Part shown: in pieces, positions 1-64,000 of the stretch
How the letters are laid out: each line of letters begins with the position of its first letter
How positions within the stretch are numbered: position 1 is the stretch's first letter
NCBI GenBank assembly: GCA_947564735.1
Contig: CANOEC010000002.1
Span: 180,738 to 244,737 of the forward strand
Direction: 5' to 3'
From: an uncultured Lachnospiraceae bacterium
GTDB taxonomy: Bacteria; Bacillota; Clostridia; Lachnospirales; Lachnospiraceae
DNA length: 64,000 bases
Program-made: the position numbers and the translations under genes
Notes under the pieces: model-generated
The model's database searches: none
Seen by the model: the letters and a program-made list of their open reading frames with translations, nothing else
What the model was told of the DNA's origin: nothing

Positions 1-189
1 CCTGATTTCCGTCCCCGGCAGTGAAAAATTATAGGGAATGAGCAGCCGTACCGCCAGCAATAGCCAAGCCAGTTTCATCCAACCCGCACCGTACCGTCCG
101 CGCAGCCTGTCCGCAAAGATACAAAGAAAAATAATTGCACCGCCTGCCACAATATTGATTTCCAGAATATCAAAAAAGATTCCGATCAT
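1..189 (-). CDS. BlaR1-type M56 metallopeptidase, N-terminus only (runs off the window)
   Basis: The 63 visible codons encode the first membrane segments of an M56 (BlaR1/MecR1-like) sensor protease. A hydrophobic helix covers about residues 8-24, a basic loop (ADRLRGR) follows, and a second helix ends in RLLIPYNF, the arginine-hydrophobic-proline signature usual at this place in the family. Such proteins sense an outside signal and inactivate a BlaI repressor. ATG at 189 lies about 9 nt after a GGGAGGAGA ribosome site. It is the third gene after BlaI and a lipoprotein on the same strand. The HExxH zinc site would lie outside the window, so activity cannot be judged. Confidence 0.8.
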   Translation of the reverse strand, partial: MIGIFFDILEINIVAGGAIIFLCIFADRLRGRYGAGWMKLAWLLLAVRLLIPYNFSLPGTEIR

Positions 190-237
190 TTTACTGCATC
201 TCTCCTCCCGCATCAGTGCCTTTTGACGTCATTCACC

Positions 238-1308
238 TTACTCATACGCCCGTATCATCTCGTAACGCCCCGAAATTCCGTAGCCAATCACATTGTCTTC
301 CGCCATCTTGTAATCTAAAACCTCTACTGTAATCTGATTTGGTAAAAACACCATATGGAGCGTACCCGTCCCTCCCCAGCCGTCATCCATAAATTCATAG
401 AACAGTTCCCCGTTCTCTATCGTCCCCGTTATCCCTTCTATAGACGCAATCCGCTCCGTCAGCCCCTGTTCGGTAAACATATTTCCGTCAAATTCATTAC
501 CATTGGATATGCTGCATGTCAATTCATTCCTGCTTACCGGTTGCGGATTCTCATACGCTGCAATCTCTCCGGCGCTCACCGCCCATTTTCCCGAATAGCT
601 TTCGTAATTTGTCAACGGTTCGTTTCCGGCAAACAGTTGGATGAGTCTCTTGACATCCTTTGCCAAAACATGACTATCCCATGCAAGATGTTCATTTATT
701 TTGTCGCTCAGTCCTTCCTGATAAGTAAAAAATTCTCCGCAATCCTCATAAATTCTCACAACCGTATGCGGAATCGCCCCCTGCGGTCCAGCGCCCGTCA
801 TATACTGCACCCCGATAACGACATCCTTTCTTCCGTCTCCGTTCGTGTCCATGAACATCACAAATGTCATATCATAATATAATCCGTAACCACTCTCATG
901 CTCCGAACCAATATACGGAAACTGATAGATAACATCCTTATTCCTCAACAAATAAAAAGAGACATCTTCGTTTGGATCCGTACCCGGCGAGTCGTCCGGC
1001 TCATAGGACACGAACCGTACTTCACCCCAGTCGTTCAAATCCACGGAAAAAGAATGTTCCTGTATGATTCTGCTCTCGACGAGTCTGCCTTGTGCATCTA
1101 AAACTGTATCATATTCTGACTGTCCGGACTGCTGCTCCGGCATCGGAACATCAACAACATCCATGCTTGCCTCTTCCTCTGTCTGCGTGTTCAAACTTGA
1201 GACTGTCTGGTCTATTGTCTCTTCTGAATTTTCATACCCGCCACAGCCCACAAGCAGAACTGTGGCAATCACAATACCTAATGTTCTGCCAATTCCTTTT
1301 TTACCCAT
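238..1308 (-). CDS. Predicted secreted lipoprotein
   Basis: The protein starts MGKKGIGRTLG and has a hydrophobic stretch ending in the lipobox LLVGCGG, so it should be lipidated on the Cys and held on the outer face of the membrane. A Ser/Thr/Glu-rich linker follows. The middle part has a Ca-binding-like DTNGDGRKDVVIG motif of the FG-GAP/VCBS kind, and the end is a beta-rich domain I do not recognise. The start at 1308 is preferred over the in-frame ATG at 1320 because GGAG sits 6 nt before it and gives a normal signal peptide. It lies between BlaI and an M56 protease, so it may be part of the same envelope-stress circuit. Confidence 0.75.
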   Translation of the reverse strand: MGKKGIGRTLGIVIATVLLVGCGGYENSEETIDQTVSSLNTQTEEEASMDVVDVPMPEQQSGQSEYDTVLDAQGRLVESRIIQEHSFSVDLNDWGEVRFVSYEPDDSPGTDPNEDVSFYLLRNKDVIYQFPYIGSEHESGYGLYYDMTFVMFMDTNGDGRKDVVIGVQYMTGAGPQGAIPHTVVRIYEDCGEFFTYQEGLSDKINEHLAWDSHVLAKDVKRLIQLFAGNEPLTNYESYSGKWAVSAGEIAAYENPQPVSRNELTCSISNGNEFDGNMFTEQGLTERIASIEGITGTIENGELFYEFMDDGWGGTGTLHMVFLPNQITVEVLDYKMAEDNVIGYGISGRYEMIRAYE

Positions 1309-1373
1309 GTCCCACTCCATTCTGCACCTGCTTCACACAGCATCCGATTCGATATCATCCGCCCAAGTTCGTA

Positions 1374-1751
1374 TTACTCCCTTGCCCTGCGCTTCTCACT
1401 AATGTAGTCTTCTAATTCCTTCAGCTCCTCGTCCGAAAGACTGTTGCCGTCATAGAGCGCGGCAATAAAATTCTTGGCGGAGTTCTTGTAAATACGTTTT
1501 AAGATACTTCTACTCTCCGCCTGCATATAGCTTTCCTTGTCAACCAGCGCAAGATAAACATTGTTTTTACCGGATTTTTGCACATCAAGAAATCCCTTCT
1601 CCTGCAGTCTTGACAGAAATGATAAGATAGTCGTGGGCGAAAGCTTCCGCTCTGCGTCCATGTGCTCCTCTATCTCAAATCTTGTCACAGGCTTGTCCAA
1701 CTCCCATATAATCATCATAAGTTCCAGTTCCGAATCCGGTAATCTTTTCAT
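1374..1751 (-). CDS. BlaI/MecI-family transcriptional repressor
   Basis: This 125-aa protein has the BlaI winged-helix layout: LPDSELELMMIIWELDKPV at the start, a recognition-helix region LSPTTILSFLSRLQEKGFL, and a C-terminal dimerisation part ending LEDYISEKRRARE. Family members bind CAnnTG-cored dyads as dimers and are cut or released by an M56 protease. The start at 1751 has GTGGAGGAAAG directly upstream; longer in-frame starts have no ribosome site. The first gene of a three-gene operon, it is preceded by two 18-bp dyads (1817-1864) that are probably its own operators. Confidence 0.92.
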   Translation of the reverse strand: MKRLPDSELELMMIIWELDKPVTRFEIEEHMDAERKLSPTTILSFLSRLQEKGFLDVQKSGKNNVYLALVDKESYMQAESRSILKRIYKNSAKNFIAALYDGNSLSDEELKELEDYISEKRRARE

Positions 1752-1816
1752 CTTTCCTCCACTTCCGAAGCGTTTTACGCCACACATATCTCAACCCCTG
1801 TATCTGCCCAAAGCAC

Positions 1817-1864
1817 ATTCGGCAAATGCAGAATATATTTTCTCTCATTCTACACTTGCCGAAT
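1817..1864. promoter_or_regulatory. Twin BlaI-type operators
   Basis: Two 18-bp palindromes, at 1817-1834 and 1847-1864, both fit ATTCnnCAnnTGnnGAAT. Their starts are exactly 30 bp apart, so they face the same side of the helix. The CAnnTG core matches the TACAnnTGTA core known for BlaI/MecI/CopY operators. They lie 66-113 bp upstream of the BlaI start, in the only gap where this operon could have a promoter. The repressor assignment is inferred from position. Confidence 0.75.
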
Positions 1865-1935
1865 ATATATGTCAAGACTTTTTTGAATAGCCATAAGCCG
1901 TCTCAAACCGCCACTCATAAATTACTTTCCCCAGC

Positions 1936-3168
1936 CTACCCCTTTACTACGCCAACGGTCTTCAGCTTCCTTAGCGGCGTCACAAGATCTGCCTGCTGCA
2001 TCATCACTTCATCAATATCCTTATAAGCGAATCTGCACTCCTCGGCAACATCGTTTTTCTTCCGTTTGCCAAGAATCACGCCCTGCTCCTTCAAATCCAC
2101 CATGACCTGCTCCGTTGTAAATGCATTCATCGCCCCGGTCCGGGAATAAGCTCTGCCTGCGCCATGTGATGAAGTACAGAAAGATTCCGCGTTTCCTTTT
2201 CCCTCCACCACATAGCTGTAAGACCCCATAGCTCCCGGTATCACGGCACGCTCTCCAAGTCTTGCCCGCGTTGCACCCTTCCGGTGTACCCAGACATTGG
2301 CGCCGTAATGATTTTCCAAAGCCGCATAATTATGATGGCAGTTAATGCGGTCGATAAAGGAAACCCTCCGTCCTGCATATTTTTCTATCTGCTGCCCTAC
2401 AATAGCGCAGACTGCTTCCATCATATGCTCCCTGTTTTCAAAAGCATAATCCAGCGCAAGGTTCATCCAGTTCAAATACTGCTGTCCTTCCTTGGTATCC
2501 ACTGGCAGAAAAGCCAGTCTGTACTCATCCGGTACCTCGCTGCACCATGTCCGGTTCAGTTCCCTTGCCTTGTTATGAAAATAGTCGCAGATTTCTTTTC
2601 CCAAATGTCTGCTGCCCGAATGAATCATAATGCACAGATAGCCTTCCTCATCCTCCTGCAATTCAATGAAGTGATTGCCTCCTCCCAGCGTTCCCACCTG
2701 AAAATATCCTTCCTCAATCAGATGCGTAAGTTCCGGATTTGTCTCGTACCGCTCCATGTTCCCAAACGCCCTGTCAAGCACCGCCGACGCCTGCTTCTGC
2801 CTGTGTTTCTCGAATCCTACGGGAACGGTGCGCATAATATTGCCTATCATGGACTGCATGATGGAAGCCGTTCCCACCATCACATCCTTAATTTCCTCAT
2901 ATTTGATATCTGTCGCCATAAATATCATCCCGCACCCGATGTCCACGCCGACCGCATTCGGAATAATGACATCTTTCGTGGCAATCACACCGCCGATTGG
3001 CATCCCTTTCCCCGTATGGGTGTCCGGCATCAGGCACACCCATTTATGAAGAAAGGGAAGATTTGCTAAATGATAAGCCTGCTCCACACAGGACTCCTCC
3101 ATCCGGTCGAGCCCGGACAACCATGTCTTTACCGGAAATTTTGTTTTCTCATCATATATTACGAACAT
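1936..3168 (-). CDS. rtcB: RtcB-type RNA ligase
   Basis: RtcB joins RNA ends with 2',3'-cyclic phosphate (or 3'-phosphate) to 5'-OH using GTP and Mn2+. The 410-aa protein has all key family motifs: PDTHTGKG at 48-55, GVDIGCGM with the metal-binding Cys at 74-81, GGGNHFIEL at 162-170, HSGSRHLG at 183-190, HHNY at 278-281, and SHGAGR at 334-339 whose His335 corresponds to the guanylylated histidine. Length is normal and the frame intact. ATG at 3168 follows GGTGGAAGAAAG and overlaps the end of the upstream Ro-like gene by 10 nt, so the two are translationally coupled. With the two tRNA-like RNAs upstream this forms an RNA-repair operon. No archease or RtcA gene is seen nearby. Confidence 0.95.
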   Translation of the reverse strand: MFVIYDEKTKFPVKTWLSGLDRMEESCVEQAYHLANLPFLHKWVCLMPDTHTGKGMPIGGVIATKDVIIPNAVGVDIGCGMIFMATDIKYEEIKDVMVGTASIMQSMIGNIMRTVPVGFEKHRQKQASAVLDRAFGNMERYETNPELTHLIEEGYFQVGTLGGGNHFIELQEDEEGYLCIMIHSGSRHLGKEICDYFHNKARELNRTWCSEVPDEYRLAFLPVDTKEGQQYLNWMNLALDYAFENREHMMEAVCAIVGQQIEKYAGRRVSFIDRINCHHNYAALENHYGANVWVHRKGATRARLGERAVIPGAMGSYSYVVEGKGNAESFCTSSHGAGRAYSRTGAMNAFTTEQVMVDLKEQGVILGKRKKNDVAEECRFAYKDIDEVMMQQADLVTPLRKLKTVGVVKG

Positions 3169-4673
3169 AATCTTTCTTCCACCTTTCTGTATCGAGCGCC
3201 ATCCAGTATCTTCTTTAAGCATTGAAACGGGTCTAACTCATTGGAGAGAACCATCTGACAGACTTGGACTGAGAAACCGCTCACCAGTCCCACGCCCAGC
3301 TCATTCTCCCGCACCGGAATCACATTCGTCCTGCTGTTCACGTTCCAGAACACCAGCTTCGGCATCCGGTAGCCGTATCCCGCAAAGCGTCTCCTGATTG
3401 TTCCAAAGAGAGTCTGCATACCGCATCCCCTTACCGCCGCATCAAATTCCATGTCGGATATCACAAGAATCGTGCCGGGAAGTTCCTCCTGCCGCAGACG
3501 GTTTCTGACCGCTGTCTGCAAAATCAAATCAAAAGTCGCCTCTACATTCGTATTGCTGCAATCATTATGCGAAAATGCCAGTTCCAGCTTCTGCCGCAGC
3601 GTTTGACACTTCGACAAATCCACATACTTCGGCGTTGCGGAAAAAGTGATGTAACGATTCTTATATACGCCGCTCATGCGCTCTGCAAAATAAATCCCCA
3701 GCGCATTGGAAACATGTAACGCTGTAATATTGCCGTCCCCCACCGGACACAGCATACTGCCGGAACCGTCCACCACGCAGAGCACACTGCCTGCCTCCGC
3801 TACCGTATCGGGAAGTTTCTTCCACAACGCTTCCAGCGCCGCATCCTCCGCAGAAGTTTCCATCCGCCAGCCGTTTCGTACTATATACTGCGCCACAATC
3901 TCATGGGGCATAAGCACTCCCGCATGTATTACCGCCTGATTTTTCTGCACCTGCTGCAGATATTCCTTCCGGCGTGCCCCATCTCTGTGAAGAAACGCCT
4001 TCCGGTACAAAAGATTGGCACGCGATGCAACATGTGTATAGTCAATTTCATCCCATCTGTTGCTGCTCATGTACACTTCCGTCACATCAGTATACGCTCT
4101 TAAGGAAGATAACATTTGTCTGTACTCCTTCGCAGTCATCCCCATAAACTGCTGCAGCTTCGCCGCATTGCTTCGGGACTCCTTGGAGGAAGTATTGTTG
4201 CCAGACATCCACTTCGCACACAGAGAAACCTTTCCCTCATTCTCTCTATTCTCCATATCTTCCCGAAGCTGCTTTGCCAGTACCGCGAGTGCAGTCTTCT
4301 CAAGCGGCGTATCAATCAGGCACAGCAAATCATCGTATCTGCCGTACTCCGCCATAAGCTCCACCAGACCGCCCATTATCCCCGGCTCACACTCTGCCAG
4401 ATAACGGACAATTATGCGAAAGGAACGCCTCTCACCCATGCCGCCCCTTACGTCGCGCAAAAAGAACAGCCACTTTAACGCGAGGATTCTATCCTCATAA
4501 AATGCCGGAATAAATCTTCTGACAATCATCTCCTCGGACATACTCCTAAGCGATGCCGCCGCAAAATTCAAATCCACCAAAGCCTTGCCCGTGGTTTCGT
4601 ATCCAGCCGCACCGTTTTCGGTCATCTTCTTATTATCATTTATCGTCTTATGTAATTTTTCCATAAAATTCAT
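3159..4673 (-). CDS. Ro-like RNA-binding protein candidate (DUF2828/TROVE type with vWA domain)
   Basis: This 504-aa protein joins an N-terminal helical repeat region, with the marker FLRDVRGGMGERR at 71-83, to a C-terminal von Willebrand A domain with the MIDAS motif VDGSGSM at 301-307. That layout matches DUF2828 proteins, which resemble the TROVE-vWA Ro60/Rsr proteins that bind misfolded RNA and Y RNAs; I assign the family from memory. ATG at 4673 has AGGAGGAAACGCG before it. The gene is cytoplasmic (no signal or membrane segment), starts 68 nt after the second tRNA-like RNA and overlaps rtcB. Inference: it holds or presents the tRNA-like RNAs or broken RNAs for RtcB. Confidence 0.75.
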   Translation of the reverse strand: MNFMEKLHKTINDNKKMTENGAAGYETTGKALVDLNFAAASLRSMSEEMIVRRFIPAFYEDRILALKWLFFLRDVRGGMGERRSFRIIVRYLAECEPGIMGGLVELMAEYGRYDDLLCLIDTPLEKTALAVLAKQLREDMENRENEGKVSLCAKWMSGNNTSSKESRSNAAKLQQFMGMTAKEYRQMLSSLRAYTDVTEVYMSSNRWDEIDYTHVASRANLLYRKAFLHRDGARRKEYLQQVQKNQAVIHAGVLMPHEIVAQYIVRNGWRMETSAEDAALEALWKKLPDTVAEAGSVLCVVDGSGSMLCPVGDGNITALHVSNALGIYFAERMSGVYKNRYITFSATPKYVDLSKCQTLRQKLELAFSHNDCSNTNVEATFDLILQTAVRNRLRQEELPGTILVISDMEFDAAVRGCGMQTLFGTIRRRFAGYGYRMPKLVFWNVNSRTNVIPVRENELGVGLVSGFSVQVCQMVLSNELDPFQCLKKILDGARYRKVEERLCS

Positions 4674-4740
4674 CGCGTTTCCTCCTCTTATGATTCCATC
4701 GTCCACCCTTTTTACAGAATTGTCACTGTCATTTGCAAAG

Positions 4741-4828
4741 CCTTACCGGGGCAGGATTCGAACCTGCATATGCCAATATGTTGATTGCTGTGAAAGTCTT
4801 TGCCAAGACTTGTTATTCCACGGTAAGG
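4741..4828 (-). ncRNA. tRNA-like non-coding RNA 2 (candidate Y-RNA-like tRNA mimic)
   Basis: Read on the minus strand this 88-nt segment closes with a perfect 7-bp stem, CCTTACC with GGTAAGG. It has a canonical T-arm, GCAGG-TTCGAAT-CCTGC, three nt before the closing strand. In place of D- and anticodon arms it carries an element shared with the neighbouring RNA: GGAATAACAAG, then a 7-bp hairpin AAGTCTT-GGCA-AAGACTT, then a CAGCAA tail, followed by a small CATAT-TGGC-ATATG hairpin. No CCA end is encoded. It lacks a D-arm, so it cannot be a normal tRNA. It lies 68 nt upstream of the Ro-like gene on the same strand. Confidence 0.7.
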
Positions 4829-4857
4829 CTGATATAGACAGAGAAAGTTTCCGAAAG

Positions 4858-4977
4858 CCGCCACCCTAGACGGGACTCGAACCCGCGACAACGCACTGAA
4901 AAGGTGTTTTGTTTGCTGTAAAAGTCTTTGTCAAGACTTGTAATTCCGCGCTCTACCATCTGAGCTACTTACGGCGG
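4858..4977 (-). ncRNA. tRNA-like non-coding RNA 1 with 40-nt insertion in the anticodon arm
   Basis: On the minus strand the RNA has a closing stem CCGCCGT/GTGGCGG (five Watson-Crick pairs and two G-U), a canonical D-arm GCTC-AGATGGTA-GAGC and a canonical T-arm GCGGG-TTCGAGT-CCCGT. A 40-nt insertion (4907-4946) splits the 5' strand of the anticodon stem. Without it the arm reads CGCAC-CTTTTCA-GTGCG, five perfect pairs around a 7-nt loop. The insertion contains the same AAGTCTT-GACA-AAGACTT hairpin found in RNA 2. A five-by-five internal loop (AAGTA/CTAGG) separates the closing stem from the D- and T-arms, unlike real tRNAs, and no CCA is encoded. A hairpin at 4976-4994 touches its 5' end. Confidence 0.7.
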
Positions 4978-5245
4978 AGACTTTTGTCGTCTCCCTCTGT
5001 CTGGATATAGGATACAGCAACCCGCCTGCAGAATCATTTCAAAAAAGTTGCGAAGTTGTGATTGTTGCCAGAGTAATACCGCAGGTTAAGATATTTTTCG
5101 GTATAAATTGTTAATTCTTCATTATACTCTCATGAAATGTGACGAATTACATTGATTACCCTCATAAAATGTGATAATCCTGTTAATTTTCCCTATTTTT
5201 TTGTGATGATTGTGTTGTAAAACACGCCGGAAAAGGATATAGAAT
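4976..5245. promoter_or_regulatory. Upstream region of the RNA-repair operon: leader hairpin and direct repeats
   Basis: A hairpin GGAGAC-loop-GTCTCC (4976-4994) lies at the 5' edge of the first tRNA-like RNA and shares two bases with its closing stem, so the two folds may compete. Further out, two 15-bp direct repeats of the form CTCAT(A/G)AAATGTGA(C/T) lie at 5129-5143 and 5161-5175, 32 bp apart. I see no convincing sigma-A or sigma-54 promoter on the minus strand, so the transcription start is open. No gene fits in this gap. Confidence 0.4.
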
Positions 5246-5251
5246 CAGATT

Positions 5252-5929
5252 TTGCTCGATTACGAAGAAGATATCAGAAAGTATGCATCGGGTCTTGAGC
5301 AGACAAAGATTGTCAGCATTTATCGCAATATTCCGGCGCAGCTGGCAAAAGAAAACAAAAAATTCCAGTTTAATAAATTGGGAAAAAACGCCCGTTCCAG
5401 AGAATATACCGGATGTATAGAATGGCTGATTGACTCCGGCATTATCAACGCTTGTTACTGCCTTAACTATCCGGAACTCCCCTTGAAGGGAAATTATGAT
5501 GCTTCAAAGTTCAAACTATACTATTCCGATACCGGGCTCTTAATTGCCACTTTAGATGAAGAAGCGCAGGAAGACCTCAGAGCCAATAAGAATCTTGGTA
5601 TTTATAAAGGTGCGCTTTACGAAAATTTTGTCGCCGAAGCCTTTACCAAACAAGGGCACGGACTCTACTATTTCAGCAAAGAAAACTCAACACTGGAAGA
5701 AGATTTCTTTGTGCGCTCTCAAAGCGAACTCATTCCCGTAGAAGTCAAAGCGAACAAAAACAGTTCCAAGTCATTAACCGCGCTGATCAAGAATGAAAAT
5801 TACAGCGATATCCATCACGGAATCAAACTTGATGCCGGAAATATCGGCTATGCCAATCAAATATATACCTTCCCGTATTTTTGTGCCTTTTTGATAAAGC
5901 GGTATTTGAGGATACAGTCCGAGATGTAA
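5252..5929 (+). pseudogene. C-terminal half of an AAA ATPase with DUF4143 domain
   Basis: The 225-aa product matches the C-terminal part of the common AAA_14/DUF4143 ATPases: a winged-helix-like region, the marker YYSDTGLLIATL near residues 90-101, then LGIYKGALYENFVAEAF and the nuclease-fold-like stretch SELIPVEVKANKN. Full proteins have about 400-450 residues with a Walker A ATPase domain in front. Here that whole half is missing, a stop lies in frame just upstream, and the only start is TTG without a ribosome site. I judge it a truncated remnant left by a deletion upstream of the RNA-repair operon. Confidence 0.75.
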
Positions 5930-6123
5930 CGCTTCCATAGCCCATATCCACTCCCACAGGGCAGTCAGCCACTGCATCTGCACACCCACAGCTGCAATTG
6001 GCTGATATTAAAATAAACGCATCATAATCGTTACCACCTCCACTTCTCTGCTCGTCAAAAACTTTACAGAAAATGATATATCGGTTGATGATGTCCACAT
6101 AAAATACTTTTTAAAGTCCTATA

Positions 6124-6909
6124 TTACCATTCCTTTATATTCGGTCTCGGATTTCTCCACCATTCCTGATAGTCTTTTGAATATCTTGTTAAAACTACTG
6201 CGATGTCTTTAGGCGGCTCGTAAGTTGTAATTTCAACAAATTTATCTACAAATCTATCTGCATCTTGTATACTTTGAGAACGCTCAAGTTCTCGCCCTAA
6301 TCTTACTAATTCTGCTGTTTTTTCAGATACAAATTCGACCTGCTTTTCTAATCGCCTATTACAATCAAATAGTATTTCATTTTCTTGTAATATCATTCGA
6401 TATACACTGTAAATAATTTCTACTATCGTTTGCATTTTCATATACCCATCAATTTCACATGATTTTAAAAAATAATGATAATTAAGCCAAAAATCTGAAT
6501 AAAATGATAAAAACTTTTCCTCTTTTTCCTTTTTCTGGAATACTGGAATCTGAGGTATGATACCTTCAATTTCCACATCACTGCAAAATAGTATTCTGGC
6601 TTTTGTAAAACCATTGCGGGCTGGCTCACTTCCTCTCTCTGCCAAATCCTTAAGATATTCCTTTGTCATGTATTTCACATCAAAGTAACCGCCTTCATAA
6701 GTACATAGTCCATCTATTGTTTCTGTGGTTGTGTTATTTTTCTCTTTTTCTTTATATTCTTCCTCTGAAACAATAACCACGCAGTCCAAATCAGAATCTG
6801 CTCTCTCAATTTCCTTCGCTACAGACCCTGTAAGTATTAAAGCTATGGCTCCCTGCTTTCTAAAATACTCCTTCATATTTTCAATAGATTCTTCGTGATG
6901 CTTAAGCAT
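6124..6909 (-). CDS. Nucleotidyltransferase-fold protein
   Basis: The N-terminal part has the polymerase-beta-type nucleotidyltransferase motif LTGSVAKEIERADSDLD (GSx-A then DxD, about residues 28-43), followed by an all-helical C-terminal domain. This is the architecture of aminoglycoside nucleotidyltransferases and of uncharacterised cytoplasmic relatives; the substrate is unknown. The start at 6909 is chosen because GAGGGAG lies 9 nt before it; an ATG at 6930 has no ribosome site. It follows the next gene upstream by a short gap, so the two probably form an operon. Confidence 0.7.
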   Translation of the reverse strand: MLKHHEESIENMKEYFRKQGAIALILTGSVAKEIERADSDLDCVVIVSEEEYKEKEKNNTTTETIDGLCTYEGGYFDVKYMTKEYLKDLAERGSEPARNGFTKARILFCSDVEIEGIIPQIPVFQKKEKEEKFLSFYSDFWLNYHYFLKSCEIDGYMKMQTIVEIIYSVYRMILQENEILFDCNRRLEKQVEFVSEKTAELVRLGRELERSQSIQDADRFVDKFVEITTYEPPKDIAVVLTRYSKDYQEWWRNPRPNIKEW

Positions 6910-6936
6910 TATTACATTCTCCCTCTCCATTTTGAT

Positions 6937-7515
6937 TCATTTAAATGTAACTTTTAATAGACAAAAATCAAACCCTTGTCGTATGCTGTGTATAATCTCC
7001 ACATCAACAGGGCTTTCAAAAACCATCTCAAATAACTTTTTGTTGTAGCCCGCTGTACAATGACACCATGTTAATGAATTGGTATTCTTTGCTTTTTCTA
7101 ACATAGGACATTCACATGCAAACATCTTTGTATATAATTGATTGTCCTTTATGTACCAGCAAGCACCGTTCTCATTTAGGGCATTTACAAAGCTATGCAA
7201 ATTTTTGTTATGGGATATATACAAATCTTTTAAATATTTTGCTGTATCCTCCAGTCTGCCATTTTCATTGCAGTAGCATTTTTCTCGAATATCCCTAACC
7301 GTATTTTCGTCAAATCTGCTTTCCAATAATGCGGATAATTTATCCACCCATTCAGCGCGTTCCTCTGGTGCGGAATTTAAAGGCAAGAACAGCTCCGACA
7401 TAATCTTATCAGCTTCTTCTTTTGATACAGTCGTTTCTAAGCTATGCTTCAAGCGCATCATTTCATCTAATTCCAATATAGCCGACACTTGCTTTGGCAT
7501 AGAAAACTTTTCCAT
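6937..7515 (-). CDS. Cysteine-rich protein, ATC-hydrolase/V4R-like (DUF6144 type)
   Basis: This 192-aa soluble protein ends in a pattern typical of the L-2-amino-thiazoline-4-carboxylate hydrolase-like/V4R fold: CECPML, then WCHCTAGYNKKLFEMVF, then PVDVEIIHSIRQGFDFC. An extra pair, CYCNENGRLED, lies in the middle. Clustered Cys residues suggest metal or small-molecule binding, but no enzyme activity can be claimed. It is transcribed just ahead of the nucleotidyltransferase gene. A short remnant of a similar C-terminus is found at 28215-28415. Confidence 0.55.
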   Translation of the reverse strand: MEKFSMPKQVSAILELDEMMRLKHSLETTVSKEEADKIMSELFLPLNSAPEERAEWVDKLSALLESRFDENTVRDIREKCYCNENGRLEDTAKYLKDLYISHNKNLHSFVNALNENGACWYIKDNQLYTKMFACECPMLEKAKNTNSLTWCHCTAGYNKKLFEMVFESPVDVEIIHSIRQGFDFCLLKVTFK

Positions 7516-7959
7516 ATCTTCCTTTCCAAATACTTAATTTTGTATTTCTTTTAATGTTATCTTTCTATAAATGCGTAATTGTACATATATCCTGTGGATT
7601 CCATCGGAAAATATTTGTTGAATTAAAGACAACTGTGATTTGCTGGTTAATTCAACGAGAATATTCTACAGCATACCCATACACATGTCCATTACTATTT
7701 TCTTAACCTTCCCTTGCTCTATTAGGGCATTTAATTTTTTCAAAGTAGACTTTTTTTGGAATCAATAAATACGACCACCTATCCATATATCTAAAGAAAT
7801 ATATATCCTAATATGATACAATAAATCATGAAATCATACGATGACATGCAAGAATTGAGCTTCGCTCAATTGCGAGATTATGAGTATTTCTACGAAAAAC
7901 TCGCCGCGAACTCGTGAATAAACGTAGGAGTTTCCTATCGGATAAAAAGGAGCTTCCCA
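7516..7959. other. Intergenic region with hairpin and a doubtful 29-codon ORF
   Basis: This 444-bp AT-rich gap separates divergent genes. A perfect hairpin, AATTGAGC-TTC-GCTCAATT, lies at 7853-7871. It falls inside a 29-codon open frame on the plus strand (7828-7917, starting MKSYDDMQELS) that has no ribosome site, so I do not call it a gene. The ribosome site AAAAAGGAGC for the next gene closes the region. Nothing else is recognisable. Confidence 0.4.
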
Positions 7960-9213
7960 ATGTCAGAATTTAACGAACTAATCAAATCATTTGCCAAAAG
8001 CCGGGAATATGTCCGCGACTTCTTCGTATACGGCTTCAAGACCCGCGACGAGTTTGCCGGCTGGAGCAGCCGTACCTATGACAATGAACGGCGCCGGCTG
8101 GAAAGCTGGCTCTCCGGCTATGTCAGGCAGGAGCACACCGGCAAAGGCAAAAATATCTATCTTTCCATCGACAGCAACCTGCTTGATACCAACCCGCTGT
8201 ACCGGGTATGGAAGACCAAGAGTTTTACGGACAACGATATCATGCTGCATTTCTATATCTTGGACTTTCTGATACAGTCCCCGGAAAAAACCGCTGAGGA
8301 GATTACCGACGGCATCCTCACCAGATACGGCGTCGTCTTTGATTCCCAGATGGTTCGTCGGAAGTGCAACCAATATGCCAAAGAAGGCATTTTACATAAA
8401 AAAAGAAACGGCAGGGAAATCTTGTACTGCCTTGCTCCGCCTGCAAAAGAACTGTTTGCTGCCCATCCCGGTCTTAGAAATGCGGTAAAGCTCTACCAGT
8501 TGTCTTCCCCCTTGGGTATCATTGGGAATACGATTATGGACACGGCTTCTTTTCACAACGACCTGTTCCGCATCAAGCACAATTTCTTCGTCCATACGCT
8601 GGAAGACGAAATCCTGCTTCCGCTCCTTGATGCAATACATACGCAAAGAAGCGTCGCCCTGACAATCAAGAGCACGAAATCAGACAGACTGCTTACCACC
8701 GAGGGCGTTCCCTTGAAAATTTTTATCAGCACCCGCACCGGAAGACGCTACTTATGCCTATATCTCCCGAAGACAAAACGCTTCACGAATATCCGCATGG
8801 ATGCAGTCAAGAAAGTGTCGGTAACAGAACCGTTTCCCGAATACAAAAGCATTGCTGATAAGCTGGAAAAAAATAAAGCTTCCGCATGGGGTGTCTCCTT
8901 CCAGAACGACAACCATCAGCATTCCGAGCACGTCAGACTGACCCTGCACATCAATGAACTGTCGGAAAGCCATATCATCAAGCGCCTGAATCGGGAGGGC
9001 AAGGGCGGAACCATAAAGCGCGTCGCGCCGGATACGTTTACTTATGAGATTACTGTGTTCGACGCCAACGAAATGCTCCCTTGGATTCGCACCTTCACCG
9101 GGCGCATTCTTTCCATTGACTCGGACTGCCCGCAGCTTGCGTCTCGCTTTCAAAGAGACCTTCTGACCATGTACCATATGTATTTTGAGGAAAAGACAGA
9201 AACCAGCATGTGA
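7960..9213 (+). CDS. WYL-domain transcriptional regulator
   Basis: The 417-aa protein has an N-terminal helical part, a winged-helix segment (about residues 95-145, ILDFLIQSPEKTAEEITDGI) and a C-terminal WYL region with RTGRRYLCLYLPKTKRFTNI, followed by a WCX-like extension. WYL proteins sense ligands, often nucleic acids, and control transcription in the cytoplasm. ATG follows AAAAAGGAGC. The next gene, 64 bp downstream, is another WYL protein, so the two may act together. No target operon lies next to them. Confidence 0.82.
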   Translation: MSEFNELIKSFAKSREYVRDFFVYGFKTRDEFAGWSSRTYDNERRRLESWLSGYVRQEHTGKGKNIYLSIDSNLLDTNPLYRVWKTKSFTDNDIMLHFYILDFLIQSPEKTAEEITDGILTRYGVVFDSQMVRRKCNQYAKEGILHKKRNGREILYCLAPPAKELFAAHPGLRNAVKLYQLSSPLGIIGNTIMDTASFHNDLFRIKHNFFVHTLEDEILLPLLDAIHTQRSVALTIKSTKSDRLLTTEGVPLKIFISTRTGRRYLCLYLPKTKRFTNIRMDAVKKVSVTEPFPEYKSIADKLEKNKASAWGVSFQNDNHQHSEHVRLTLHINELSESHIIKRLNREGKGGTIKRVAPDTFTYEITVFDANEMLPWIRTFTGRILSIDSDCPQLASRFQRDLLTMYHMYFEEKTETSM

Positions 9214-9277
9214 GCTGCCGGCACATATCATCCCCATGCCGCCAGCACAAGCCATTACGATACAGAGGATAACAGAA

Positions 9278-10258
9278 ATGAGTGAATTATTTTCAGAAAT
9301 CTACAATTGTTACTTTCAAGTAATCAAATCATTAATTGAACAGAAAAGCACCATATCGGAACGTGAACTGAACTATCGCATCCAGAGTTTCTGTTTTGAA
9401 GAAAGCATTCTCTACCTGTTGCCAAAGCTTGGCGAGAAGGGATGGGGCTTTTATGAGAAAAAAGACGGCGTCCTGCATTCCCGATTGTCTAAGGATTTCT
9501 ATGTCCCTCTCACCGACTTGCAGAAATCCTATCTGAAAGCGATTCTGTCAGATGAAAAAATCGGTCTGTTTCTCGATGAAGCAAAAATCGCACAGATTAA
9601 CGCTTCCCTTGCGGACGTGGAACCGCTCTTTTCGTCTGAGGATTTCTATTATTATGACCGTTTTGCCGATAAGGACGACTATGCCTCGCCGGAGTATAAG
9701 GAGCATTTTCAAACGATTCTGTATGCAATCCAAAACCGATGCTATGTAGATATTATCTACGAATCACGCCATCACCGTCGGATGCATCACAAATATCTTC
9801 CGTGCCGTCTGGAATACTCCATCAAAAACGACTGTTTCAGACTGCTGGCTGTAGCATCCCGCGCACAGGAGAGAAAACGGGTCATCACACTCAATCTGCA
9901 GCGCATCGTTGCTGTGACTGCAACCGACATCGTCGTTCACAAGCTCCCGGACATAAGCCGGCTGTACAAACGCTCCTGCTACAAGGAACCTGTACGCGTT
10001 CTTATCAAAAACCGCCGCAATGCACTGGAACGGGCGATGCTGCAGTTTGCCAATTATGAAAAAAGCACCCGCAGGCTGAATGAAGATACCTACGAGTGCC
10101 TCATCTACTATAATAAGGAAACAGAAACGGAGCTTCTGATTGAAATACTCTCCTTCGGACCGATGCTCAAGGTCGTGGGGAACGAAACCTTCTTACGCTT
10201 AATCAAAGAACGGCTTATTGCTCAGCATCACCGTACTTTTCCTTCAGCATCCGGTTAA
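9278..10258 (+). CDS. WYL-domain protein
   Basis: The 326-aa protein carries a central WYL domain: CYVDIIYESRHHRRMHHKYL and the following NDCFRLLAVASRA, ending in a WCX-like part with ILSFGPMLKVVGNETF. The N-terminus (MSELFSEIYNCYFQV) is helical, as in partner WYL proteins without a clear HTH. The start at 9278 has ACAGAGGATAACAGAA before it; an earlier in-frame ATG at 9185 lies inside the previous gene. Its last 44 bp overlap the end of the convergent DUF3021 gene. Confidence 0.8.
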   Translation: MSELFSEIYNCYFQVIKSLIEQKSTISERELNYRIQSFCFEESILYLLPKLGEKGWGFYEKKDGVLHSRLSKDFYVPLTDLQKSYLKAILSDEKIGLFLDEAKIAQINASLADVEPLFSSEDFYYYDRFADKDDYASPEYKEHFQTILYAIQNRCYVDIIYESRHHRRMHHKYLPCRLEYSIKNDCFRLLAVASRAQERKRVITLNLQRIVAVTATDIVVHKLPDISRLYKRSCYKEPVRVLIKNRRNALERAMLQFANYEKSTRRLNEDTYECLIYYNKETETELLIEILSFGPMLKVVGNETFLRLIKERLIAQHHRTFPSASG

Positions 10259-10640
10259 TCTCATCCGCCTGCTTACGGTCAACGATATAGTAGGCAAAAA
10301 GCGCCGCAAGATAAACGCCGCCCACATCTAACATCATACATATGATTCCGCTTGGCTCCATATCGATCCAGCCAAACCAGCAGCCCAGCGGAATCATAAC
10401 GATGCACAGCGCTGCGTAGTGCAGTCCGAATTTTAGATACATCTTTATTTTTCCATCCTCTTCTTTTGGAAGCAGCAGCACCGATACCAGTGTCGTCGCA
10501 AATCCGGAAAATAATATTTTCCAGAAAACGTCCACGGAAACCATCTCGACGCCCGCAAGCTGATAATTCACCCCGCATATGATGAGGATGCCTGTCGTAA
10601 TATAAAGAAACCATTTCACAAAGTTACTAATCCCTTTCAT
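10215..10640 (-). CDS. DUF3021 family membrane protein
   Basis: This 141-aa protein has four hydrophobic segments and a charged tail (YYIVDRKQADEINRML), the layout of DUF3021 proteins. These are almost always encoded just after a LytTR regulator and are thought to modulate it at the membrane. That is the case here: the LytTR gene ends 11 bp upstream. Together with the ABC exporter genes upstream they form a compact operon. Confidence 0.85.
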   Translation of the reverse strand: MKGISNFVKWFLYITTGILIICGVNYQLAGVEMVSVDVFWKILFSGFATTLVSVLLLPKEEDGKIKMYLKFGLHYAALCIVMIPLGCWFGWIDMEPSGIICMMLDVGGVYLAALFAYYIVDRKQADEINRMLKEKYGDAEQ

Positions 10641-10651
10641 TGTGCCGCCTC

Positions 10652-11086
10652 CTATATTCCTATCTTCTTTTTAAGTTCCGCTACATATTGACGCGAAATA
10701 ATGATTTTCTCACCGTTCTTTAACTTCGCCTCAAAACGTCCGTTAAAGATAGGCTTCACATAGGCAATCTTTGAAGTATTGACAATCGCCGATTTCGAGA
10801 TGCGGAGGAAATCCGTATGTGCAAAATCCTGCTCCAGCTCATATAGTTTCCTGTGTATTTCATAAGTCTCCTGTGCCCCATAGGCAAAAATTTTATTGTC
10901 CACCGCCTCAAAATAATAGATATCCTTCAGCGAAAGCTTGACAATCTTATCCTCTATATATCCGGTCAGCCTCTCGTCTTCCCGCAGCGCACAGATAAGA
11001 CGCATCAGTCTGTCATCCACCTTCGCGCATCTGACAATCACCTCGTCCTCTTCGCCCGGTTTCGGCGTTTCAATTGTTATCTTCAT
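10652..11086 (-). CDS. LytTR-family DNA-binding regulator
   Basis: The 144-aa protein has the LytTR domain without a receiver domain: LKDIYYFEAVDNKIFAYG, LRISKSAIVNTSKI and NGEKIIISRQYVAELKKKI cover the ten-strand fold and its DNA-contacting loops. Such stand-alone LytTR regulators act with a DUF3021 membrane partner and often control a neighbouring ABC transporter. It sits between the ABC permease (57 bp upstream) and DUF3021. Self-regulation of the operon is likely but I did not identify its binding sites. Confidence 0.88.
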   Translation of the reverse strand: MKITIETPKPGEEDEVIVRCAKVDDRLMRLICALREDERLTGYIEDKIVKLSLKDIYYFEAVDNKIFAYGAQETYEIHRKLYELEQDFAHTDFLRISKSAIVNTSKIAYVKPIFNGRFEAKLKNGEKIIISRQYVAELKKKIGI

Positions 11087-11143
11087 TCTACACCCTCATG
11101 TTATCCGACATATTTTAGGACAAACCTAATACGCATGCCGCTA

Positions 11144-12055
11144 TTACCGGTCCGCCTTTTTCCCATATTTCAGCATACACATTCCGATTACAAGAAAAAT
11201 CATACCACAAGCAAGCAAGATAAGCCACTCGTCCCGAAGCGTTAACGTATAATCCGCAACTGTCAGACGAATTCCCATCGCGTTACAATATTCTTCCACG
11301 ATTGCTTCCGGCACGTCACGAAAAGTCTCGTCCAAAATGGTTTCCGTCATAATCGTTCTGAACATGGAAGTGCCATAAATAATCGGCGTACACTTCATCC
11401 CCGCTGCAATCGTATCTGACAAAGTGCCTATTGGAATATAGATACCGCCCAGAAACCCCACCAGCGTACCGACGACCGTGCCGAAGCCACTCCATGCCCC
11501 TTCTGTTTTCGCTATAAGCGCCAGCGGATACATGAACGCCGCATATACGAAAGAATTTAGCATAATCATTGTAAACAGCTTCATATGGACTGTGAACGTA
11601 TATGCCGCCATTCCCTGTATCACACTATAAATTTCCGTGAGCGCCAGCGTCACAATGCACATAAGCACGGAAACACCCCATGCCGAGGCAATATAGCCCA
11701 GCGAAATTTTGAACCGGCTGACAGGCGCCGTATAGATTGCATTCACTCTCCCGTTCACCCGGTCCTTAATCATACCGGAATACACGGCAAGACTCACCGT
11801 CACCGCATTGATGGAGAGGATTCCCGCGCAGGTCCATGCCAGCACCAGAAGTTCTGCATTTGCTTTATTCTCCGCATGTTCTTTTCCCGAAAAAATTTCC
11901 ACAATCTCTATAATCGAATCAATATTCATATCACCGAGGAAAAATACCATCAGGCAGATGACGATGAGCGCCGATAAAAAAGAAAAGAATACCGCGCCTC
12001 TGTCTCTGAGATATATTTTCGTATTTCTTCCTGCAAGCATCATAAGCTGTTCCAT
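11144..12055 (-). CDS. ABC-2 type transporter permease
   Basis: This 303-aa integral membrane protein has about six hydrophobic segments and the ABC2 marker GRVNAIYTAPVSRFKISLGY in the first cytoplasmic loop. A large extracytoplasmic loop with charged residues follows helix 1. Its ATG at 12055 directly follows the TAG stop of the ATPase gene, so translation is coupled. With the ATPase it should form an exporter; the substrate is unknown, but LytTR-linked exporters often handle peptides or antimicrobials. Confidence 0.85.
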   Translation of the reverse strand: MEQLMMLAGRNTKIYLRDRGAVFFSFLSALIVICLMVFFLGDMNIDSIIEIVEIFSGKEHAENKANAELLVLAWTCAGILSINAVTVSLAVYSGMIKDRVNGRVNAIYTAPVSRFKISLGYIASAWGVSVLMCIVTLALTEIYSVIQGMAAYTFTVHMKLFTMIMLNSFVYAAFMYPLALIAKTEGAWSGFGTVVGTLVGFLGGIYIPIGTLSDTIAAGMKCTPIIYGTSMFRTIMTETILDETFRDVPEAIVEEYCNAMGIRLTVADYTLTLRDEWLILLACGMIFLVIGMCMLKYGKKADR

Positions 12056-12937
12056 CTAATCCTCCATTTCCGCACCTTCTGCCGCGCCGTTTAACGCTCT
12101 TCCCACCGCGTTGACAAACACATCGTCCATATTGCCGAGAATCACTTCAAATCCTTCGATTTCACCTTGATGCTCTTTTAATATCGGTAAGGCATCCAGC
12201 GTGGAATCAATCGGTATGCTGACATGCTCTTCTTTATAATAAAGCTTCAGTTTATCCTTCGCATACTTTTCTTTTAATGCAAAAGGCGTTCCGCCTGTGA
12301 TAATCTTCCCGTGGTCTATGATAATGATGTCATCCGCCTTTGCCGCTTCCTCCATGTAATGCGTGGTCAGAAACACCGTCATCTTCTCTTCCCTGCGCAG
12401 CTGCTCCACGATATTCCACACATCGATTCTGGTCGCCGGGTCAAGTCCCGTTGTCGGTTCGTCCAAGAATAGAATCTCCGGCGCATGCATCAGCGCTGCC
12501 GCAATCTCACACCGCCTCTTCTGCCCTCCCGACAACGTCTTGTATTTCTTCTTAATAATCTCCTCTAACTTCAACACCTGCGTCAGATGATCGCACTGCT
12601 TCTTTGCTTCTTTCCTTGAAATCCCGTGCAGGACACCTCTGCAAATCAGATTCTCCTGCACGCTTAACAGTTCGTCCAGACAGTTCTGCTGGTAGACAAT
12701 CCCTATTTTCTTACGGATTTCTATATCATCTCTTCCAAGCTCATATCCGCATAGCGTTGCCCTGCCATCATCCGGCTTAAGCAGCGTAGCTAACATATTG
12801 ATTAACGTCGTCTTTCCCGCACCGTTAATCCCCAAGAATCCAAGCAGACTCCCTTGCTCCACCTGAAAAGAAATGTGATTGACAGCTGCATAATCACCAT
12901 ATTTTTTTGTAAGCTGATTGATTTCGATACTGTTCAT
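12056..12937 (-). CDS. ABC transporter ATP-binding protein
   Basis: A complete ABC ATPase with Walker A GINGAGKTT (about residues 37-45), Q-loop GIVYQQN, signature LSGGQKRR, Walker B EILFLDEPTTGLDP and the switch His in FLTTHYMEEA. A C-terminal extension of about 60 residues follows, as in DrrA-type exporters. It energises the permease encoded immediately downstream. It is the first gene of the exporter-LytTR-DUF3021 operon. Confidence 0.93.
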   Translation of the reverse strand: MNSIEINQLTKKYGDYAAVNHISFQVEQGSLLGFLGINGAGKTTLINMLATLLKPDDGRATLCGYELGRDDIEIRKKIGIVYQQNCLDELLSVQENLICRGVLHGISRKEAKKQCDHLTQVLKLEEIIKKKYKTLSGGQKRRCEIAAALMHAPEILFLDEPTTGLDPATRIDVWNIVEQLRREEKMTVFLTTHYMEEAAKADDIIIIDHGKIITGGTPFALKEKYAKDKLKLYYKEEHVSIPIDSTLDALPILKEHQGEIEGFEVILGNMDDVFVNAVGRALNGAAEGAEMED

Positions 12938-12988
12938 ACTTTACTCCATTTCTGCACATCCTATCATTGATTTCCAACACATTCGTAA

Positions 12989-13828
12989 TCATAACGCCTT
13001 CTTCGGACACGCCCTCACGCACTCAAAGCACAAGATACACTCCGTCCCGTTTTTGCGCTTCCTTGAGTTGTCTGTCACATCAACATTCATCGGACAGACT
13101 TTCCTGCACTTGCCGCAGGAGATGCACTTACTCTTGTCACATTTAACCCGCATCAGAGAAAAATAGGACATCGGTTTTAGGAAAACGGCAATCGGACATA
13201 TGTATTTGCAGAAAGCCCGGTTGTCCTTCAGCACAATAGCCAGAAGTATCCCCACCGCATAATACACGCAGTTGCCAACCAGAAATGCCCAGAACATAAT
13301 CCGCTCCATATGATTTACCCGTGCCAGAAATAAAGCGCTGACAAAAGCAAACGACAGAGCAAACGTAAGATAGCGAATCCATCCCCACTTTTTCCTCGGC
13401 TGCTGTGGCGTCTTATACGGAAGCAGGTCAAGAATCATCGCCGTCCAGCAGGCATAGCCGCACCATCCGCGCCCGAAGATAAGCGGTCCGAAAATTTTTG
13501 CCACCGCATAGTGAATGGTCGCCGCCTCAAAGACGCCCGTAAACAGATAGTACCAGAATCCTTCAATCTGCATATTTTCATTACAGATTAATCCCAGATA
13601 AACAAGCATATATGTTCCGACCAAAAACTGTGCGACTCTGCGTGCATGTTGATACTGAAGCTGAAATAAGAAAAATCCTATCGCCAGCGACGTTCCGATA
13701 TAGCTGAAATTGAATAAATAGAAGAGATTCTGCTTCGTCAGCCAGAGCGTGACGGCTATTGTCTCGAAAATCAGCCACATTGCAACCGGCAGCATGAATC
13801 TCTTGATTCCTTTCAGATTTCCCATCAT
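12989..13828 (-). CDS. Membrane-bound 4Fe-4S ferredoxin (NapH/CcoG-like)
   Basis: The protein has five to six membrane helices, two cysteine signatures at membrane borders (GRGWCGYACW and CKYICPIAVF), and a C-terminal pair of 4Fe-4S sites: CISCGKCRKVCP and CILCFECVRACP. This is the architecture of NapH/NosR/CcoG-type membrane electron carriers. The start at 13828 follows GAGGAGAATTT and begins MMGNLKG. It stands alone, so the redox partner cannot be named. A terminator-like hairpin lies 136 bp upstream. Confidence 0.85.
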   Translation of the reverse strand: MMGNLKGIKRFMLPVAMWLIFETIAVTLWLTKQNLFYLFNFSYIGTSLAIGFFLFQLQYQHARRVAQFLVGTYMLVYLGLICNENMQIEGFWYYLFTGVFEAATIHYAVAKIFGPLIFGRGWCGYACWTAMILDLLPYKTPQQPRKKWGWIRYLTFALSFAFVSALFLARVNHMERIMFWAFLVGNCVYYAVGILLAIVLKDNRAFCKYICPIAVFLKPMSYFSLMRVKCDKSKCISCGKCRKVCPMNVDVTDNSRKRKNGTECILCFECVRACPKKAL

Positions 13829-13963
13829 AAATTCTCCTCTTCGACAAAGTATACACAAGGAAGCAATAATCGTATCTTATCAGAAAACAGCCGACATGCA
13901 ATACCGATTGCGCCAAGTTACTCTGACGCAAATGTACCTTGCACAATTGAATAGGTAACCTGC

Positions 13964-14006
13964 AAAAAAGAGACCGCCGTATGCATTCTGCTTGATACGA
14001 CAGTCT
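13964..14006 (-). terminator. Terminator-like hairpin upstream of the membrane ferredoxin gene
   Basis: On the minus strand GAGACTGTCGTAT pairs with ATACGGCGGTCTC and is followed at once by TTTTTT. This is a good intrinsic terminator shape, but no minus-strand gene lies just before it; the next leftward gene starts 136 bp later. It could be an attenuator in a leader or end antisense transcription from the gene to the right. Confidence 0.5.
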
Positions 14007-14016
14007 CCTTCCCGTC

Positions 14017-14045
14017 TTGAATACCTCCGTCAAATACGCTATAAT
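14017..14045 (+). promoter_or_regulatory. Sigma-A promoter for the next membrane protein gene
   Basis: TTGAAT at 14017-14022, a 17-bp spacer and TATAAT at 14040-14045 make a near-consensus promoter 78 bp upstream of the plus-strand start at 14123. Confidence 0.75.
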
Positions 14046-14122
14046 ATACATCGTTCATAACAGGAAGCTACAAGACAAACATATACGACGCTTCCAGAAG
14101 CATCCTGACGGGAGGTTTTACT

Positions 14123-14794
14123 ATGCAGGCGATTTTTGAAACACTGTTTGACATTGTCTATCTGGTGACGGTTGTCACTCTTGGCATCTATATGCTTCAA
14201 AACAGCAAAGGACAAAAACAATACCGTCTATACGGCATCATGGCGGTAACTTTGGGCTGCGGCGATGCGTTCCATCTGGTTCCCAGAGCAATTGCACTAT
14301 GTACCACCGGATTGGACAACTACACAGTCTCACTCGGTATCGGCAAACTGATTACCTCTGTCACTATGACGGTTTTCTATGTGTTGCTGTACTATGTATG
14401 GCGCAGCCGCTATTCGATAACCGCGCATTCGGGCGTTACAGCTGCTGTCTGGGTTCTGGCGCTCTCCCGTATCGCACTCTGCCTGTTTCCCCAGAACGCA
14501 TGGACCAGCGCCGATGCACCTCTCTCTTGGGGAATATACCGCAATATCCCTTTTACAGCGCTGGGCGTGCTGATTATAGTATTATTCTATCGCAATGCAC
14601 ACGAAAAACAGGATAACGCCTTTCGCTTTTTATGGCTGACGGTCGTACTAAGCTTCGCCTGCTATATCCCGGTAGTATTATTTGCGGATGCATTCCCGAT
14701 GGCAGGCATGCTGATGATTCCCAAAACCTGCGCATATGTATGGACTGTTGTCATCGGCGTCCGTGCCATGAAGGAAGAAAAAAAAGCGTTATAG
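14123..14794 (+). CDS. Seven-helix membrane protein of unknown function
   Basis: The 223-aa product has about seven hydrophobic segments with short loops, starting at once with a helix (LFDIVYLVTVVTLGIYM) and ending in a short basic-acidic tail (KEEKKAL). It has no recognisable catalytic motif. ATG follows GGGAGGTTTTACT. A strong promoter precedes it and it is monocistronic, converging on the GGDEF gene. I do not recognise the family. Confidence 0.75.
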   Translation: MQAIFETLFDIVYLVTVVTLGIYMLQNSKGQKQYRLYGIMAVTLGCGDAFHLVPRAIALCTTGLDNYTVSLGIGKLITSVTMTVFYVLLYYVWRSRYSITAHSGVTAAVWVLALSRIALCLFPQNAWTSADAPLSWGIYRNIPFTALGVLIIVLFYRNAHEKQDNAFRFLWLTVVLSFACYIPVVLFADAFPMAGMLMIPKTCAYVWTVVIGVRAMKEEKKAL

Positions 14795-14807
14795 ACCATA
14801 TGATGCA

Positions 14808-15662
14808 TCACAACTTACCTGCTTCATAATGAATACTGAAATTCTGAAACTGATTCATTTTATAGAAGTTACTGATAATGTGATTTGCAATGTCTTCTGC
14901 ATTATTTTCATCCGTATCCGTTATGATCACCACCTGCTGCAAACTGGAAAATCGCGTGGTGATATTATGACTGCCCAGACACGGCGCAATCGCCTTCTGC
15001 AAAAGTTCCATCACATCTGCTTTCTGTTCCAGAGTACCCTTCTCTTCATCGGCTGCTGTCGCCGTGAACATAATGATTTCAATCTGCTTCTCTTTTTGCT
15101 GCCGTATCTTTTTTATCTCATCCATTGTCCGCAGAAACTCCGGATAATTTGTCTGATATGCCTCCGGATACTCTACGTCATCTTGAAGCCATTTCATCAA
15201 ATGATAGAAGCCGACTTTGGACAAGGTTTGCGGAATATCTGCATAGAACGAATGGTATTCACAAAATCCGTTATACTGCTTTTTCTTCGCCACCAGTAAT
15301 GCCTTGGACACTTTCGCCATAAGCTCTTCTTTGCTGCATTTCGGATATTCTGTAAAAACTGCGCCAATAGAAACGTTCAGTGATTCCAGTACCGCATCGT
15401 TTGCCTTTTGCGCTTCCAGTCGTTTATGAAAAGCGTTGATTATCTGCTCCACCGCTTCCTGTCTGACTACACCGCAAAGAAAACAGACAAATTCATCACT
15501 GTCTCCACGATATAAAATTTTATCATCACAGACAGAATCTAACAGATGCGCCACTGTTTTGAGATACAAGTCGCCACGCACCAGCCCATGTTCTCCATTG
15601 ACCTCCTGTAAGAAGTCTACGTCCAACAGCAGCAGACAGCCGTCGCCATTGGTCAGATACAT
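14808..15662 (-). CDS. Degenerate GGDEF-domain protein
   Basis: The first 130 residues have the GGDEF fold: LLLLDVDFLQEVNGEHGLVRGD, then YRGDSDEFVCFL where GGDEF should be. The active-site sequence is DSDEF, so the second Gly is lost and diguanylate cyclase activity is doubtful; a GTP- or c-di-GMP-sensing role is possible. The rest (about 150 residues) is an unknown helical and mixed domain. Its start overlaps the end of the HD-GYP gene by 10 nt, so the pair is coupled and presumably acts in one cyclic-dinucleotide circuit. Confidence 0.75.
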   Translation of the reverse strand: MYLTNGDGCLLLLDVDFLQEVNGEHGLVRGDLYLKTVAHLLDSVCDDKILYRGDSDEFVCFLCGVVRQEAVEQIINAFHKRLEAQKANDAVLESLNVSIGAVFTEYPKCSKEELMAKVSKALLVAKKKQYNGFCEYHSFYADIPQTLSKVGFYHLMKWLQDDVEYPEAYQTNYPEFLRTMDEIKKIRQQKEKQIEIIMFTATAADEEKGTLEQKADVMELLQKAIAPCLGSHNITTRFSSLQQVVIITDTDENNAEDIANHIISNFYKMNQFQNFSIHYEAGKL

Positions 15663-16942
15663 GTCCAGAAGTCCTTCCCCGTGCGTTTTGCTATATACCC
15701 CGTCAGCATATCCAAATCTTTGTCTGAAAAATTATCTGTATTTTTCAAAAGCTTTTGCAAAACCTGATTTGCCATATTACTTTCTTTTGTACTGCTGTAA
15801 AGCTCCGGCGTGATTTCCTGCAGACGTTTCTCTTTGATTAGCTTGAGAAATGCTTCCGTCATCACCGGATCAAACTGTGTTCCGCTGCAGCGCTCCATTT
15901 CTCTGGTAATGGTTTCCTCCGTGAGATGTTTTCTGTAAATGCGGTTGCTTGCCATTGCATCGTAAGCGTCTGCAACGCAAATCAGACGCGCCACGTAGGG
16001 AATCTCTTCACCTTTAAGTCCTTCCGGATATCCGCCGCCGTCAAATCGTTCATGATGATATTTTGCACCGACGTTTAAATCCTCCATGGATTCAATGTCT
16101 TTCAAAATCTCACCGCCGACTACCGTATGCATTTTCATTAAGGAGAATTCCTCATTGGTCAGCTTGCCCGGTTTGTTTAAAATACTGTCCGGCACGCCAA
16201 TTTTTCCGATATCATGAAGCAGCGCTATATAGCGGATTTTTTCCACCTCTTCATGCGAAAATCCCAATTCTTTTGCCAGTGCAACGGAATAATCGGAGAC
16301 GCGCTGTGAATGTCCTTTTGTATATTGATCCTTTGCATCAATTGTATTGACGATTGTCATAATGGTCTGAAAAGTCATATGCTGGTTCTGCCTGTTTTTT
16401 TCTTCAATCGCCAGCATAAACTCTTTGTTTTGTATGGTAATACGGTCATAAATCTTTGTTGCACTATAACAACCGCCGAAACATAGCGCAATCAACGCCA
16501 GCTGGATTTCCGCATCCTTACTGGTCTGCACATTAATCTCTCCATTGACAAACTGCATCGCGACGAAATAGACATTGACAATCATGGATGCAATGCCTGT
16601 ATATAGAATTAATTTGGGCTGATGATACAGAATAAGCAGGGAAAGCAATGGCAGAATGTAGCTGAACACCATATTCGTACTGCCGGTCATCATACTGAAC
16701 AGATACATCACAAAGTAACCTACTATGATGTAGATTTTTAACTGTTCGGATGCCGGTTTCTTCTTATATAGATAGATACAGAAAACACAAGGCAAAATGG
16801 TACATACCAAAAACACAAGGACATAGCTTCCGCTTCTCGCGCCCTTTAAGTATTCGCCAATATATGAAACAAACAGCACTGCGGCGATAATCGACCAGCC
16901 AGTCATCAGACTCCCGTTAATTTTTTTCGTCTCCGCTTCCAT
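15653..16942 (-). CDS. Membrane HD-GYP phosphodiesterase
   Basis: Six to seven N-terminal helices (about residues 14-180) are followed by a short coiled linker and an HD-GYP domain. Markers are HSQRVSDYSVALAKELGF, HDIGKIGVPD and HHERFDGGGYPEGLKG, with the GYP and metal-binding His residues intact. The family hydrolyses c-di-GMP. The start at 16942 has ACGGAGATAACC before it. The gene is directly coupled to a GGDEF protein that seems inactive, suggesting regulated degradation of the second messenger. Confidence 0.9.
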   Translation of the reverse strand: MEAETKKINGSLMTGWSIIAAVLFVSYIGEYLKGARSGSYVLVFLVCTILPCVFCIYLYKKKPASEQLKIYIIVGYFVMYLFSMMTGSTNMVFSYILPLLSLLILYHQPKLILYTGIASMIVNVYFVAMQFVNGEINVQTSKDAEIQLALIALCFGGCYSATKIYDRITIQNKEFMLAIEEKNRQNQHMTFQTIMTIVNTIDAKDQYTKGHSQRVSDYSVALAKELGFSHEEVEKIRYIALLHDIGKIGVPDSILNKPGKLTNEEFSLMKMHTVVGGEILKDIESMEDLNVGAKYHHERFDGGGYPEGLKGEEIPYVARLICVADAYDAMASNRIYRKHLTEETITREMERCSGTQFDPVMTEAFLKLIKEKRLQEITPELYSSTKESNMANQVLQKLLKNTDNFSDKDLDMLTGYIAKRTGKDFWTCI

Positions 16943-17126
16943 GGTTATCTCCGTAATTTTTAAATATGTGAATTTGTTTCCCCTTTGACGTTCATTTCCC
17001 CTTATATTAATTTTATCGTACCATATTGAAAAAAAACGTAGCAAGAACTTTCTTTGCAACTTTCTGCCATAACTTTCTGCATCTTTCTCCGCACTCTGCA
17101 GTTTACATTTGGCACGTACAGATTCA

Positions 17127-17155
17127 TTGACATTCTGCTTTTAAAGAATTAGAAT
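17127..17155 (+). promoter_or_regulatory. Sigma-A promoter for the PNPOx-like gene
   Basis: TTGACA at 17127-17132, a 17-bp spacer and TAGAAT at 17150-17155. The start codon is at 17225 with AAGGAGACAAACA before it. The promoter lies in the 282-bp gap between divergent genes. Confidence 0.75.
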
Positions 17156-17224
17156 TGGATTATCTAAGGAGACAATATGACAACTCACTCCAACCGACAC
17201 CACTTAAAGAAAAGGAGACAAACA

Positions 17225-17659
17225 ATGGAAAAACTTACTGCTGAATCAAAAAGACTTATGGACGAACGGTTCGGACATGATAGCATAATTGCATTGGCTA
17301 CCGTGGATGACGGTGCACCCTATGTCCGGAATGTAAATGCGTTCTATGAAGATGGCGTGTTTTATGTGATTACTTATGCACTTTCCAACAAAATGAAGCA
17401 TATCGCAAATAATTCTGCCGTAGCGATTGCCGGCGACTGGTTTACCGCTCAGGGAAACGGAAGTAACCTCGGTTATTTCGGCAAACCGGAAAACAAGGAG
17501 ATTGCTGAAAAACTGAAAAAAGCATTCTCTGCATGGATTGATAACGGTCATAATAACTTTGAAGACGAAAACACCTGTATTCTTCGTATTGAACTTACGG
17601 ATGGCATTCTCTTTTCCCATGGGACAAGATATGACATTGATTTTCGACCAGAGTCTTAA
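17225..17659 (+). CDS. Pyridoxamine 5'-phosphate oxidase-like flavoprotein
   Basis: The 144-aa protein has the split-barrel pattern of the PNPOx-like family: SIIALATVDDGAPYVRNVNA, VFYVITYALSNKMKHIANN and VAIAGDWF, ending ILRIELTDGILF. Family members bind FMN or related cofactors and reduce varied substrates; the substrate here is unknown. The start at 17225 follows AAGGAG. Its 3' end overlaps the convergent decayed gene by 65 bp. Confidence 0.8.
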   Translation: MEKLTAESKRLMDERFGHDSIIALATVDDGAPYVRNVNAFYEDGVFYVITYALSNKMKHIANNSAVAIAGDWFTAQGNGSNLGYFGKPENKEIAEKLKKAFSAWIDNGHNNFEDENTCILRIELTDGILFSHGTRYDIDFRPES

Positions 17660-18525
17660 ACTGCAGCGCCCAGAATGTCAAATCGCAGTCCAGACCCGGA
17701 CCGTTTTTATAATTTTCTTCCAGTCTCACATCCACATATGAGGTAGGATATTCTATCTTCATCGGTGAGTAGCGCTTATTATGTGACTGCTCAAAATTCA
17801 TTTTCAGAATACCTTCCTCATTGGTGGCTGCTGAAATTGCATCTAAGGATTCCTTTACGACAGCCACCCTGTCTCCTACTCCCAGCATCGCTATCTCTGT
17901 TAAAATTCTCCTATACGTTATTGTGTCGATGACGTCCGGGGAAAACGCCCGAATCGGCGTCACAAGCGCAAAGCAGGGCGCATAATATCTGCACTTTATT
18001 TTTACATGCATCTGATTGCCGGGTTTCATGATCCTGTTAATGTGATTTAGGGATTCCGCCAGCATCTGAATACGCTCTTTCGTTCTCCAAGCCTTTGTGT
18101 ATGCCAACATTTCCAATGTATACACATCCGGGAAATACTCGTCAGACTCAATGTAGGGGAGTTTATTTTTCCGCTCCACGCCCCTCCGTTTCTTTAAAAG
18201 CTCTTCCAAAGATGATATCTGCAAGACAGTTTCCGTTATGGATACCGATAAACCTGTTATGATATCTTTCCATCTCCGGCGGAATATAGGAAAATTCCTT
18301 TTCTAGGACTTCTTCATCACGCATGGCTTTTACAAAGTTTACCACAATAGGATATTCCTTCGGAATCGCGTAATAGGAAAGCAGTCTGGCTGCGGTTTCC
18401 CCGTCCTGCAAAGGCGTTTTGTGCAGTACCGTGCCCCGCCAGTTATCCCAGCTATGCATACCGCTTCCGATATACCCGTCCGCTTTTACATACTTTTGTA
18501 CTAATTGAAAATGCGGAAGTGCATA
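17595..18525 (-). pseudogene. Frameshifted remnant of an unknown gene
   Basis: Two reading frames together give one protein-like stretch: GYIGSGMHSWDNWRGTV through R-F-I-G-I-H-N-G-N-C-L in the first, then from about 18220 PYIESDEYFPDVYTLEMLAY to FWALQF in the second. The frames must be joined by an indel around 18170-18220. The upstream end runs straight into the broken GyrI-like gene at about 18525, so the true N-terminus is lost. I do not recognise the family. No plausible complete start exists. Confidence 0.5.
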
Positions 18526-18859
18526 TATTATCTTCCTTGCCATAAAGCCAGCAGGTGCCCAGACTTGACTTCGGAAAATCAAGATACGAAAAGCTATCTG
18601 GAACTTCTGTATTTTCAGGTGTAAACATTCCAATCCAGTATTCCAGAAGCTCACCGTTTTTACGGCATTCCAATCCAACATACGCCCCGCCATTTTCCCA
18701 GACATCCAGTATCTTATCTGTACCGCCCATGCTATTTTCAATTACATCAAACCAGCCGTTCGCAAACCACTCGCCCCAGCCGCTGTAATCATGATATTTC
18801 CTTCCGATAAATCTCATAGCCGGGACTTCTTCCCGAAACACTTTCATAATTTCTGCCAT
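18452..18859 (-). pseudogene. Truncated GyrI-like effector-binding protein
   Basis: From ATG at 18859 (after GAAGGAGAAAAAGGAT) the protein reads as a stand-alone GyrI-like ligand-binding domain: MKVFREEVPAMRFIGRKYHD, GLECRKNGELLEYWIGMF and DFPKSSLGTCWLYGKEDN. Homologues continue for some 40 more residues after this point. Here the sequence changes at about 18525 and runs to a stop at 18452 in unrelated sequence. It looks like a deletion fusion with the neighbouring remnant. Confidence 0.6.
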
Positions 18860-18887
18860 ATCCTTTTTCTCCTTCTTATTTTCTAAT

Positions 18888-19543
18888 CTATGATTGCGCC
18901 TTGATATGAATATATATCTGCTCCGAGAACTCTCTGCTCTCCTCCCTGTATGTTTCAAAATCACAATCTCCAAGCTTTCTATAACCATCCTGCGGAACCC
19001 ATTCGCATGTTCGGTCAAGATACCGATATAGTAATCAAGTTTGTTTTTCTCAAAATCCCATACGCTAAACCCATAATCCGTCTGCAATTCTCCACCGGAT
19101 AGTTTACGGGAAAGCTTTCCGCAATGATATCGATTCCAGAACCTCGTGCAGTCTGCTTCGTCACTTTTATATACGGTTGCATAAAACGGCTGCAATTCTA
19201 AAATACGCGGTTCAATTGCAAATTCATCTCTCTGCAATTGGTTTCTATGGAGTAATTTCAAACTGCTGTCCACGTTTCTGTAATCAGACGGCAGGATATG
19301 GTGTTCTGCACGAAACGCTCTTGTAAAATTTTCTTTGGAGTTAAACCCATGCCTGTATCCTATGCGGGATATCGCCTCATCCCGGTCCGCAATATCCTTG
19401 ACGCTTTCCGTAATCCTTCTTTTACGGATATACTCCGCCGGCGTCATATGCAGTTCTTCCCTAAACACCCGTAGAAAATGGTATTTTGAATAACCTCCTG
19501 ATGTTTCATAACCGCACCCCGCACATATTGAATCATAGCACAT
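18888..19543 (-). pseudogene. AraC-family regulator, 5'-truncated and frameshifted
   Basis: The HTH pair is visible as GYSKYHFLRVFREELHMTP and IGYRHGFNSKENFTRAFRAE, followed by an effector-binding part. The first about 25 residues of the DNA-binding domain are missing or scrambled. Near 19005 the good frame ends at LDYYIGILTEHAN and resumes in another frame as WVPQDGYRKL, ending at the TAG at 18888-18890. Thus it has both a lost start and an indel. Together with the two remnants downstream it forms a decaying regulator cluster. Confidence 0.65.
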
Positions 19544-19585
19544 CCCATATTGGAAGCGTTGATATGGATTGCGATTCTTTCATGA

Positions 19586-19618
19586 CAAAAAGGACTTTCC
19601 GCATCCACGGAAAGCCCC
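19586..19618 (-). terminator. Intrinsic terminator of the sigma/anti-sigma operon
   Basis: On the minus strand GGGGCTTTCCG, a six-nt loop and CGGAAAGTCC are followed by a T run. It lies just after the stop codon at 19624. Confidence 0.85.
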
Positions 19619-19623
19619 TTCTT

Positions 19624-20220
19624 TTATTCACAGCTCCAACTGTCGGGCATGGCATATTTATGTGGTCCAACCGCATACCCGCCTTGATATTTTACCGTCA
19701 CATACATCGTCTCTTCACCACTTATAAGTTTCACGTAACAGACACCGTCCTCAAATTTATCTGTGATATCAACTTTCTGGTCAAGCCAGTAGACCCAGAC
19801 AGAACCGTCATCTTCATATTCTACTTCCGGCATCATCAAATGCTCCATAAGTTCTTCTTCCGTCATAGGCGTTTCGCTTCCGTCCAGTGAAAGTGAAACA
19901 CCGCCGCCGGCTCTGAAATTCTCATTTCCGTCCGCATCCGTATATTCCATACTATAAGTTCCGTCCCCGTCAAACTGAATCGTCGCATCCGTACAGTCTC
20001 CGTGGAACCATAGCTGAATCGTGCGCTGGATCCCGCCCACATCCATAGCGTATGCAGCAGTAGCGCTCGCCATGGATATCACACAGACGGCAACAGCCGC
20101 TGCCGTTGTTTTGAAAATATGCTGGTTTTTTATTTTTTTCATCTTTTCTACCTCCAATGAAATTTCACCAGATGGATACACTGCCAAAAACGCCTTTTTA
20201 TATTTTTCCTTATTCGTCAT
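19624..20220 (-). CDS. Membrane-anchored protein, probable anti-sigma factor
   Basis: The 198-aa product has a cytoplasmic N-terminus of about 35 residues (MTNKEKYKKAFLAVYPSGE), one membrane segment (TTAAAVAVCVISMASATAAY) and an acidic outer domain with tandem beta-rich segments. Its ATG overlaps the end of the ECF sigma gene by 11 nt, the usual arrangement of sigma and cognate anti-sigma. The sequence itself is not a well-known anti-sigma family, so the role rests on context. Confidence 0.65.
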   Translation of the reverse strand: MTNKEKYKKAFLAVYPSGEISLEVEKMKKIKNQHIFKTTAAAVAVCVISMASATAAYAMDVGGIQRTIQLWFHGDCTDATIQFDGDGTYSMEYTDADGNENFRAGGGVSLSLDGSETPMTEEELMEHLMMPEVEYEDDGSVWVYWLDQKVDITDKFEDGVCYVKLISGEETMYVTVKYQGGYAVGPHKYAMPDSWSCE

Positions 20221-20692
20221 AGTCCCAGCCCTCCTTCAATGTGTTCCGAAGCAGCAATCTTGCGCGCGACAGTCTGACTTTCACATTCCCCTGTGTCAGC
20301 TTCAAGATATCCGCGATTTCCTTGATTGAATAATCCTCGTAATAAAACAGATGAATCACGATACGATATTTTTCAGGCAGATGCATGACCGCCTCAAACA
20401 ACTCTGAAGATTCCTCCGACTCGAAGGTTAATGTCTGTATGTAGTCCTCAAGTGGCAGCGAATTTCGTCTGAAAAAAACGCTGTTTTTGTTTTTTGCCTT
20501 GTTGATTGCTACGCGGAGCAGCCATGCACGGATATGCTGTTCTGATTCAAACTCTTTTTTTATTGCCCAGTACTGGATGAATGTATCCTGCACAACGTCC
20601 TCCGCATCGTGTGCATTCTTACATACACTGAAAGCCATGACATAAAGATTATTGCGATATTTTTCTATGAGTGTCTCCACTGGTGGTTTCAT
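20210..20692 (-). CDS. ECF-type RNA polymerase sigma factor
   Basis: Region 2 is visible as YRNNLYVMAFSVCKNAHDAE and VVQDTFIQYWAIKKEF, and region 4 as LPEKYRIVIHLFYYEDYSI and IADILKLTQGNVKVRLSRAR. At 160 aa it is a minimal ECF factor. The start at 20692 follows AAAGGAGCGGGATT. Two GTTAC motifs 15 bp apart about 45-65 bp upstream (20737-20757) may be part of an autoregulated promoter. The following gene is a likely anti-sigma factor, coupled by an 11-nt overlap. Confidence 0.88.
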   Translation of the reverse strand: MKPPVETLIEKYRNNLYVMAFSVCKNAHDAEDVVQDTFIQYWAIKKEFESEQHIRAWLLRVAINKAKNKNSVFFRRNSLPLEDYIQTLTFESEESSELFEAVMHLPEKYRIVIHLFYYEDYSIKEIADILKLTQGNVKVRLSRARLLLRNTLKEGWDYDE

Positions 20693-20807
20693 AATCCCGC
20701 TCCTTTGTTCTTTTGAAAAGCTTTTCACTAATCATACAAACGTAACGATGAAAAGGTAACAAAAAAACTGCAAAATTTTTAAAACCGGCTGTTTTTGTCT
20801 CACTCCC

Positions 20808-23054
20808 CTAAGCTTTACGGTATCTGCTGACCCTCTCGTCAGCAATCACGCCGTCAAAATTCATCCCAAAACCGAAATCATAAACATGTCCTTCTTCGTC
20901 CTGATAGCACTCCATATCAAACGCCACATCTTCCTTCTGCTTCTCCACGGTCTCCATATCTGCAGGCATCTGTATGGGAAGCAGTCCCTCCGGCGCAAAT
21001 CTGCCGGTAATGACATCAAGCACCGCCTGCGGGCTGACGCCGTATTCCACAAGAAGGGCGTCTGTACATGGTTCCAGCTCTGACATGACCGTCGGATTTT
21101 TCAAAGCTATGATTGTGACCACCGGTTTCTCGCCCATCCGCCTGCGCATTTCTTCCACCAGATCCAAGTCCGACTCGTTGGCGGCTCTGTTCCATTTACC
21201 CCGATAACCGCGGTCCGTAAATTCTTCCAACGGGTCTCCTCCCGCCATGCTGGGCTGTCTGGCGCCCACTGCCTGATACGGTCTATACTGCAGGGTAACC
21301 GGCACATAGCCGTTTGCCCCTGCCTTCCGCTCCTTAGGGTCATAGCCGCAGGAAATCGGCGACTCTATAAAGCACAACGCTGCATCCGCCTCCTCCGGCG
21401 TATCCACCACCTCAAAATATTCCGAAGCGGCTTTTTTCCCTGCCGGAACCACCGTGCGGTCACCCGTCGGCGTGCTCATAAAGCTCATATGGGACTTAAT
21501 GAACCGGTCCGGTATGTAGACCTTAATCCCTTCTTTCAATGGAAGCACATGCTTTTTGTTCTTCAACATAGTGACCGATTTCAACTGGGACTGGTAGCCC
21601 TTCTCCATAAAGACCGGGCATCCTACGGTATGCAGGGATTCCTCCAGATTCAGATAAGGATTCTCAAACAGCCCCGTCCGGAAAATATTCAACAACAGCC
21701 TGTAAGCGGAGCGCCTAAACCGTGCCTCCGCCGCTTCCCTGCCGTATTTTTCGCAGAGCATCTGATAAGCTTCCAGCACCGGAGCTGCATCGTTGTTCCC
21801 GCCGAACTGGTCTACGCCAGCCTCCAACGCCTTGCAGTGCCGCTGTGCTTCCGTCAGGTTCTCCACACCCCAGCACTTTCCCGCAAAGCTCTCCTCCGCC
21901 TCGCCGATAGGATGAGTGACGCCCCAGTCTGTACATACGACGCCGTCATAGCCCAGTTCTTCCCGGAGCAGGTCATGAATCAGATACCTGCTAAAAGAAT
22001 TGCCCACGTTCTCCCCATATTTCTGGTCAAGACCATAGGAAATGGTATAATAAGGCATGACCGCGCTTGCCTTTCCTGTCTTTTCATTCAGGGAAAAGGC
22101 GCCTTCCGTAAACGGTCTTAAATGCTCCTTGTCATTTCCGCCCGGATACACCGCGTATTTTCCATAGGCATAGTGAGCATCCCTGCCGCCCTCACATGGT
22201 CCGCCGCCCGGAAAATGCTTTACCATCGTGTTCACACTGTCTTTTCCCCATCCGTTCCCGCTGTCCTTTGTCGTCTGAAAACCATCGCAGTATGCCTTCG
22301 TCATATCAATCGTCATCTGCGTATGTTCCCCGAACGTATCCGCAAACCGCATCCATCTCGGCTCCGTGGCAAGATCAATCTGCGGGGAAAGCGCCGTAGT
22401 GATTCCCAGCGCACGGTACTCTGCGGAGGCAATCTCCCCAAATTCCCTGACCAGCGCAGGGTCAAAGGCTGCGGACAACCCGATACCATTCGCCCATTTG
22501 GAAATTGTTTCTCCTGTCACTCCCATATATTCCGCCGTGGAGCCAGCTCCGTGCCGTGGGTCTGAGCTGTTGTTCACCGGGATGCCGAAGCCGGAGTTCT
22601 CCGCCAGCGCCTGCATTTTATTATTCCAGCGCACTGCCGTCTCTGTACTCTCCAGCCCCATAATCAACACATGGCGCACCTTATCCTCTACGATAAACTT
22701 TTTCTGCTGGTCAGTCAGCTCCCACGGTTCTACACCGCTTTCCTCGTATTTTTTACCGCCATAGGTTCCTCCGAAGACAGCCGCCGGCACCATCTGGTGC
22801 GCACTATACAGCATCAGACCGGCAATATCTTCTATTGATATCCGCTTGGACAAATCTTTCGCCCGTTCCTCATAGGAAAGCCGCCAGTCCTCATAAGGCG
22901 CCAGCTCCCCGGTTCCGAGAAAGTCCTTGAAGGCAAACCCGTCCTCCGTTAAGATACCAACCCTGCTGCCCACAGCAATCCCCAGCGTCTGACCGCCTTC
23001 ATTTTCAATCAAAAAAAAACCGTCCTGCTCTGTTTTCTTCCATTTACAATCCAT
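20808..23054 (-). CDS. Glycoside hydrolase family 3 protein
   Basis: The 748-aa protein has the GH3 N-terminal barrel with KHFPGGGP at about 279-286 and the nucleophile motif VCTDW (Asp376), and the C-terminal alpha/beta sandwich with KKHVLPL and VEYGVSPQAVLDVITGRFAP. It has no signal peptide, so it should act on imported sugars in the cytoplasm; beta-glucosidase or beta-xylosidase are the likely activities. ATG at 23054 starts 8 nt after the stop of the nucleotidyltransferase gene. An earlier TTG at 23078 is possible but overlaps that gene. Confidence 0.85.
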   Translation of the reverse strand: MDCKWKKTEQDGFFLIENEGGQTLGIAVGSRVGILTEDGFAFKDFLGTGELAPYEDWRLSYEERAKDLSKRISIEDIAGLMLYSAHQMVPAAVFGGTYGGKKYEESGVEPWELTDQQKKFIVEDKVRHVLIMGLESTETAVRWNNKMQALAENSGFGIPVNNSSDPRHGAGSTAEYMGVTGETISKWANGIGLSAAFDPALVREFGEIASAEYRALGITTALSPQIDLATEPRWMRFADTFGEHTQMTIDMTKAYCDGFQTTKDSGNGWGKDSVNTMVKHFPGGGPCEGGRDAHYAYGKYAVYPGGNDKEHLRPFTEGAFSLNEKTGKASAVMPYYTISYGLDQKYGENVGNSFSRYLIHDLLREELGYDGVVCTDWGVTHPIGEAEESFAGKCWGVENLTEAQRHCKALEAGVDQFGGNNDAAPVLEAYQMLCEKYGREAAEARFRRSAYRLLLNIFRTGLFENPYLNLEESLHTVGCPVFMEKGYQSQLKSVTMLKNKKHVLPLKEGIKVYIPDRFIKSHMSFMSTPTGDRTVVPAGKKAASEYFEVVDTPEEADAALCFIESPISCGYDPKERKAGANGYVPVTLQYRPYQAVGARQPSMAGGDPLEEFTDRGYRGKWNRAANESDLDLVEEMRRRMGEKPVVTIIALKNPTVMSELEPCTDALLVEYGVSPQAVLDVITGRFAPEGLLPIQMPADMETVEKQKEDVAFDMECYQDEEGHVYDFGFGMNFDGVIADERVSRYRKA

Positions 23055-23061
23055 CCTCTTA

Positions 23062-24150
23062 TCACACTCCTTTGTCAATTATTGTGACATAATCACGCAC
23101 GAAAGCATCTATATCAGCCTCATGCATCACTTGTATGCCTGCCCTTCGGTACTCATCCAGATATTCCCCCAGAATCTCGTCGCACGCCTTTGCCGTCTTA
23201 TATAAATCCTGCGGTTCGTATCCTCTCAGAGCATCATATCTGCCAATATCCACTTCACTGCCAATTTCCGAGAACATTGCATTTAAGCTGACTAAGCTCA
23301 TAAACGCAAGGTGCCTGTTTCCTGTTGTGGCTGCTTCATACATCTTATTGCGCCAATTTGAATACATCTCCTCATAAGTGCCCACAAGCGTATCGCCCGC
23401 CACCGCTTCCTTTTGCCCGCCAACGGTTTCTTTCACCTGCAAAAAAACGGCTATGGTTTCTTTCATAAGAAGCGTCAAATGCTCCTTTACCGCCGTAGCC
23501 GAAGTTGCAGACAGGATACTTTCTATTCTGTCGCAGAGCCTTTCCGGTCTGCACTGCATAGCGTTCAGCTCTTCGTAAGCACGCTTTACTCCATAATGAA
23601 AATACTTTTTATTTAACATTGCTATGGCGTTCTCCACATAATAAATGACATTGCCGGCGCTATCCAGCACATCAGACATATGCTCCGAAATCATAGCCAT
23701 TGTGTAAGAATGCTCCGCCTCTCGTAATTGTTTTTCCGCCTTTTTATAATCTTCCTCCGTGAAGGGTGCCGCCAGAATATCACTCGCGTTCTGCCGCAAT
23801 ACCTCCAACCGCTCTTTGTATTTCTCATCGGTACAATAAACGATTCTCGCATTCATCAGTTTAGAAATATTGGGATGTTCATATCCGGCATCCCTCTGTA
23901 ACTGCTCCCATGTAGTACAGTAAATATCATGTCCAACCTGTAAATCATCCTGTATAAATCCACATCCCAGCTGCCAGCCTCTGTCATCATTTATCAGGAT
24001 GAGCAAATCTAAATCCGACTTTTCATGAAAGTCGCCTGTCAGAAAGGAACCGTATATGCCTATTAAAGCGAGGACGCCCGGACACACCCTGTCTGCCTTT
24101 TCTATCACCGCATTGATTATCTTCTCATTTCTTTCATCCAAATACATCAT
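23062..24150 (-). CDS. Nucleotidyltransferase domain protein
   Basis: The 362-aa protein has the motif GIYGSFLTGDFHEKSDLDLL (about residues 32-51), the GS...DxD signature of polymerase-beta-like nucleotidyltransferases, followed by a long helical domain. Relatives modify small molecules or remain uncharacterised. ATG at 24150 has GGGAG 9 nt upstream. It is the first gene of a two-gene unit with the GH3 enzyme, so a link with sugar metabolism is possible but unproven. Confidence 0.7.
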   Translation of the reverse strand: MMYLDERNEKIINAVIEKADRVCPGVLALIGIYGSFLTGDFHEKSDLDLLILINDDRGWQLGCGFIQDDLQVGHDIYCTTWEQLQRDAGYEHPNISKLMNARIVYCTDEKYKERLEVLRQNASDILAAPFTEEDYKKAEKQLREAEHSYTMAMISEHMSDVLDSAGNVIYYVENAIAMLNKKYFHYGVKRAYEELNAMQCRPERLCDRIESILSATSATAVKEHLTLLMKETIAVFLQVKETVGGQKEAVAGDTLVGTYEEMYSNWRNKMYEAATTGNRHLAFMSLVSLNAMFSEIGSEVDIGRYDALRGYEPQDLYKTAKACDEILGEYLDEYRRAGIQVMHEADIDAFVRDYVTIIDKGV

Positions 24151-24274
24151 GACTGTTTACTCCCTTTCCCAGGCTTTGAAAGCCGCACAATAACGTTTTG
24201 CGATTATCTGCTTTTATCATAGCAAAGGCAATATTCTGGTACAAGGTTTAAAAATACTTATAATTAAAATCACC

Positions 24275-24306
24275 AAAAAACGCCTGCCTTTTCCGGAGCA
24301 AGCGCC
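24275..24306 (-). terminator. Intrinsic terminator after the HIT gene
   Basis: On the minus strand CGCTTGC and GCAGGCG pair (one G-U) around a loop and are followed by TTTTTT at 24280-24275. It lies 19 bp after the HIT stop codon. Confidence 0.8.
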
Positions 24307-24324
24307 TTCTGAATTATCCGCATA

Positions 24325-24792
24325 TCATTTCTGTTGTTCCTTTTCCAGCAATTTATCCAATTCGGTCCTGAGCCGCGTTTTTAAATCTTCCAGTTCTTCC
24401 GGCGTCGGCAGAAATTCGTCCGCTATCAATTCCGCGCCTAATTTCCAGACAGGACCTCCTGTTTCGGTGTCTCCCTTTCTTCTGGGAAAAAGATGCCAAT
24501 GCATATGGACGCCGCTGCCAGCGCCTAAAAGCTCGTAGTTTAATTTGTCCGGCTTAAATGCATTGTAAACTGCCTCCGCCACAATTGCCATCTCATGAAG
24601 AAATGCATCCCTGAAATCCGGTTCCAGAAAATGCAGCTCCGTTGCATGTTCCTTGCACAAGAACAAAGTATACCCTTTGATGCGCTGATGGTCTCCGATG
24701 ACAACATATCCCGTATTCAATTCCTTGACGAAATAGGGATTGCTGCCATTTTTCGTGCTTTCAATTCTCTCACAAACCATACAATGTTCCAT
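24325..24792 (-). CDS. HIT-family nucleotide hydrolase
   Basis: The 155-aa protein has the histidine triad GSGVHMHWHLFPR (HxHxH) at about residues 93-105 and a Zn-type pair near the start (MEHCMVCERI). HIT enzymes hydrolyse nucleoside phosphoramidates or dinucleotides in the cytoplasm. The start at 24792 follows AAGGAGGAAGTT; the longer frame upstream lacks a ribosome site and would overlap the previous gene. Confidence 0.9.
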   Translation of the reverse strand: MEHCMVCERIESTKNGSNPYFVKELNTGYVVIGDHQRIKGYTLFLCKEHATELHFLEPDFRDAFLHEMAIVAEAVYNAFKPDKLNYELLGAGSGVHMHWHLFPRRKGDTETGGPVWKLGAELIADEFLPTPEELEDLKTRLRTELDKLLEKEQQK

Positions 24793-24835
24793 AACTTCCT
24801 CCTTTTTGTCTGCAAATGCACAAACCGAAATTACT

Positions 24836-25465
24836 CTATCCCTGCGAATCTTTTTCGATAGCATAGTATGTATTCTTATAGAACGGTTGTATTAGCATTG
24901 CTGTGTTCCATAACCTTAGAAAATCTTTATTTTTGACTTTACGGTTATAGAATGCATTATCGCAATTTACCAGCTCCGATAGGGACTCCGCCAGATAGAT
25001 ATGTTCTTTATCATATCCTACCACCGGAACAAAGTGCAGCCAGTTCTTTTTCGGCAAAACACGAATCAAAACAATAATTGGGGCGCCTTTGCTTAACTCC
25101 CTTTTTAATGCCTTCAAATTCCCACTGCAATAAATTACACGAAAACCATATCTTTGAAAAAGTTTTTTTATCCCCTTTGGATAGGTATACCCACTACGCA
25201 TTCTATTTGGCATATCCTCATATATTTGTTTTCCGTCTGCCTCTATTCCAAAATGGCGTAGCACATAGGCAGAAGAATAACCCGAACACATGAGACCCGT
25301 CTGTATGTCAATTCGGTTTTGTTTCGCAATAAAGTATTCCTCTTTGCAGGAACTAACTGCCATTTTGAAGCGGAATCCTCCCATTAAGACAACATCCACA
25401 ATCGTTGTAATCACAAGATAATTGAATATTGTCCATGCAACAACAATGAATATCCAGAATCGCAT
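24836..25465 (-). CDS. Membrane-anchored C39-like cysteine peptidase
   Basis: The 209-aa product begins with a single membrane helix (IFIVVAWTIFNYLVITTIV) and continues with a papain-like C39 fold: QTGLMCSGYSSAYVLRHFG with the catalytic Cys, and LHFVPVVGYDKEHIYLAES with the catalytic His. C39-like proteins cut double-glycine leaders or other peptides; here it should face outside. The start at 25465 has GGGGGTGGCAAAGCA before it. No bacteriocin precursor is visible beside it. Confidence 0.7.
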   Translation of the reverse strand: MRFWIFIVVAWTIFNYLVITTIVDVVLMGGFRFKMAVSSCKEEYFIAKQNRIDIQTGLMCSGYSSAYVLRHFGIEADGKQIYEDMPNRMRSGYTYPKGIKKLFQRYGFRVIYCSGNLKALKRELSKGAPIIVLIRVLPKKNWLHFVPVVGYDKEHIYLAESLSELVNCDNAFYNRKVKNKDFLRLWNTAMLIQPFYKNTYYAIEKDSQG

Positions 25466-25733
25466 TGCTTTGCCACCCCCTTCGTTGTTTCCTACTGTCT
25501 GGTCGGATTTGGACATGTAATAATCTATGTTCAAAATCTTTTTGAATCTTAACACCCTATTATTTTTTCGTCAAACCATATTTAACGTTAAGGTCTTTTG
25601 CCTCATCCTCCCTTTTGCCTGTTTGCCACACGCTTTAACTTTTTATTGTTATTTCTAAAACGCTTCCTGTCCACAACAATAACTGCCGGAAATGGCAATA
25701 TATTTTATATTGAAAAAAATTGCATACGCGCTC

Positions 25734-25762
25734 TCGACAAAGGCAAAATTTAATATTAGAAT
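25734..25762 (+). promoter_or_regulatory. Sigma-A promoter for the rubredoxin-GltB gene
   Basis: TCGACA at 25734-25739, a 17-bp spacer and TAGAAT at 25757-25762 lie 54 bp upstream of the start codon at 25816. The remaining gap back to 25466 shows nothing else recognisable. Confidence 0.7.
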
Positions 25763-25815
25763 AAATTAACCAGCTAACGCTATACCATAAAAAAGCAAAT
25801 AAGGAGGTGTTTGCT

Positions 25816-27237
25816 ATGATTTACAAATGCAGTATATGCGGCTATGTATATGACGAGGAAAAAGAAGGAAAACCTTTTTCCGAACTGACACAATGTCCTG
25901 TCTGTAAGCAGCCGCCAGAGAAATTTGAACCGGAAGAGGCTGAAAAAACGGTCGAAACGCAGGCTGAACCCAAGCCAACGTCTGACTCTGTTAATACCGG
26001 GGAACTGGATTTGAACTATCCACAGGAAACCCGCAACGAAAACAGTCATTACCGGTATATGAAAGAGATTCATGAAATGGCTGTCACCGGGAAATCTGCC
26101 ATCGAGGCAATGGGAACGCAGATGAAAATGCCCGACTGGGATGATATTCTTATCCTTGGCGCGCAGTTAAATCCGATGCCGTTAGACGAACATGCAGACG
26201 TATCCTTGCAAACCGTCATTGGAAAACATGCGAAGAAGCCGATGGTTCTCGACATGCCTGTTTATATTTCCCATATGTCCTTCGGAGCGCTTTCCAAGGA
26301 GACCAAGATTGCCATGGCAAAAGGAAGCGCAGCTGTCGGCACTGCCATGTGCAGCGGGGAAGGCGGCATCCTGCCGGAAGAAAAAGCTGCCGCACACAAA
26401 TATATTTTTGAGTATGTGCCAAATTTGTACAGTGTAAATGATGAAAATCTGAAAACGTCCGATGCCATTGAGATTAAGATTGGTCAAGGAACAAAACCCG
26501 GCATGGGAGGGCATCTGCCCGGCGGAAAGGTAACTCCTGAAATTGCAAAAATACGAAACAAGCCTTTAGGGGAAGATGTAATCAGCCCGTCCAGATTTCC
26601 CGGTATCAATCATGCGGATGATTTAAAAAATCTGGTAAGTGAATTGCGTACACGCAGTGAAGGCAGACCGATTGGCATCAAGATTGCCGCCGGACGTATT
26701 GAAAAGGATTTGGAGTTCTGTGTTCATGCCGCACCCGATTTTATTACCATAGACGGACGAGGCGGCGCAACAGGCGCCTCCCCTGCAATCATAAGGGATT
26801 CTACCAGCGTACCGACCATTTATGCACTTTACCGTGCCAGAAAATACCTTGATTCCATTGGTTCGGATATCGATTTAGTCATTACCGGCGGTTTACGGGT
26901 ATCCTCTGATTTTGCAAAAGCAATTGCCATGGGTGCAAATGCTGTCGCAATTGCCTCAGCGGCTATGGTGGCTGCAGCCTGCCAGCAGTATCGTATCTGC
27001 GGCACCGGAATGTGTCCGGTGGGCGTGGCAACACAGGACGAGCGCCTTCGCCAAAGATTACATATAGACGCCGCCGCAAAGCGAATAGAGAATTATTTGA
27101 GATGTTCCGCAGAAGAATTGAAAACATTTGCCAGAATTACAGGCAATGAAGATATCCACGGTTTATCGGTTGACGACCTGTGTACAATCAACGATGAAAT
27201 ATCCGGGCATACAAATATTGCGCACGCGGGCGCATAA
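25816..27237 (+). CDS. Rubredoxin-fused glutamate synthase (GltB2-like) FMN protein
   Basis: An N-terminal rubredoxin domain (CSICGYVYDEEKEGKPF and CPVCKQPPEKF, residues 5-45) is joined by an acidic linker to the FMN-binding synthase domain of glutamate synthase. Markers of the latter are SFGALSKETKIAMAKGSAAV, GQGTKPGMGGHLPGGKV, GRGGATGASP and the Cys-rich 3Fe-4S-type CGTGMCPVGVATQ. The amidotransferase domain of true GltB is absent, as in archaeal-type GltB2. ATG at 25816 follows AAGGAGGTGTTTGCT. It stands alone; probably a redox enzyme of amino-acid metabolism. Confidence 0.88.
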   Translation: MIYKCSICGYVYDEEKEGKPFSELTQCPVCKQPPEKFEPEEAEKTVETQAEPKPTSDSVNTGELDLNYPQETRNENSHYRYMKEIHEMAVTGKSAIEAMGTQMKMPDWDDILILGAQLNPMPLDEHADVSLQTVIGKHAKKPMVLDMPVYISHMSFGALSKETKIAMAKGSAAVGTAMCSGEGGILPEEKAAAHKYIFEYVPNLYSVNDENLKTSDAIEIKIGQGTKPGMGGHLPGGKVTPEIAKIRNKPLGEDVISPSRFPGINHADDLKNLVSELRTRSEGRPIGIKIAAGRIEKDLEFCVHAAPDFITIDGRGGATGASPAIIRDSTSVPTIYALYRARKYLDSIGSDIDLVITGGLRVSSDFAKAIAMGANAVAIASAAMVAAACQQYRICGTGMCPVGVATQDERLRQRLHIDAAAKRIENYLRCSAEELKTFARITGNEDIHGLSVDDLCTINDEISGHTNIAHAGA

Positions 27238-27328
27238 TCTGATTCTATCGGTTTCGTGAAAGCCACATTGCCGGCGTGGAAATGGCATGATTATGCAATC
27301 TGACCCGCTTTGTAATTTTATGTTCAAG

Positions 27329-27374
27329 GGGGCTGCCGCACTAGGGAATTTTCAATTTCTAAAGCGGCAACCCC
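27329..27374. other. Stem-loop downstream of the GltB2-like gene
   Basis: GGGGCTGCCGC and GCGGCAACCCC pair over 11 bp with one mismatch around an AT-rich loop. No U run follows on either strand, so it is at best a weak terminator between the two converging genes. Confidence 0.4.
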
Positions 27375-27434
27375 TACCCAACATCTACAGATATTTCGCT
27401 GTGTTCAAAAACATACAATGCAATTTTCCAACCT

Positions 27435-28144
27435 TCAAAAATCATACTGCATAACCGTATTATGAAAACATCTCTTAAAGCCTAATTTTTCATATAAATA
27501 TGCAGAGTGACCACACGCGCCAAGAGTCACTATCTCTGCACCATGCTCCAGCAGGTCGTTGATTGCAAAAGAACATAATAACGCCGCCGCTTTTCTTCTC
27601 CGATACGCTTCGAGGGTTGCTACAAATTCCAGCGAAGCAGTCTTTTCATTTTGGATTGTCGCACACGTTGAGACAGGAAGCCCATTCATTTCAGCCAGAT
27701 AAATGCTGATATGCTCATTTTCCACCCATGTAAAATAATGCTCCGCATCTATCATATCCCAACCATGCAATGCTGTATTAACCACATCTATCCAAGATTG
27801 AAAGTCTTTCTTTGTGCTTATTTTTCAGCAAATGATAGGACTGCCTTTTTCTTCATAAGGAACGAAATCATTTTTATGTAACGACATCGTAGGTTCCGGC
27901 TCAGACGCACCTTCTGACAAATCTTTAAATCCATTTCTCTTCATAATATCAATCATATTCTCAGGCGTTGTGTCTGGCGTTACATGCCATATTTGCGGCA
28001 CCCTGCCGTCCCGGATACCTTGGATAAGCGCCCTCAATTCTGTTTCGGCATTTTCTTCATTCAAACGGATGCGAAAAGCAATAGCCGGTCCCTTTGCTCC
28101 TTTACATGGAATAATCCAGCTAACGGACCCTCATGAAGATTCAT
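27435..28144 (-). pseudogene. GNAT acetyltransferase, broken by a stop and a frameshift
   Basis: The C-terminal half is a clear GNAT domain (LEFVATLEAYRRRKAAALLC, ending YEKLGFKRCFHNTVMQYDF). Upstream in the same frame, NEENAETELRALIQG to EEKGSPIIC belongs to the same protein, separated only by one TGA at 27825-27827. Further upstream the frame shifts again: MNLHEG continues best as SVSWIIPCKGAKGPAIAF in another frame, with the indel near 28130. At least two disabling changes make this a pseudogene. Confidence 0.75.
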
Positions 28145-28214
28145 GATATCGGCTTGTGCAAATGCCTTATAATAATTATAATAATTTTGTGCGATTATCC
28201 GGAACATCCTTGTC

Positions 28215-28415
28215 CTACCTCTCTGAAGTTACATATTTTTGCATGATGTCATCTGGTATTTCAGTCTCATATTCACAGGTCAAATCTCCATTCAGAACCG
28301 AACGAACTACCCTGCCTTCCAGTTCTCTGTCCAAAAATGCCTCCGCAAAATTCATTACGTGACCTAAACTACAATTACATAATGCAGGTGACACATTCCA
28401 AAAGGTTTCTCCCAA
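28215..28415 (-). pseudogene. C-terminal remnant of an ATC-hydrolase/V4R-like protein
   Basis: The 66-aa frame reads FWNVSPALCNCSLGHVMNFA then LEGRVVRSVLNGDLTCEYE, the Cys-x-Cys and final Cys pattern of the fold seen in full at 6937-7515. No start or N-terminal part is present upstream (28416-28594 is AT-rich and empty apart from a small hairpin at 28580-28595). I read it as a truncated gene. Confidence 0.5.
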
Positions 28416-28594
28416 CTGTGCGGAGATTTCTCTTTTAAAATTTTCTTCATATTATCTAATCTATCATTACATCCTTATCATTTTGATAATTTTTAGAGCC
28501 AAGATAGAGTCAGTCACAAAATATCGCTATCCACATCGCTCGGTGCACCGATTTCTAAAAACTCCTCAAAACCATAATCACGAATCGAAATTCG

Positions 28595-29149
28595 TTACGT
28601 TTGTTCCCACTCTTCCCGTATTATCCCATATAAAGTACAATCATGAAATCCATCTCGTGTTTTATAGTAATGTCGCAATAAACCTTCATAGTGCATTCCA
28701 ACCTTTTCCATCACTTTTTTTGACGCAGGATTTTCTACCGAACTGAATGCATCAATCCGTTCAATATCTGTATTGTTGAACATATAATCAATAACTGCTC
28801 TTGCAGCTTCACTTGAATAGCCTTGGTTCCAAAAACGGCTACCAATCTTGTAACCTAAAGCCCCTTTGAAATCATAATCTGAGGTTATCGTAATGCCAAT
28901 GGAGCCAATCATTTTACCTTCTTTTAGATAAATTCCCCAGTAATAAGTTGAATCATACTGATAATTGTTTACCCATTGTTGAATCATACTCTTTGTATCA
29001 TCTATTATTTTATGTGCATCCCAACGCAAAAAATTTGTGACTTTATCATCACTCGTCCAATTACGAAACATCATTTCCGCATCAGTAAGCCTAAGTCTTC
29101 GTAATGTCAACCGCTTAGTTTCTATTGTTTTTGTTCCTACATGTTTCAT
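28595..29149 (-). CDS. GNAT acetyltransferase, RimJ/RimL type
   Basis: The 184-aa protein starts TIETKRLTLRRLRLTDAEMM and has the acetyl-CoA site GYKIGSRFWNQGYSSEAARAV, then SVENPASKKVMEKVGMHYEG, all typical of the RimJ/RimL family that acetylates N-termini of proteins or small amines. Length is normal and the frame intact. Monocistronic; a hairpin overlaps its stop codon. Confidence 0.9.
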   Translation of the reverse strand: MKHVGTKTIETKRLTLRRLRLTDAEMMFRNWTSDDKVTNFLRWDAHKIIDDTKSMIQQWVNNYQYDSTYYWGIYLKEGKMIGSIGITITSDYDFKGALGYKIGSRFWNQGYSSEAARAVIDYMFNNTDIERIDAFSSVENPASKKVMEKVGMHYEGLLRHYYKTRDGFHDCTLYGIIREEWEQT

Positions 29150-29205
29150 GTATTCTCCTTTGGCATATTACCTATGACTTATCAACCTTTATACAAATTT
29201 GAATT

Positions 29206-29526
29206 TTAACTATACCTTGAAAGAATGCTTTTATATATCTTCCATGCGATATATATTCCTAATGTGCTTTCCAATAAAATAGCAATCATCGCAACTCCAA
29301 AATGAATCATACAAAGTATTCCTGTAATTACAAACACGAAGGCACATTTTATATATAACTTTGATATGTCACTGTTATAGCCCTGAACATCTTTTACCTT
29401 TTTCTTTAATGTTTTGTCCCCAGCCCAAAACATAATAGGTTCTATGCTGTCCTTTTCAAAATGTCCTATAACAAATAATGGAAAAGCGCATAACATACAA
29501 CATACCAATCCAATAATCCCTTCCAT
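29206..29526 (-). CDS. Small membrane protein, DUF3784-like
   Basis: The 106-aa product has an N-terminal helix (IIGLVCCMLCAFPLFVIG), a charged middle (KTLKKKVKDVQGYNSDI) and two more helices. This matches the general DUF3784 layout, though the assignment is from memory. The start at 29526 has GGAGGG 7 nt upstream; the open frame extends further back into repeat sequence without a start signal. Confidence 0.55.
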   Translation of the reverse strand: MEGIIGLVCCMLCAFPLFVIGHFEKDSIEPIMFWAGDKTLKKKVKDVQGYNSDISKLYIKCAFVFVITGILCMIHFGVAMIAILLESTLGIYIAWKIYKSILSRYS

Positions 29527-29619
29527 AAACATACCCTCCAAAAATTCTATTTTCTCAATCTGATATTTCAGCCACAATCTTAGCACACTGCCGCACCATA
29601 ACATTCTTTGGCGGAATTT

Positions 29620-29948
29620 CCTATTACGATGATGTTGGGGGCAAAATGAACTTTTACAAAATACTGCTGACAGATTGCACAAATTGCTCACGCAGTTGTT
29701 TTGTGAAGGCGATTGTGATTTTCTTCCTATTCCGCTCAGTATCCAGCATTTTGCGGACACGGATGTCCGCAAAAGCCCGAAGCGAGCCCGGATGGCTCAT
29801 TGAGGGCGGATGCGTCTGTCAGTCAATATCTTGTCGGAATATGTTAGAAAATCCAATCGACGAAACCAACACAAGAGAGCAATTTGTGCAATCTGCCATC
29901 TCAATTTACCAAAAGTTCATTTTGACCCCAGCATCATTACGATTCGGG
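29620..29948. repeat. Inverted-repeat element (MITE-like)
   Basis: The left arm, from about 29620 to 29705, and the right arm, from about 29861 to 29948, are imperfect inverted copies. Both contain GATTGCACAAATTGCTC and CAAAATGAACTTTT in opposite orientation. The 155-bp centre holds a perfect hairpin TTGCGGACA-CGGA-TGTCCGCAA (29751-29772). Neither arm encodes a whole protein, although both can be read as containing REQFVQS. No flanking target duplication was identified with certainty. Confidence 0.55.
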
Positions 29949-30017
29949 TGTCAAAAGGTGCTCTGGCGATTTTATTCCATCGGAATTTTATAATGGAAAT
30001 AAAACTGTAGAAATATA

Positions 30018-30626
30018 CTATTTTATCCGCCTTGCAATCATTTTATTAGCAGCATGTAAATGCTTAGGCACTCCATGATGCTCGTCCTCAAAAACATAGG
30101 ATTTGTATTCAATAATTTCCCAGTCTCCATACATCTCCTTTATTTCACCATCATCTGCCAGACCAATTGCAAACGGAGCAATTTCCACGGATGGCGGCAC
30201 TTGATTTGTAAACATCTGTATAATATTGTATCCGCCAATACAAGTTGCCATTTTTGCTTTTTCAATAAAAAAATGCCAATCCTGCTTATTTACAAAATGT
30301 AATGTTCCAAAAGACATAATCAATTCATAGTCTTTTTCAAAATCAAACGTACACAAATCTGCTACTTTTGCATTGATATGCAGACCTTCATTATCAATTA
30401 TCTTCTGCAATTTCTTGATTCCATTTTCAGAGCAGTCAATCTCCTCGACATGAGTAAACCCTTTTCTTGCCATATAAATTACATTTGTTCCGTCTCCACA
30501 ACCAACATCTATTATATTACCTGTTTTTTTCAGCATATTTTCTATCTGTAATATTGATTTGTTTGGTTCTGTGCCGAAAGCAAGTATATCCTCGTTTTTA
30601 TATGCCTCCTCCCAAAAAGGTATCAT
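30018..30626 (-). CDS. SAM-dependent methyltransferase
   Basis: The 202-aa protein has class I motif I IIDVGCGDGTNVIYMA (about residues 38-53), the acidic end of strand 2 (VEEIDCSENGI) and motif IV ELIMSFGTLHF. The start resembles TehB/UbiE-type enzymes acting on small molecules. ATG follows AAAGGAGGGCAATT. No partner gene is coupled to it. Confidence 0.85.
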   Translation of the reverse strand: MIPFWEEAYKNEDILAFGTEPNKSILQIENMLKKTGNIIDVGCGDGTNVIYMARKGFTHVEEIDCSENGIKKLQKIIDNEGLHINAKVADLCTFDFEKDYELIMSFGTLHFVNKQDWHFFIEKAKMATCIGGYNIIQMFTNQVPPSVEIAPFAIGLADDGEIKEMYGDWEIIEYKSYVFEDEHHGVPKHLHAANKMIARRIK

Positions 30627-30813
30627 AATTGCCCTCCTTTAAAAACCTAATTTCTTTATATCTCATTTCTATTAATCAACAGAACTGATGTTTTCATTAT
30701 AACACTCATGCCCTCTTATTTCCCACTAAAATGTAAGGCATAACAACGCCCACTACTTTTTTACTGTTTTGAAAAATTTTTGAGCTAAAATAGAGCTACA
30801 AACCAGAATTTGG

Positions 30814-31890
30814 TTAATGTATATGTTCATCATAAAAATCAACAAAATCCTCAAACAACTCCAAATCCAATGAATTACACCATTTCTCCCGGTCAAGGTT
30901 TTGATATATATAATTGGCTTTATCGTCCGAAAATTGCTCCTTGTTTTCCGCAGCATCATAATCATAGTCAATCGTTTTGAGCCATTCATCAAACTTTTCA
31001 TTAAACTCATTGCGATAGGTATCGTCATTGAAATAGTTATGTCCTTTATTCTCAAGAGGAATGAAGCTAAAGTGAGGATTATCCTTGTACTTTTCATAAT
31101 AAATTTTGTAGCCGTATTCAACTGGAACAACTTCATCATCGGAGCTATGCACAATCATAACATCTGCATTGCTCTTTGCAAAACCATCCAACGCAGTATT
31201 GGAAGCATACCCTCCATATTGAATCCTCTCATGCAGCTTCACAAATGGTAACATCAAATAAATACCATTTCCTATCTGTTTTTTCCCTTCTGATTCAAAC
31301 AGATTCGTTGAAGCGTTAAAACCCGAACACGCTATAACCGCTTTTACCTCAGGGTGGTATGTAAGTACACTGCAAACACTGTATCCGCCCCAGCTATGCC
31401 CAAACAGAGCGATTGGCAGACTTGGAAAATTCCCGCTTTCTTCCACAAATGTAATTGCATAGTCAAGGTCTATTACTCCCTGTGGAAGACCTCCGACTCC
31501 TTCCCCCTCACTTTCATCGTTTCCCGTAGCATCATAGGCGAAAACATAATATCCATGATGGGCAAAATAGTTCGCACAATCCATATAAGAATTATGCCCG
31601 CCTCCACCAAAACCATGTGCCATTACAATGATACCATGCTGATTTTCTCCCGAACTATACATATAGCCTGCCAGTTTCTGTCCCTTATTGGAACTAAACT
31701 CATATTTCACGCATTGCAATCCGTCAAAATCATCCACATAAAACATAAGTGGCTCATAGCTCTCAAATCGCTGGTTAAAATTCTCGTTATATACCATCAC
31801 AGATAATGCCCAATCGCCAACAACTATTAGTACAACCACGATAGATAATACAATAAAGAGAATCTTTTTTTTCTTAGATTTCGGTTTCAT
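30814..31890 (-). CDS. Membrane-anchored alpha/beta hydrolase
   Basis: An N-terminal helix (KKILFIVLSIVVVLIVVGDW) anchors an alpha/beta hydrolase outside the cell. The oxyanion region HGFGGGGH, nucleophile elbow GHSWGG, acid SSDDEVVP and histidine NKGHNYF are all present. Such proteins cleave esters or amides; the substrate is unknown. The start at 31890 lies 8 nt after AAAGGA; ATG at 31896 is a close alternative. Confidence 0.87.
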   Translation of the reverse strand: MKPKSKKKKILFIVLSIVVVLIVVGDWALSVMVYNENFNQRFESYEPLMFYVDDFDGLQCVKYEFSSNKGQKLAGYMYSSGENQHGIIVMAHGFGGGGHNSYMDCANYFAHHGYYVFAYDATGNDESEGEGVGGLPQGVIDLDYAITFVEESGNFPSLPIALFGHSWGGYSVCSVLTYHPEVKAVIACSGFNASTNLFESEGKKQIGNGIYLMLPFVKLHERIQYGGYASNTALDGFAKSNADVMIVHSSDDEVVPVEYGYKIYYEKYKDNPHFSFIPLENKGHNYFNDDTYRNEFNEKFDEWLKTIDYDYDAAENKEQFSDDKANYIYQNLDREKWCNSLDLELFEDFVDFYDEHIH

Positions 31891-32027
31891 ATCCATATTC
31901 CTTTCGTCTTATTGTTGTGTCAGAAAAACCGATTTGTCCATATCTTGAACGTTTTGATTATACCACTCATATCTTCTGTTTTCTACCATAGAATACAAGG
32001 CGTATCAACCGCCACGCCCCGCATTCC

Positions 32028-32284
32028 TTATCGTTCCAACGATTTCTCAATCTTCCACTTCTGCCCTTCTAAATTATTCTGTTTTTCATACAAACTGTTG
32101 TGCTCTTTACAGAATTCTTTCATGCGTTCCAACTACGTCCGCACTCCCTCTCTACAATCCGGCTCTATTTTTTTATATTCCCAAATCAGATTGCAGATTG
32201 TATTACTGTTTTCCTTTATCTGCTCCGAAAGGTATACCCATTCTACCAGATATTGCACTTCCTTATCCGTTTCGTAATCCAAAG
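32028..32284 (-). pseudogene. Remnant of a MobV-linked accessory gene (copy of 47921-48235)
   Basis: Read on the minus strand this stretch gives YKKIEPDCREGVRT, then a TAG, then LERMKEFCKEHNSLYEKQN and KWKIEKSLER. That is the same protein as the intact one at 47921-48235, with CAG changed to TAG and the N-terminus missing. The copy shows that a second mobilizable element once lay here. Confidence 0.7.
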
Positions 32285-32297
32285 AAATTTCAGTATT

Positions 32298-32506
32298 TTA
32301 GTTGAAACACTTATTAACGCAATCAAAGATAGCTTTGATAAGTTGTGCTTTCAAACGGTCTTGAATATCATCGTTGTTATGCCCCGGTATTTGGACAGAT
32401 ACTTAATGCGCGGACTATAATGTTTCAAAACAATGTCAATAGCTTCCGGCTCTCCGGCTACTGCCTTTTCAATGACTTCAAAAGGTATCAGTTTCTTATT
32501 CCTCAT
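32298..32506 (-). pseudogene. Tn916-type helix-turn-helix protein, frameshifted
   Basis: From ATG at 32506 the frame reads MRNKKLIPFEVIEKAVAGEP and SPRIKYLSKYRG, the well-known small HTH protein next to the sigma factor in Tn916-like elements. A one-base loss after CCGGGG shifts the frame; in the other frame it continues DDIQDRLKAQLIKAIFD to the stop at 32298. It overlaps the end of the sigma-like gene, as in intact elements. Confidence 0.75.
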
Positions 32507-32936
32507 GTTTTAATCTCCCCATTTCTTTTCGTAACTGTTTTAATGCTGCTAATTTCCAGTAATTCGCTGTGCTTCTGCTTCTTCCATACATTTTGCCGAT
32601 TTGAGCGTCGGTATAACCGAAGAAAAAGTACAGAAACAAAACAGTACGTCTTTGCTCGGTCAATTTTGATAGTGCGTCTGCTAATCGCTTGCTTGCGACA
32701 ACAAACTCTTGCCCTTTTACGACAAAAACAGTCGGTTGGTCATACTGCTCAAAATAAGTATCCATTGTGAACGGTTCAAGTGGTGTTTCGGATATTAAGT
32801 ATTCAAGCGATACTTCCCGTTTCTGCTTCCGTCCAAAATCACGGTATGCGCTCATAGCAGCATTGTGGAGAACAACCCTGCAAAAAGCGGCAAAAGTGTA
32901 TTCGATATGCTCTTTGTATTCTTCTGAATAAATCAT
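32496..32936 (-). CDS. Sigma-70-like regulator of a Tn916-type element
   Basis: The 146-aa protein has a sigma-70 region 4-like HTH at its end (FFGYTDAQIGKMYGRSRSTA) and an N-terminal HIEYTFAAFCRVVLHNAAM. It matches the small sigma-like protein that lies before the HTH gene in Tn916-like conjugative transposons and controls element genes. The frame is intact. With its HTH partner broken, its function is doubtful. Confidence 0.75.
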   Translation of the reverse strand: MIYSEEYKEHIEYTFAAFCRVVLHNAAMSAYRDFGRKQKREVSLEYLISETPLEPFTMDTYFEQYDQPTVFVVKGQEFVVASKRLADALSKLTEQRRTVLFLYFFFGYTDAQIGKMYGRSRSTANYWKLAALKQLRKEMGRLKHEE

Positions 32937-33009
32937 CTAACTCACCCCCTTTCTTCCCAGTAGGGGCTATTACGCAAAATATCCGCATAGCAAAATGCTA
33001 CACGGATAT

Positions 33010-33147
33010 TTAGGAAATACGAATTATAAAAACATACAGAATGATTAGACAGTTCATACTTATAAGCACAATTTCTCCCGGCGGTGGCTTGGCTTTTTTT
33101 GATGTGTCAATGACCGTCGGATTTTGTCGATACGCTGTGCATTTCAT
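33010..33147 (-). CDS. Small 45-aa membrane protein of a Tn916-like element
   Basis: ATG at 33147 opens a 45-codon frame: MKCTAYRQNPTVIDTSKKAK, a proline turn, then one hydrophobic helix (MNCLIILYVFIIRIS) at the end. A strong ribosome site AAAGGGGGTAGCCGCC precedes it and sits in the loop of a GGCGGC...GCCGCC hairpin (33148-33170). I do not know its function. Position between the sigma-like and KTR genes fits a conserved small gene of such elements. Confidence 0.55.
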   Translation of the reverse strand: MKCTAYRQNPTVIDTSKKAKPPPGEIVLISMNCLIILYVFIIRIS

Positions 33148-33305
33148 GGCGGCTACCCCCTTTGGCCGCCGTATCTTTTGACGTTTGTGGCGCAGTTCTT
33201 TTTAAGAGGATATTAAAGAAACGGCAGCCTTGATTTATTCAAAGCCGCCGCCGAAAGACAGGTTAGTGAGTTTGTAGAAGCAGCTTAATATTTTATAAAA
33301 TAAAG

Positions 33306-33346
33306 AGAGCCGACAAACTGTGATTTCTCACAGGTCTGTCGGCTCT
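33306..33346. other. Two-part hairpin in the Tn916-like module
   Basis: AGAGCCGACA pairs with TGTCGGCTCT, and within it CTGTGA pairs with TCACAG. No clear U run follows, so it may be an attenuator or processing signal rather than a terminator. The rest of the gap 33171-33416 holds nothing recognisable. Confidence 0.45.
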
Positions 33347-33416
33347 GCGTCTGTGCGTCTGGCTCTTTGATAATATATTTTTTCGATAAATTTTAATTTG
33401 TTGTTCAGCTCTGTAT

Positions 33417-33602
33417 CTATGTTTCAGGGCTTTTAATTACTGCTATTTGTAAAGCCTTTGCGTCAATTAAACTTTCTTGCTTGCACTTCGGGCAATAAAG
33501 TGGAAAGTTTTTTAATTCTGTGTCTGCCCGTAGCTGTAACCTTGTTTTGCTTCCACAAACAGGGCAGTATACCCCGTTTGTAATAATATCCTGCTTACGC
33601 AT
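33417..33602 (-). CDS. Cysteine-rich KTR-domain protein
   Basis: The 61-aa protein has two CxxC pairs in a zinc-ribbon arrangement: VYCPVCGSKTRLQLRADTEL and LYCPKCKQESLID, with the KTR tripeptide. This small protein is typical of Tn916-like elements. Its start overlaps the end of the next gene by 8 bp. Confidence 0.85.
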   Translation of the reverse strand: MRKQDIITNGVYCPVCGSKTRLQLRADTELKNFPLYCPKCKQESLIDAKALQIAVIKSPET

Positions 33603-34077
33603 ATTCAGAACCTGCCCGTAATTCTTTCTCCAAAAACTGTTTTATGTACGGATTATTTTCCTCGCTCAATGTGAGCTGAAACGCCATGTAGCGGCATTTC
33701 TGATATTGCTCACCATCTAATACAAAGGTATATCCCATTATACATTTCGGATTACAGTCATCGGGATTGATAAGCCGTTTGCAAACAGACGCTTTCTTAA
33801 TTTCTTTTTTTACCTTTTCGGGCAGCTTATCAAGAAAGCTCTCGTATTTTTGTATATGTTCGGGATAAATGCGGAGCTTCATTCCTGTTTTCCGGGATAT
33901 GAATGTTGCCAAAGTCCTTTTGCTGCTGATTAACACATAGGATACAACATAGCCACTCTTTTGTAGTTTTATGTCGCTTTTACAGCCGTTTTCTGTTAAA
34001 CACTCGTTGATTTGGTTTACAAAGCTACGTAAACGTTCATCAACTGTTCCTATAAATATACTAAATTTATCGTCCAT
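33595..34077 (-). CDS. Conserved hypothetical protein
   Basis: The 160-aa soluble protein (MDDKFSIFIGTVDERLRSF) has a Cys pair in CNPKCIMGYTF and a helical end. I do not recognise a fold or function. The start at 34077 follows GGAGGGATTT; it lies 11 bp after the AraC/GyrI gene, so the two are in one operon with the KTR gene. Confidence 0.6.
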   Translation of the reverse strand: MDDKFSIFIGTVDERLRSFVNQINECLTENGCKSDIKLQKSGYVVSYVLISSKRTLATFISRKTGMKLRIYPEHIQKYESFLDKLPEKVKKEIKKASVCKRLINPDDCNPKCIMGYTFVLDGEQYQKCRYMAFQLTLSEENNPYIKQFLEKELRAGSEYA

Positions 34078-34088
34078 AAATCCCTCCG

Positions 34089-34940
34089 TTATCCCTTTTT
34101 CTTTGCTACGGGTATCCATACCTCATATTGTGCGTTCTGTGGGTCTGGATTTAAGTAAACCTCAATATCGGGAGCGTTGGCGTATTCATACCCAGAGGTC
34201 GGAAGCCACTCTGTTATAATCTGCTGCTCCAATTCTTGTATTGACTGGTTTGTGCCTGTTCCGGAAAAGATAGCCCATGTGGACGCGGGAACAGTATATT
34301 CTTCAAACTCACCACTTGCTTTTGTACTGGAAACGGCAATAAAATATTTCCATTGTTCTTCGTCATTGCAGGCACTTACACCCAAAAGTCCCATTAACGG
34401 CGTATTCATCATTCCCGCCAATTTCTGTATTGTTCCATTCACAGATGCCTCCTGCCACATCTTAGGCACAACCATAAAGTTATTTTCAATTTCCTTATCA
34501 AGCGGTGCAGATATACCGATAATGCGGAATGCTTCTTTTGTTTCAATTCTATAATTCATTTCTGTCGCTCCTTTCACAGCAATTCTAAATACAATGGGGG
34601 AAAAAGATTTCACAGATACACCTTCGCCTTTCACAGATGAGGGTGCTATCCCATGAAAAGACTGAAACGCTCTGTTAAATGCGGTCGGGGAACGGTAGCC
34701 GTACTTCTCTGCAATATCAATAATCCGTTTATCTCCTCCCTGCAAGTCTACCGCCGCTAAAGACATTTTTCTTCTTCGGATATACTCTGCCAAAGTGATA
34801 CCCGCCATATAAGTAAACATTCTCTGATAGTGATAAGTGGAGCAGCAGGCAATCCTCCCAAGCTGTTCATAGTCAATTTCGCCTGTCAAATGTTCTTCAA
34901 TACAATTCATGCTTTGGTTTAATCTTTCTACCCATTCCAT
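34089..34940 (-). CDS. AraC-family regulator with GyrI-like effector domain
   Basis: The N-terminal AraC HTH pair (LGRIACCSTYHYQRMFTYMA and IAEKYGYRSPTAFNRAFQSF) is followed by a complete GyrI-like ligand domain (FRIIGISAPLDKEIENNF to YEVWIPVAKKKG). Such proteins activate genes in response to small hydrophobic or cationic ligands. The start at 34940 follows GGAGGTATCTC. Unlike the copy at 18.9-19.5 kb this one is intact. Confidence 0.88.
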   Translation of the reverse strand: MEWVERLNQSMNCIEEHLTGEIDYEQLGRIACCSTYHYQRMFTYMAGITLAEYIRRRKMSLAAVDLQGGDKRIIDIAEKYGYRSPTAFNRAFQSFHGIAPSSVKGEGVSVKSFSPIVFRIAVKGATEMNYRIETKEAFRIIGISAPLDKEIENNFMVVPKMWQEASVNGTIQKLAGMMNTPLMGLLGVSACNDEEQWKYFIAVSSTKASGEFEEYTVPASTWAIFSGTGTNQSIQELEQQIITEWLPTSGYEYANAPDIEVYLNPDPQNAQYEVWIPVAKKKG

Positions 34941-35050
34941 GAGATACCTCCTTATCCGCAGACTTGTGGACGTGAATTTATTTGTATCATTATAAGGCTT
35001 ATCCTTAGATTTTTCCTCTCTATCTTTGCACAAAAAAGCGAGGTAGTTAT

Positions 35051-35758
35051 TCAATAATTGATATTTGCTTTTCTCGCTTGACTACATAAGTCACGAGTAG
35101 ATAACGTGTAGTTTTTTCCGTCCTTAATAAAATGTGTCCCACACTGTCGAAACTCAAAATGTACGTTATGGGAAATACATTGCTGCCGTATCTGCAATAC
35201 CCAATCATAGTTAAGGGGTCTTGCGTTTTTGTCAGATTCCCCACCAACAACAACTAACTCTATATCGCATAAATATTCAGAGAGAGTGATGTTTTCAATC
35301 AACGGTTGACAAATAATGTATTTGTGTTTAATGGGTAGTTTAGAAAAGATACCCAAGCGGTAATCTGCGTTTTCTTGATTTTCAATCGTACAGCCAACCG
35401 TAACATTTTCATACCCATTTTCCCAATCATGCGGAATACACTCTGAAAATCTCTCAATTCGTTTTGTTAGAAAAAGAAAATGCAAGTCGGAGCGTTCCCG
35501 TATCATTTCCCAACATTCAGTGCGCCACATATCGGCGTCCTCAATTAAAAAATCTGATGAAAAGCACACATAAATTGTTTGGCCGGGTTTCATTTTATAT
35601 GCTCCATTTTTTGTTTTTTCAATAGGGGCGTAAAATTTTTCTGTTTTCGTGACAATATTTGTATCAATTCCTTTTTTATAGTCCCCTTTATGTATATAAC
35701 AATATTTACAGCCTGTGCTGTATCTGTGGCAACCTCGCCAAGGATCCCATGTTCCCAT
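35051..35758 (-). CDS. DUF5131 (phage Gp37/Gp68-like) protein
   Basis: The 235-aa protein starts MGTWDPWRGCHRYSTGCKYC, the Cys pattern of DUF5131 proteins, which look like radical-SAM relatives found in phages and mobile elements. Further markers are LHFLFLTKRIERF, NVTVGCTIENQENADYRL and VVVGGESDKNARPLNYDWV. The chemistry is unknown. The start at 35758 has AGAGGTATATTT before it and lies 16 bp after a small HTH gene. Confidence 0.8.
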   Translation of the reverse strand: MGTWDPWRGCHRYSTGCKYCYIHKGDYKKGIDTNIVTKTEKFYAPIEKTKNGAYKMKPGQTIYVCFSSDFLIEDADMWRTECWEMIRERSDLHFLFLTKRIERFSECIPHDWENGYENVTVGCTIENQENADYRLGIFSKLPIKHKYIICQPLIENITLSEYLCDIELVVVGGESDKNARPLNYDWVLQIRQQCISHNVHFEFRQCGTHFIKDGKNYTLSTRDLCSQARKANINY

Positions 35759-35774
35759 AAATATACCTCTCGTT

Positions 35775-35948
35775 TTAACTTCGTTTTTTGCGTTTATCAA
35801 TCGGCTTTTCCGCGTCCTTTGGTATCAGCCACATATAGCTGAATTTTGCAACGCCCTCTATACGATTATCTTCACATAACTTCTGTACCCGTCGTTCTGA
35901 AATACCCCATTTTTTCGCCGCTTCGGAAGCGGAAATATATTCTAACAT
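35775..35948 (-). CDS. Small excisionase-like HTH DNA-binding protein
   Basis: This 57-aa protein, MLEYISASEAAKKWGISERR and VQKLCEDNRIEGVAKF, is a MerR/Xis-type helix-turn-helix. It is clearly related to the protein at 57535-57726: both share EAAxKW, RRVQxxC and the ending IPKxAEKPxDKR. AAAGGA lies 12 nt before the ATG. Encoded just ahead of DUF5131, it may regulate that gene. Confidence 0.75.
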   Translation of the reverse strand: MLEYISASEAAKKWGISERRVQKLCEDNRIEGVAKFSYMWLIPKDAEKPIDKRKKRS

Positions 35949-36185
35949 CTTTGCTCACGTCCTTTCCAAAATCTAACGATACAATTATATACGGAAGTCC
36001 GCATAATAGCAAGAAACAGAATATGAATTGATTTTGAAATCCGCAATCTTATTTCGGGATTGTGGATTTTTCTTTTGCTTTTGTTTGGCATTTTAGAAAT
36101 TTTTCCGTAGTAGGAGATAAGAAAAACTTTTTGAAAAATCTCTCACAAAACTTTGGCAAAATCGCCTTGTGCGGTGTTGTAGGCA

Positions 36186-36290
36186 GTGAGAAGGAAATCA
36201 AGAGGGTTTGGGAAACTTCCCAACAAGCAAAATGCAACGCATTTTACGGAAAGGGTACCCCTTTCCTATGCTTGCTCCGAAACTTCTCAC
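36186..36290 (+). other. Highly structured leader with nested hairpins
   Basis: An outer stem GTGAGAAG/CTTCTCAC encloses three perfect hairpins: GGGAAACTTCCC (36210-36221), AAAATGC-AAC-GCATTTT (36229-36245) and GGAAAGGG-TAC-CCCTTTCC (36248-36266). The next start codon is 31 bp downstream. It could be a structured leader, a recombination or transfer site, or the product of palindromic insertions. The rest of the gap 35949-36185 is AT-rich and shows nothing else. Confidence 0.55.
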
Positions 36291-36320
36291 TTTAACAAAT
36301 ACGGAAAGGAAGGGAAAAGA

Positions 36321-36521
36321 ATGGAATGGGATATTGAAATCAAAGACAGTGAATTTGTACCGCAGAACAGGAAACCGACAGAGGAAACCGTCTGCTACAA
36401 AATCGGCGGCACATACTATGAAGTGTCTGCCTCCTGCGGCGGCTCGGAACGGCTACGGGATAAGATGATACGGCTCATAAAATCGGAAACCGTCAAAGCG
36501 CCCAATGACAAACAGGGATAG
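36321..36521 (+). CDS. Small protein upstream of the serine recombinase
   Basis: The 66-aa protein (MEWDIEIKDSEFVPQNRKPT, ending in a charged tail) has no known domain. ATG follows AAAGGAAGGGAAAAGA. Short proteins of this kind are commonly found next to TndX-type recombinases in Clostridia; the function is unknown. Confidence 0.65.
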   Translation: MEWDIEIKDSEFVPQNRKPTEETVCYKIGGTYYEVSASCGGSERLRDKMIRLIKSETVKAPNDKQG

Positions 36522-36536
36522 GCGATGTATAATAAC

Positions 36537-36570
36537 AATATCAAAAAATGCTTGGGCGTTTTTTGATATT
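36537..36570. promoter_or_regulatory. 12-bp perfect inverted repeat before the recombinase
   Basis: AATATCAAAAAA and TTTTTTGATATT pair perfectly around a 10-nt loop. It lies between the small gene and the recombinase start at 36617. It may be a recombinase or repressor site, or a terminator working in both directions. Confidence 0.5.
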
Positions 36571-36616
36571 TGGCACATACTGTTTGTCGGGCGTTCATTA
36601 CAGGAGGAATGAACAC

Positions 36617-38248
36617 ATGACAGCAAATACATATAAGCCCGGACAGATAACAGCATTATACGCCCGTCTTTCGCAGGAAGATACGTTAGAGGGCGACAGC
36701 AACAGCATTGTGAACCAGAAAGCAGTCCTCTCCAAATATGCGGCGGACAACGGCTTTTCCAATCCCGTTTTCTTCATTGACGACGGCGTATCGGGAGTGA
36801 CGTTTGACAGACCAAATTTTAACCGCATGATTGCAGAGATTGAAGCCGGAAACGTGGCAACGGTCATAGTCAAGGATATGTCAAGATTAGGGCGCGACTA
36901 TCTAAAAGTCGGCTACTATACGGAAATCTTTTTCGTGGAGCGTGATGTGCGCTATATCGCAATCAATGACGGTGTGGACAGCGCAAAGGGTGACAATGAT
37001 TTTACCCCGTTTCGCAACCTGTTCAACGATTTTTACGCAAAGGACACAAGCAAAAAGGTACGGGCAATCAAACGGGCGCAGGGCATGGCGGGGGAACATC
37101 TGACAAAGCCGCCTTATGGCTGCATGGTAAGCCCTGCCGACAGGAAACAATGGATTGTGGACGAGGAAGCCGCCGCTGTGGTGAAACGGATTTTTGATTT
37201 ATGTATCGCCGGAAAAGGACCTATGCAGATAGCAAAAATCCTTAAATCGGATAACGTGCTGATTGCGAAAGCCTATTACGCAAAGAAAAAGGGAAAAGCA
37301 CTCCCCGATAATCCGTACAACTGGAAAGACAGTTCGATTGTCGGCATTTTGGAACGCATGGACTACTGCGGGCATACGGTGAATTTCAAAAGCTACTCCA
37401 AATCCCATAAGCTGAAAAAGCGGATTCCAACCACAAAGGAACAGCAGGCTATCTTCTTCAATACCCATGAAGCGATTGTGGAGGATGCCGTATTTGAACG
37501 GGTGCAGGAACTTAGGGCAAACAAACGCCGCCCCACAAAGGTAGAGCGACAGGGCTTGTTCTCCGGCTTGTTGTACTGTGCGGACTGCGGGAGTAAATTA
37601 CATTTCGCTACCTGTAAAAGTTTCAACGGCTCACAAGACCATTACCGCTGTGCAAAATACAAAAGCAATACGGGAAGCTGTACGGCGCACTTTATCCGCG
37701 AGGAAGTGTTAAAGCAGATAGTATGGGGCAGGATATTTGATGTGACTGCGCTTTTCTTTGATGACATCATGGCTTTTCGGGAAATGATGTATCAGCAACG
37801 TTCCGTTGAAACAGAAAAGGAAATGAAGCGCAGGAAACGGGAAGTCGGACAGGCACAAAAACGGATAGCGGAACTTGACCGTATCTTCAAGCGTATTTAT
37901 GAGGACGATATAAGCGGCGCAATCAGCCATGACAGGTTTTTGAAGCTGTCCGCAGAGTATGAAGTGGAACAGCGGGAACTGGAAGAAAAGGTCAAGTCCG
38001 AACAGCAGGAAGTCAATACCTATGAACAGAACAAAAGCGATTTTGACAGCTTTTCCGCGATTATCCGCAAGTATGTGGGGATAAAGGAACTCACCCCCAC
38101 AATCGTCAATGAATTTATCAAGAAAATCATAGTCCATGCGCCGGAAAAGGTGGACGGGAAACGGGTACAGAAAGTAGATATTGTTTTCAACTTTGTCGGG
38201 GAAATCAATTTCCTTTCTGCTACACCCTCGAAACGGCAAGGCACATAG
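36617..38248 (+). CDS. Large serine recombinase (TndX type)
   Basis: The 543-aa protein has the resolvase catalytic domain with the nucleophile in ALYARLSQED (Ser at about residue 20), VKDMSRLGRDYLKVGYY, then a recombinase domain (KPPYGCMVSPADRKQWIVDE) and a zinc ribbon (CADCGSKLHF to HYRCAKYKSNTGSC). A coiled-coil and C-terminal tail follow. Such enzymes move elements like Tn4451/Tn5397 by site-specific insertion. ATG follows AGGAGGAATGAACAC. The frame is intact. Confidence 0.92.
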   Translation: MTANTYKPGQITALYARLSQEDTLEGDSNSIVNQKAVLSKYAADNGFSNPVFFIDDGVSGVTFDRPNFNRMIAEIEAGNVATVIVKDMSRLGRDYLKVGYYTEIFFVERDVRYIAINDGVDSAKGDNDFTPFRNLFNDFYAKDTSKKVRAIKRAQGMAGEHLTKPPYGCMVSPADRKQWIVDEEAAAVVKRIFDLCIAGKGPMQIAKILKSDNVLIAKAYYAKKKGKALPDNPYNWKDSSIVGILERMDYCGHTVNFKSYSKSHKLKKRIPTTKEQQAIFFNTHEAIVEDAVFERVQELRANKRRPTKVERQGLFSGLLYCADCGSKLHFATCKSFNGSQDHYRCAKYKSNTGSCTAHFIREEVLKQIVWGRIFDVTALFFDDIMAFREMMYQQRSVETEKEMKRRKREVGQAQKRIAELDRIFKRIYEDDISGAISHDRFLKLSAEYEVEQRELEEKVKSEQQEVNTYEQNKSDFDSFSAIIRKYVGIKELTPTIVNEFIKKIIVHAPEKVDGKRVQKVDIVFNFVGEINFLSATPSKRQGT

Positions 38249-38349
38249 GAACGTGAAAAGACGGTACAACCCTTATAATAGGGGCTATACCGCCTAATCT
38301 GATATTACTTCCCTCTCACCGTAAACATTTGATTTTACTGTATAAATTG

Positions 38350-38528
38350 TAATTACTCAATAATAGTAGGCACACGACTTGAACCTACTGTACGTCCGCC
38401 CTCACGGTTTTCTGTGAGGGAAATCGGTGTAATTTTACTTGATTTACAGGGCATTTTCGGTGGTTTTTTACTTGATATGCGCCCCGTATCTGACGTTTTG
38501 GAAATTTTTGTTATCATGGTGTTATCAC
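38350..38528. repeat. Left 179-bp att repeat with EF-Tu-like 3' end
   Basis: On the minus strand bases 38418 down to 38353 encode TENREGGRTVGSSRVPTIIE followed by TAA, the C-terminus of an EF-Tu-like protein, without the rest of the gene. The segment aligns without gaps to 53673-53851. The last 44 bp (38485-38528) are identical in both. I read this as an attachment site formed by integration into a tuf-like gene. Confidence 0.8.
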
Positions 38529-38532
38529 GGAG

Positions 38533-40080
38533 CTATGACCGTTGTCCTTTGGATAATTGATAAACAGCATTATTTGTATTACCACTTACTTCAACATATC
38601 CTGTCTCTACAAGCATAGTCAAATATCTGTAAGTGGTTGATTTCGATTTTTTAACCACCGTTTCAGCAACTTGTGGTGTTATTTTTCCGTTTTTATCCAA
38701 ATATTTTAAAATAGGCAAAACCTTATCATAAGTCTTTTTGGTCAAAACTTCGGTCAAAACTTCGGTCAAACTTCGGTCATTTTTTTGACCGAAGTTTCTA
38801 TTTTCTATCTCAAACCTTTCGTGAATCCTTATTGTGGTAATCATATAAGTTCTGTCTGTATCCGTTTCAAACTCTGGCATGGGCGAACCATTTCTTTTCA
38901 GTTCACGCAAAATTTTTGATATGCCAGTTGATTTCTTCTCAGACAAATCAATTTCCTTAAAAAACTCCCCTATCTTGGGATTTCTGTATCTTCTTGCCCG
39001 GACTTTCCCCGCTGCAAACTTCTCCATATCAATATAATGATCCGGTCCCGGGAAATTGATAATCTGAATCTGATCCAAATAAATCCGAATCTCTACCGGC
39101 ACGTCTTCTTTATAATTTTTGTGTAAAACTGCATTTACAAGCGCTTCTTCCAAAGCATTATACGGATAATTAAAAAACCGGTCTGCTTCCGCCCTTCCAT
39201 CAACCTTTACCACCTTTTCCTCAATTACAGTTGTCTTAATGTAGTCCAGCGCATCTCTTACCTGCTTCCATATCGGACCGTAAAATGTCTTCTCGGTAAA
39301 ATCAGATGCCTCTGCTTCCTTATCATGAAAACGCACCAGTTCAATCTTACTTCCTGCAATCAACTTGTCCGGTCTTTCTCCAAACATAAGCAGACCAATA
39401 TTTTTAATTGCAATTCCCTCGTCTTTTTCCTCTGCCACCTCCTCGGATACCAATAAGTCTTCCAAGGAGCGCACATTAAGTTCTTCTATTAATGAACTGT
39501 TACTTTCCCTGATAAAATCCTCAAGATATCCCCTGCGTATATGCTCCATAGATGCCCGATTATGAATACGGTCAACAAATGGTATGGCAGCAAATTTCTC
39601 AAAAAGTTCCGCTATCTCGCCCTGTTTGGCTTCTACCGTAAGTGATGCAGGGCGAATCCAATATTTCATCGTGCGATCCTGCTCTTTACCCGCTTCCTTT
39701 TTAGAATAAACATCTACAGGTGCCTGATATGGTCCCGCATCACCCGCTGCACATTTGAGATACACCAAGTTTACCCCTTGATATTCCACAATCTCAATCT
39801 TCGGAATATAACGCGGCTCAATTTTGTTGCAGTATTGAAATATTTTTAATTGAATGTCATCAAGTAATTCGTCAAGTACACCTACCGGCGGCAAAACCGG
39901 AATTCCGTTTTCTGTTCTTACACCAATCACAAGATATCCGCCGTCCACTCCTGCAATATCGTTTGCATAGCCGCATATGGTATGCACGATTTCTGAGGGA
40001 TTAAAACCTTCCTTGTATTCTATCCGATTCTGTTCTACTTTGCGCCCTTCCAGCAAGGTTTCTATTTTTATTGGAATCAT
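38533..40080 (-). CDS. AlbA_2/ATP-binding regulator with repeat linker
   Basis: The protein has an N-terminal AlbA_2 (Schlafen-like) domain (NRIEYKEGFNPSEIVHTICG, GGYLVIGV), a GHKL-like ATP-binding part (NALEEALVNAVLHKNY) and a C-terminal winged helix (TTYRYLTMLVETGYVEV). The linker has the repeat LTEVLTEVLTKK, coded by 12-bp units at 38740-38774. COG2865-type proteins like this are thought to be regulators. The start at 40080 follows GGAGGCGACCTT; it ends 4 bp from the att repeat. Confidence 0.8.
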   Translation of the reverse strand: MIPIKIETLLEGRKVEQNRIEYKEGFNPSEIVHTICGYANDIAGVDGGYLVIGVRTENGIPVLPPVGVLDELLDDIQLKIFQYCNKIEPRYIPKIEIVEYQGVNLVYLKCAAGDAGPYQAPVDVYSKKEAGKEQDRTMKYWIRPASLTVEAKQGEIAELFEKFAAIPFVDRIHNRASMEHIRRGYLEDFIRESNSSLIEELNVRSLEDLLVSEEVAEEKDEGIAIKNIGLLMFGERPDKLIAGSKIELVRFHDKEAEASDFTEKTFYGPIWKQVRDALDYIKTTVIEEKVVKVDGRAEADRFFNYPYNALEEALVNAVLHKNYKEDVPVEIRIYLDQIQIINFPGPDHYIDMEKFAAGKVRARRYRNPKIGEFFKEIDLSEKKSTGISKILRELKRNGSPMPEFETDTDRTYMITTIRIHERFEIENRNFGQKNDRSLTEVLTEVLTKKTYDKVLPILKYLDKNGKITPQVAETVVKKSKSTTYRYLTMLVETGYVEVSGNTNNAVYQLSKGQRS

Positions 40081-40111
40081 AAGGTCGCCTCCATTACTTA
40101 TTGCTATTTCT

Positions 40112-42208
40112 TTACGTCGTCTCTCCCTGATACTTTTCATTTCCAAATGTCATTTCAAGCAGTTCATTTGCTATCTTCCCGTCTGAAATACGCATCAGAT
40201 TATCTTCTGCATCCTCTTTTCCCAAAAAATTCATACTTCCGTACCAAACTACCTGATGGTCTATAATGCAATAATGCTCGCAGTAATCCTCCGCAAGATT
40301 CATTTCAAATCCTGCCCTTCGCATCTCTTCCTGCAGTTCTTGCCAATATGCACTGTCCCCATATCCATAACAGTCCGGTTTCCATGTGACAATGACAATT
40401 TTAATTCCTGCCTCATGCTTTTCTCTGAGTAAATGAATCATCTCATACACTTTCCTGCCGCTGATTGCCGGACTGGAAATAATAATTTCTTTCTCTGCCG
40501 TAAGCAAATCATTCCGATACACATCCGCATAATTATCTATATCAAAAATAGAATTCACTGTTTGCTTTTGCACGCCGGTTTCTGAAAAAATATCATATCC
40601 AATCTGTTTATACGCCTTAAGCCTTTTATGGTACATCCTGTCAAACATTTGGATATGGCTGTCCACATAATCATAAATAATCACGCTCTTCTTTCCGTCA
40701 TAGTCCCTGTTTAGACGTCCGGCATACTGTTCCACTACTCCCTTCCATGCCACGGGCGTTGCCATGATCAGCGTATCCAATCTGGGATAGTCAAAGCCTT
40801 CCCCTATCAGCTTCCCTGTTGCCACAAGAATCATACTCTCCTTCGACGTAACATGATTCATCTGTTTTAGAATTTCTTTATGCTCTTTCTTTGAATTTTT
40901 GCCGGACAATAAAAAAACCTTATCTGCATAATTTATCAACCGCTGATACAATCGCTGTGAATGTTCCACATATTTGGAAAGAATCACCAGCGTTCTTCCA
41001 TCATCCACACATTGTTTTACATCCCTTATAATCAGTTCGTCCCTGTCTTCATTATTGCGGATGATTTCATATGCCTCATTCGGATGCATTTTATCCTGTG
41101 AAAATCTCGGTGCAACTGCTCTTGTAAATCGTGGATAAACAAGATGTTCTATTCCCTGCTCCTTTGCCCTGTCCTTTGAGGTGTATTGATAACGAATCGG
41201 GCCAAGAAGCATGTAATTTATTTTTTCCAAACCATCTCCTCGAAATGGCGTGGCAGTCACTCCATATACATACTTTGCATTTGCTTCCTGCAAAATATCC
41301 ACAATTATATCTGAAGCGGCATGATGGCATTCATCTACCAGTATAAGTCCATACTCCTTTAACCGCCTATGGTATTCTCCATTCTTACAGACTGAACCCA
41401 CCATCGCAATATCAATAATACCCGTAGTCGAATCGTGGGCTCCCTGTAATTTTCCAATGATACTCTTTCGTTTCTTTTTACGACCTGTAGGCGTTTCATA
41501 CTCTGGCAGTTCCTCATCAATATACAAGAACTTTTCAATCGCTTCCCGCCATTGTTCCATTAAGGCTGATGACTGAATGAGAATCAGTGTACTTACCTGC
41601 CTTCGTGCTATGACATTACAGCACACAACCGTCTTCCCAAATGCTGTGGCAGCACTCAATATCCCATTGTCATATTCAAGGAGCTTCTCTACCGCAGATT
41701 TTTGTGATTCTTTCAGTTCCCCGATAAATTCCGTATGAATCGGACATCCGATACTTCGCAGATCTTCTATTTCATATGTAATACCGGCTTTTTCGCACGC
41801 CTCGATTATATTTTCCAAAATACCTCTTGGAATCTTGATGAATCCACCCGCATCACTTCCAAGATAAATATATCTGTAATTTTCGAAATTTGATAATCCC
41901 ATAGCCTGATTTTTATAAAAGATTGGATTGGGAAATGCCGCCAACCGCCTGATCTGATTCTGCATTCGCGGCTGTAAATTCACTGTATTCACATACACCC
42001 CATTTGACAATGTAATATGCAGGCTTCCCTCAACATCCTCCCTCTGAAACTGTTTTGTTTTGTCCCACGGCTTTTCGTTATCGTTTTCAAAAATATCCTT
42101 ACCATTTACTACAATGCTGCCTGCTTCAGCATCAAAGCTTCCCTGAGTCCATTCTTTTATCTTATCTTCCATAAGCTCTCTTGAAAGCTTTTTCTTGTTC
42201 AGCAGCAC
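40112..42208 (-). CDS. Helicase-nuclease part of a TOTE-type conflict protein (frameshifted from its primase)
   Basis: The frame encodes a superfamily 2 helicase (Walker A AATAFGKT at 186-193, VDECHH, VTATPF, EQYAGRLNRDY) followed by a phospholipase-D-like nuclease domain (EHYCIIDHQVVWYGSMN). The helicase carries all main motifs. In TOTE conflict systems the same chain begins with an archaeo-eukaryotic primase. Here the primase is in the frame just upstream (42240-43094), separated by a single extra G in a run of seven at 42260-42266. Residues back to about 42257 belong to this frame although the first start is GTG at 42208. Confidence 0.8.
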   Translation of the reverse strand: MLLNKKKLSRELMEDKIKEWTQGSFDAEAGSIVVNGKDIFENDNEKPWDKTKQFQREDVEGSLHITLSNGVYVNTVNLQPRMQNQIRRLAAFPNPIFYKNQAMGLSNFENYRYIYLGSDAGGFIKIPRGILENIIEACEKAGITYEIEDLRSIGCPIHTEFIGELKESQKSAVEKLLEYDNGILSAATAFGKTVVCCNVIARRQVSTLILIQSSALMEQWREAIEKFLYIDEELPEYETPTGRKKKRKSIIGKLQGAHDSTTGIIDIAMVGSVCKNGEYHRRLKEYGLILVDECHHAASDIIVDILQEANAKYVYGVTATPFRGDGLEKINYMLLGPIRYQYTSKDRAKEQGIEHLVYPRFTRAVAPRFSQDKMHPNEAYEIIRNNEDRDELIIRDVKQCVDDGRTLVILSKYVEHSQRLYQRLINYADKVFLLSGKNSKKEHKEILKQMNHVTSKESMILVATGKLIGEGFDYPRLDTLIMATPVAWKGVVEQYAGRLNRDYDGKKSVIIYDYVDSHIQMFDRMYHKRLKAYKQIGYDIFSETGVQKQTVNSIFDIDNYADVYRNDLLTAEKEIIISSPAISGRKVYEMIHLLREKHEAGIKIVIVTWKPDCYGYGDSAYWQELQEEMRRAGFEMNLAEDYCEHYCIIDHQVVWYGSMNFLGKEDAEDNLMRISDGKIANELLEMTFGNEKYQGETT

Positions 42209-42239
42209 TTCCCACTGGTCAGGGTAAGCATTCCAGTGT

Positions 42240-43094
42240 TCATCTATAAATGCACTGTTCCCCCCCTTTTAACGCTTGCCCCTGTAATGGCAGTGCAATC
42301 AGATTACCCACTCCGCCTTCAGGAAGGCGTTCCTGCATTGGCAGCATACGGTCATAAAAACGAAATGACTTTAAGTTTACAGATTCTGCACCTTTGTTGA
42401 GCAAAGCATTTCCAAATTTTCTTGCAAGTCTGGCTTCTATTGGTTTCTGAAAAAATATCCACAGATGTGCGCCTCTCCCAGAGCGGGAACGCTCTACTAG
42501 CGCATCTATTTCATTGATATCACATATTCTTCTCAGACTGTCTACTTCATCCTTCCATTGATTATCCACGTTGGCAAAATCTGCTTTTTCTGCGTCTTTT
42601 TCATGATTATCAAAATCAAAGACAATAAACCGGCAGGTATCATCCGGCAAAAGCGGAAAAATTCCTATAACATCCGTGGCATCCGCTGAATTTCCTCTTA
42701 AATGTGCAATAATCTGCTCTTTCCTTAACTCCTTATACTCCCGTTTGGGGCAATCATGGCACTTTATCTTGCTTCCGATAATCCTCGGGCAGCCATTTTT
42801 CCAAAAATTATAACACTGTGTATAATAATTGACCTCCCCGGTAGATTTCTTTATGGTGCGCTTACTGTATACATCCGTACGACCCCAGAACATGCTGAAA
42901 AACACATTTGCATCGGTTTCCGTAATGTCTCTTGGTATAATTCTTGAACCTTGATCCGGATCATATTCATTGCCACCGTTATCTGTTTCTTTTTCAGAAT
43001 AAGAAATCCCTGCATCTGACAGTAACTCTTTTAGGTACTGGTTTTCCTTTTCCAGACACCGTATTCTTTTTTCCAGTTCTGCTATGGTTTTCAT
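42240..43094 (-). CDS. Primase part of a TOTE-type conflict protein
   Basis: The protein begins with a coiled coil (MKTIAELEKRIRCLEKENQY) and continues with an archaeo-eukaryotic primase fold: a zinc-like cluster (CHDCPKRE), the catalytic FIVFDFDNHEKD and SGRGAHLWIFFQ. ATG at 43094 follows AAAGGAG. The frame ends early at 42240: with six rather than seven G at 42260-42266 it would read on as NSAFIDEHWNAYPDQWEVLL into the helicase. The full chain would be about 990 residues, normal for the family. TOTE systems are computationally predicted genome-conflict systems. Confidence 0.78.
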   Translation of the reverse strand: MKTIAELEKRIRCLEKENQYLKELLSDAGISYSEKETDNGGNEYDPDQGSRIIPRDITETDANVFFSMFWGRTDVYSKRTIKKSTGEVNYYTQCYNFWKNGCPRIIGSKIKCHDCPKREYKELRKEQIIAHLRGNSADATDVIGIFPLLPDDTCRFIVFDFDNHEKDAEKADFANVDNQWKDEVDSLRRICDINEIDALVERSRSGRGAHLWIFFQKPIEARLARKFGNALLNKGAESVNLKSFRFYDRMLPMQERLPEGGVGNLIALPLQGQALKGGEQCIYR

Positions 43095-43120
43095 CAGGAA
43101 CTCCTTTACTTCTTCCACCA

Positions 43121-43149
43121 ACTGCGAACTACTGCGAATTTACTGCGAA
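43121..43149. promoter_or_regulatory. Three phased 8-bp repeats upstream of the TOTE gene
   Basis: ACTGCGAA occurs at 43121, 43131 and 43142, i.e. at 10- and 11-bp steps, on one face of the helix. The block fills the gap between the upstream pseudogene stop and the TOTE start, 27-55 bp from the start codon. It looks like an operator for a regulator bound side by side. Confidence 0.55.
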
Positions 43150-44610
43150 CTATATATTCAACGAATATGTCAACGCCGGATCATGTTTGTTACCATTCAT
43201 TTTTATAATTTCAAGTTCCAGCAGATGATTAATTTTTTTATTGATAGTCCTCCTTGTTTTGCGTACCATCACAGATAATTCAGTTGCTGTGATGCAGTTT
43301 CTACTTCCCATAATTGTTACAATATCTTTCTCAATTGCATCCAGCTTATCCCAATATTCCGCCATTTTCTTTTCAGCAGTTTCCGTCTGCCTTGCTGTTC
43401 TTGCAATAATATTGTTTCTTAGAACCAATTTGACCGTTTGTCCGCTTGGCTCTGAATACTCCGGTGCATCAAGAAAATAATCTGCCATATCAGAGTAGAT
43501 ACGTTTTACACCCTCATTCAGTTCTTTTACTATGCCAAAATCAGCTAATACACGTGCCATGCGGGGATTACGTGAGAAATTTGTATTTCTGATATTATCA
43601 ATCGTTACAATATTAGGTAATTTGCCGGGACTATCAATTTCCAGCCTGTCATCATACATGGTAACTTTGATATATTTTCCTTCCATAGCATATTCACGAT
43701 GAGCAACTGCGTTCACAATCCCCTCTGCCCAAGCGAACGGTGGGTATTCATCTACCGTTTTAAAATTACCCGTTTCTGCATCTAAGGAAGTAAACTCTCT
43801 TAATTACACAGCTATAAATTTTTTAGCTTCATCTACAATTTTCAAAATTGGATATTCAATATTTGCATCTTTGATAATATTCATCTGTGTACCGACACCG
43901 GCAGACGTTCCATCATAACGCACAAAGCGGATTCTGCAATTCGGATAAAACTGATATACATTCCGTGCGAACAATAATACAGCCGCATTTGTCAGATATT
44001 TATCTCCATTTTGTTCCCTCATAAAACCTCTTGAAGATAATAACTGCTCTGTTGGAATATCCTGATTCCCAAGGATTTCTTTGTATTGTTTTATTAGTTC
44101 TTCATCAAGGTCTGAAATCTTTGCATCATAATTCAATTCATCCTCATAATGCCTGGAACCCTTGCTATACTCCAATTTTCGTAAATCGTCACCCTTTAAT
44201 TCTCTTTTGCGGTCGCCAATCCGCAGAAAAACAGAACCGTTTGATGTGCTGATAACTCTGTCTACGCTTGAATATATATGCAATAAAAGCAATCTGTCCG
44301 CCTTTCCTTCTGCGTTTTCTATATCAAGAAATTCCTCCTGATATTCCGGTGTCGGATGACAGCAATCCATCGGTGCATTAATGAAATTGTTTATCTTCTC
44401 TGCACCAACAGCATTAATTCCTTCTAAACGTCGAGTTTTGTCACTGATTCCAAACACGATTGTTCCGCCTTCTGCATTTGCATATGCGGATATCTCATCC
44501 GCAATATCCGAAGGTTTTAACTGCGCTGATTTTCGATCAAAAATCTTATTTTCATCCTCTTTTATCATATAATCCAATGTGAGAATCGGATTTATTGAAG
44601 ATCTAACCAT
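43150..44610 (-). pseudogene. AlbA_2/ATP-binding protein with in-frame stop
   Basis: The upstream part has the AlbA_2 domain (ENKIFDRKSAQLKPSDIADE, GGTIVFGISDKTRR) and runs to EAKKFIAV, where a TAA at 43804-43806 interrupts it. The same frame goes on as LREFTSLDAETGNFKTVDEY and the ATP-binding EGIVNAVAHREY, then a winged helix (MVRKTRRTINKKINHLLELE). A single CAA-to-TAA change explains the break. It precedes the TOTE gene on the same strand. Confidence 0.8.
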
Positions 44611-44666
44611 CTATACTCTCTCCCGTTTCTTTGTACAAATATTATTCCTATTCCAATTCTGACCGC

Positions 44667-45176
44667 TTATCTGCGTATTCTAAACCCATACTCTTTCTTC
44701 AATCTCTCAAAAATCTCAAAAGCTACCGGACAAATCTCTATCACATCTAATACACTTAACAGACTTGACAATCTCTCCGACTGATCCGTATATGGATATT
44801 TTTTACAGCTATCCGGTTTGCAATCTCCCAACTTACAGTTTCCATCTTCCTGTAAGAAATCGCACGGTTTATGTTTCGTCTGATAGTTCATGCCATACTC
44901 TTCTTTCTCCAAATAAGTATCCACGAACTGCTCCGGTGTGATTCCCAAGTATCGCGCATCTTGGTCAATATCTTCTGCCGGAATACTTCCTTTATATATC
45001 TTGCAACAATTTCTGCATTTACTACAATCATAGTCCGCAAATAATTCTTTATGTAATCGTAAAAACTGCCTGTCCAGTTCATCTTCATCCGCATGACATT
45101 TCAAATAGGTACGGAATTTGAAATTTTCGTTTTCTTTTTTCTTGGCTTCTGCTCTTATTTTATCTGGGTACATCAT
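44667..45176 (-). CDS. YkgJ-family cysteine cluster protein
   Basis: The 169-aa protein has the cluster CSKCRNCCKIYKG, then CDFLQEDGNCKLGDCKPDSC and a final ICPVAFEIF, matching the zinc- or iron-binding YkgJ family. The start at 45176 has GTGGAG 6 nt before it. It is intact inside an otherwise decaying zone. Function unknown. Confidence 0.82.
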   Translation of the reverse strand: MMYPDKIRAEAKKKENENFKFRTYLKCHADEDELDRQFLRLHKELFADYDCSKCRNCCKIYKGSIPAEDIDQDARYLGITPEQFVDTYLEKEEYGMNYQTKHKPCDFLQEDGNCKLGDCKPDSCKKYPYTDQSERLSSLLSVLDVIEICPVAFEIFERLKKEYGFRIRR

Positions 45177-45324
45177 ATAATTCTCCACATCTTCTCTAAA
45201 AAACTCAATACATAGCAGTCTCAAATATAAACTGTTTTGCTCATTACAATAAATCCTACAGATATATGCCCTGATTATTTCAATGATAACTCAAATTTAT
45301 ATATTTTACTCACAAATATCATCA

Positions 45325-45669
45325 CTAAACAAATGCTTTTTCTCCAATATGAATATATTTACACATATCTGGTTCTATATTTGATATCACGTTTTTTATA
45401 TCAGCATTGTTCACTGTAATACCAACAATATTCGCATTTACATGATCTACTTTATTTCTGACTTTTACAGACTTTGCAATCAATTTAGTTTTCGCATCGC
45501 CCTTAAAAATAATCTTGCCATACTTTTTTAATATTGGCTGCAATTTATCTTTAAATTCCAATTCTTTATTTGGTACGGTTCTTGATACAGTTCTACCACA
45601 ATGCTTACACCTATTGGTAAATGTTTTAGTAGGTGATTTTATCAATGTTATAATACCCTTGTTATGCAA
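45325..45669 (-). CDS. Hypothetical protein with zinc-ribbon-like pair
   Basis: The 114-aa frame contains one CxxC pair (RCKHCGRTVSRTV) and a beta-rich remainder. I do not recognise it. The start is uncertain, no clear ribosome site is seen, and it follows a pseudogene closely, so it may itself be a remnant. Confidence 0.35.
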   Translation of the reverse strand: MHNKGIITLIKSPTKTFTNRCKHCGRTVSRTVPNKELEFKDKLQPILKKYGKIIFKGDAKTKLIAKSVKVRNKVDHVNANIVGITVNNADIKNVISNIEPDMCKYIHIGEKAFV

Positions 45670-45673
45670 GTCT

Positions 45674-46234
45674 TCACTTTAATATCCAACTAGACCTTTG
45701 CTGATTTTTCGAGTCCGTATCAATAATACCTTGTTTTCTTAAAGCAGTAAGCATATTACGAATTTTATTTTCTTTCTGGGCATCACTCAAAGCATCTGGC
45801 AGCTTATCCCACAACAACGCCCGAATATCTTTCTTTTTCGCTTTTTTATACTGCTTCAAGTATTCAACAATCAAATCCTTATAATATTTGTCATCGAACC
45901 CTTTGTTTTTAATATAAGTCGTACTCTCATCAATACTTTTAGCCGCTGATGCAGACAGATACAAACTCGTCAGTCTGCCCTCTACCAATTTCTGCCCTCT
46001 CAGTCTGTCTACATCTTCCTTTTCTACCGGCAGACCTTTTTGTATCCGGTCAAGCAAAAACACTGTCTGCAAGTCTAAATCCTGATGGTCATATAATATG
46101 TGCATATAACTGTCGTTCAGCGTTTTTCCATAAATCGTCACTTCAACCTGTGTTCCTGAAGAAACATTGTAATCCGGCATAGGAAAATATTTTGCTTTCT
46201 GAATGTTATATGTCCGGCGGATTCCTAGCACCAT
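45674..46234 (-). pseudogene. C-terminal remnant of an AlbA_2/ATP-binding protein
   Basis: The frame opens in the middle of the domain typical of these proteins (GIRRTYNIQKAKYFPMPDYN, VEVTIYGKTLNDSYMHILYD) and ends with a winged helix (NKIRNMLTALRKQGIIDTDS). The AlbA_2 and most of the ATP-binding part are absent. It is the third relative of this family in the element. Confidence 0.65.
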
Positions 46235-46272
46235 GTATTTTATATCATTAAGGAAAACTATTGTAAATTCAT

Positions 46273-46884
46273 TTATCCTCTATACGCTTTGGTAACACTT
46301 TTTATTTCATCTACTAATAATGCCAACCCATATAACCCACAAAGCAAAAGAATAATATCTTCATAAGCATTAAAAATAATTGATTTTATTCCAGTCAATC
46401 CCCAAATAGTCAATAAAACAAGCAATACCTTATTTTTCTTTTTATATCCTGCATAGACAGCCGTACTTAGGCTAATGATAGGACAAGGCATAATATATGT
46501 TACCATTTGCGGAAAAGTATTACCCAAAGTTAAAGAAACAATCGGATAAAGCAGATAAAGCAATAACAATATTATCTGTATCCTGTTCGGCTTTAAAATC
46601 ACATCACTTTTGTTATGCCAGCTTTCGTATAGGAACAATCCCCCACAAGCCAAATACAGTGGCAAAGCAAAATACTTTTGAATCGGTTCTGTTCCGTACC
46701 ATGCAAAAAAGGCAATCCCTATAAATAAATTTGCAAGTCCTAACGCAAATTTTGCCGCCCATTTTACTTTTCGCATATAAGACAGCAAAATAGCCAAAAG
46801 TACAAATACGAACAATACTATTTGAATGAGCCACGTCTGTTCATTATAATTACCAATAACATTCCAAAATGCCTGTGCATCCAT
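46273..46884 (-). CDS. Multi-pass membrane protein (DUF6064-like)
   Basis: The 203-aa protein has about seven hydrophobic helices with a short N-terminus (MDAQAFWNVIGNYNEQTW) and a YGTEPIQKYFALPLY motif after helix 2. The family name is given from memory. It follows the SRPBCC gene by 4 bp, so the two are co-translated. Confidence 0.6.
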   Translation of the reverse strand: MDAQAFWNVIGNYNEQTWLIQIVLFVFVLLAILLSYMRKVKWAAKFALGLANLFIGIAFFAWYGTEPIQKYFALPLYLACGGLFLYESWHNKSDVILKPNRIQIILLLLYLLYPIVSLTLGNTFPQMVTYIMPCPIISLSTAVYAGYKKKNKVLLVLLTIWGLTGIKSIIFNAYEDIILLLCGLYGLALLVDEIKSVTKAYRG

Positions 46885-46888
46885 TTAT

Positions 46889-47332
46889 TTACCCCTTTGA
46901 AAGCAACTGAACCCACTTCTTTTGCCTATGAGAATAAAAGCAGACTGCCCATAAATATATGAACACCGTTTTCCATCCTGCATCAATATCTACTATATCC
47001 GTATATTTTGTATTATTATCATCTATTTTTTCAATCAATATTTTGTGATTCCAAATAGGAACGTGTGTATTGCTTTCATTTGTATATATCCCTTTTTGCA
47101 ATCCAAAATGAATGACTTTAATTGTATGAACACCAAACGGAATAATTCCAAACAGCCTAAACTTATAGGAAGATGTTGTTCCTTCTTTCCAAACCAATCT
47201 GTTATTCCCATTAACAGGAGTAAACGTTGCCATCGGATAAGCAATATATTGTAGTGTTTTTAATCTTTGCAATCTCTTGAATACTTCTTTTTCAGAAGCA
47301 GGAAATATTGATGTTTTTCTTACAGTCATCAT
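46889..47332 (-). CDS. SRPBCC (START-like) domain protein
   Basis: The 147-aa protein starts TSIFPASEKEVFKRLQRLKT and has the beta-rich helix-grip pattern ending YTDIVDIDAGWKTVFIYLWA. Such proteins bind hydrophobic ligands. ATG at 47332 follows GGAGGTGTATGTAA; the following codon is also ATG. It is paired with the membrane protein downstream. Confidence 0.6.
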   Translation of the reverse strand: MMTVRKTSIFPASEKEVFKRLQRLKTLQYIAYPMATFTPVNGNNRLVWKEGTTSSYKFRLFGIIPFGVHTIKVIHFGLQKGIYTNESNTHVPIWNHKILIEKIDDNNTKYTDIVDIDAGWKTVFIYLWAVCFYSHRQKKWVQLLSKG

Positions 47333-47402
47333 TTACATACACCTCCGATACATATTTTTCTTTTCAATCTGCATATAAAATTTCCTATCATTTTCTTATT
47401 CA

Positions 47403-47824
47403 TCAATGCAATTTGTAAATCCTTATCTTGGAAATATGATTTATATATTTTCTCAAAAAATATGGTTTGAAAGGTTTACCATGTGCAGGATAAATCCATT
47501 CCGCTTTTTCTCCAATCAAAATATTCCACGAGTTTTGAAAAGCATTTTTATCTTCTACCCAGATTGTAATTTTTTTAAACTTGGTAAGCCATTCATTGCT
47601 GCATCTCCACAAAAGATTACATTGTCTATTCTTAGAGATATAGAGTCCGATGTATGCTCCGGTGTAAACAGAATTTTCCCTTGTAACAAATTCTCTATAT
47701 CAGATAAATTTTGGGCTGATATTTCGATAAGTCTATCAATATTTTGCTTATCAATCGCAGGAAATAAATGTTTTCCTTTACCAACCAATCCCATAAGCTT
47801 ACAAAAAACCAATCCTCGATTCAT
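47403..47824 (-). pseudogene. Metallo-beta-lactamase-fold protein, truncated and frameshifted
   Basis: The first frame gives FTPEHTSDSISLRIDNVIFC then GDAAMNGLPSLKK and ends early; the other frame continues KITIWVEDKNAFQNSWNILI and YPAHGKPF. A run of seven A at the junction is one short. The N-terminal HxHxDH metal motif is missing. Two defects mark it as a pseudogene. Confidence 0.7.
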
Positions 47825-47920
47825 TTAACAAAATGACAATTTGCAAATTTTATTATACCACCCTTACCCTCTATTTTCCACAAAAATGTAGGGCATAGCA
47901 ACCGCCACACCCCACATTTC

Positions 47921-48235
47921 TTATCGTTCCAACGATTTTTCATTCTTCCATTTCTGCCCTTTTAAATCGTTCTGCTTCTCATACAGACTATTTCGCTCTT
48001 TACAAAGTTCTTTCATGCGCTCCAACTGCGCTCTCACTCCCTCCCTGCAATCCGGCTCTATCTTTTTATATTCCCCGGTCAGACTGCGGATTGTATTATT
48101 GTTTTGCTTTATCTGCTCCGAAAGGCATACCCAATCTATCAGATTTTGTACTTCCTTATCCGCTTCGTAAAGGTCTGTTTCTGCCACGATTTTAGCACAT
48201 AGCCGTATCATTACTTTCTTTTCCATATCCGTCAT
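47921..48235 (-). CDS. MobV-linked accessory protein
   Basis: The 104-aa protein is helical and charged (MTDMEKKVMIRLCAKIVAET; LERMKELCKERNSLYEKQND), probably a coiled coil. It lies 70 bp after the relaxase gene on the same strand. A broken copy exists at 32028-32284. The function is unknown but its position argues for a role in mobilization. Confidence 0.6.
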   Translation of the reverse strand: MTDMEKKVMIRLCAKIVAETDLYEADKEVQNLIDWVCLSEQIKQNNNTIRSLTGEYKKIEPDCREGVRAQLERMKELCKERNSLYEKQNDLKGQKWKNEKSLER

Positions 48236-48305
48236 ATCCTGTCAATCCCCTTTCCTATCGGCTCATTTCAAAGGCACGTTTCGGGCGTTTCATTGCCCTT
48301 TCTGC

Positions 48306-49604
48306 CTATTCTAATGCCTTTGACCGTTCCACTATCGACTGCACCTGTTCTTTGCCTAAATGACGCTCCAAACGCCCCAAATCTGTTGTTTTTTCCTGCA
48401 ATCGGTCTATGGTGTCGCTCTGTTCCATGACCTTATCCGTCAGGCGGCTAATCTGTATCTTTTGCCCGTTTACTTTGGCGGTCAGCTTCTTGCCCTGCTC
48501 CGTAAGCTGTACGCACTTAATAGTCAGATTTTTTACCACTTCTTTCAATTTCTCCACAAGCGGAAGTGCTTTTTTATCACGATAATTTTTTGCGCTCATC
48601 AATGCCCCCGGCTCTGCTAACTGCCATTTCACATCTTCATCATAGGCGTGAATATTGCGCTCCATGGCTTCCTTAGACTGCACCATTTTGTTAATTTCCT
48701 GCTGTAACCTTTTCTGCTGTTTCTCCAATTTTTCATTTTCGAATAACAGTTTTTCCTTATCCTCTGTCAGCGTTTCCGTCTGTTCTTTCAACAGATGATT
48801 TGTAGCGGAAAGTTCTGATACTTCCTGCCGGATTGCTTCGCCCTCTTTCCGTATCTGCTCCGTTTCCCGTTTTACTACAATCTGCTGATGAAGAATATCT
48901 GATAATTCTTCCTTACTGCCCGAAATTGTCTGTTCCAGTTCCGCAACCTCTTTTGCCCGTTCCTGCTTCTCAAAATCCAGTACGGACAAATGCTTGTTAT
49001 GCGTTCCTAACTGTTTCCACTGTACGCCATGCCGCCCCATGACTTTTGAAAGTTCCTGCTTTTCCGCTTCTATCCACTGATTCCATTCCGTCATTCCCCT
49101 TGTGCCGCCTTTGAATCCTTGTTCTGACAATGCGCCTTTAAGGGAAACTCTGGTATCAAGTCCACGTTTGCTGTTACGGATAAAAGGAACAAAATCAATG
49201 TGAATGTGTGGTGTCTGTTCGTCCATGTGCAGATGACTTGAAAATACATGAAGATTAGGATTTCTTTTCTGAAACTGCTCCATGAACTCACATAAAATAT
49301 CTTTCGCCAACTGCCCCTCTTTGCTCTGCACATTCATATCATCTTTGTTGCCGATTTGAAAGATAACCTCATAAAATAATTTCTCCTGCTTTCCCCGGCG
49401 TATCTTCTCATAGTAATCATCAATCTTTCGGTCACTCCGTTTTTGCTTTGCGTTGTAGCGTTCCAGTGCTTCATCAAAAAGAGTGTGATAAACTTCTTTT
49501 ATATCCGAGTGGCAGAACTCCACGTTATCCCGGCTTCGTTCCTTATCCACATTTTTAGCTGTAAAGGCTCTTGTATTGTGATTGACAGAACCTTTTCCCA
49601 CCAT
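48306..49604 (-). CDS. MobV-family relaxase (plasmid mobilization/recombination protein)
   Basis: The N-terminal half has the MobV signature: GSVNHNTRAFTAKNVDKERS, the HUH-type HLHMDEQTPHIHIDFVPF, and KGALSEQGFKGGTRGMTEWN. The C-terminal half is a long coiled coil. The enzyme nicks oriT and leads the strand during transfer. The start at 49604 is chosen at MVGKGSVNHN. A hairpin-rich region directly upstream is the likely oriT. Confidence 0.88.
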   Translation of the reverse strand: MVGKGSVNHNTRAFTAKNVDKERSRDNVEFCHSDIKEVYHTLFDEALERYNAKQKRSDRKIDDYYEKIRRGKQEKLFYEVIFQIGNKDDMNVQSKEGQLAKDILCEFMEQFQKRNPNLHVFSSHLHMDEQTPHIHIDFVPFIRNSKRGLDTRVSLKGALSEQGFKGGTRGMTEWNQWIEAEKQELSKVMGRHGVQWKQLGTHNKHLSVLDFEKQERAKEVAELEQTISGSKEELSDILHQQIVVKRETEQIRKEGEAIRQEVSELSATNHLLKEQTETLTEDKEKLLFENEKLEKQQKRLQQEINKMVQSKEAMERNIHAYDEDVKWQLAEPGALMSAKNYRDKKALPLVEKLKEVVKNLTIKCVQLTEQGKKLTAKVNGQKIQISRLTDKVMEQSDTIDRLQEKTTDLGRLERHLGKEQVQSIVERSKALE

Positions 49605-49693
49605 TCCGCTGATTGTCCTTTTCAATAGGCATATCCTCCACATTCCCAATATTTGTATCGCCGTTTTTACTGCGCCGAAAAGCGCAAGGCTTT

Positions 49694-49828
49694 GTTACTT
49701 TCCCGAAAGTAACGCAAAAGCACTTTCGACACGCTCCGCTTTATCAAAAGTGCCTTTGCGCCCTGCCGGGGGCAAGCTGTCCGTTGGACAGCATACCGTC
49801 CTTACGGACGGGGCGGCTTTTCGCCGCC
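49694..49828. other. Hairpin-rich region upstream of MobV, oriT candidate
   Basis: Four perfect hairpins lie within 135 bp: GTTACTTT-CCCG-AAAGTAAC (49694-49713), GCTGTCC-GTT-GGACAGC (49776-49792), CCGTCC-TTAC-GGACGG (49796-49811) and GGCGGC-TTTTC-GCCGCC (49812-49828), with a looser CACTTT/AAAGTG stem between the first two. Relaxase genes of this family usually lie just downstream of oriT. The nick site is not identified. The rest of the gap up to 49976 holds nothing else. Confidence 0.5.
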
Positions 49829-49976
49829 TTGTTGCCGCCGCTTTCCGGCTTTCTCCCCAACACCGCAACAATGCAATCTCTATAATCTTTGCAGCCTTGC
49901 AATCTTCAAGAACGCAATTCCAAGACTGCAAAATTCTAATACCCTGCATTGTTGCGCTGTTGCCTTTCTCCGTCCG

Positions 49977-51165
49977 TCACTGTCTGATTTTATCCAGTTC
50001 CCAATGCCACGCATTGTTTATCCGCTTTGCCCGGATTCCTAATTCTTTCTTTGCATTTTCCAGTGTCCGCTTTGATACTCCTTGTTCCTCTGCAAGATTA
50101 AAAATTTCATTGCTCTGCATGGCGTTGTTGGTTTCTGCCAGTTCCCTAAGCAGACGCTTCGCCTGTTCCATTTTATTTCCGCGAGCAACGAGTCAAGCGG
50201 ATATGCTTGCATATCCATTTGGCGACTGCCGCGAGAGTCAAATTTATTTGACCGGCTTTGGGAGCGATACCGCCTAAGACTTCATCTGCTGTTATCTCAT
50301 AATCTCCAAGCCAGTGAAAACCGTCCTCTGACAGTGCAAATGCTTTCGGGTGTCCGAACGCCGCAAGATTATTTTTAATCTGTACCACAGCCCTTGTATT
50401 TTCTTCCCCCTCTACTCTGCCGACCACTAGGACGCTTCTTGCGACTGCAAAGCCTCGAACACATTCGAGGCTCTCGCGGTATTCGCCAAATGCGTGTGCA
50501 AGCGCCCGCGCTTGGCTCATTACCCGCGGAAATCAATCGAACCCATTCCCCGGTATGCAGCCTTATTTCCTGCTGCCGATGCGAACTTCGTTCGCATTGT
50601 TCATTATGCCCAAGCCGATTGTCCCAATCGGCTCCAAGGACAATCGCACACTGATATTTTTCTGCCAGTGCCGCTAACCTCTTTGTCATATCCCTTGCTT
50701 CGTTTGCAATCCAACTTATTGGATTTGTTCATCGTCCATACCGCCGCCCAAATAGGCTTGTATCGGGTCTAAAATCAACAGCTTTGCGCCTGTCTTTATA
50801 ACAGCCTGCTCCAATCGTTCATCTATCATGGAAAGGGATTTTATCTTTTCATCAATGACTGAAATTCTCTCACAGTCTGCTTCTGCCTGTTCTAGCCGGG
50901 GTTTTACCGTATCGGCAAGACCGTCCTCCGCACTCTGATAGATTACATTCAAAGGCTCTGTAAGGTTCATTTCACTGTCTATGCCCTCTCCCTTTGACAG
51001 CTTTGCCGCTATATTCAGTATAAAGGTTGTCTTTCCGTCACCCGGATCGCCCTGAATGATTGTCAGCTTGCCATAAGGGATAAAAGGAAACCACAGCCAA
51101 GACACTTCCTGCGACTGTATCTCTGATAATTTAATCAACTGTAATTCAATTTTTGTTTCTTCCAT
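49977..51165 (-). pseudogene. RepA-like AAA ATPase gene broken by palindromic insertions
   Basis: From ATG at 51165 (after GGAGGGCATTT) the protein starts MEETKIELQLIKLSEIQ and has Walker A GDPGDGKTTF and Walker B KLLILDPIQAYLGGG. Downstream pieces in several frames, RLAALAEKYQCAIVL, ARSVLVVGRVEGEENTRAVV, KAFALSEDGFHWLGDYE and QGVSKRTLENAKKELGIRAK, restore a normal RepA-like helicase/primase-loader with a C-terminal winged helix. The breaks coincide with short perfect hairpins (50199-50725) absent from the expected coding sequence. Confidence 0.75.
50199..50725. repeat. Cluster of short palindromic insertions
   Basis: Perfect hairpins with 6-9 bp arms and 2-4 nt loops occur at 50199-50216, 50237-50252, 50451-50472, 50500-50513, 50579-50597, 50613-50633 and 50708-50725. 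They share form, not sequence. Several fall exactly where the RepA-like reading frame is interrupted and sit between bases that would otherwise be nearly adjacent codons. Confidence 0.65.
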
Positions 51166-52345
51166 AAATGCCCTCCATTTCCGAAAAATCATTGTTATTG
51201 GAAGAAACCTCTGCTATACTTGTATCGTGGAATACTGATAACAGAGGTTTTCCAGTTATCACAGCCCTAACAGTTGCCGCTGTCGGGGCTTTTTTCTTTT
51301 TCGCTATCAAGTAAATCCGCTACTCTCCGTTGCTGATTAGGATATAAATGTCCGTAGGTATTCAGTGTAATGCGAATATCCTTGTGTCCTATACCCTCTC
51401 TTTTATCAACAGCGGTTCTATGCCCTTATTGATTAAGTACGCCACATGAGAATGTCTAAGGTCATGTACCCGGATATTTTTTACTCCGGCTTTTACTATC
51501 TGACGTTTCATTTTATGCTGTACCGCTTCCTGCACGATTGGGAAAAGTCTTTCACTATCCGGCATACCGTAATGACCATCAACAAAATCCTTAATTTCCT
51601 GTTTCAAAAACTCTGGGATTTCAACAGTTCTAACTGACTGCTTTGTTTTGGGTTCTGTAATAACATCTTGTCTGCTAGTGCGATAATACGTTTTTGTAAT
51701 GCTGATTTGACTATTTTCAAAACTTATATCGCCTTTTGTTAAAGCTAATAATTCGCCAATCCTGCAACCCGTCCAAAAGAGGATTTCAAAGATTAAATAG
51801 TATCGTGTTCCCGGCTTTATCGTCTGAATAAATCTCTGATATTCCTCTGTTGTCCAAAAGTCCAAACTTCTTGAATCGGAATTTCCCATGCGCTTCACTT
51901 TCTTACACGGATTTGTGTGCAAATCATAAATGCGTGACGCATGAGTAAATATACAAGTCAACTGATTTTGTATCATTCTCAAATAGCTTTCCGAAAATCC
52001 CTTTGTCTGCATTTCGTTCTGCCACTGTATGATTTGTGAAGCGGTAATCTCACTCAACATCTGTTCACCAAAGTATGGAATAATGTGTTGCTCCATCATA
52101 TACCGTTTATTTTTCATGATGCGGTCTTTCAATTCATTCTGCTTATCCTCAAAATAAACTTCCATGAACTCACTCCACTTCATATCCATACTTCGGCTAC
52201 TGCTTAATTTCTTTTGCCGCTCATACTCTAACGCTTCTCTTTTTGTTTCAAACCCTCTCTTTCTCCGCTTTTTCTTCTCTCCCTTTGCCGTTGTTTCAAA
52301 CCATTGCGCCGACCACTTTTTCGTGTCTTTCTCCTTATAAGCCAT
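51146..52345 (-). pseudogene. Tyrosine integrase, frameshifted near the catalytic end
   Basis: The N-terminal AP2-like/arm-binding part (KKWSAQWFETTAKGEKKKRR) and core-binding domain are followed by the catalytic domain with ILFWTGCRIGELLALTKGD and VHDLRHSHVAYLINKG. At about 51389 a two-base insertion shifts the frame after LIKERV; the other frame continues GHKDIRITLNTYGHLYPNQQ with the catalytic His and Tyr and runs to the TGA at 51146. The start at 52345 follows GGAGAGGAGCG. It should have moved the tuf-bounded element but is now broken unless frameshifting occurs. Confidence 0.8.
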
Positions 52346-52363
52346 ACTGTCACGCTCCTCTCC

Positions 52364-52558
52364 TTAGCTTATTGATAACTCATAACCGTACATTTTCTTT
52401 GCCCAAAATGCCCTCGGAATACGTCCTGCCATTGTAATATACCCCTGTCCTGCAAGTTCCCTGTTCAGTTCTTTTACAATCTTGTAGGCATGAGATTTTG
52501 AACAATTTAACTCTTTGGCTATATCTTCCGCACTCATCATATAACGGTAGTTTGCCAC
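52364..52558 (-). CDS. Excisionase-like HTH protein
   Basis: The 64-aa protein, starting with GTG, has a winged-helix pattern (MSAEDIAKELNCSKSHAYKI) and ends AFWAKKMYGYELS. It is related to the one at 62210-62407 and in the same position 5' of an integrase gene, so a role in excision is likely. GGAGGGCGAAC precedes the start. Confidence 0.75.
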   Translation of the reverse strand: MANYRYMMSAEDIAKELNCSKSHAYKIVKELNRELAGQGYITMAGRIPRAFWAKKMYGYELSIS

Positions 52559-52592
52559 ACGTTCGCCCTCCTTTCCCCTTTTAGAATTTCGT

Positions 52593-52642
52593 TACAACAG
52601 TTGTATTTATTTGTTGTACGATTTTCGTATATGTGGTATGAT
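52593..52642 (+). promoter_or_regulatory. Promoter and candidate operator for the XRE gene
   Basis: TTGTAC at 52614-52619, a 17-bp spacer and TATGAT at 52637-52642 form a promoter 58 bp upstream of the XRE start. A palindrome TACAACAGTTGTA at 52593-52605 lies beside it, between the divergent excisionase and XRE genes, and is a plausible repressor site. Confidence 0.5.
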
Positions 52643-52699
52643 AATAAATAGGATTTATGCTTTTCGTAATTATTCAACATATGAAAATAGGAGGTCACT

Positions 52700-53182
52700 A
52701 TGGGCGATGGAAAGAAACTGAAAGAAATACTTGATAGTAAGAACACAAATGTCCGTCAGATTGCAAAGGCTACTGGAATTAGTGCTACAACACTATATTC
52801 TATTATTCAAAAGGATTCCAATATCCGATTTGACTTTGCCTTGCGGTTGGCAAATGAATTAGAAATTGATGTGAATGAGATATGCGCCGCCAGTCCATTC
52901 TCCGGCGCTATTACCGAAGAAGAAATATATCCCACGCTCCCCGATGGACTGAATGGCGCTCTTGACGGAAACCGGGTAAAAGTATATCTGAAAAATTCCC
53001 TATATCCGCTTATGTATCTGTTTGGAAAAAACAGTATGCCCGATGTGGATAACCTATTGACTTCATTTTATCAGCTAGACGATGAAGCGAGAAAGGAAGT
53101 AGTGGAAACAATACAGTTCAAGTTACAGTACCACAAAGACAAAGAGCGGGCAGAACAGGTAAAGCAAATAAAAGGTTGGTAA
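52700..53182 (+). CDS. XRE-family transcriptional regulator
   Basis: The 160-aa protein has a Cro/CI-type HTH at 3-60 (TNVRQIAKATGISATTLYSI) and a C-terminal helical part (LDDEARKEVVETIQFKLQYH). Divergent from the excisionase-integrase genes, it probably represses them. ATG follows AGGAGGTCACT. The frame is intact. Confidence 0.85.
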   Translation: MGDGKKLKEILDSKNTNVRQIAKATGISATTLYSIIQKDSNIRFDFALRLANELEIDVNEICAASPFSGAITEEEIYPTLPDGLNGALDGNRVKVYLKNSLYPLMYLFGKNSMPDVDNLLTSFYQLDDEARKEVVETIQFKLQYHKDKERAEQVKQIKGW

Positions 53183-53212
53183 AAAGAATAGATGGATAAT
53201 TTTTCGGTTATA

Positions 53213-53242
53213 CTTGAAAATGCCAACTTCATATGCTATAGT
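53213..53242 (+). promoter_or_regulatory. Promoter of the putative antitoxin RNA
   Basis: TTGAAA at 53213-53218, an 18-bp spacer and TATAGT at 53237-53242 would start a transcript at about 53249. Confidence 0.55.
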
Positions 53243-53248
53243 ATGTGT

Positions 53249-53320
53249 AGGCAAACAAGAAACAAATAGCTCTATGCTAGACCAAGCGAAAACCCAGAGA
53301 GTTGCAGCTCTCTGGGTTTT
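53249..53320 (+). ncRNA. Putative antitoxin RNA of an Fst-like type I toxin-antitoxin locus
   Basis: A short transcript from the promoter at 53213 would end at the hairpin at 53289-53320. Its 5' part, GAAACAAATAGCTCTATGC, nearly repeats the plus-strand sequence GAAACAAATAACTCCATTAC at 53431-53450, which is the complement of the toxin start region. So this RNA could pair with the toxin mRNA over its ribosome site. Converging RNAs with direct repeats and a shared terminator are the hallmark of par/Fst-type loci. Confidence 0.5.
53289..53320. terminator. Shared terminator of the toxin-antitoxin pair
   Basis: AAAACCCAGAGAG and CTCTCTGGGTTTT pair perfectly over 13 bp around a 6-nt loop, with T-rich sequence on the plus side and a TTTT run on the minus side, so it can end both converging transcripts. 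Confidence 0.8.
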
Positions 53321-53375
53321 CTTTTGCGCTTTTGAGTTGCACTAAACTAGGCTAATTACCGCTTGTCGTTGTCGT

Positions 53376-53447
53376 CTAACCATTTGCAGACGAGGTGGCA
53401 AACACGCCTGCCATGACAGCAACCAAAAACGAAACAAATAACTCCAT
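53376..53447 (-). CDS. Small hydrophobic toxin-like peptide (Fst-like), possibly frameshifted
   Basis: ATG at 53447, after AAGGGGG and a 7-nt gap, gives MELFVSFLVAVMAGVFATSS and three more residues. The hydrophobic helix is typical of small type I membrane toxins of Firmicutes. In the next frame the sequence continues CHLVCKWLDDNDKR to 53356, the charged tail expected in the family, so one base seems lost near 53410. An extended -10 box TGATATAAT lies at 53502-53494 on the minus strand. Confidence 0.5.
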   Translation of the reverse strand: MELFVSFLVAVMAGVFATSSANG

Positions 53448-53621
53448 TACTAGACCCCCTTCCTGTTACCAGTATCGGGGCGGTAACGAGCCTATTATAT
53501 CACTGTTACCTCAATTTGAATACTACATTTTTTGACAGATTTCTTATCATAGATTAGCAAAACACCACTTCTTGGCACCGTTTTGGCACCGCATTACACT
53601 TTTTCACTGTTGCAAAATTTC

Positions 53622-53651
53622 AAAAAAGGCTTCCCGGTTTCTCGGAAAGCC
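53622..53651 (-). terminator. Intrinsic terminator after the EF-Tu-like 3' end
   Basis: On the minus strand a GGCTTTCCG...CGGGAAGCC hairpin is followed by six T. It lies 25 bp after the stop codon of the EF-Tu-like fragment, as expected for a real tuf gene, so this part may be original host sequence carried with the att site. Confidence 0.75.
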
Positions 53652-53672
53652 CCATAAAATCTAGCTTTTTAC

Positions 53673-53851
53673 TAATTACTCAATAATCGTAGCCACACGA
53701 CCGGAACCAACAGTCCTACCACCCTCACGGTTTTCTGTTATTGGAATCACTGTATTTAAGGGGGATTTTCAACGCAGTTTCGGTAGTTTTTTGCTTTGTT
53801 TGCACCTCGTATCTGACGTTTTGGAAATTTTTGTTATCATGGTGTTATCAC
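53673..53851. repeat. Right 179-bp att repeat with EF-Tu-like 3' end
   Basis: On the minus strand this encodes TENREGGRTVGSGRVATIIE and TAA (stop at 53676-53678), the EF-Tu C-terminus, joined upstream to non-tuf sequence. It aligns gap-free with 38350-38528, with the last 44 bp identical and CCCTCACGGTTTTCTGT shared in the middle. It marks the border between two tandem integrative elements. Confidence 0.8.
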
Positions 53852-53859
53852 AATTTATT

Positions 53860-54933
53860 TTATATCGTCTTATATCCCAAAAATCTAAGCATAGCATTTA
53901 TACGTTTCTTTCTAGATGATTTCGAACGGCTTGCAGACTGCATTGATTGCTGATATATATATGTTTCTTCTATTTGTTGATTGCCTCTTAAGTCTTCATA
54001 AAAAGCGCATAACTTCTTTTTAATAGAATCGCTTCCTTCTACCCTTTCATTAATCACATATAGCGCAATATACCAAAGTGCATAAATATGGCTTACGCCT
54101 TCTATGTGATATTTCTCCAAATCAATATTCCAAATCTTTAACAACTCTACAACATTATTAAATTTATTTTTTGTAATACTAGATTTTTGAACATTATACT
54201 TCTCTACCTCATTTTCAAATACCTTATCAATTTCTGATTCATTTCCATCAATAATTCCATTACGCAATGTCATAAGAAATAACTCCGTAATAAATCCAAT
54301 GTCATCCATCCTATTCTTATTTAATTTTGCAGTTAATTTTCGTATCAAAGAGTTATTTCTGTAACTCTCAATATCATTGTAAAGCAATGAATCATAATAC
54401 TGTGCTTTTCGCAATTCTTGCGGATTCAAGCGGCTACCTTCTCTATTCAGTCTATCAAAAATATTATCAACTATCTTTATATCTGGATTTTCAATATACT
54501 CAACTGATAAAGAATATGCCCAAAAGTCTGACAATATAGCTTTGATATCATCATCAGTCTTAGCCTTTTCTTTTATTTGTTCAAAGGCTAATCCATTAAG
54601 TTCTTCTTTGCCATATATATCATTGCCATAACTCTTTGGAATAGAGACCTTATTATTTATAAAATCTACAATAGTTGATAAGCGTTGTTTCCCATCAATA
54701 ACATCATAAGTAGTAATACCAGTATCTGGATTTATTTTCTGCTCTAAAAATATTGGAGGTATAGGAAAATTTTTAAGGATAGTGTCAATTAAAAACGATT
54801 TTTGTTCACTATTCCAAACGTTAAAATCTCTTTGATATGGTGGATCTAAACGATATTTTCCTAATTGATATTGTTCAAAAAAATTAGATATAGTAATTGA
54901 TGTTGATTTTCTGTTATACCTCATATTTCCCAT
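53860..54933 (-). CDS. DUF262-domain protein
   Basis: The 357-aa protein has the DUF262 (ParB/sulfiredoxin-like) core: YRLDPPYQRDFNVWNSEQKS, then DVIDGKQRLSTIVDFINN, where DGKQR is the family motif, and later LNREGSRLNPQELRKAQYYD. DUF262 is found in GmrSD, BrxU and SspE-type defence nucleases; here no HNH domain is seen in the C-terminal half, which is helical and ends in a basic SRSKSSRKKR. It overlaps the SIR2 gene by one base (TAATG), so the pair is made together. Confidence 0.85.
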   Translation of the reverse strand: MGNMRYNRKSTSITISNFFEQYQLGKYRLDPPYQRDFNVWNSEQKSFLIDTILKNFPIPPIFLEQKINPDTGITTYDVIDGKQRLSTIVDFINNKVSIPKSYGNDIYGKEELNGLAFEQIKEKAKTDDDIKAILSDFWAYSLSVEYIENPDIKIVDNIFDRLNREGSRLNPQELRKAQYYDSLLYNDIESYRNNSLIRKLTAKLNKNRMDDIGFITELFLMTLRNGIIDGNESEIDKVFENEVEKYNVQKSSITKNKFNNVVELLKIWNIDLEKYHIEGVSHIYALWYIALYVINERVEGSDSIKKKLCAFYEDLRGNQQIEETYIYQQSMQSASRSKSSRKKRINAMLRFLGYKTI

Positions 54934-55952
54934 TATACTTTCTCCTTTAATAATGCACCTTTGCTATAGTGTATATAATTAGAAAACAAGCTGCTTAGAA
55001 CCGCATCTAGTGATGTAGGTGGAACTGGATTAACATATTTAACTTCCATTTGAGAGTCAATCGAAATAAGAATATTATCAATCTCATTTCGATCCACATG
55101 CCAATACGATAACCCAAATAAAATAATCTCATCCTTTGATGTACTATCCTTGGTAATTTCATCTATTCCTTGTCGTATTCTTTCTATCCATCCTAAGTTA
55201 AGTCGAGTCGAATCTCCCGCTGGTGGAATTATAGCATTAACAATAGGATAATCCTCCATCAAATCATACTTTATTTCAAAATTATCTGCCTCTTGCGCAA
55301 TTGACTCTTCCACCGCTGCTCTTATAGAATACGGGCTAGACTCTTGCACTTTTATTCGGAAAGAAAAACTTATAGAACCATGTGGTTTATATATTATAAT
55401 ATTTGCTCCTGTATCAGTAAATCCATAAACATCAAACGAAATTCCAAGCAAATCTAACAATCTTTCAAGTAAAATATCATAATTATACGTTATTACATAC
55501 ACCTTGCTTCCTTTGTTTACCTTACTTATGATATAATCCAAAAGTTCAATATCTCCAGAAATATTCACTAAATCATCATCCGTTATTAAATCATTGTAAT
55601 ATATAAACAAAAAACGCAAATATGTAGAAAGTTCACTATATGCACTTATATGAACACTTGGAACTTTTTCTCCCGGTCTTTTTTCTGCTGATAAATTAAA
55701 CACATTTGCACAAGTGATTATATCAGTAATAAGTTGTAAGGATTCTTCATTCGAGTTATATGTTCTGGCTCCTAATGTCCATAAATTGGGAGTATATTTC
55801 CGAGATAAAAATCCCTTTTCTTTCGTCTTAGGATAACATACATTCGTTCCTTTGCTAAACAAATTTACCAAATCAATTTGATCCTCTTTATTTAGTTTTT
55901 TAATAATATCAATAGAAAAACCATTCCCTAACAATAAATAACTATTTCCCAT
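54933..55952 (-). CDS. SIR2-like NAD-binding protein
   Basis: The 339-aa protein has SIR2 features: LLLGNGFSID at 6-15 (nucleotide-binding loop), YVITYNYDILLERLL, YKPHGSISFSF and IILFGLSYWHVDRNEIDNIL. In bacterial defence systems such domains destroy NAD+ or process signals. It lacks the zinc cluster of protein deacetylases. It is the first gene of a two-gene unit with DUF262. ATG follows GAGAGGAAAAT. Confidence 0.85.
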   Translation of the reverse strand: MGNSYLLLGNGFSIDIIKKLNKEDQIDLVNLFSKGTNVCYPKTKEKGFLSRKYTPNLWTLGARTYNSNEESLQLITDIITCANVFNLSAEKRPGEKVPSVHISAYSELSTYLRFLFIYYNDLITDDDLVNISGDIELLDYIISKVNKGSKVYVITYNYDILLERLLDLLGISFDVYGFTDTGANIIIYKPHGSISFSFRIKVQESSPYSIRAAVEESIAQEADNFEIKYDLMEDYPIVNAIIPPAGDSTRLNLGWIERIRQGIDEITKDSTSKDEIILFGLSYWHVDRNEIDNILISIDSQMEVKYVNPVPPTSLDAVLSSLFSNYIHYSKGALLKEKV

Positions 55953-56015
55953 ATTTTCCTCTCAAAGTATGTTAATTTCTCCTCCATATTTTATTTTCCA
56001 GCTAGTCTTTATCCA

Positions 56016-57482
56016 CTAAACACAGCTATTAATATCCATTAATTTATATCGTCTTGTCCTCTTTGCACCAATAGTTTCAATTCTACCTTGTTCCTGTAAC
56101 TTCTGAAGCAATTGCCTTGCTCTACGTTCTTTTACATCTAAAAGCATACAAATATCTCTACAAGAGCATTCCGATTGTTTCGATAAATATTGAAGTATTT
56201 TCTCTAACTGCTGTTCCGTTTTTATCGGCACTTTTTTATCGGCATTTTTTTGTCGGCATTTTTTTGTCGGCATTTTTTTGTCGGCATCTTTTGCCGATAA
56301 GTCATTGCCGATATTTTTCGCAATATAATTTAAATTTTTAAAAATTAGCCAAAACTCGCTATTACTCGACTTAAACTCCGGTTTCATTTCTTCCGAATAA
56401 CGTTCCTGAAATTCATAGGCATCCAAAATTTTCTTAAAACCACTTCCCCGACGATCCATGTATTTCAAACGGTTAAATATATCGGCAATAATCGGATTCC
56501 TTCTCCTAGATGAAACATTTCTCAAATCCAAATCCTGTACCCTACGACCATCCGGCATACCGCCCGGAGAATAAATTTCTATTCTGTCATCAAACATATC
56601 TATATGAACTTCACTTCCCAGTTCCAGATAATCCCTATGAATAAGTGCATTCACTATTCCTTCCAGAATAGCAGTATCCGGATAATCCGGCATTTCAATT
56701 CTCCCATTGCCTGTCTTTCTCCATGCCTTCTTGGTATTTCTAGATACAAAACTCATACTATCTTGCAGAAGATTCACCAGACCACCACAATATTCTTCAT
56801 CATCAATAGCATCAATCAATCCTGATGCCTTGTCTAAGCCATTCCAGCGCGTGCAAAAAACCCTTGAATGACGAATCGGTGACTCATCTGCCAGCAATGC
56901 CCCTGCATTTGTAAGATTTCCCTCCTCATCTACAATCCCCCAAGATTCATAATCGCTGTCTTCAAAGTCTTTTCCCGTATTATGCTTACAGACTGAACGC
57001 AGTTTGGTAAACGCCATGTTTGCAAATTTATAATTTGAGACCAAACTGTCATAAGAACGATTTGTTCCTTGAAGAACCAATCGTTTAAGGGTAATATTAT
57101 CCGCCGGAACACTTTCGTTTCCTAAACGAATATAAGCCGTCATATTCCCCTCTCCCACATAGTAATATGGTGTTTCTTTACCTGCATACACATCAAGAAG
57201 AATCAACTTCTTATCGTCTTCCACATGAAATCGTAAATTTACTTTTGGGATAGAATCAATTTTCGTTTTGATTATCTCACTTATAAACTCCGCATCAGAT
57301 TCCGCATCTTCTAACCCGATAACTTCATCATCATTAGTAATGCCCCAAATAAGAGCGCCGCCAAAGCTATTTGCAAAGGCGCTGACACTTTTCAACCAAC
57401 TTTTTACTTGCTTTCTTTCCACGCTGCGCTTCTTATCATATTCTGTTGCTTCCCCAATTAATTCTTTTGGATCAATCTGCAT
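56016..57482 (-). CDS. AlbA_2/ATP-binding regulator with 14-bp tandem repeats in its linker
   Basis: The 488-aa protein has an N-terminal AlbA_2 domain (SVSAFANSFGGALIWGITND), an ATP-binding part (AILEGIVNALIHRDYLELGS, FDDRIEIYSPGGMPDGR) and a C-terminal winged helix (CMLLDVKERRARQLLQKLQE). Between them lies DKKMPTKKCRQKNADKK, coded by 14-bp tandem units. ATG follows GGGAGGAAATGAGCTG. The frame is intact at the present repeat number. Confidence 0.82.
   Translation of the reverse strand: MQIDPKELIGEATEYDKKRSVERKQVKSWLKSVSAFANSFGGALIWGITNDDEVIGLEDAESDAEFISEIIKTKIDSIPKVNLRFHVEDDKKLILLDVYAGKETPYYYVGEGNMTAYIRLGNESVPADNITLKRLVLQGTNRSYDSLVSNYKFANMAFTKLRSVCKHNTGKDFEDSDYESWGIVDEEGNLTNAGALLADESPIRHSRVFCTRWNGLDKASGLIDAIDDEEYCGGLVNLLQDSMSFVSRNTKKAWRKTGNGRIEMPDYPDTAILEGIVNALIHRDYLELGSEVHIDMFDDRIEIYSPGGMPDGRRVQDLDLRNVSSRRRNPIIADIFNRLKYMDRRGSGFKKILDAYEFQERYSEEMKPEFKSSNSEFWLIFKNLNYIAKNIGNDLSAKDADKKMPTKKCRQKNADKKVPIKTEQQLEKILQYLSKQSECSCRDICMLLDVKERRARQLLQKLQEQGRIETIGAKRTRRYKLMDINSCV
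56225..56280. repeat. Tandem repeat, four 14-bp units
   Basis: Units of TCGGCATTTTTTTG lie at 56239, 56253 and 56267, with a variant at 56225 and a partial fifth unit after 56280. Because 14 is not a multiple of three, gain or loss of one unit would shift the reading frame of the AlbA_2 gene before its winged helix. Confidence 0.9.
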
Positions 57483-57534
57483 CAGCTCATTTCCTCCCTG
57501 CAGCTAAGCCAAAACTTAACCTAGCATTTTAAAT

Positions 57535-57726
57535 CTATACTCTTCCTTTAATATATCTTTTTGTTTTAATTCTCTTATCAACTGGTTTCTCGGCTCCTTT
57601 AGGAATAGCCCAAGCATGACCAAACTTTATAACACCTTGCACCATGCCCTCATTACATATAGTCTGTACTCTTCTTACTGATAAATTCCACTTTTCTGCT
57701 GCTTCTTTGATTGTCATGTATTCCAT
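57535..57726 (-). CDS. Small excisionase-like HTH DNA-binding protein
   Basis: The 63-aa protein, EYMTIKEAAEKWNLSVRRVQ and TICNEGMVQGVIKFGHAWAI, is a MerR/Xis-type HTH related to 35775-35948. ATG follows GGGAGTGAAAAT. Nothing is coupled to it downstream except the AlbA_2 gene 52 bp away, which it could regulate. Confidence 0.75.
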   Translation of the reverse strand: MEYMTIKEAAEKWNLSVRRVQTICNEGMVQGVIKFGHAWAIPKGAEKPVDKRIKTKRYIKGRV

Positions 57727-57951
57727 ATTTTCACTCCCAAAAATAATTAAATACTATATTACTATTATAAGCGTAAAAACGCCGAATATCAACAAGAATA
57801 AACACAAACATACTAACTTGCATCATCACTTCATTTATATCATTACTGATGCATATGATTCACTGCATTCGGCAGCAAATAACCATGACCTGACTTTCAA
57901 CAATAAATTAATCCCCCTTTTGTCACGCAAAATAAGCAACAATCTGCTTTC

Positions 57952-58389
57952 CTATCGCAGACTACTGCTTAAACTTTTGTTGAACCGATAACCAATGCCC
58001 CATACGGTCTGTATGTAAAGCGGCTTGCCCGGATCATCCTCTATCTTTTCCCTTATGTGGCGAATGTGGCTCATAACAATGTTGTAATCACCGGAATACG
58101 GTTCCTGCCAGACAATATCATAAATCTGCTCTTTACTGTATATCCTGCCCGGACTATTGGCTAACAGATATAAAATCTCAAACTCAATATGAGTAAGTCC
58201 AATTTCAATGTTATTTACCACCACATTCTTTTTATCTGCATCAATTTCCAATGCCCCTATATGTAATGATGCTGCTTTCCCCAGTATATCAGAACAATCA
58301 TAATGAAAGTCACCATGTATAGTATGCAGTATTCTTTTACAAGCATCTTCTTCATTATCATTGAATGATAAGATAATAATCTTTCCCAT
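57952..58389 (-). CDS. OmpR-type winged-helix protein without receiver domain
   Basis: The C-terminal 95 residues form a complete transcriptional regulator domain (NNIEIGLTHIEFEILYLLAN, MSHIRHIREKIEDDPGKPLY, YIQTVWGIGYRF). Only about 50 residues precede it (MGKIIILSFNDNEEDACKRI) and contain none of the Asp/Lys phosphoacceptor signature. Either the receiver was lost or this is an atypical regulator. No sensor kinase lies nearby. The start has only a weak ribosome site. Confidence 0.7.
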   Translation of the reverse strand: MGKIIILSFNDNEEDACKRILHTIHGDFHYDCSDILGKAASLHIGALEIDADKKNVVVNNIEIGLTHIEFEILYLLANSPGRIYSKEQIYDIVWQEPYSGDYNIVMSHIRHIREKIEDDPGKPLYIQTVWGIGYRFNKSLSSSLR

Positions 58390-58528
58390 TTACGCCACTT
58401 CTTTCTTATACCCCATGCCTCACAATCATCCGATACAAATGCATCACAAGGTTCAATTCAATATTTTCCCTCCTGCAAATATACGTCTACCATATATTTA
58501 AAGAAATTTGTGTAATTTATGGTTGTTC

Positions 58529-60121
58529 TCAGTCTAATTCTAACTCATAATTATACGGATAATAGTTTTGCAATTCGTTTATACTTATCTCTTTCCCCAT
58601 ATAATCCTTAAACCAACTATCATAGTTCGGATTATTCCAAATTGTTCCGTCATCAAAAACAACTTGTTTTAAACAAAATAGTGTGTATGTGACATTATCC
58701 GTTTCACCACTTTCAACCTTTGGCATATTTTCCGTTAGCTCACCGTCATACAATGACCAGCCGCCATTATAATCTTCTGTTTGGTTTGGCAAAATGCTTG
58801 TTTTTGTACTGACAAGATTCTCATAACTGCTTTCTGTACTGTTGTCAAGAAAATTCCAATGTAGCTTTAATGGTGAACCATTCTCGTTATAAGCAAGCAT
58901 ACAATACTCCGTTTCAGTAACGCATTTATCTGTATTGTTTGTTAGTATGTCATGTATATATGGACTTCCATTTTCGTAATAAAGAATATCCGCACTTTCA
59001 TGGGTAATTGACATGGTTTCTTTTATTCCGCTGTTATTTTCTTGCACCATAATATCCCCCGCTAAATCCGCTCTATTTTCTTGAGGTGTTGGCTGTGCCG
59101 CATACGCCCCCATAGCAAATCCTCCAGCGGAAAGCAGAAACGCTGCCATAAGCGATATTACGGTGATTAACTTTGTCTTCTTTTTGAAATTCATAATTGC
59201 ACCTAACCTTTCCTTTACTTGTTCTGCGCCCTCTGTCAAAGTAACGGAAGCCAAAGAGCTTTTGTAAAGATTATTAGACTTTAAAAATGAAATCAGTATA
59301 TCTCCATATTCACGCCTTGCCTTGTCGTCAAGTATGGATATGACCTTTTCATCACATGACAATTCACAAGATTTGTTTACTTCTTTTTCCAGCAGATAAA
59401 TAAAAGGATTAAACCAGTGGATGCAGACAACAATCTGTATCCACCATTTATAAAACATATCTTTTTGTTTGTAATGAATTAACTCATGCAAGAAAATATA
59501 TGATAATTCATTTTCTTCCAGTTCCCCAATTGGCAATACAATACTTGGGTGAAAGAAGCCAATCAGCATGGGAGAAGTAATCAGCACATTACGATATACT
59601 TCTACTCCTGCTTTAATATTCAGTTTTTCTTCGCAATAGGATAGTAAATTTAAAGTCTTAATATCAGATACCTCTGTACTGCCCGCTTTGATATGTTGGG
59701 TAAATCCTTGATAAAGTGTTATCTTACGGACAAAAAGGACTATTACCAATACTGCCCACACAAGAAAAATACCAGCATAGACGTTTAGCAGATTATGTAC
59801 AACAGTAGCAGCATTTATATCCGCATTTTCTTGTTCCTGTTCTCTTTCGTTGTTTTCTGTATTTACTGTAACTGACATATTAGGATTTACGGACTTTTCG
59901 TACTCTATTGTCGTTGTATCGAATTTTTCAAACAAACTGCCAACAATCGTGGTATCGGGTGTAAACGGCAGCAAAAACCGAAATACAACAATTATCCAAA
60001 TATAATACTGCCAACATCTGCTGAATTTATTTTTGTAAAACTGTTTTAATCCTAAAATGAGCAGTAACAGTAGTGTACCAGAAACCGACAATGACAACAA
60101 AATTTTAATAAACTCATTCAT
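58529..60121 (-). CDS. BlaR1-type M56 metallopeptidase/sensor
   Basis: The 530-aa protein has four N-terminal helices (ILLSLSVSGTLLLLLILGLK), the zinc motif FLHELIHYKQKD, NKSCELSCDEKVI downstream, and a membrane helix (LITVISLMAAFLLSAGGFAM) leading to a C-terminal outer domain of about 190 residues rich in Asn/Thr/Glu. That outer domain is not a penicillin-binding one, so it senses something else. The ATG overlaps the end of BlaI by 8 bp. Confidence 0.9.
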   Translation of the reverse strand: MNEFIKILLSLSVSGTLLLLLILGLKQFYKNKFSRCWQYYIWIIVVFRFLLPFTPDTTIVGSLFEKFDTTTIEYEKSVNPNMSVTVNTENNEREQEQENADINAATVVHNLLNVYAGIFLVWAVLVIVLFVRKITLYQGFTQHIKAGSTEVSDIKTLNLLSYCEEKLNIKAGVEVYRNVLITSPMLIGFFHPSIVLPIGELEENELSYIFLHELIHYKQKDMFYKWWIQIVVCIHWFNPFIYLLEKEVNKSCELSCDEKVISILDDKARREYGDILISFLKSNNLYKSSLASVTLTEGAEQVKERLGAIMNFKKKTKLITVISLMAAFLLSAGGFAMGAYAAQPTPQENRADLAGDIMVQENNSGIKETMSITHESADILYYENGSPYIHDILTNNTDKCVTETEYCMLAYNENGSPLKLHWNFLDNSTESSYENLVSTKTSILPNQTEDYNGGWSLYDGELTENMPKVESGETDNVTYTLFCLKQVVFDDGTIWNNPNYDSWFKDYMGKEISINELQNYYPYNYELELD

Positions 60122-60488
60122 TTTCGTTTCTCCAAAAGATTTCTATCTCTTTTAGCTCGTCTGCCGAAAGAATATCCTGCTGCAGTAGCGTTGATACTAA
60201 ATTTTTCACATTCCCGCCATAGACTTTATCAAGAAAATTATGTGTCTGCATGGTTTGATATTCTGCTTCTGTTACCGTAGCCACATATTCATTTCGTCTG
60301 CCGATTTTCTTGACTTTCAAAAACTTTTTTTCGCCCAGCCGGGAAAGCAAAGTAAGTACAGTGTTGTTTTTCCATTCGTTTTTGTCTTTTTCCAGTTCCT
60401 CCATGATGAGGGAGTATAAAGCCGCCCCTCCATTCTTCCAAATGATTTTCATTAGTACCAATTCGGATTCGGAAATTTGCTTTACCAT
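60114..60488 (-). CDS. BlaI/MecI-family repressor
   Basis: The 124-aa protein has the BlaI winged helix (ISESELVLMKIIWKNGGAAL, KNNTVLTLLSRLGEKKFLKV) and the C-terminal dimer part ending ELKEIEIFWRNENE. ATG follows AAGGAGGGCAAC. It forms an operon with the BlaR1 gene and probably binds the dyad at 60511-60543. Confidence 0.92.
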   Translation of the reverse strand: MVKQISESELVLMKIIWKNGGAALYSLIMEELEKDKNEWKNNTVLTLLSRLGEKKFLKVKKIGRRNEYVATVTEAEYQTMQTHNFLDKVYGGNVKNLVSTLLQQDILSADELKEIEIFWRNENE

Positions 60489-60510
60489 GTTGCCCTCCTT
60501 TTTATCTCAA

Positions 60511-60543
60511 CGGCGTGTAGGTATATTATATATTAACACGTCG
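60511..60543. promoter_or_regulatory. Dyad upstream of BlaI, likely operator
   Basis: CGGCGTGT (60511-60518) and ACACGTCG (60536-60543) are inverted with one mismatch around an AT-rich 17 bp that contains TATATT. It lies 23 bp before the BlaI start. The dyad differs from the ATTCnnCAnnTGnnGAAT operators at 1.8 kb. Confidence 0.5.
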
Positions 60544-60983
60544 TAGGTGATAATACAATACTCAAATCGCATTTTTAAGAAAAATCATCATACCCTCCAG
60601 AAGTATCGTAAAACAAGAATAGCAAGCACTGCCCATGTCCGGACACATGGGCGAAATTCCCCATACCTCCCTATCGTTTGTATGAAGAAATTTCCATAGG
60701 GAATGTATCCAAACTGACTTGAAAAGTCAGTTTACCCAACTTTAATTTACTATCAGATTTTTAGAAATACATTTTATCCATATTTTTTAATACACATGAA
60801 AAGAAGGCTGCTTTCCGCAACCCTCTTTTTTCTCTATAAAATACGAACATTACAGAGCCATTTTTTCAGAATTTTAATCTATCTATTTCCTTTTCTTTTA
60901 GACAAGCTTCTGCTATAATAAATTTGCAATTTCTTGTAGGGGGCTTGTCCTTCTTACATTGCAGATTAAGTTGTACCATCAAC
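60544..60983. other. Intergenic region with two hairpins
   Basis: A perfect stem GCCCATGT/ACATGGGC lies at 60631-60652. A terminator-like AGAAGGCTGC...GCAACCCTCT stem (60802-60826) is followed by six T on the plus strand although no plus-strand gene lies just upstream. No coding frame is credible here. Confidence 0.5.
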
Positions 60984-62093
60984 TCAATCTGTTTCTGAAA
61001 TGTCCTTGTTACCAGCAAGGGCATTTCCATTTGCGTTTTCATTTCTCTTCCTATTTAGCATATCCGCAACTTTCTTCTACTCATTAGGATACAGATGCCC
61101 ATATGTATTCAAAGTAATCTTAATATCCTTATGTCCCATGCGTTCCTTGATAATCATAGGCGCTACTCCCTGATGTGCCAGATACGCACATGCTGAATGC
61201 CTTAAATCATGCACCCTGATCCTTTTTACTCCAGCTTTTTGAATATGCCTTACCATCTTATGCTGCACTGCTTCTCCCACAATCGGAAACAATCTTTCAT
61301 CAGCAGGAAGCTCATATAGCTTCTCACAATATTTCCTAATTTCCTGTGTCAGAAACTCAGGTATATCTATCGTCCTAACCGATTGTTCTGTCTTCGGCGT
61401 AGTGATGATGTCTCTTCCTTCCGTCCGATAATAGGTTTTGGAAATGGATATTTTATTCTCCTGAAAATCAATGTCTTTTTTTGTTATAGCAAGTAATTCT
61501 CCAATACGCATCCCAGTCCAAAATAAAATCTCAAACAACACATAGTATCTGCTTCCCATTTCAATGGTATTGATAAATTTCTGATACTCTTCGTAAGTCC
61601 AGAAATCCATTTTATCCGCATCTGACTTTCCCATTTTCTTTACTTTTTTACAAGAGTTATTCGTCAGATTGTAAATATTGGAAGCGTGAGTAAACAGCGC
61701 CGTCATCTGGTTTTGGAGCATCCTTAGATATGTTTGTGCATATCCGGCTTCCCTCATTTTATTCTGCCACTGGATAATGTCCGACGGCATAATCTCATTC
61801 ATGGATTTCTGTTCAAAATACGGAAGAATATGCCGTTCAATCATGTAACGTTTATTCTTAACTGACCTGTCTTTCAGTTCGCCCTGTTTATCCCTGAAAT
61901 AAACCTCTACAAAAGCTCCCACTTTCATATTCATGTCAGCTTCGGTCGTGTGCAGAAATTCTTCCTCATATTCCTTTGCTTCCTTCTTGGTCTTAAAACC
62001 TCTTTTGCATTTTTGTTTCTGTTTACCTGTCCAATCCTGATATCAAAACATACAATACCATGTTCCCCTTTGTTCATCCTTATAGACTGACAC
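60984..62093 (-). pseudogene. Second tyrosine integrase, broken by two stops
   Basis: GTG at 62093 after GGGAGGTTTAGC starts SVYKDEQRGTWYCMF, then TGA, then YQDWTGKQKQKCKRGFKTKK and a long intact stretch with ILFWTGMRIGELLAITKKD, VHDLRHSACAYLAHQG and GHKDIKITLNTYGHLYPNE. A TAG at 61077-61079 follows, after which KKVADMLNRKRNENAN runs to the TGA at 60984. Both stops are C-to-T changes of CGA and CAG. All catalytic residues lie between them, so a shortened protein from an internal start might still be made. Confidence 0.8.
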
Positions 62094-62209
62094 GCTAAAC
62101 CTCCCTTCTTATGCGGATCGCAGGTTTAAGCAGATTTAAACCTGCAATCACTGCATATAAACTGTTGTTTTTACACTGCTTTCTCTTTTTTACTGCCAAC
62201 ATTGCAAAT

Positions 62210-62407
62210 TTACACTGTCGTCACTTCATTCTGATAACCGTAAAACTTCTTATCCCAATATGCTTTGGGAATCTTTCCGGACACTACGATATAGCCATTA
62301 TCTTCCAATTCCCTGTTCAACTGCCTGAGAATTTTATATGCGTGTCCTTTGGAAACACCGAGCATATCAACGACATCCTGTGCCGTTATCATATAATTTG
62401 TATTCAT
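62210..62407 (-). CDS. Excisionase-like HTH protein
   Basis: The 65-aa protein (MITAQDVVDMLGVSKGHAYK, ending AYWDKKFYGYQNE) is a winged-helix relative of 52364-52558 and lies in the same place upstream of an integrase. The frame is intact. Confidence 0.75.
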   Translation of the reverse strand: MNTNYMITAQDVVDMLGVSKGHAYKILRQLNRELEDNGYIVVSGKIPKAYWDKKFYGYQNEVTTV

Positions 62408-62650
62408 CTACCTCCCTCCTCCTGCACTGACGCTGTATATTGTCAAGTTTTTATTTGTTGAGTTACTTTTATCTTGACTTATATTCCATAATAATTCATC
62501 AAAAGAAGTTTGTCAAGATAACTTCATTGATTTATTTTTTATCTTGTGATACTATTGGATTTATAAGATATGAAATGTACCAGGCAACAGCCAATTATAT
62601 ATATCATGCTTGTTATATGTACTGCACTGATTAGGAAAGGAATTTTTACT

Positions 62651-63901
62651 ATGAATCTGTATTCACCGAACACAATAAAAAAGAATCTACATTTTGATGC
62701 TGCAGCATACAATATTAACCGCCATCTTCACGAAGAAACACTTTCCGTATCTTATACAGACATTGATACTAAAAAAGGCGGTACTTTCCATTTTATAAAG
62801 AAAGCCGCCATTCATACCTGCATTATGGAACTACTTGATTACGATATGTCTGAAAAGGAATCCTCCCTTACAGCATTTGAAAATCTGAAATCCACCTTGC
62901 CTTTACTTGGCATTGACTGCCCCTTTAATCAAGATAAATTTGCCGGACACTGCTCTGAACACACTGTAAAAGATGTAAACACCGTTATCGGACAAATCAT
63001 GCCCATTTTGCAGACCTGCTTTGAAGCGCATCCTGTGTTGTCCTATCTTTATCCCTTGTATCATGAAGTAATGCGCTTCCACTACTTGCAAGCTAATAAA
63101 TTACCCAATGCAGACATAATCCAAGCTGCAAGAATCGCAAAAATCTTATCAGAAGAAGTTGAAAACCTTAATAGCTTATATACACAGGCAAAGAACTATT
63201 TAGATGCTGTTATCATAAAACCGACTGAAGAAAGCATACAGCTCCCAACCAGTGTGATAGCTGAAATTTACCATTCTTATTGCCTGCATACCCATAAACA
63301 GGATTTTCAATCAGATGCTTTATCCTCTATGGAACTGAAAACTGCTTTTCTGCCTGATAGTTCTTCCAATTCTACCCTGTCAGATGCTTATTACGACATA
63401 CAGAATTGGCTTGAATACTTGAATAATGCATCTGCTTTTATTACAGACAAGGCAATAACAAAGTATCCTATTACATCTTTCAAGCAATTTCTGTACATCG
63501 GCATCCGACAAATGCTGGAAGATGAGCTTGTTATCAAAAAATGCAAGTTATGCGGCGGTTATTTCCGTGTAAAATACACTTCCAACCAAGAATACTGCAC
63601 CAGAATATACAGAGATACTTCCACTACCTGTAACGAATATGCCAGCCGGAAATCCTATAAGGAAAAATTATTCAGCCATCCGATTCATACAGAATTTACA
63701 AAGTCTTATAATCGGTTATACGCTCGCATCCGCAGAGGCAAACTGCCTGCGGATACGCCCCTTATGGATCAATTAAAAGCGCTGCATGACGAATATACGG
63801 AAAAATATGAGAATACACACCAGAAAGACCGGGAAGCTGTATGGAAAGAATATATAGAAAAGAACAAAGAATTGCTCAAATTAGATTCTTCAAAATCTTA
63901 A
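62651..63901 (+). CDS. DUF6076-like protein with zinc-binding cluster
   Basis: The 416-aa protein begins MNLYSPNTIKKNLHFDAAAY and has a Cys cluster near residues 300-340 (KKCKLCGGYFRVKYTSNQEY then C...C in TTCNEYASRKSYKEKLF), followed by a charged helical end. This matches the DUF6076 pattern as I remember it; such genes often sit next to integrases in Clostridia. ATG follows GGAAAGGAATTTTTACT. It diverges from the excisionase. The last 99 bp of the window contain nothing recognisable. Confidence 0.6.
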   Translation: MNLYSPNTIKKNLHFDAAAYNINRHLHEETLSVSYTDIDTKKGGTFHFIKKAAIHTCIMELLDYDMSEKESSLTAFENLKSTLPLLGIDCPFNQDKFAGHCSEHTVKDVNTVIGQIMPILQTCFEAHPVLSYLYPLYHEVMRFHYLQANKLPNADIIQAARIAKILSEEVENLNSLYTQAKNYLDAVIIKPTEESIQLPTSVIAEIYHSYCLHTHKQDFQSDALSSMELKTAFLPDSSSNSTLSDAYYDIQNWLEYLNNASAFITDKAITKYPITSFKQFLYIGIRQMLEDELVIKKCKLCGGYFRVKYTSNQEYCTRIYRDTSTTCNEYASRKSYKEKLFSHPIHTEFTKSYNRLYARIRRGKLPADTPLMDQLKALHDEYTEKYENTHQKDREAVWKEYIEKNKELLKLDSSKS

Positions 63902-64000
63902 TACCTGAAGCAGATACTAAACTGATTTATATGGCTAAATTTTTATAAATAGTGTCTGCTGACTAGGTCATAAATGCTGATAAATACTGAATTTTGAGCC

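What the first reader, a model, noticed from the sequence alone, without database searches (positions are those of the whole stretch)
3159..4977. RNA-repair operon: two tRNA-shaped RNAs + Ro-like vWA protein + RtcB ligase
Seen: on one strand, in order, two RNAs with closing stems and canonical T-arms, a DUF2828/TROVE-like vWA protein, and a complete RtcB, with 68-nt and overlapping spacings. Known: Salmonella has rsr-yrlBA-rtcBA, in which a Ro protein, two tRNA-mimicking Y RNAs and RtcB/RtcA form a stress-induced repair operon. Inference: this is a divergent Clostridial counterpart with a different Ro-like protein, a different RNA scaffold and a different gene order. The RNAs may be guides, decoys or substrates of the ligase.
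Basis: partly seen in the sequence, partly recalled or inferred. Interest (0 to 1): 0.88.

Follow-up and report, generated by a model that had tools for sequence, protein, structure and literature searches.

The report
Anticodon-mimic RNAs with a Ro-like protein
Beside a gene for a protein shaped like the RNA-binding protein Ro60, many bacteria and bacterial viruses carry small RNAs that copy parts of transfer RNA, often its anticodon arm and sometimes the whole molecule opened at an unusual place, and these look like decoys for enzymes that attack transfer RNA.

Summary
The two RNAs, the vWA gene and rtcB are there, on one strand, as described. They are one case of a larger system. The DUF2828/DUF7788 vWA protein is predicted to have the Ro60 fold. 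Beside its homologues in bacteria and phages lie RNAs sharing a handle: a short stem, then ACAGCAA. Within 1.5 kb upstream, ACAGCAA occurs 331 times on the gene's strand and 14 times on the other (160 loci).
Three forms occur: a tRNA body with the handle inserted between positions 28 and 29 (window RNA-A, anticodon UUU); a hairpin with a bare anticodon arm; and circularly permuted tRNA bodies, for instance in E. coli, Enterococcus and mycobacterial phages. The 42 loops that pass a strict test spell 20 anticodons. RNA-A relatives at the same place carry different anticodons. RNA-B mimics acceptor, T arm and perhaps the elbow.
RtcB is optional: in 17 of 80 genome loci, 0 of 80 viral loci, 3 of 44 viral or phage records. 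Best reading: tRNA-part decoys on a Ro-like protein against anticodon nucleases, RtcB an occasional add-on. Anatomy and linkage are shown; decoy function is inferred. The repair-operon interpretation is partly right.

The parts
4858..4977 (-). RNA-A: tRNA-bodied RNA (closing stem, D arm, split anticodon arm with anticodon UUU, T arm)
   Evidence: relatives
4907..4946 (-). 40-nt insert in RNA-A between tRNA positions 28 and 29, holding the shared hairpin and ACAGCAA
   Evidence: (pair 28:42 varies as GC, CG, UA)
4922..4939 (-). shared hairpin of RNA-A (AAGTCTT GACA AAGACTT)
4913..4919 (-). ACAGCAA box of RNA-A
4897..4903 (-). anticodon loop CUUUUCA of RNA-A (anticodon UUU; C at position 37 instead of a purine)
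4739..4830 (-). RNA-B: closing stem, shared hairpin, a D-loop-like GG stretch (read by eye), T arm; no D arm and no anticodon arm
4794..4811 (-). shared hairpin of RNA-B
4785..4791 (-). ACAGCAA box of RNA-B
3159..4673 (-). vWA protein, 504 aa, DUF2828/DUF7788, predicted Ro60 fold, phrog_850
1936..3168 (-). RtcB RNA ligase (first ATG at 3222); optional neighbour
5032..5053 (-). upstream box TCGCAACTTTTTTGAAATGATT, seen also upstream of relatives; promoter- or operator-like
   Evidence: read by eye; sequence; function not tested
7960..10258 (+). two overlapping WYL-type regulator genes (7960-9213, 9185-10258), 3 kb from the RNAs on the other strand
   Evidence: PADLOC WYL 3.7e-8 and 6e-10; no Pfam match; membership in the system is inferred

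Best explanation
The locus encodes a ribonucleoprotein decoy. A Ro-fold vWA protein (DUF2828/DUF7788) holds small RNAs by a common handle, the short stem plus ACAGCAA. Each RNA displays a copy of a tRNA part: an anticodon arm with a seven-base loop alone; an anticodon arm on a whole tRNA body, either with the handle inserted between positions 28 and 29 or circularly permuted; or, in RNA-B, an acceptor, T arm and perhaps elbow without anticodon. The displayed parts compete with the cell's tRNAs for enzymes that attack tRNA, above all anticodon nucleases in phage-host and inter-bacterial conflict. RtcB, present at some loci, would reseal decoys or tRNAs that were cut. Shown by sequence: the predicted fold, the linkage, the handle, the anticodon arms, the permutation, the differing anticodons at one place, the optional RtcB. 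Inferred: binding of handle to protein, presentation to nucleases, protection, resealing.
For: Linkage: ACAGCAA within 1.5 kb upstream, same against opposite strand, 125:7 in 80 genome loci and 206:7 in 80 viral loci; 275 distinct stem+CAGCAA elements on the gene's strand, from 129 of 191 loci, against 8 on the other. A covariance model of RNA-B finds 9 matches in 7 of 299 family genomes; all 7 are among the 31 with the vWA gene and each match lies 63-320 nt upstream of it (two of the nine are rows of the model and match by construction). Anticodon arms: of 121 open-form elements, 64 hold a hairpin with 7-nt loop and 4 or more pairs (shuffles 16.6); Y32-U33-R37 in 30 of 64 against 29 of 331. 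The excess is strongest at loop size 7 (44 against 11.7, shuffle maximum 19), in genome and viral sets apart. The 42 strict loops spell 20 anticodons for 14 amino acids. Not translating tRNAs: RNA-A relatives at the same place carry UUU, GAU, GUC or UCC and closing stems of 3-11 pairs; 34 of 64 mimic loops have U33, against 478 of 496 ordinary tRNAs in an overlapping set of loci; many RNAs have no tRNA body; the own genome has ordinary tRNA-Lys UUU and CUU. Context: 682 of 50,697 phage records carry the protein; 8 of the 15 phage stretches that I opened have several annotated tRNA genes, 3 have one, 4 none.
Against: No expression, binding or protection data. 57 of 121 open elements show no anticodon-like hairpin by my criterion. 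62 of 191 loci gave no element in the scan. In 14 phage stretches the scan found none on the gene's strand in Vibrio phi-pp2, Klebsiella KP2025 and Stenotrophomonas DLP6, and it found 3 elements on the opposite strands against 25 on the gene's; KP2025 has two weak candidates by eye. Several very large phage contigs have no ACAGCAA within 1.5 kb upstream (L189, L192, L216). RNA-B has no anticodon arm, so anticodon nucleases cannot be its only target. Related loci are not independent. Loss of U33 could also mean decay, and about a quarter of the 64 hairpins are expected by chance. My element score favours the CTTG/CATG end, so its constancy is partly selected. RNA-A alone does not fold much better than shuffles.
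Confidence: 0.5

Rival explanations
1. Y-RNA-like tether or gate. As with Deinococcus Rsr and Y RNA, the RNAs bind the Ro ring and use their tRNA-like part to recruit or regulate a nuclease such as PNPase, for structured-RNA decay or quality control.
For: Predicted Ro60 fold; RNA-B is built like YrlA as described in PMC8394870 (passages): a protein-binding stem plus a D/T/acceptor-like module; the authors of PMC12282133 propose this for a Listeria phage with the homologous protein (passages and section 8).
Against: A tether needs one constant effector module; here the displayed part varies in anticodon between elements and between RNA-A relatives, which a tether does not explain. Rfam gave no Y-RNA match for window 4600-5200 at E up to 5 (that the library holds a bacterial Y-RNA model is recalled, not checked).
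Confidence: 0.2
2. Interrupted and permuted pre-tRNAs. The hairpin-ACAGCAA segment is an intron or splice signal; an unknown endonuclease cuts it out and RtcB or another ligase joins position 28 to 29, giving a working tRNA, as archaea and algae do with bulge-helix-bulge introns and permuted tRNA genes.
For: In RNA-A the insert sits exactly between 28 and 29 and the two sides add up to a normal five-pair stem (pair 28:42 varies as GC, CG, UA); permuted forms have acceptors of 5-8 pairs closed by 3-7 nt (fold); known permuted genes have intervening sequences of 1-74 bp (PMC3978253, passages), so short acceptor loops do not exclude processing; RtcB is a tRNA-splicing ligase.
Against: Hairpins with an anticodon arm alone cannot yield a tRNA; RNA-B has no anticodon; many loops lack U33; RNA-A relatives keep D and T arms while the anticodon differs; RtcB is absent from most loci; no downstream gene is common to the 24 loci that I looked over by eye.
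Confidence: 0.12
3. Tripwire or damage sensor. The displayed anticodon arms are bait whose cutting by an anticodon nuclease changes the particle and switches on a response (WYL regulator, vWA conformational change, RtcB).
For: WYL-type genes near the array in the window and one upstream in L139; RtcB nearby in some loci; the Salmonella operon is switched on by cut tRNAs through RtcR (PMC7790460, passages).
Against: Loops without U33 might make poor bait; I saw no regulator common to the phage copies (annotations); nothing here tests signalling.
Confidence: 0.1
4. RNA-repair platform in the narrow sense: the RNAs are guides or substrates for RtcB on a Ro-like scaffold.
For: rtcB adjacent in the window; RtcB in 17 of 80 genome loci, directly downstream in 15, and 1.3 kb downstream in Listeria phage VEfB7; RtcB and the vWA gene co-occur more than expected (18 of 31 vWA genomes, Fisher p 6e-4).
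Against: Most loci lack RtcB; 13 of 31 vWA genomes show none.
Confidence: 0.08

Closest known systems
Ro60 (Rsr) and bacterial Y RNA (YrlA) ribonucleoproteins
   Same: Predicted Ro60 fold of the protein; RNA with a stem that could bind the protein and a tRNA-like module; gene beside the RNAs. RNA-B is the closest to YrlA in build (D/T/acceptor-like module; YrlA as described in PMC8394870, passages).
   Different: Sequence family DUF2828/DUF7788, not TROVE; handle is a short stem plus ACAGCAA; many RNAs display anticodon arms of differing identity; permuted tRNAs; no Rfam Y-RNA match. Chen et al. 2014, on Y RNAs near Ro60 in bacteria and phages, is not held; recalled only.
Salmonella rsr-yrlBA-rtcBA RNA-repair operon
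   Same: Ro-like gene, tRNA-like RNAs and rtcB together. [quoted passage not shown]
   Different: Gene order RNA-RNA-vWA-rtcB; no RtcA and no RtcR in the own genome; RtcB optional; anticodon arms present; WYL-type genes nearby.
Permuted and intron-containing tRNA genes of algae and archaea
   Same: Order T arm, acceptor 3' strand, short loop, acceptor 5' strand, D arm; inserts in the tRNA body (PMC3978253, passages).
   Different: In phages and bacteria; insert at 28/29 in RNA-A and its relatives (not tested systematically in the permuted forms); ends closed by the stem plus ACAGCAA; loops often without U33; probably not processed to tRNA (inferred).
Phage tRNAs insensitive to anticodon nucleases
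   Same: Encoded in phage tRNA clusters; altered anticodon loops; same proposed opponents VapC, PrrC, colicin D, colicin E5 (PMC10264068, abstract).
   Different: Those are proposed as working tRNAs; these are mimics attached to a shared handle, many without a tRNA body.

Membership tests
Ro60/TROVE protein | Ro60 fold: helical-repeat ring plus vWA domain | tested here: met
   AlphaFold2 model mean pLDDT 90.9; ten best PDB matches all Ro60/TROVE, E 3e-8 to 2e-6, TM (query length) 0.48-0.59; a prediction, not a solved structure
Ro60/TROVE protein | Match to the TROVE sequence family | tested here: not met
   Pfam gives DUF2828 and DUF7788 only; profile A1 against PDB TROVE chains E 0.54
Bacterial Y RNA (YrlA) | Match to a Rfam Y-RNA model | tested here: not met
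   window 4600-5200 at E up to 5: two tRNA matches and one to KCNQ1OT1_1; 7 loci at gathering threshold: 63 matches, all tRNA. Presence of a bacterial Y-RNA model in the library is recalled
Bacterial Y RNA (YrlA) | tRNA-like module with D, T and acceptor features plus a protein-binding stem | tested here: inconclusive
   RNA-B fits by anatomy; its D-loop-like GG is read by eye; protein binding not tested
Bacterial Y RNA (YrlA) | Binds the Ro protein and tethers PNPase | not testable with these tools
   needs biochemistry
Salmonella-type rsr-yrl-rtc operon | RtcB encoded with the Ro protein and RNAs | tested here: inconclusive
   met in the window and in 17 of 80 genome loci; not met in 80 viral loci
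Salmonella-type rsr-yrl-rtc operon | RtcA cyclase and RtcR activator | tested here: not met
   neither PF01137 nor PF06956 found in the own genome, while both ring in the E. coli control
Translating tRNA | U33 and purine 37 in the anticodon loop | tested here: not met
   RNA-A has U33 but C37; mimics as a set have U33 in 34 of 64 against 478 of 496 ordinary tRNAs
Circularly permuted tRNA gene | 3' half of the cloverleaf encoded before the 5' half, joined through the acceptor stem | tested here: met
   3 of the 37 open elements with a T-arm motif (L160 twice, L177; three further hits had no D arm and are not counted), plus five picked by eye (L253, L255, L283, L289, L290; L255 and L289 nearly identical); unconstrained fold of L290. 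The window RNAs are not permuted
Circularly permuted tRNA gene | Processed to a mature tRNA | not testable with these tools
   needs RNA-seq or northern blot

The most novel reading that the evidence does not exclude
A widespread class of phage and bacterial 'tRNA decoy' particles: a Ro-fold protein carrying a switchable set of anticodon-arm mimics, including circularly permuted tRNA-like genes in bacteria and bacteriophages, evolved to soak up anticodon nucleases, with RtcB as an optional resealing unit. It would give a function to one branch of Ro-Y RNA particles and to the phage Ro-like proteins.
Probability: 0.45. Interest if true: 0.93.

Novelty: new variant of a known kind. Interest (0 to 1): 0.86.

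Why it matters
The role of bacterial Ro-Y RNA particles is still open, and for the phage genes annotated 'Ro-like RNA binding protein', 'DUF2828' or 'hypothetical' (682 of 50,697 phage records carry a homologue) I found no tested function in the held papers. Finding that neighbouring RNAs spell anticodons ties them to the tRNA-cleavage arms race and makes a direct test possible: does the anticodon on the RNA predict which nuclease it blocks? Permuted tRNA-like genes in bacteria and phages would widen a phenomenon that the review whose passages I saw (PMC3978253) describes from algae and archaea. Annotation gains too: ARAGORN misses these RNAs in the window, and insert forms can pass Rfam's tRNA threshold as overlong tRNAs (L035, L151).

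Tried and rejected
Self-splicing intron in the tRNA-like RNAs: the insert of RNA-A is 40 nt with one hairpin, and Rfam gives no intron family for window 4600-5200. Missing essential tRNA: rejected, ordinary tRNA-Lys UUU and CUU are in the genome (ARAGORN finds 29 tRNA genes in the 23 stretches fetched for the 29 cmsearch matches). RtcB as core: rejected. Lax pattern CTTGN{1,4}AAGRN{3,7}ACAGCAA over 299 genomes was useless: 94 genomes match, apparently mostly by chance. Y RNAs as the very abundant transcripts of Listeria phage CKA15 (the authors' suggestion): CKA15_059-061 (L258 3889-4199) lie inside a ROOL-like RNA (L258 3696-4247, RF03087, E 2.4e-18, below gathering), while the three ACAGCAA elements lie between CKA15_055 and CKA15_056; so I claim no expression evidence for the mimics. 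Lost U33 as a decoy signature: the excess of Y32 with R37 among loops without U33 is modest (15 of 30 against 247 of 1047 shuffled, p 0.002).

Rows dropped: L042 (in-frame stop), L062 (partial match) and L037 (run of N near its start) left out of A1; A2 holds the window and 52 of the 153 usable homologues, picked by hand; elements scoring under 19 or without the CTTG/CATG-type end left out of the anticodon counts (121 of 209 open and 33 of 66 hairpin forms used); L070 left out of A3, and L066, L068, L073 left out of A4 (from the 13 sources).

Corrections made on re-checking: 29 (not 27) ordinary tRNAs; 15 of the 17 RtcB genes are directly downstream; three calls added (128-130) and one script (131).
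Full report
What is in the window. On the minus strand, in order of transcription, lie RNA-A (4977..4858), RNA-B (4830..4739), a vWA gene (4673..3159) and rtcB (3168 or 3222 to 1936). Pfam names the vWA protein DUF7788 (6e-39) plus DUF2828 (2e-34), and RtcB at 3.5e-114. RNA-A has a D arm, a T arm and a closing stem; RNA-B has a ten-pair closing stem and a T arm but neither D arm nor anticodon arm. Both carry the same insert, CAAGTCTTG-N-CAAAGACTTTYACAGCAA, which with up to three mismatches occurs at these two places only in the 4.5 Mb genome. Rfam sees a sub-threshold tRNA in each (24.7 and 16.7 bits, threshold 29); ARAGORN sees none in the window.

RNA-A has a complete but split anticodon arm. 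Positions 26-28 (GCG) stand before the 40-nt insert; 29-31 (CAC), the loop CUUUUCA and 39-44 (GUGCGU) stand after it, so that the two sides together make a normal five-pair arm with anticodon UUU. In 12 sequences (window and 11 relatives) the pair 28:42 varies as GC, CG and UA, 98.1% of pair cells are paired, and six of 22 pairs show changes on both sides (5 of 500 shuffles reach six; 0 of 500 reach the 15 doubly changed cells). In 10 sequences of RNA-B, 13 of 24 pairs show changes on both sides, more than in any of 500 shuffles. The closing stem of RNA-A relatives has a longest unbroken helix of 3 to 11 pairs, different in sequence, and is often irregular. The RNA-A relatives, defined by place and by D and T arms, differ in the anticodon loop: CUUUUAA in L063-L065 and L072, CUGAUAA in L066, CUGUCAC in L067 and L071, CUUCCAA in L073; L068, L069, L070 and L135 are unclear.

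The protein has a predicted Ro60 fold. The AlphaFold2 model from an alignment of 53 sequences has mean pLDDT 90.9. Its ten best PDB matches are all Ro60 or TROVE structures, including Ro60 of Thermus phage phiLo (E 3e-8 to 2e-6, TM 0.48-0.59). By sequence only a chance-level match to TROVE chains is seen (E 0.54). Among predicted viral structures the nearest are proteins of a pithovirus, the Acinetobacter phage ME3 and others, several named DUF2828 or DUF7788. It belongs to phrog_850, 'RNA-binding protein' (6e-125).

It is widespread. Of the 15 phage stretches that I opened, 8 show several annotated tRNA genes, 3 one and 4 none (stretches of 5 to 17 kb). Mycobacteriophage annotators already call it 'Ro-like RNA binding protein'.

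The RNA family. Within 1.5 kb upstream, ACAGCAA occurs 125 times on the gene's strand and 7 times on the other in the 80 genome loci, and 206 against 7 times in the 80 viral loci; of loci with at least 1 kb upstream, 57 of 69 and 62 of 78 have at least one. Elements with a matching stem number 275 distinct ones on the gene's strand within 2.5 kb, from 129 of 191 loci (some genomes occur in two sets), against 8 on the other strand, not reduced for identity. The five stem pairs next to the box show four to six pair types each. Most elements, 214 of 275, end in a CTTG- or CATG-like signature, which my score rewards, so that this constancy is partly selected. A covariance model of RNA-B finds nine matches in seven of 299 family genomes; all seven belong to the 31 with the vWA gene and each match lies 63 to about 320 nt upstream of it. 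Two of the nine (window, G273) are rows of the model. The other 24 vWA genomes have no match at this threshold.

Three forms. In the insert form, a tRNA body carries the hairpin between D arm and anticodon arm (window RNA-A; L033, L034, L035, L151). In the open form the stem closes the RNA, AAGACNNN-ACAGCAA at the 5' end and NNNGTCTTG at the 3' end, with a hairpin between them, as in L035 (loop CUGUCAC, Asp GUC), L036 (CUUCCAA, Gly UCC), L037 (CUUUCAA, Glu UUC), L053 (CUCAAAA, Leu CAA) and mycobacteriophage Aegeus (CUUCUAA, Arg UCU). In the permuted form the open RNA encloses a whole cloverleaf in the order anticodon arm, T arm, 3' acceptor strand, short loop, 5' acceptor strand, D arm. A simple test on the 37 open elements with a T-arm motif gave six hits, of which three have a D arm (L160 twice, L177); five more were picked by eye from the named phages: E. 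coli phages ECML-1 and heid (nearly identical; 7-pair acceptor, loop AGAT), Enterococcus phages EfV12-phi1 (loop ATT) and EF1 (CGGTAC), and mycobacteriophage Krypton555 (CCATAAA). The minimum-energy fold of the EfV12-phi1 RNA, without constraints, is this cloverleaf. In 14 phage stretches scanned, 11 have at least one element on the gene's strand (25 elements against 3 on the opposite strands). Some of the 25 lie inside genes and are chance. None was found in Vibrio phi-pp2, Klebsiella KP2025 and Stenotrophomonas DLP6; KP2025 shows two weak candidates by eye just after the gene. Listeria phage VEfB7 has three by eye and by repeat search, only one over the score.

Anticodon arms above chance. 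Of 121 open elements, 64 have a hairpin with a 7-nt loop and at least four pairs, against 16.6 in shuffles; Y32-U33-R37 is met in 30 of 64, against 29 of 331 in shuffles. Of 33 insert forms 23 have such a hairpin (three pairs or more; shuffles 12.9), with Y32-U33-R37 in 12 of 23 against 23 of 257. The 42 loops together spell 20 anticodons for 14 amino acids, Asp GUC (9) and Asn GUU (5) most often. With a stricter rule, the excess is strongest at loop length 7 (44 against a mean of 11.7 and a maximum of 19), smaller at 5 (27 against 12.8, maximum 21), and absent or slight at other lengths; the excess at 7 holds in genome and viral sets separately (28 against 7.3, 16 against 4.6). Of the 64 loops 34 have U33; of 496 ordinary tRNAs in an overlapping set of loci, mostly viral, 478 do. 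Among loops without U33, Y32 with R37 is still twice as frequent as in shuffles (15 of 30 against 247 of 1047, p 0.002). Examples are CAGUUAA (L134, L137), CAGGAAA (L212), UAGAGGA (L160) and CCGGUAA in phage heid. Relatedness of the loci is not corrected for in these counts.

RtcB is optional. A tblastn with the window's RtcB finds it in 17 of 80 genome loci (15 directly downstream; 61 of the 80 reach at least 3 kb downstream), 5 of 30 family loci and 0 of 80 viral loci (72 with at least 3 kb). The Pfam model finds it in 3 of 44 viral and phage records, some of them fragments. In the family, 88 of 299 genomes have RtcB; of the 31 with the vWA gene 18 do and 13 do not (Fisher p 6e-4). So the two are associated, but the RNAs and the vWA protein stand without it. 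Listeria phage VEfB7 has RtcB 1.3 kb downstream of the vWA gene and another RNA ligase further on. RtcA and RtcR, the other parts of the Salmonella system, are not in the own genome. Other neighbours vary (24 loci looked over by eye): a class-V aminotransferase of the cysteine-desulfurase kind follows in L156 and L163 by Pfam and in L088, L093 and L097 by eye. WYL-type genes lie near the array in the window, and one lies upstream in L139, two genes before the vWA gene.

How it most likely works. The common denominator of all forms is the handle, and a tRNA part displayed from it. Since the tRNA body may be absent, whole or permuted, since RNA-A relatives differ in anticodon, since U33 is often lost, and since the ordinary tRNA-Lys genes are present, a role in decoding is unlikely. 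Displayed anticodon arms, in phages of which many carry tRNA clusters, point to anticodon nucleases. [quoted passage not shown] PMC7790460 (passages) raises the possibility that YrlA is a competitive inhibitor of an anticodon nuclease. A family that spells out anticodons is what such a decoy would look like. That the handle binds the Ro-like protein, that nucleases are captured, and that RtcB reseals cut RNAs are inferences. RNA-B, without anticodon arm, would be a decoy for enzymes that read the elbow or acceptor, or a Y-RNA-like partner.

A note on published data. In purified particles of Listeria phage CKA15 the homologous protein CKA15_055 was found with 57% sequence coverage (PMC12282133, passages), so it may be delivered with the phage. 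The same paper reports that CKA15_059 and CKA15_060 made up about 67% of phage transcripts at 40 min (section 8) and considers Y RNAs (passages). These reading frames (L258 3889-4199) lie inside a match to the ROOL RNA family (L258 3696-4247, E 2.4e-18, below gathering), so the transcripts are more likely ROOL RNA. Expression of the three ACAGCAA elements of this phage is not documented in what I read.

Novelty. Searches of the held papers listed nothing that describes these RNAs: RtcB with Y RNA and TROVE, permuted tRNA with RtcB (25 of 149 listed), DUF2828/DUF7788, tRNA with RtcB, phage and anticodon nuclease (25 of 55), Ro-like in phages, anticodon stem-loop decoys, Ro60 in phages (20 of 220), tRNA-like with Ro60 and RtcB, YrlA (12 of 307), circularly permuted tRNA with bacteriophage (3 of 4). 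I judged most listings by title and opening of the abstract. Three subscription papers on bacterial Y RNAs and RNA repair were not held; from memory, Chen et al. 2014 reported tRNA-like Y RNAs near Ro60 in over 250 bacterial and phage species, and may include some of these loci. I therefore call it a new variant of a known kind. Assignments of anticodons to amino acids, tRNA numbering, the near-invariance of U33 and the specificities of PrrC and colicins beyond the cited abstract are general knowledge.

Noticed in passing
L258:3696-4247 (Listeria phage cka15, minus) and L257:4454-5005 (phage vB_Lino_VEfB7): ROOL-like RNA (RF03087, E 2.4e-18 and 1.2e-17, both below gathering) about 1 kb upstream of the vWA gene; the extremely abundant transcripts CKA15_059-061 reported for this phage lie inside it, so they are probably ROOL RNA and not Y RNA.
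   Followed up: yes
L156:7629-8795, L163:7637-8761 (Pfam); L088, L093, L097 (by eye): A class-V aminotransferase of the cysteine-desulfurase kind follows the vWA gene in bacterial and viral loci, which hints at thiolation of tRNA or of the mimics.
   Followed up: partly
window 5252-5929 (+): DUF4143 protein that matches the C-terminal half of PDC-S01-type proteins, lying between the RNA array and the WYL-type genes; the N-terminal part is missing.
   Followed up: no
window 6124-7515 (-): Two neighbouring small genes; the 268-aa one begins like a nucleotidyltransferase (GSVAKEIERADSDLD, motif recalled).
   Followed up: no
window 29701-29868 (+) and 53276-53487 (-): Rfam matches TwoAYGGAY RNA (105.3 bits) and SpF66 sRNA (42.5 bits, just over its threshold of 42).
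   Followed up: no
L135:3390-7962: Six matches of the RNA-B model on both sides of the vWA gene, so such RNAs can also follow the gene.
   Followed up: no
L142 upstream of the vWA gene (Bacteroidales): Two elements with variants of the box (TTCAGCAA) and stems AAGAGG/CCTCTTG, by eye, showing that counts of exact ACAGCAA are too low.
   Followed up: no
L256:9530-9760 (Klebsiella phage KP2025): Two ACAGCAA boxes with weak A/T-rich stems (GAAGAA..TTCTTC) just after the DUF2828 gene, missed by the scan.
   Followed up: no
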